The notes beneath the pieces were generated by a model. The model saw only the letters and a program-made list of their open reading frames with translations, did not search any database and was not told the DNA's origin. A program made the position numbers and the translations under genes. A stretch of DNA of 5,631 nucleotides from NCBI GenBank assembly GCA_014191535.1, contig BJHC01000105.1:1-5631 (forward strand). Reading direction: 5' to 3'. The first letter of the stretch is position 1. Each line of letters opens with the position of its first letter. The stretch comes from Cyanobium sp. GTDB taxonomy: Bacteria; Cyanobacteriota; Cyanobacteriia; PCC-6307; Cyanobiaceae. Shown here in pieces: positions 1 through 5,631 of the stretch.

Positions 1-1369
1 TGCTGCTGAGCACCTCCCCCAGTTCAGCATTGTGTTCGGCCGCGGCGGCCAGCTGCGCCGCCCGGCGCCGCTGCAGCTGCTGGCGGCGCTGGCCCTCCCA
101 ACCCAGCGACCCCGGCTGCCAGAACACCTGCCCCTGCAGGGCCGTGGGCAGGTACTGCTGGGCCACCCAGTGCTCGGCGTAGGCATGGGGGTAGCGGTAG
201 CCCACCCCATCGCCGAAGGCCTTGCCGTCGCGGTTGGCGTCGCGCAGATGGGCGGGCACCGTTTGGCGGCTGCTGGCCTTGACGCTCTTGAGGGCATCAA
301 AGAACCCCAGCAGGCTGTTGCTCTTCTCGGCGCCGGCCAGATAGAGGGCCGCCTGGGCCAGGGGGTAGAGCCCCTCGGGCAGGCCCACCCGTTCAAATGC
401 CGCCGCACAGGCCTCCACCACCACCATGGCCTGCGGGTCCGCCAGGCCGATGTCCTCGCCGGCGGCAATCAGCATGCGCCGAAAGATGAAGCGGGGGTTT
501 TCGCCCGCCTCCACCATCCGTGCCAGCCAGAACAGGGCGGCGTCGGGATCGCTGCCCCGCAGGGATTTGATGAAGGCGCTGATCGTGTCGAAGTGGGCGT
601 CGCCCTGCTTGTCGTAGAGCACGGCCCGCTGCTGGATCGACTCCTCCGCGATGGCCAGATCGATCTGGATCAGCCCATCGGCGTCCGGCGGTGTGGTTTC
701 CACCGCCAGCTCCAGGGCATTGAGCAGGCTGCGGGCATCGCCGCCGGCCACATCCACCAGGTGATCGGCGGCTTCCGTGCTGATCTGCACGCTGCGCTGG
801 CCGTAGCCCCGTTCCGGATCGTCGAGGGCCCGTTGCAGCAGCTGCCGCAGGTGCTGGGGTTGGAGGGGCTGGAGCCGGAACAGCCGCGAGCGGCTCACCA
901 GCGCCTTGTTCACCTCGAAGAAGGGGTTCTCGGTGGTGGCCCCGATCAGGGTCACGGTGCCGTTCTCCACCCAGGGCAGCAGGGCGTCCTGCTGGGCGCT
1001 GTTGAAGCGATGCACCTCGTCGACAAACAGCAGCGTGCGCAGCCCGTGCTGCTGCAGGCGCCGCTGGGCCTCCTCCACGGCGCTGCGCAGGTCTTTCACC
1101 CCCGCCAGCACGGCGTTGAGGCTGCTGAAGTGGGCGCGGGTGGTGGCCGCGATGATGCGGGCCAGGGTGGTTTTGCCCACCCCCGGCGGGCCGTAGAGGA
1201 TCAGGTTGCCAACGCGATCGGCGTGGATCGCCCGGCGCAGCAGCCGCCCGGGCCCGAGGATCTCCTCCTGACCCTGGAAGTCGTCGAGGCTGCGGGGGCG
1301 CAGGCGATCGGCCAGGGGCGCCAGGCTCTGGCGCAGCTGCTCACCGCGGTGGCTGAACAGATCGCTCAC
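1..1369 (-). CDS. rarA: Replication-associated recombination protein A (RarA/MgsA AAA+ ATPase), N-terminal 456 residues; C-terminus outside window
   Basis: This AAA+ ATPase of the clamp-loader-like RarA/MgsA/WRNIP1 family acts at stalled or damaged replication forks. Visible in the translation are Walker A GPPGVGKTT (residues 60-68), Walker B LLFVDEVH (113-120, acidic D117/E118), sensor 1 GATTEN (143-148), a SRSRLF arginine-finger region (159-164) and sensor 2 GDARSLLN (210-217). The RarA-specific C-terminal helical/tetramerisation region follows, with DKQGDAHFD, SAFIKSLRGSDPDAAL and the HLRDANRDG / YRYPH stretch. The start is taken as GTG at 1369, giving VSDLFSHRGE, which fits the family N-terminus; another in-frame GTG lies at 1396. 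E. coli RarA is about 447 residues, yet this frame is still open at residue 456, in a basic, glutamine/alanine-rich helix. That fits the long RarA-plus-unknown-domain fusion annotated in many cyanobacteria, but the fusion part is not in view. It lies 142 bp downstream of pgm on the same strand. Confidence 0.96.
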   Translation of the reverse strand, partial: MSDLFSHRGEQLRQSLAPLADRLRPRSLDDFQGQEEILGPGRLLRRAIHADRVGNLILYGPPGVGKTTLARIIAATTRAHFSSLNAVLAGVKDLRSAVEEAQRRLQQHGLRTLLFVDEVHRFNSAQQDALLPWVENGTVTLIGATTENPFFEVNKALVSRSRLFRLQPLQPQHLRQLLQRALDDPERGYGQRSVQISTEAADHLVDVAGGDARSLLNALELAVETTPPDADGLIQIDLAIAEESIQQRAVLYDKQGDAHFDTISAFIKSLRGSDPDAALFWLARMVEAGENPRFIFRRMLIAAGEDIGLADPQAMVVVEACAAAFERVGLPEGLYPLAQAALYLAGAEKSNSLLGFFDALKSVKASSRQTVPAHLRDANRDGKAFGDGVGYRYPHAYAEHWVAQQYLPTALQGQVFWQPGSLGWEGQRRQQLQRRRAAQLAAAAEHNAELGEVLSS

Positions 1370-1398
1370 GCCCGCTGATGAAGGGGTGTCATGCACCG

Positions 1399-1427
1399 AT
1401 CCTGCTGGCTGAACGCGGCCTTGGCAA
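1399..1427 (-). promoter_or_regulatory. Possible weak sigma70-type promoter for rarA
   Basis: On the minus strand TTGCCA (1427-1422, 5/6 to the -35 consensus) is followed after exactly 17 nt by CAGGAT (1404-1399, only 3/6 to the -10). Initiation would fall about 20 nt before the GTG start of rarA. The -10 is poor, so rarA could equally be read through from pgm. Confidence 0.22.
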
Positions 1428-1459
1428 AACGACTCCGCGGCGGGTTGGAACCCATGGAC

Positions 1460-3667
<2,208 letters not shown>

Positions 3668-3697
3668 GGGGTGGGCGGAGCGTGGTCCCATCATCGG

Positions 3698-4063
3698 ATG
3701 GCCATCAGGCCCTGCAAGATCACCGGGTTGGGTGTGTTCAAACCACTGCTGCTGTATGTGCTCACCGCCCTGATGGAGCTGCTGGGCTGTTATCTGCCCT
3801 ATCTCTGGCTGCGACAGGGCCGAGGCTCCCTGGTGTTGATCCCCGCTGCCCTCTGCCTCGGGCTGTTTGTGTGGCTGCTGAGCCTGCATCCAACCGCTAG
3901 CGGCCGGGTTTACGCCGCCTATGGGGCGGTGTATGTGTCGATGGCGCTGCTGTGGTTGTGGCTGGTGGATGGGGTGGTGCCCACCAGCCGCGATCTCTTG
4001 GGAGTGGCGGTGGTGCTGGCGGGGCTGGGGGTGTTGCTTGGCGGCGGAGCCCAACGGCCCTGA
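3698..4063 (+). CDS. YnfA/UPF0060 family small membrane protein
   Basis: This is a small four-helix inner-membrane protein of the YnfA (UPF0060) family, related to small multidrug resistance (SMR) transporters; YnfA has been implicated in drug efflux in enterobacteria, but substrate here is unknown. Four hydrophobic segments are visible at about residues 16-38, 45-63, 70-91 and 99-115. The conserved family signatures are near-perfect: the [17 protein letters not shown] stretch in helix 1 with its membrane glutamate E27, and [18 protein letters not shown] (residues 63-80). From ATG 3698 the protein is 121 residues, about 12 longer than typical YnfA. The in-frame GTG at 3734 ([10 protein letters not shown]) aligns with the usual YnfA N-terminus and gives 109 residues, so it may be the true start; neither has a clear Shine-Dalgarno sequence. 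The gene is divergent from the exported protein at 3667 and convergent with the microprotein ending at 4068, with only four bases between stops. Confidence 0.93.
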
Positions 4064-4067
4064 CATC

Positions 4068-4184
4068 TCAAAGGGCCCAGCAGCGTTCGAGACGCTGGCG
4101 CAGCTGGACATGCCGCAACCTTGCCTGCAGCTGCCAGAGCTTCAGGCCGACCATCAGCACAAACAGGACCCGGGCTGCGAGCAC
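4068..4184 (-). CDS. LERxW single-pass membrane microprotein, copy 1 (38 aa)
   Basis: This is a tiny predicted membrane protein, recognisable because it resembles two other small proteins in this window. A hydrophobic helix (about residues 2-19, core VLFVLMVGLKLW) is followed by an arginine-rich stretch and the terminal RQRLERCWAL. Its FVLMVGLKLWQL aligns without gaps to FAVGAAIKFWRL of the protein at 4897-5073, and LERCW matches LERIW in both relatives. The basic C-terminal side predicts an N-out/C-in orientation. The start is taken as GTG 4184, which lies 10 nt after the stop of the upstream micropeptide; ATG 4154 is in frame but would remove part of the helix. Its stop faces the stop of the ynfA-like gene. 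Function is unknown; being short and GTG-initiated, it is supported mainly by the paralogy and cassette context. Confidence 0.6.
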   Translation of the reverse strand: MLAARVLFVLMVGLKLWQLQARLRHVQLRQRLERCWAL

Positions 4185-4194
4185 AGGGACAGGC

Positions 4195-4326
4195 CTATTT
4201 CTTGCCGCCTTCCAGGTTGGTGTCCGAACCGTTCTGATGGCCGTTCAGGTGCTTCTCGCAGGCGTGGCTGGTGCTGCCGCCCAGCAGGCACAAAGCAGCA
4301 ACGGCGAGGGGCAGCAGGCGGCGCAT
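4195..4326 (-). CDS. Exported micropeptide with EGGKK tail, copy 1 (43 aa)
   Basis: An ATG-initiated 43-residue peptide. It has a textbook short signal peptide: MRR n-region, hydrophobic core LLPLAVAALCLL, and a signal peptidase I site SHA|C after residue 22. The predicted mature peptide is only 21 residues, hydrophilic, with one cysteine at its first position (C23), two histidines and the tail NLEGGKK. Compare the 45-residue peptide at 5073-5210: same start (M[RK]RLL), same cleavage position 22, cysteine(s) at the mature N-terminus and EG[GA]KK at the end. No lipobox is present (SHAC lacks the -3 Leu), so it is probably a soluble exported peptide rather than a lipoprotein. The GGAAGG in the tail codons could also serve as ribosome-binding sequence for the downstream membrane microprotein. 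Function is unknown. Confidence 0.68.
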   Translation of the reverse strand: MRRLLPLAVAALCLLGGSTSHACEKHLNGHQNGSDTNLEGGKK

Positions 4327-4346
4327 GAACAGAGTTCCGTTGCCCG

Positions 4347-4430
4347 CAGCCTATGGAGGCTGTCCCGTGGACGCCAGGGTCCGTTGCCGAATGCCCACCG
4401 CAGTCGCGGTCGGCGGGCCCCCCACGGGAC
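4347..4430. repeat. Nested inverted repeats in the divergent gap of cassette 1 (candidate structured leader)
   Basis: Several perfect inverted repeats are packed into 84 bp: CAGCCT/AGGCTG (4347-4352/4357-4362, 4-nt loop); an outer pair GTCCCGTGG/CCACGGGAC (4362-4370/4422-4430); and inside it ACCGC/GCGGT (4397-4401/4406-4410, loop AGTC), with GGAC/GTCC and GCCGA/TCGGC as further options. On the minus strand this would be the 5' leader of the micropeptide at 4326, with the first hairpin 20 nt before its ATG. There is no U-tract, so an intrinsic terminator is unlikely. In GC-rich DNA some chance pairing is expected; the 9-bp outer stem is the strongest element. The rest of the gap (4327-4511) shows no gene. 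Confidence 0.45.
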
Positions 4431-4499
4431 GGCTCCGTGAAGAGTGATTGAGGCGCAGAGCGACCCCGCCCCAGTGGATCCAAAGTGGAAGAAATCCTG

Positions 4500-4506
4500 A
4501 AGGAGG
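4500..4506 (+). promoter_or_regulatory. Strong Shine-Dalgarno AAGGAGG fixing a GTG start at 4512
   Basis: AAGGAGG is a perfect Shine-Dalgarno sequence, 5 nt before GTG 4512. It decides the start of the cysteine protein over the longer in-frame GTG at 4485. It is the only near-perfect ribosome-binding site seen in the window. Confidence 0.75.
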
Positions 4507-4511
4507 CTGTC

Positions 4512-4700
4512 GTGTTCGGAGTGTGGTCGCGCAAGTGCGGAGAGTGCGCCAACTATTCCGGGTGCGTGGATTCCCAGGGGTTGTGCCGCGTGTGGGGCAC
4601 GTTGATCGCCTCGGCCTCGTCGCTGCCAGGGCAGTGCCCCCATTGGACCAGCCGCGAGGCGGTGGCGGTGAGTGGCCCGGGGGCTTCCCTGGGCTCCTGA
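4512..4700 (+). CDS. Small cysteine-rich (zinc-knuckle-like) protein, copy 1 (62 aa)
   Basis: A 62-residue protein of no named family that I recognise. Cysteines lie at C9, C12, C18, C25 and C42. The CGEC pair (9-12), then C25-x16-C42-x2-W45 (QCPHWTSRE), gives a four-cysteine layout like a small zinc knuckle or iron/redox site; metal binding is inference. There is no signal peptide or membrane segment, so a cytosolic location is likely. The same layout, CxxCxx[FY]...C-x16-CxxW followed by RE, recurs in the protein at 5348-5605, so the two are probably paralogues. The start is GTG 4512, chosen for the AAGGAGG five bases upstream; GTG 4485 would add nine residues. It is divergent from the micropeptide at 4326 and convergent with the membrane microprotein ending at 4727. 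Confidence 0.72.
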   Translation: MFGVWSRKCGECANYSGCVDSQGLCRVWGTLIASASSLPGQCPHWTSREAVAVSGPGASLGS

Positions 4701-4711
4701 GCGGGCTGCTG

Positions 4712-4723
4712 GCGGCTTGCCGC
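4712..4723. terminator. Possible short bidirectional hairpin between convergent cassettes
   Basis: GCGG-CTTG-CCGC forms a 4-bp GC stem (extendable to GCGGC/GCCGC with a 2-nt loop) just beyond the stops of the convergent genes ending at 4700 (+) and 4727 (-). It lacks a T-tract on either side, so terminator function is only a guess from its position. Confidence 0.2.
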
Positions 4724-4726
4724 GGT

Positions 4727-4897
4727 TCAGGGCTGCTTTGCCCAGATCCGTTCAAGGCTCTTGCGGAAGGCTCTCTCGTTCAAGGGCCGGGCCAGGTCGC
4801 GCCTACGAAGCGTGCTGCCGATCCACCAAACCTGCAGACCGCCAAAGGCCAGGGCGAAGAGACCCAGTTGGAGGTATCCCGCATTCAGGTGCTCCAT
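4727..4897 (-). CDS. LERxW single-pass membrane microprotein, copy 3 (56 aa)
   Basis: A 56-residue predicted membrane protein. A hydrophobic helix spans about residues 8-27 (YLQLGLFALAFGG then LQVWWIG). A basic juxtamembrane patch TLRRRD and the C-terminal helix ending RKSLERIWAKQP follow. Positive charges after the helix predict N-out/C-in. The helix-end W and the LERIW motif (48-52) are shared with the neighbour at 4897-5073 (LERIW 47-51) and with the 4068-4184 copy. Its ATG at 4897 shares one base with the TGA of the upstream gene (TGATG), which implies translational coupling and supports the start directly. It is the last gene of a three-gene minus-strand mini-operon. The function is unknown. 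Confidence 0.72.
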   Translation of the reverse strand: MEHLNAGYLQLGLFALAFGGLQVWWIGSTLRRRDLARPLNERAFRKSLERIWAKQP

Positions 4898-5073
4898 CAC
4901 ACCGCCTGCTGATCCCGCTCCCAGATCCGCTCCAGCGTCTGTCGTGAGTGTTCTGTGCTGGTGGGGATGCCCGTTTGCTGCCTGCGGAATGGGGAGGTCA
5001 GGCGCCAGAACTTGATGGCAGCGCCCACGGCGAACACCCCCCAAGGCACCAGCATCCATGCGGGATGAGGCAT
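4897..5073 (-). CDS. LERxW single-pass membrane microprotein, copy 2 (58 aa)
   Basis: A 58-residue predicted membrane protein with one hydrophobic segment (about residues 6-23, containing MLVPWGVFAVGAAIKFW), then a basic PFRRQQ patch, a polar linker and the conserved C-terminal TLERIWERDQQAV. The segment FAVGAAIKFWRL aligns gap-free to the 38-residue copy 1, and LERIW is identical to copy 3, so the three form a small paralogous family. Its ATG at 5073 overlaps the TGA of the upstream micropeptide as TGATG, and its own TGA overlaps the ATG of the next gene in the same way. A longer open frame upstream (to 5442) in this phase crosses the micropeptide and the intergenic region and is not credible. 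The function is unknown. Confidence 0.74.
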   Translation of the reverse strand: MPHPAWMLVPWGVFAVGAAIKFWRLTSPFRRQQTGIPTSTEHSRQTLERIWERDQQAV

Positions 5074-5210
5074 CACTTCTTGGCGCCTTCCTGGGGTGCT
5101 GCTGCGTTGGGGCTCCCATCCTTCATGCCACCGCAGCAACATTCGGCGTTGGCCATCGTGCCCGTCAGCACGGTTGCAGCAGCGAGAGCGAGCAGGAGCA
5201 GGCGCTTCAT
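5073..5210 (-). CDS. Exported cysteine micropeptide with EGAKK tail, copy 2 (45 aa)
   Basis: An ATG-initiated 45-residue peptide. The signal peptide has an MKR n-region, a hydrophobic core LLLLALAAATVL and a signal peptidase I motif ANA|E after residue 22. The mature product would be 23 residues, opening with a striking triple cysteine (ECCCGGMKD, C24-C26) and ending PQEGAKK. The clustered cysteines suggest metal binding, disulfide or thioether chemistry, but this is inference. It shares length, cleavage position and tail with the 43-residue peptide at 4195-4326; the last six sense codons of the two genes are 15/18 identical in DNA. Its stop overlaps the start of the next gene (TGATG). There is no clear Shine-Dalgarno sequence; a palindrome sits immediately upstream (5218-5235). 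Confidence 0.7.
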   Translation of the reverse strand: MKRLLLLALAAATVLTGTMANAECCCGGMKDGSPNAAAPQEGAKK

Positions 5211-5217
5211 GGGTTTT

Positions 5218-5235
5218 GTGATCTTTAAAGGTCAC
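5218..5235. promoter_or_regulatory. 18-bp near-perfect palindrome just upstream of the micropeptide 2 start
   Basis: GTGATCTTTAAAGGTCAC is palindromic at 16 of 18 positions, centred on TTTAAA, and ends 7 bp before the ATG at 5210 on the minus strand. It could be an operator, or an RNA hairpin occupying the position normally used for a Shine-Dalgarno sequence. It is unlike a CRP site (half-site spacing 10 rather than 6) and unlike an NtcA site. Confidence 0.4.
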
Positions 5236-5297
5236 GGTAGGTGCGCCATCTGCCTTCGGCGACTGCCCTTGCAGCGATCGGGGCTTCAACGGATCGC

Positions 5298-5335
5298 TTG
5301 ACCACCAGCGCCATCGCGAGTAGTACAGGCGTACT
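5298..5335 (+). promoter_or_regulatory. Sigma70-type promoter with an overlapping LexA-box-like palindrome
   Basis: TTGACC (5298-5303, 5/6 to -35) and TAGTAC (5321-5326, 3/6 to -10) are separated by exactly 17 nt, predicting initiation near 5333, 15 nt before the ATG at 5348. Overlapping the -10 is the perfect inverted repeat AGTAC-AGGC-GTACT (5322-5335). The published cyanobacterial LexA consensus (from Anabaena) is RGTACNNNDGTWCB; this site matches at all specified positions except D, which is C here. A repressor bound there would block this promoter; the divergent operon starts 112 bp away. SOS control is a hypothesis. Confidence 0.5.
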
Positions 5336-5352
5336 TGCTTGATCGCGATGGC
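5310..5352. repeat. 10-bp perfect inverted repeat surrounding the LexA-like site
   Basis: GCCATCGCGA (5310-5319) and TCGCGATGGC (5343-5352) are perfect inverted repeats with a 23-nt spacer, and the spacer itself contains the AGTAC/GTACT palindrome. The right arm includes the ATG at 5348, so in any transcript starting upstream of 5310 the start codon would be base-paired. From the predicted start near 5333 the left arm would be absent and the ATG free. Confidence 0.6.
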
Positions 5353-5605
5353 TGATGCGCGCCCGGTCGGAGTGGCTGAGGAGTGGGGGTACCTGGATGG
5401 GGGTGTGTTGCGACCGGCCCGCACCGGTGCCGTCTGCATCACCTGCCAGCACTTTCGCTACGAGGTCGGCAGTCAGTGCGTCACCGTGCTCACCTGTCCG
5501 ATTCACCAGGGCTTGATTCCTCAGGGCGAGCACCTCACCAAGCGGTGCCGTCAGTGGATGGCCCGACGGGAGCTGGCGGTGGGCTGGTGCCCGGAGGTGG
5601 GCTGA
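5348..5605 (+). CDS. Small cysteine-rich (zinc-knuckle-like) protein, copy 2 (85 aa)
   Basis: An 85-residue protein of no named family that I recognise. Its cysteines are C30, C33, C44, C50, C67 and C81. The core CITCQHF (30-36) ... C50-x16-C67-x2-W70 (RCRQWMARRE) repeats the layout of the 62-residue protein at 4512-4700, with four extra residues between the CxxC pair and the third shared cysteine. An N-terminal extension of about 20 residues and a C-terminal AVGWCPEVG are specific to this copy. There is no signal or membrane segment, so a cytosolic protein with a structural zinc or iron/redox site is the likeliest reading, by inference. ATG 5348 is preferred over TTG 5339; there is no Shine-Dalgarno sequence, but the predicted leader is only about 15 nt. 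It is divergent from the three-gene operon starting at 5210. Confidence 0.75.
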   Translation: MADARPVGVAEEWGYLDGGVLRPARTGAVCITCQHFRYEVGSQCVTVLTCPIHQGLIPQGEHLTKRCRQWMARRELAVGWCPEVG

Positions 5606-5631
5606 TTGTTCCGCCCCACTGAGACCCCCTC

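Follow-up and report, generated by a model that had tools for sequence, protein, structure and literature searches.

Two described arrangements resemble parts of the locus presented here: TisB is an SOS-induced small membrane toxin, and in the colicin-like layout an SOS-induced bacteriocin is encoded divergently from a membrane immunity protein. In cyanobacteria the consensus of the LexA box was published as AGTACWNWTGTACT, and the predicted LexA targets include recA, lexA and umuCD (Li, Xu and Su 2010, PMC3091678). Mitomycin C raised the expression of only 15 of 27 and 10 of 46 genes predicted to have a LexA box (PMC3744912), and therefore a box alone is not proof of induction; among the genes induced by mitomycin C in that study is the unnamed gene sync1474/SYNW1405. 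Genes of the DUF1651 family (PF07864) have been reported to respond to cyanophage infection (PMC5490813).

The sequence analyzed here, called the window below, is a whole stretch of 5,631 nt from Cyanobium sp. (contig BJHC01000105.1). It contains seven small genes and a LexA-type operator, which are located as follows:

4068..4184, minus strand: B1, a 38-residue short relative of B, retained next to A1 in genome G009
4195..4326, minus strand: A1, an exported-peptide gene whose mature part is near-invariant
4397: end of the DNA homology with G009; C1, A2-B2b-B2a and C2 all lie to its right
4485..4700, plus strand: C1, from a second family of four-cysteine proteins (CxxC-x12-C-x16-CxxW), without a LexA box, arranged tail-to-tail with B2a
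4727..4897, minus strand: B2a, a small membrane protein with an LERxW tail
4897..5073, minus strand: B2b, a small membrane protein with an LERxW tail, TGATG overlap with B2a
5073..5210, minus strand: A2, a peptide of 45 residues for which a signal sequence is predicted, overlapping B2b at TGATG
5298..5326, plus strand: predicted C2 promoter, TTGACC at 5298-5303, a 17-nt spacer, and TAGTAC at 5321-5326 overlapping the operator
5322..5335, plus strand: LexA-type operator AGTACAGGCGTACT, inverted repeat AGTAC-N4-GTACT (consensus from PMC3091678)
5348..5605, plus strand: C2, a protein with four cysteines (CxxC-x16-C-x16-CxxW), predicted to be an SOS gene; TTG at 5339 is an alternative start

All seven open reading frames were found at the positions given in the initial annotation, and all were selected by a codon score trained on the long genes of related loci, C1 weakly (5 bits). 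None of the seven proteins scored above the curated cut-off in a search of Pfam and NCBIfam, and the whole window gave no match to a described RNA family in Rfam at gathering thresholds. As judged from their relatives in other genomes and from codon changes under protein selection, the seven small genes are real. C2, which belongs to a multi-copy family, was found in 50 of 99 genomes (50 of the 61 Cyanobiaceae and none of the 38 genomes outside this family), B in 42 of 99, every one within Cyanobiaceae, C1 in 25 of 99, two of these 25 being weak matches outside Cyanobiaceae, and A in 13 of 99, while G009 holds a 38-residue counterpart of B1. The pairwise dN/dS values were 0.08-0.41 for C2, B2a and B2b, 0.39-0.54 for A1, and 0.21 for the single C1 pair. 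The three kinds of protein are thus families under selection.

The LexA-type operator is the strongest regulatory clue in the window, and it was absent from the initial annotation. Its sequence is identical to the published cyanobacterial consensus; in the abstract, section 6 and the first part of section 9 of PMC3091678, C2 is not named. The box was present on 71 of the 73 intact C2 copies (the exceptions are L022 and L178) and on 7 of the 23 broken ones, which gives 78 of 96 in total; the Fisher p value for box versus integrity is 5e-11, and it serves only as a guide because the copies are related. An intact boxed copy occurs in 44 genomes of 27 genera, a count in which 91 of the 96 copies were assigned to genomes and 5 were counted apart. 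The upstream regions of other genes served as background, and there the box preceded 0 of 125 other genes of the same loci, 1 of 74 scored B genes, and 0 of 29 C1 genes, while the operator pattern of the window had no match in 200 shuffles. A logo of 59 distinct C2 upstream regions (59 of the 77 boxed ones; in the remaining 18 the sequence ahead of the box was too short) showed a sharp conserved core within unconserved flanks. A TTGAC -35 element was rejected as a general C2 feature, being located at 17-18 nt in only 14 of these 59 regions. The presence of an operator matching the LexA consensus of the clade at the promoter of all but two intact copies leads us to predict that C2 is an SOS gene, which would be silenced by LexA until DNA damage. 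In this preferred reading, A2-B2b-B2a is likely a separate, coupled envelope operon; we assign to the reading as a whole a probability of roughly 0.78.

The repressor LexA itself gave a strong Pfam match in 24 of 25 genomes and a weak one in G043. Of the 24 lexA upstream regions, 22 contain a self-box scoring 9 of 12 or better, and those in L235 and L241 are without a good box. The window genome encodes LexA (G000 C55), with the self-box GGTACAAATGTATT (L236), and in relatives with complete genomes the same operator pattern precedes genes that resemble recA and umuD. The lexA self-boxes (9-10 of 12) are weaker than the C2 boxes, which could suggest that a repressor other than LexA uses the palindrome; however, the identity of the C2 operator to the published LexA consensus (PMC3091678) and the palindromes before the recA-like and umuD-like genes make such a repressor very improbable. 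A bacteriocin with a divergent immunity protein would also place a LexA-type box on a soluble gene opposite a membrane protein gene without a box, as is observed here. On the other hand, most C2 copies have no B nearby, the C2 gene lacks a signal sequence, and a lysis gene is not visible next to it in the window; a bacteriocin of this colicin-like type is very improbable.

A different view was put forward in the initial annotation, namely that the exported peptide, the membrane proteins and the cysteine protein form one co-regulated functional unit that is kept as a set. It is consistent with the selection on these families and with their recurring divergent order, because seven genomes (the window, G004, G014, G019, L114, L123 and L128) have C2 in divergent orientation to B or A at a distance of up to 1.5 kb, with several different flanking gene sets. 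For C1, divergence from A or B at up to 0.3 kb occurs in three genomes (the window, L082 and L066), or in four if L104 is counted, in which the divergent partner is a B fragment 1 kb away. The linkage also exceeds chance, as C2 and B are paired within 3 kb in 11 of the 34 genomes having both, compared to about 0.45 pairs expected if they were independent; three of these 11 (G012, G020 and G023) have a single arrangement in common and do not count as independent cases, and some of the close pairs are not divergent. However, a B match within 4 kb accompanies only 12 of 113 C2 matches, 73 of 74 B upstream regions are without the box, and A1-B1 persists without C1 in G009. Moreover, in L140 the A-B2b-B2a frames are open while C2 is reduced to a remnant with a decayed operator, and L100, L123 and L128 likewise have a broken C2 next to B or A. 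Hence, the divergent order does recur elsewhere, but most C2 copies do without B, and a single functional unit appears improbable. Alternatively, the adjacency of C2, C1 and A/B could be hitchhiking in variable gene islands with no joint action, whatever regulates C2. The shared neighborhoods carry varying mixtures of these genes with EamA-like, restriction-like and transposase-like genes, whereas the divergent C2-B order recurs amid different flanking genes; we consider hitchhiking a serious contender at somewhat below even odds, and it does not conflict with the SOS prediction in the preferred reading.

The separation of the two units in the preferred reading is suggested by L140, where A-B2b-B2a stayed intact while C2 and its box decayed. 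The A2, B2b and B2a frames overlap through TGATG, and they likely constitute a translationally coupled envelope operon which shares only the spacer with C2. The C2 box may nevertheless have some effect on A2, as it is located about 125 nt before A both in the window and in L128, and L128 retains A and part of the box.

The origin of the locus was previously explained by tandem duplication of one three-gene set, which would have given a left cassette with A1, B1 and C1, and a right cassette with A2, B2b, B2a and C2. This explanation fails, because G009 contains A1-B1, flanked by the same left-hand genes as in the window, while its DNA homology ends at position 4397, and therefore C1 and the entire right cassette are missing there. 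This junction and the separate identities of the C1 and C2 families contradict a three-gene cassette duplication, in which both cassettes would have come from one set and been inherited together. The proposed paralogy holds for A1 and A2, which are connected via intermediate sequences, and for B1, which is matched by the B profile with an E-value of 3.3e-4, but C1 and C2, which are alike at the profile level only (hhalign probability 80.5), are two families with at most a distant relationship. The tail-to-tail arrangement of C1 and B2a also occurs in two other genomes, L101 and L125, and thus C1 can be assigned to the right-hand block with no less reason than to A1.

Under the predicted control of C2, LexA would occupy the C2 box, damaged DNA would activate RecA, LexA would cleave itself, and a burst of C2 synthesis would follow. 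With much less certainty, and from the cysteine spacing alone, the four cysteines of C2 may bind a metal, either as zinc or as an iron-sulfur cluster. The CxxC...C...CxxW/F cysteine layout is shared with the high-potential iron-sulfur proteins and with the small subunit of 4-hydroxyphenylacetate decarboxylase, and these two families were the first and second relevant hits of the C1 profile against PDB, at non-significant E-values of 0.45 and 0.72, while the C2 profile found neither of them there. A sequence or profile match to the high-potential iron-sulfur proteins is absent (no Pfam hit, E-value 0.72 for the C1 profile, none for C2), and the likeness is a non-significant hint. The comparison with TisB-type toxins shows that the proteins are short here too, and a LexA-type operator precedes one of their genes, but C2 is soluble-looking and cysteine-rich, and the membrane-protein genes differ from those of TisB-type toxins in that only a single scored B gene has the box. 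The Rfam search gave no antisense RNA antitoxin in the window, where an RNA of an undescribed kind may still be encoded.

The genes surrounding C2 in other genomes provide a further comparison. A DUF1651 gene trails C2 in 21 of 96 copies, while C2 itself is without a Pfam family; the passages of PMC5490813 on DUF1651 tie it to phage infection and do not mention LexA. In 14 chosen regions, a recombinase-like gene was located upstream of C2 in 6, and a tRNA behind the recombinase in 3. No DUF1651, recombinase or tRNA gene is visible beside the window C2, where the contig ends 26 bases after this gene. No C2 was found in collections of phages, plasmids and viral contigs, and hence a phage-borne origin is without support there. 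For the large neighboring genes, the names ynfA, pgm, alr, prfA, glyQ, argJ, lpxB-like, EamA, recA, umuD, dprA, restriction and transposase were read from sequence.

Much less surely than the predicted LexA control, C2, with DUF1651 in many copies, could help integrative elements respond to DNA damage or to phages, and copies like the window C2 would have settled in the chromosome from such elements. In its full form this proposal is doubtful: C2 and DUF1651 would be an SOS-triggered operon of picocyanobacterial integrative elements, turned on at DNA damage or phage replication and encoding a four-cysteine effector and its partner, and the chromosomal C2 switch would have been recruited beside the exported-peptide and membrane-microprotein operon. 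If true, such an operon would explain why DUF1651 genes, which are annotated without a function, rise in cyanophage infection. The C2 family, with its intact boxed copies in 27 genera, combines a conserved operator with a frequent operon partner that is linked in print to this infection (PMC5490813). The LexA-controlled damage response of picocyanobacteria includes many targets of unknown function, and for the C2 family, so far one of hypothetical proteins, the predicted LexA control offers a trigger through which it becomes testable.

The inverted repeat AGTACAGGCGTACT, which resembles the operator of LexA, the repressor of the DNA-damage (SOS) response, precedes the C2 gene of the window, and no site like it arose in any of 200 shuffles of the window. 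The features concerned are:

A1, A2: minus strand, exported-peptide genes
B1, B2b, B2a: minus strand, LERxW membrane microproteins
C1, C2: plus strand, four-cysteine proteins
5322-5335: LexA-type box before C2

C2 was found in 50 of 99 genomes, all within the Cyanobiaceae family, with up to 6 intact copies per genome. The alignment of 59 distinct C2 upstream regions on the box showed a sharp core, CTAGTACA..(T)GTAC, between unconserved flanks, and the sequence agrees with the published cyanobacterial LexA consensus AGTACWNWTGTACT, as excerpted from PMC3091678. With at least 10 of 12 matches required, the box was called before 71 of 73 intact C2 copies (the exceptions were loci L022 and L178) and before 7 of 23 broken ones, and an intact boxed C2 was present in 44 of 49 copy-bearing genomes (27 genera). 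In the controls the box preceded none of 125 other genes of the same loci, none of 29 C1 genes, 1 of 74 scored B genes and 1 of 7 A genes, the last being the window's A2, which shares its spacer with C2. The window's genome has five exact AGTACNNNNGTAC sites, two of which belong to C2 copies. A predicted −10 hexamer, TAGTAC, overlaps the window's box, with TTGACC 17 nt before it, and TTGAC occupies the matching −35 place in just 14 of 59 C2 upstreams. LexA itself gave a strong match in 24 of 25 genomes (weak in G043), and 22 of 24 lexA upstreams carry a self-box with at least 9 of 12 matches (exceptions L235 and L241); exact box scans of complete relatives also found recA-like and umuD-like genes, named from their sequences. 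We consider it probable (about 0.78) that C2 is a LexA/SOS gene and that A2-B2b-B2a is a separate coupled operon sharing its spacer; this figure allows for the result in PMC3744912 that mitomycin C raised no more than 15 of 27 and 10 of 46 genes for which a LexA box had been predicted. No paper tying the C2 protein or DUF1651 to LexA was found in the open-licence literature.

A second family of small proteins (SPYAVFRAxDW ... QGELF or QGDLF) begins directly behind LexA-type boxes, located near position 1501 in each of these loci:

L216 (window's own genome, contig C123)
L292
L293
L299
L294
L188

We take its C-terminal pentapeptide, QGELF/QGDLF, to resemble a sliding-clamp binding motif. A frame similar to this family lies between box and C2 in L287 and L297. 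Exact boxes also precede a dprA-like gene (name read from sequence) in L209, L210 and L296, and a third cysteine protein of 88 residues (CLYCDKF...C...CNSW; L211, about 1231-1494) has its start 8 nt away from a box of the LexA type.

In L140 (Cyanobium usitatum Tous), A, B2b and B2a are open and stand in the window's order, of C2 just a remnant is left, and the aligned position holds a decayed box; a broken C2 beside kept A or B genes was also seen in L100, L123 and L128, the last of which keeps part of the box. These sequences place the box with C2, not with A/B. In nine distinct loci B2a comes after B2b, in five of them with a TGATG stop/start overlap, and A2 and B2b of the window overlap likewise. 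Because of these overlaps and the same order in L140, A2-B2b-B2a is read as a putative single coupled operon.

The initial annotation had explained positions 4068-5605 of the window by tandem duplication of one divergent three-gene cassette (A1-B1-C1 and A2-B2b-B2a-C2), kept as a functional set. This is contradicted by genome G009, which has A1 and B1 adjoining the same left-hand genes and lacks both C1 and cassette 2, and by the likeness of C1 and C2, which is detectable at profile level only; in iterated searches neither retrieved the other. The DNA homology to G009 (82% over 1710 columns) ends at window position 4397, just upstream of A1, beyond which G009 has a different long frame. C1 and B2a converge, tail to tail, in three loci: the window, L101 and L125. 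A better partition is a resident A1-B1 pair and a second block of C1, A2-B2b-B2a and C2. The 4397 junction could conceivably be an assembly join. The window makes up a single contig (G000:C105) of a Cyanobiaceae-type draft (1.94 Mb, 439 contigs, 84% complete, 5.9% contamination), the family name being taken from its named relatives. The expected co-occurrence of the families elsewhere held in part: a C2-B pair within 3 kb was found in 11 of 34 genomes with both, about 0.45 pairs being expected, and divergent pairs recur in roughly five distinct gene surroundings, but orientation varies, three of the 11 linked genomes share one arrangement, and a B match stands no more than 4 kb away from 12 of the 113 C2 matches. 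The C2-B linkage is real but loose.

All seven small frames were located where they had been annotated, the codon-usage score picks each of them (C1 weakly), and homologues of their products were found in further genomes. Protein selection was likewise seen in codon comparisons, with dN/dS values of 0.08-0.41 for C2, B2a and B2b, 0.21 for C1 (one pair) and 0.39-0.54 for A1. The constraint on B1 is mild, because 11 residue-changing and 11 silent codons were counted among 38 against its G009 counterpart. In the A1 group (17 hand-selected sequences, four divergent ones set aside) the mean identity is 91% for the mature 21 residues, CEKHLNGHQNGSDTNLEGSKK (window 4195-4326; L337 1501-1629), and 59% for the signal part, which is unusual for a secreted peptide of this length. 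A B2b-B2a pair of Cyanobium sp. T1B-Tous (L119, 7825-8177) lies 0.6 kb from a lexA-like gene (8806-9414; name read from sequence). A small frame, NLRGQTLLFRCLETGF..., recurs upstream of B in L093, L100, L101 and L114 and gave no Pfam match; its copies in the last two of these loci have a CxxC-H-C tail. B and C2 sites are interrupted or flanked by type I restriction-like and transposase-like genes (names read from sequence):

L103, 5753-10000
L096, 5746-8900
L104, 5290-6183
L095, 5960-6100

All 60 aligned C2 sequences share C30, C50, C67 and W70, and nearly all have C33, a pattern suggestive of a bound metal. Searched against PDB, the C1 profile placed an iron-sulfur decarboxylase subunit first (E 0.45) and a high-potential iron-sulfur protein second (E 0.72), and the C2 profile found neither of the two; the C1 result is only a hint of iron-sulfur binding. 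One relative, P0051, is named galactose oxidase, which its length of 87 residues does not support.

In 21 of 96 copies the next gene after C2, in the same orientation, is DUF1651 (identity checked with Pfam on one representative), with a gap of at most 90 nt in 19. DUF1651 also stands behind C2 in 10 of 14 larger, hand-chosen regions. Five genomes together gave 15 DUF1651 matches; a full C2 immediately precedes six of these, and a C2 fragment precedes a seventh. The second C2 copy of the window's genome (L002, contig C43) is boxed; immediately after it comes a SLOG cluster4 gene (PF18306), and DUF1651 lies some 0.5 kb further along. Upstream of C2, six of the 14 chosen regions have a recombinase-like gene in the orientation of C2, and three of the six have a tRNA beyond that gene (Lys in L308, Met in L311, Pro in L320); one recombinase seed fell just below the Pfam cut-off and the other gave no match. 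Six loci have a Rad52-type gene upstream of C2, and five a helix-turn-helix gene (below cut-off). DUF1651 genes are described, in an excerpt of PMC5490813, as host-response genes in cyanophage infection. Together these neighbors and the phage link mark the C2-DUF1651 pair as a candidate operon under SOS control in integrative elements; a function for the pair is inferred.
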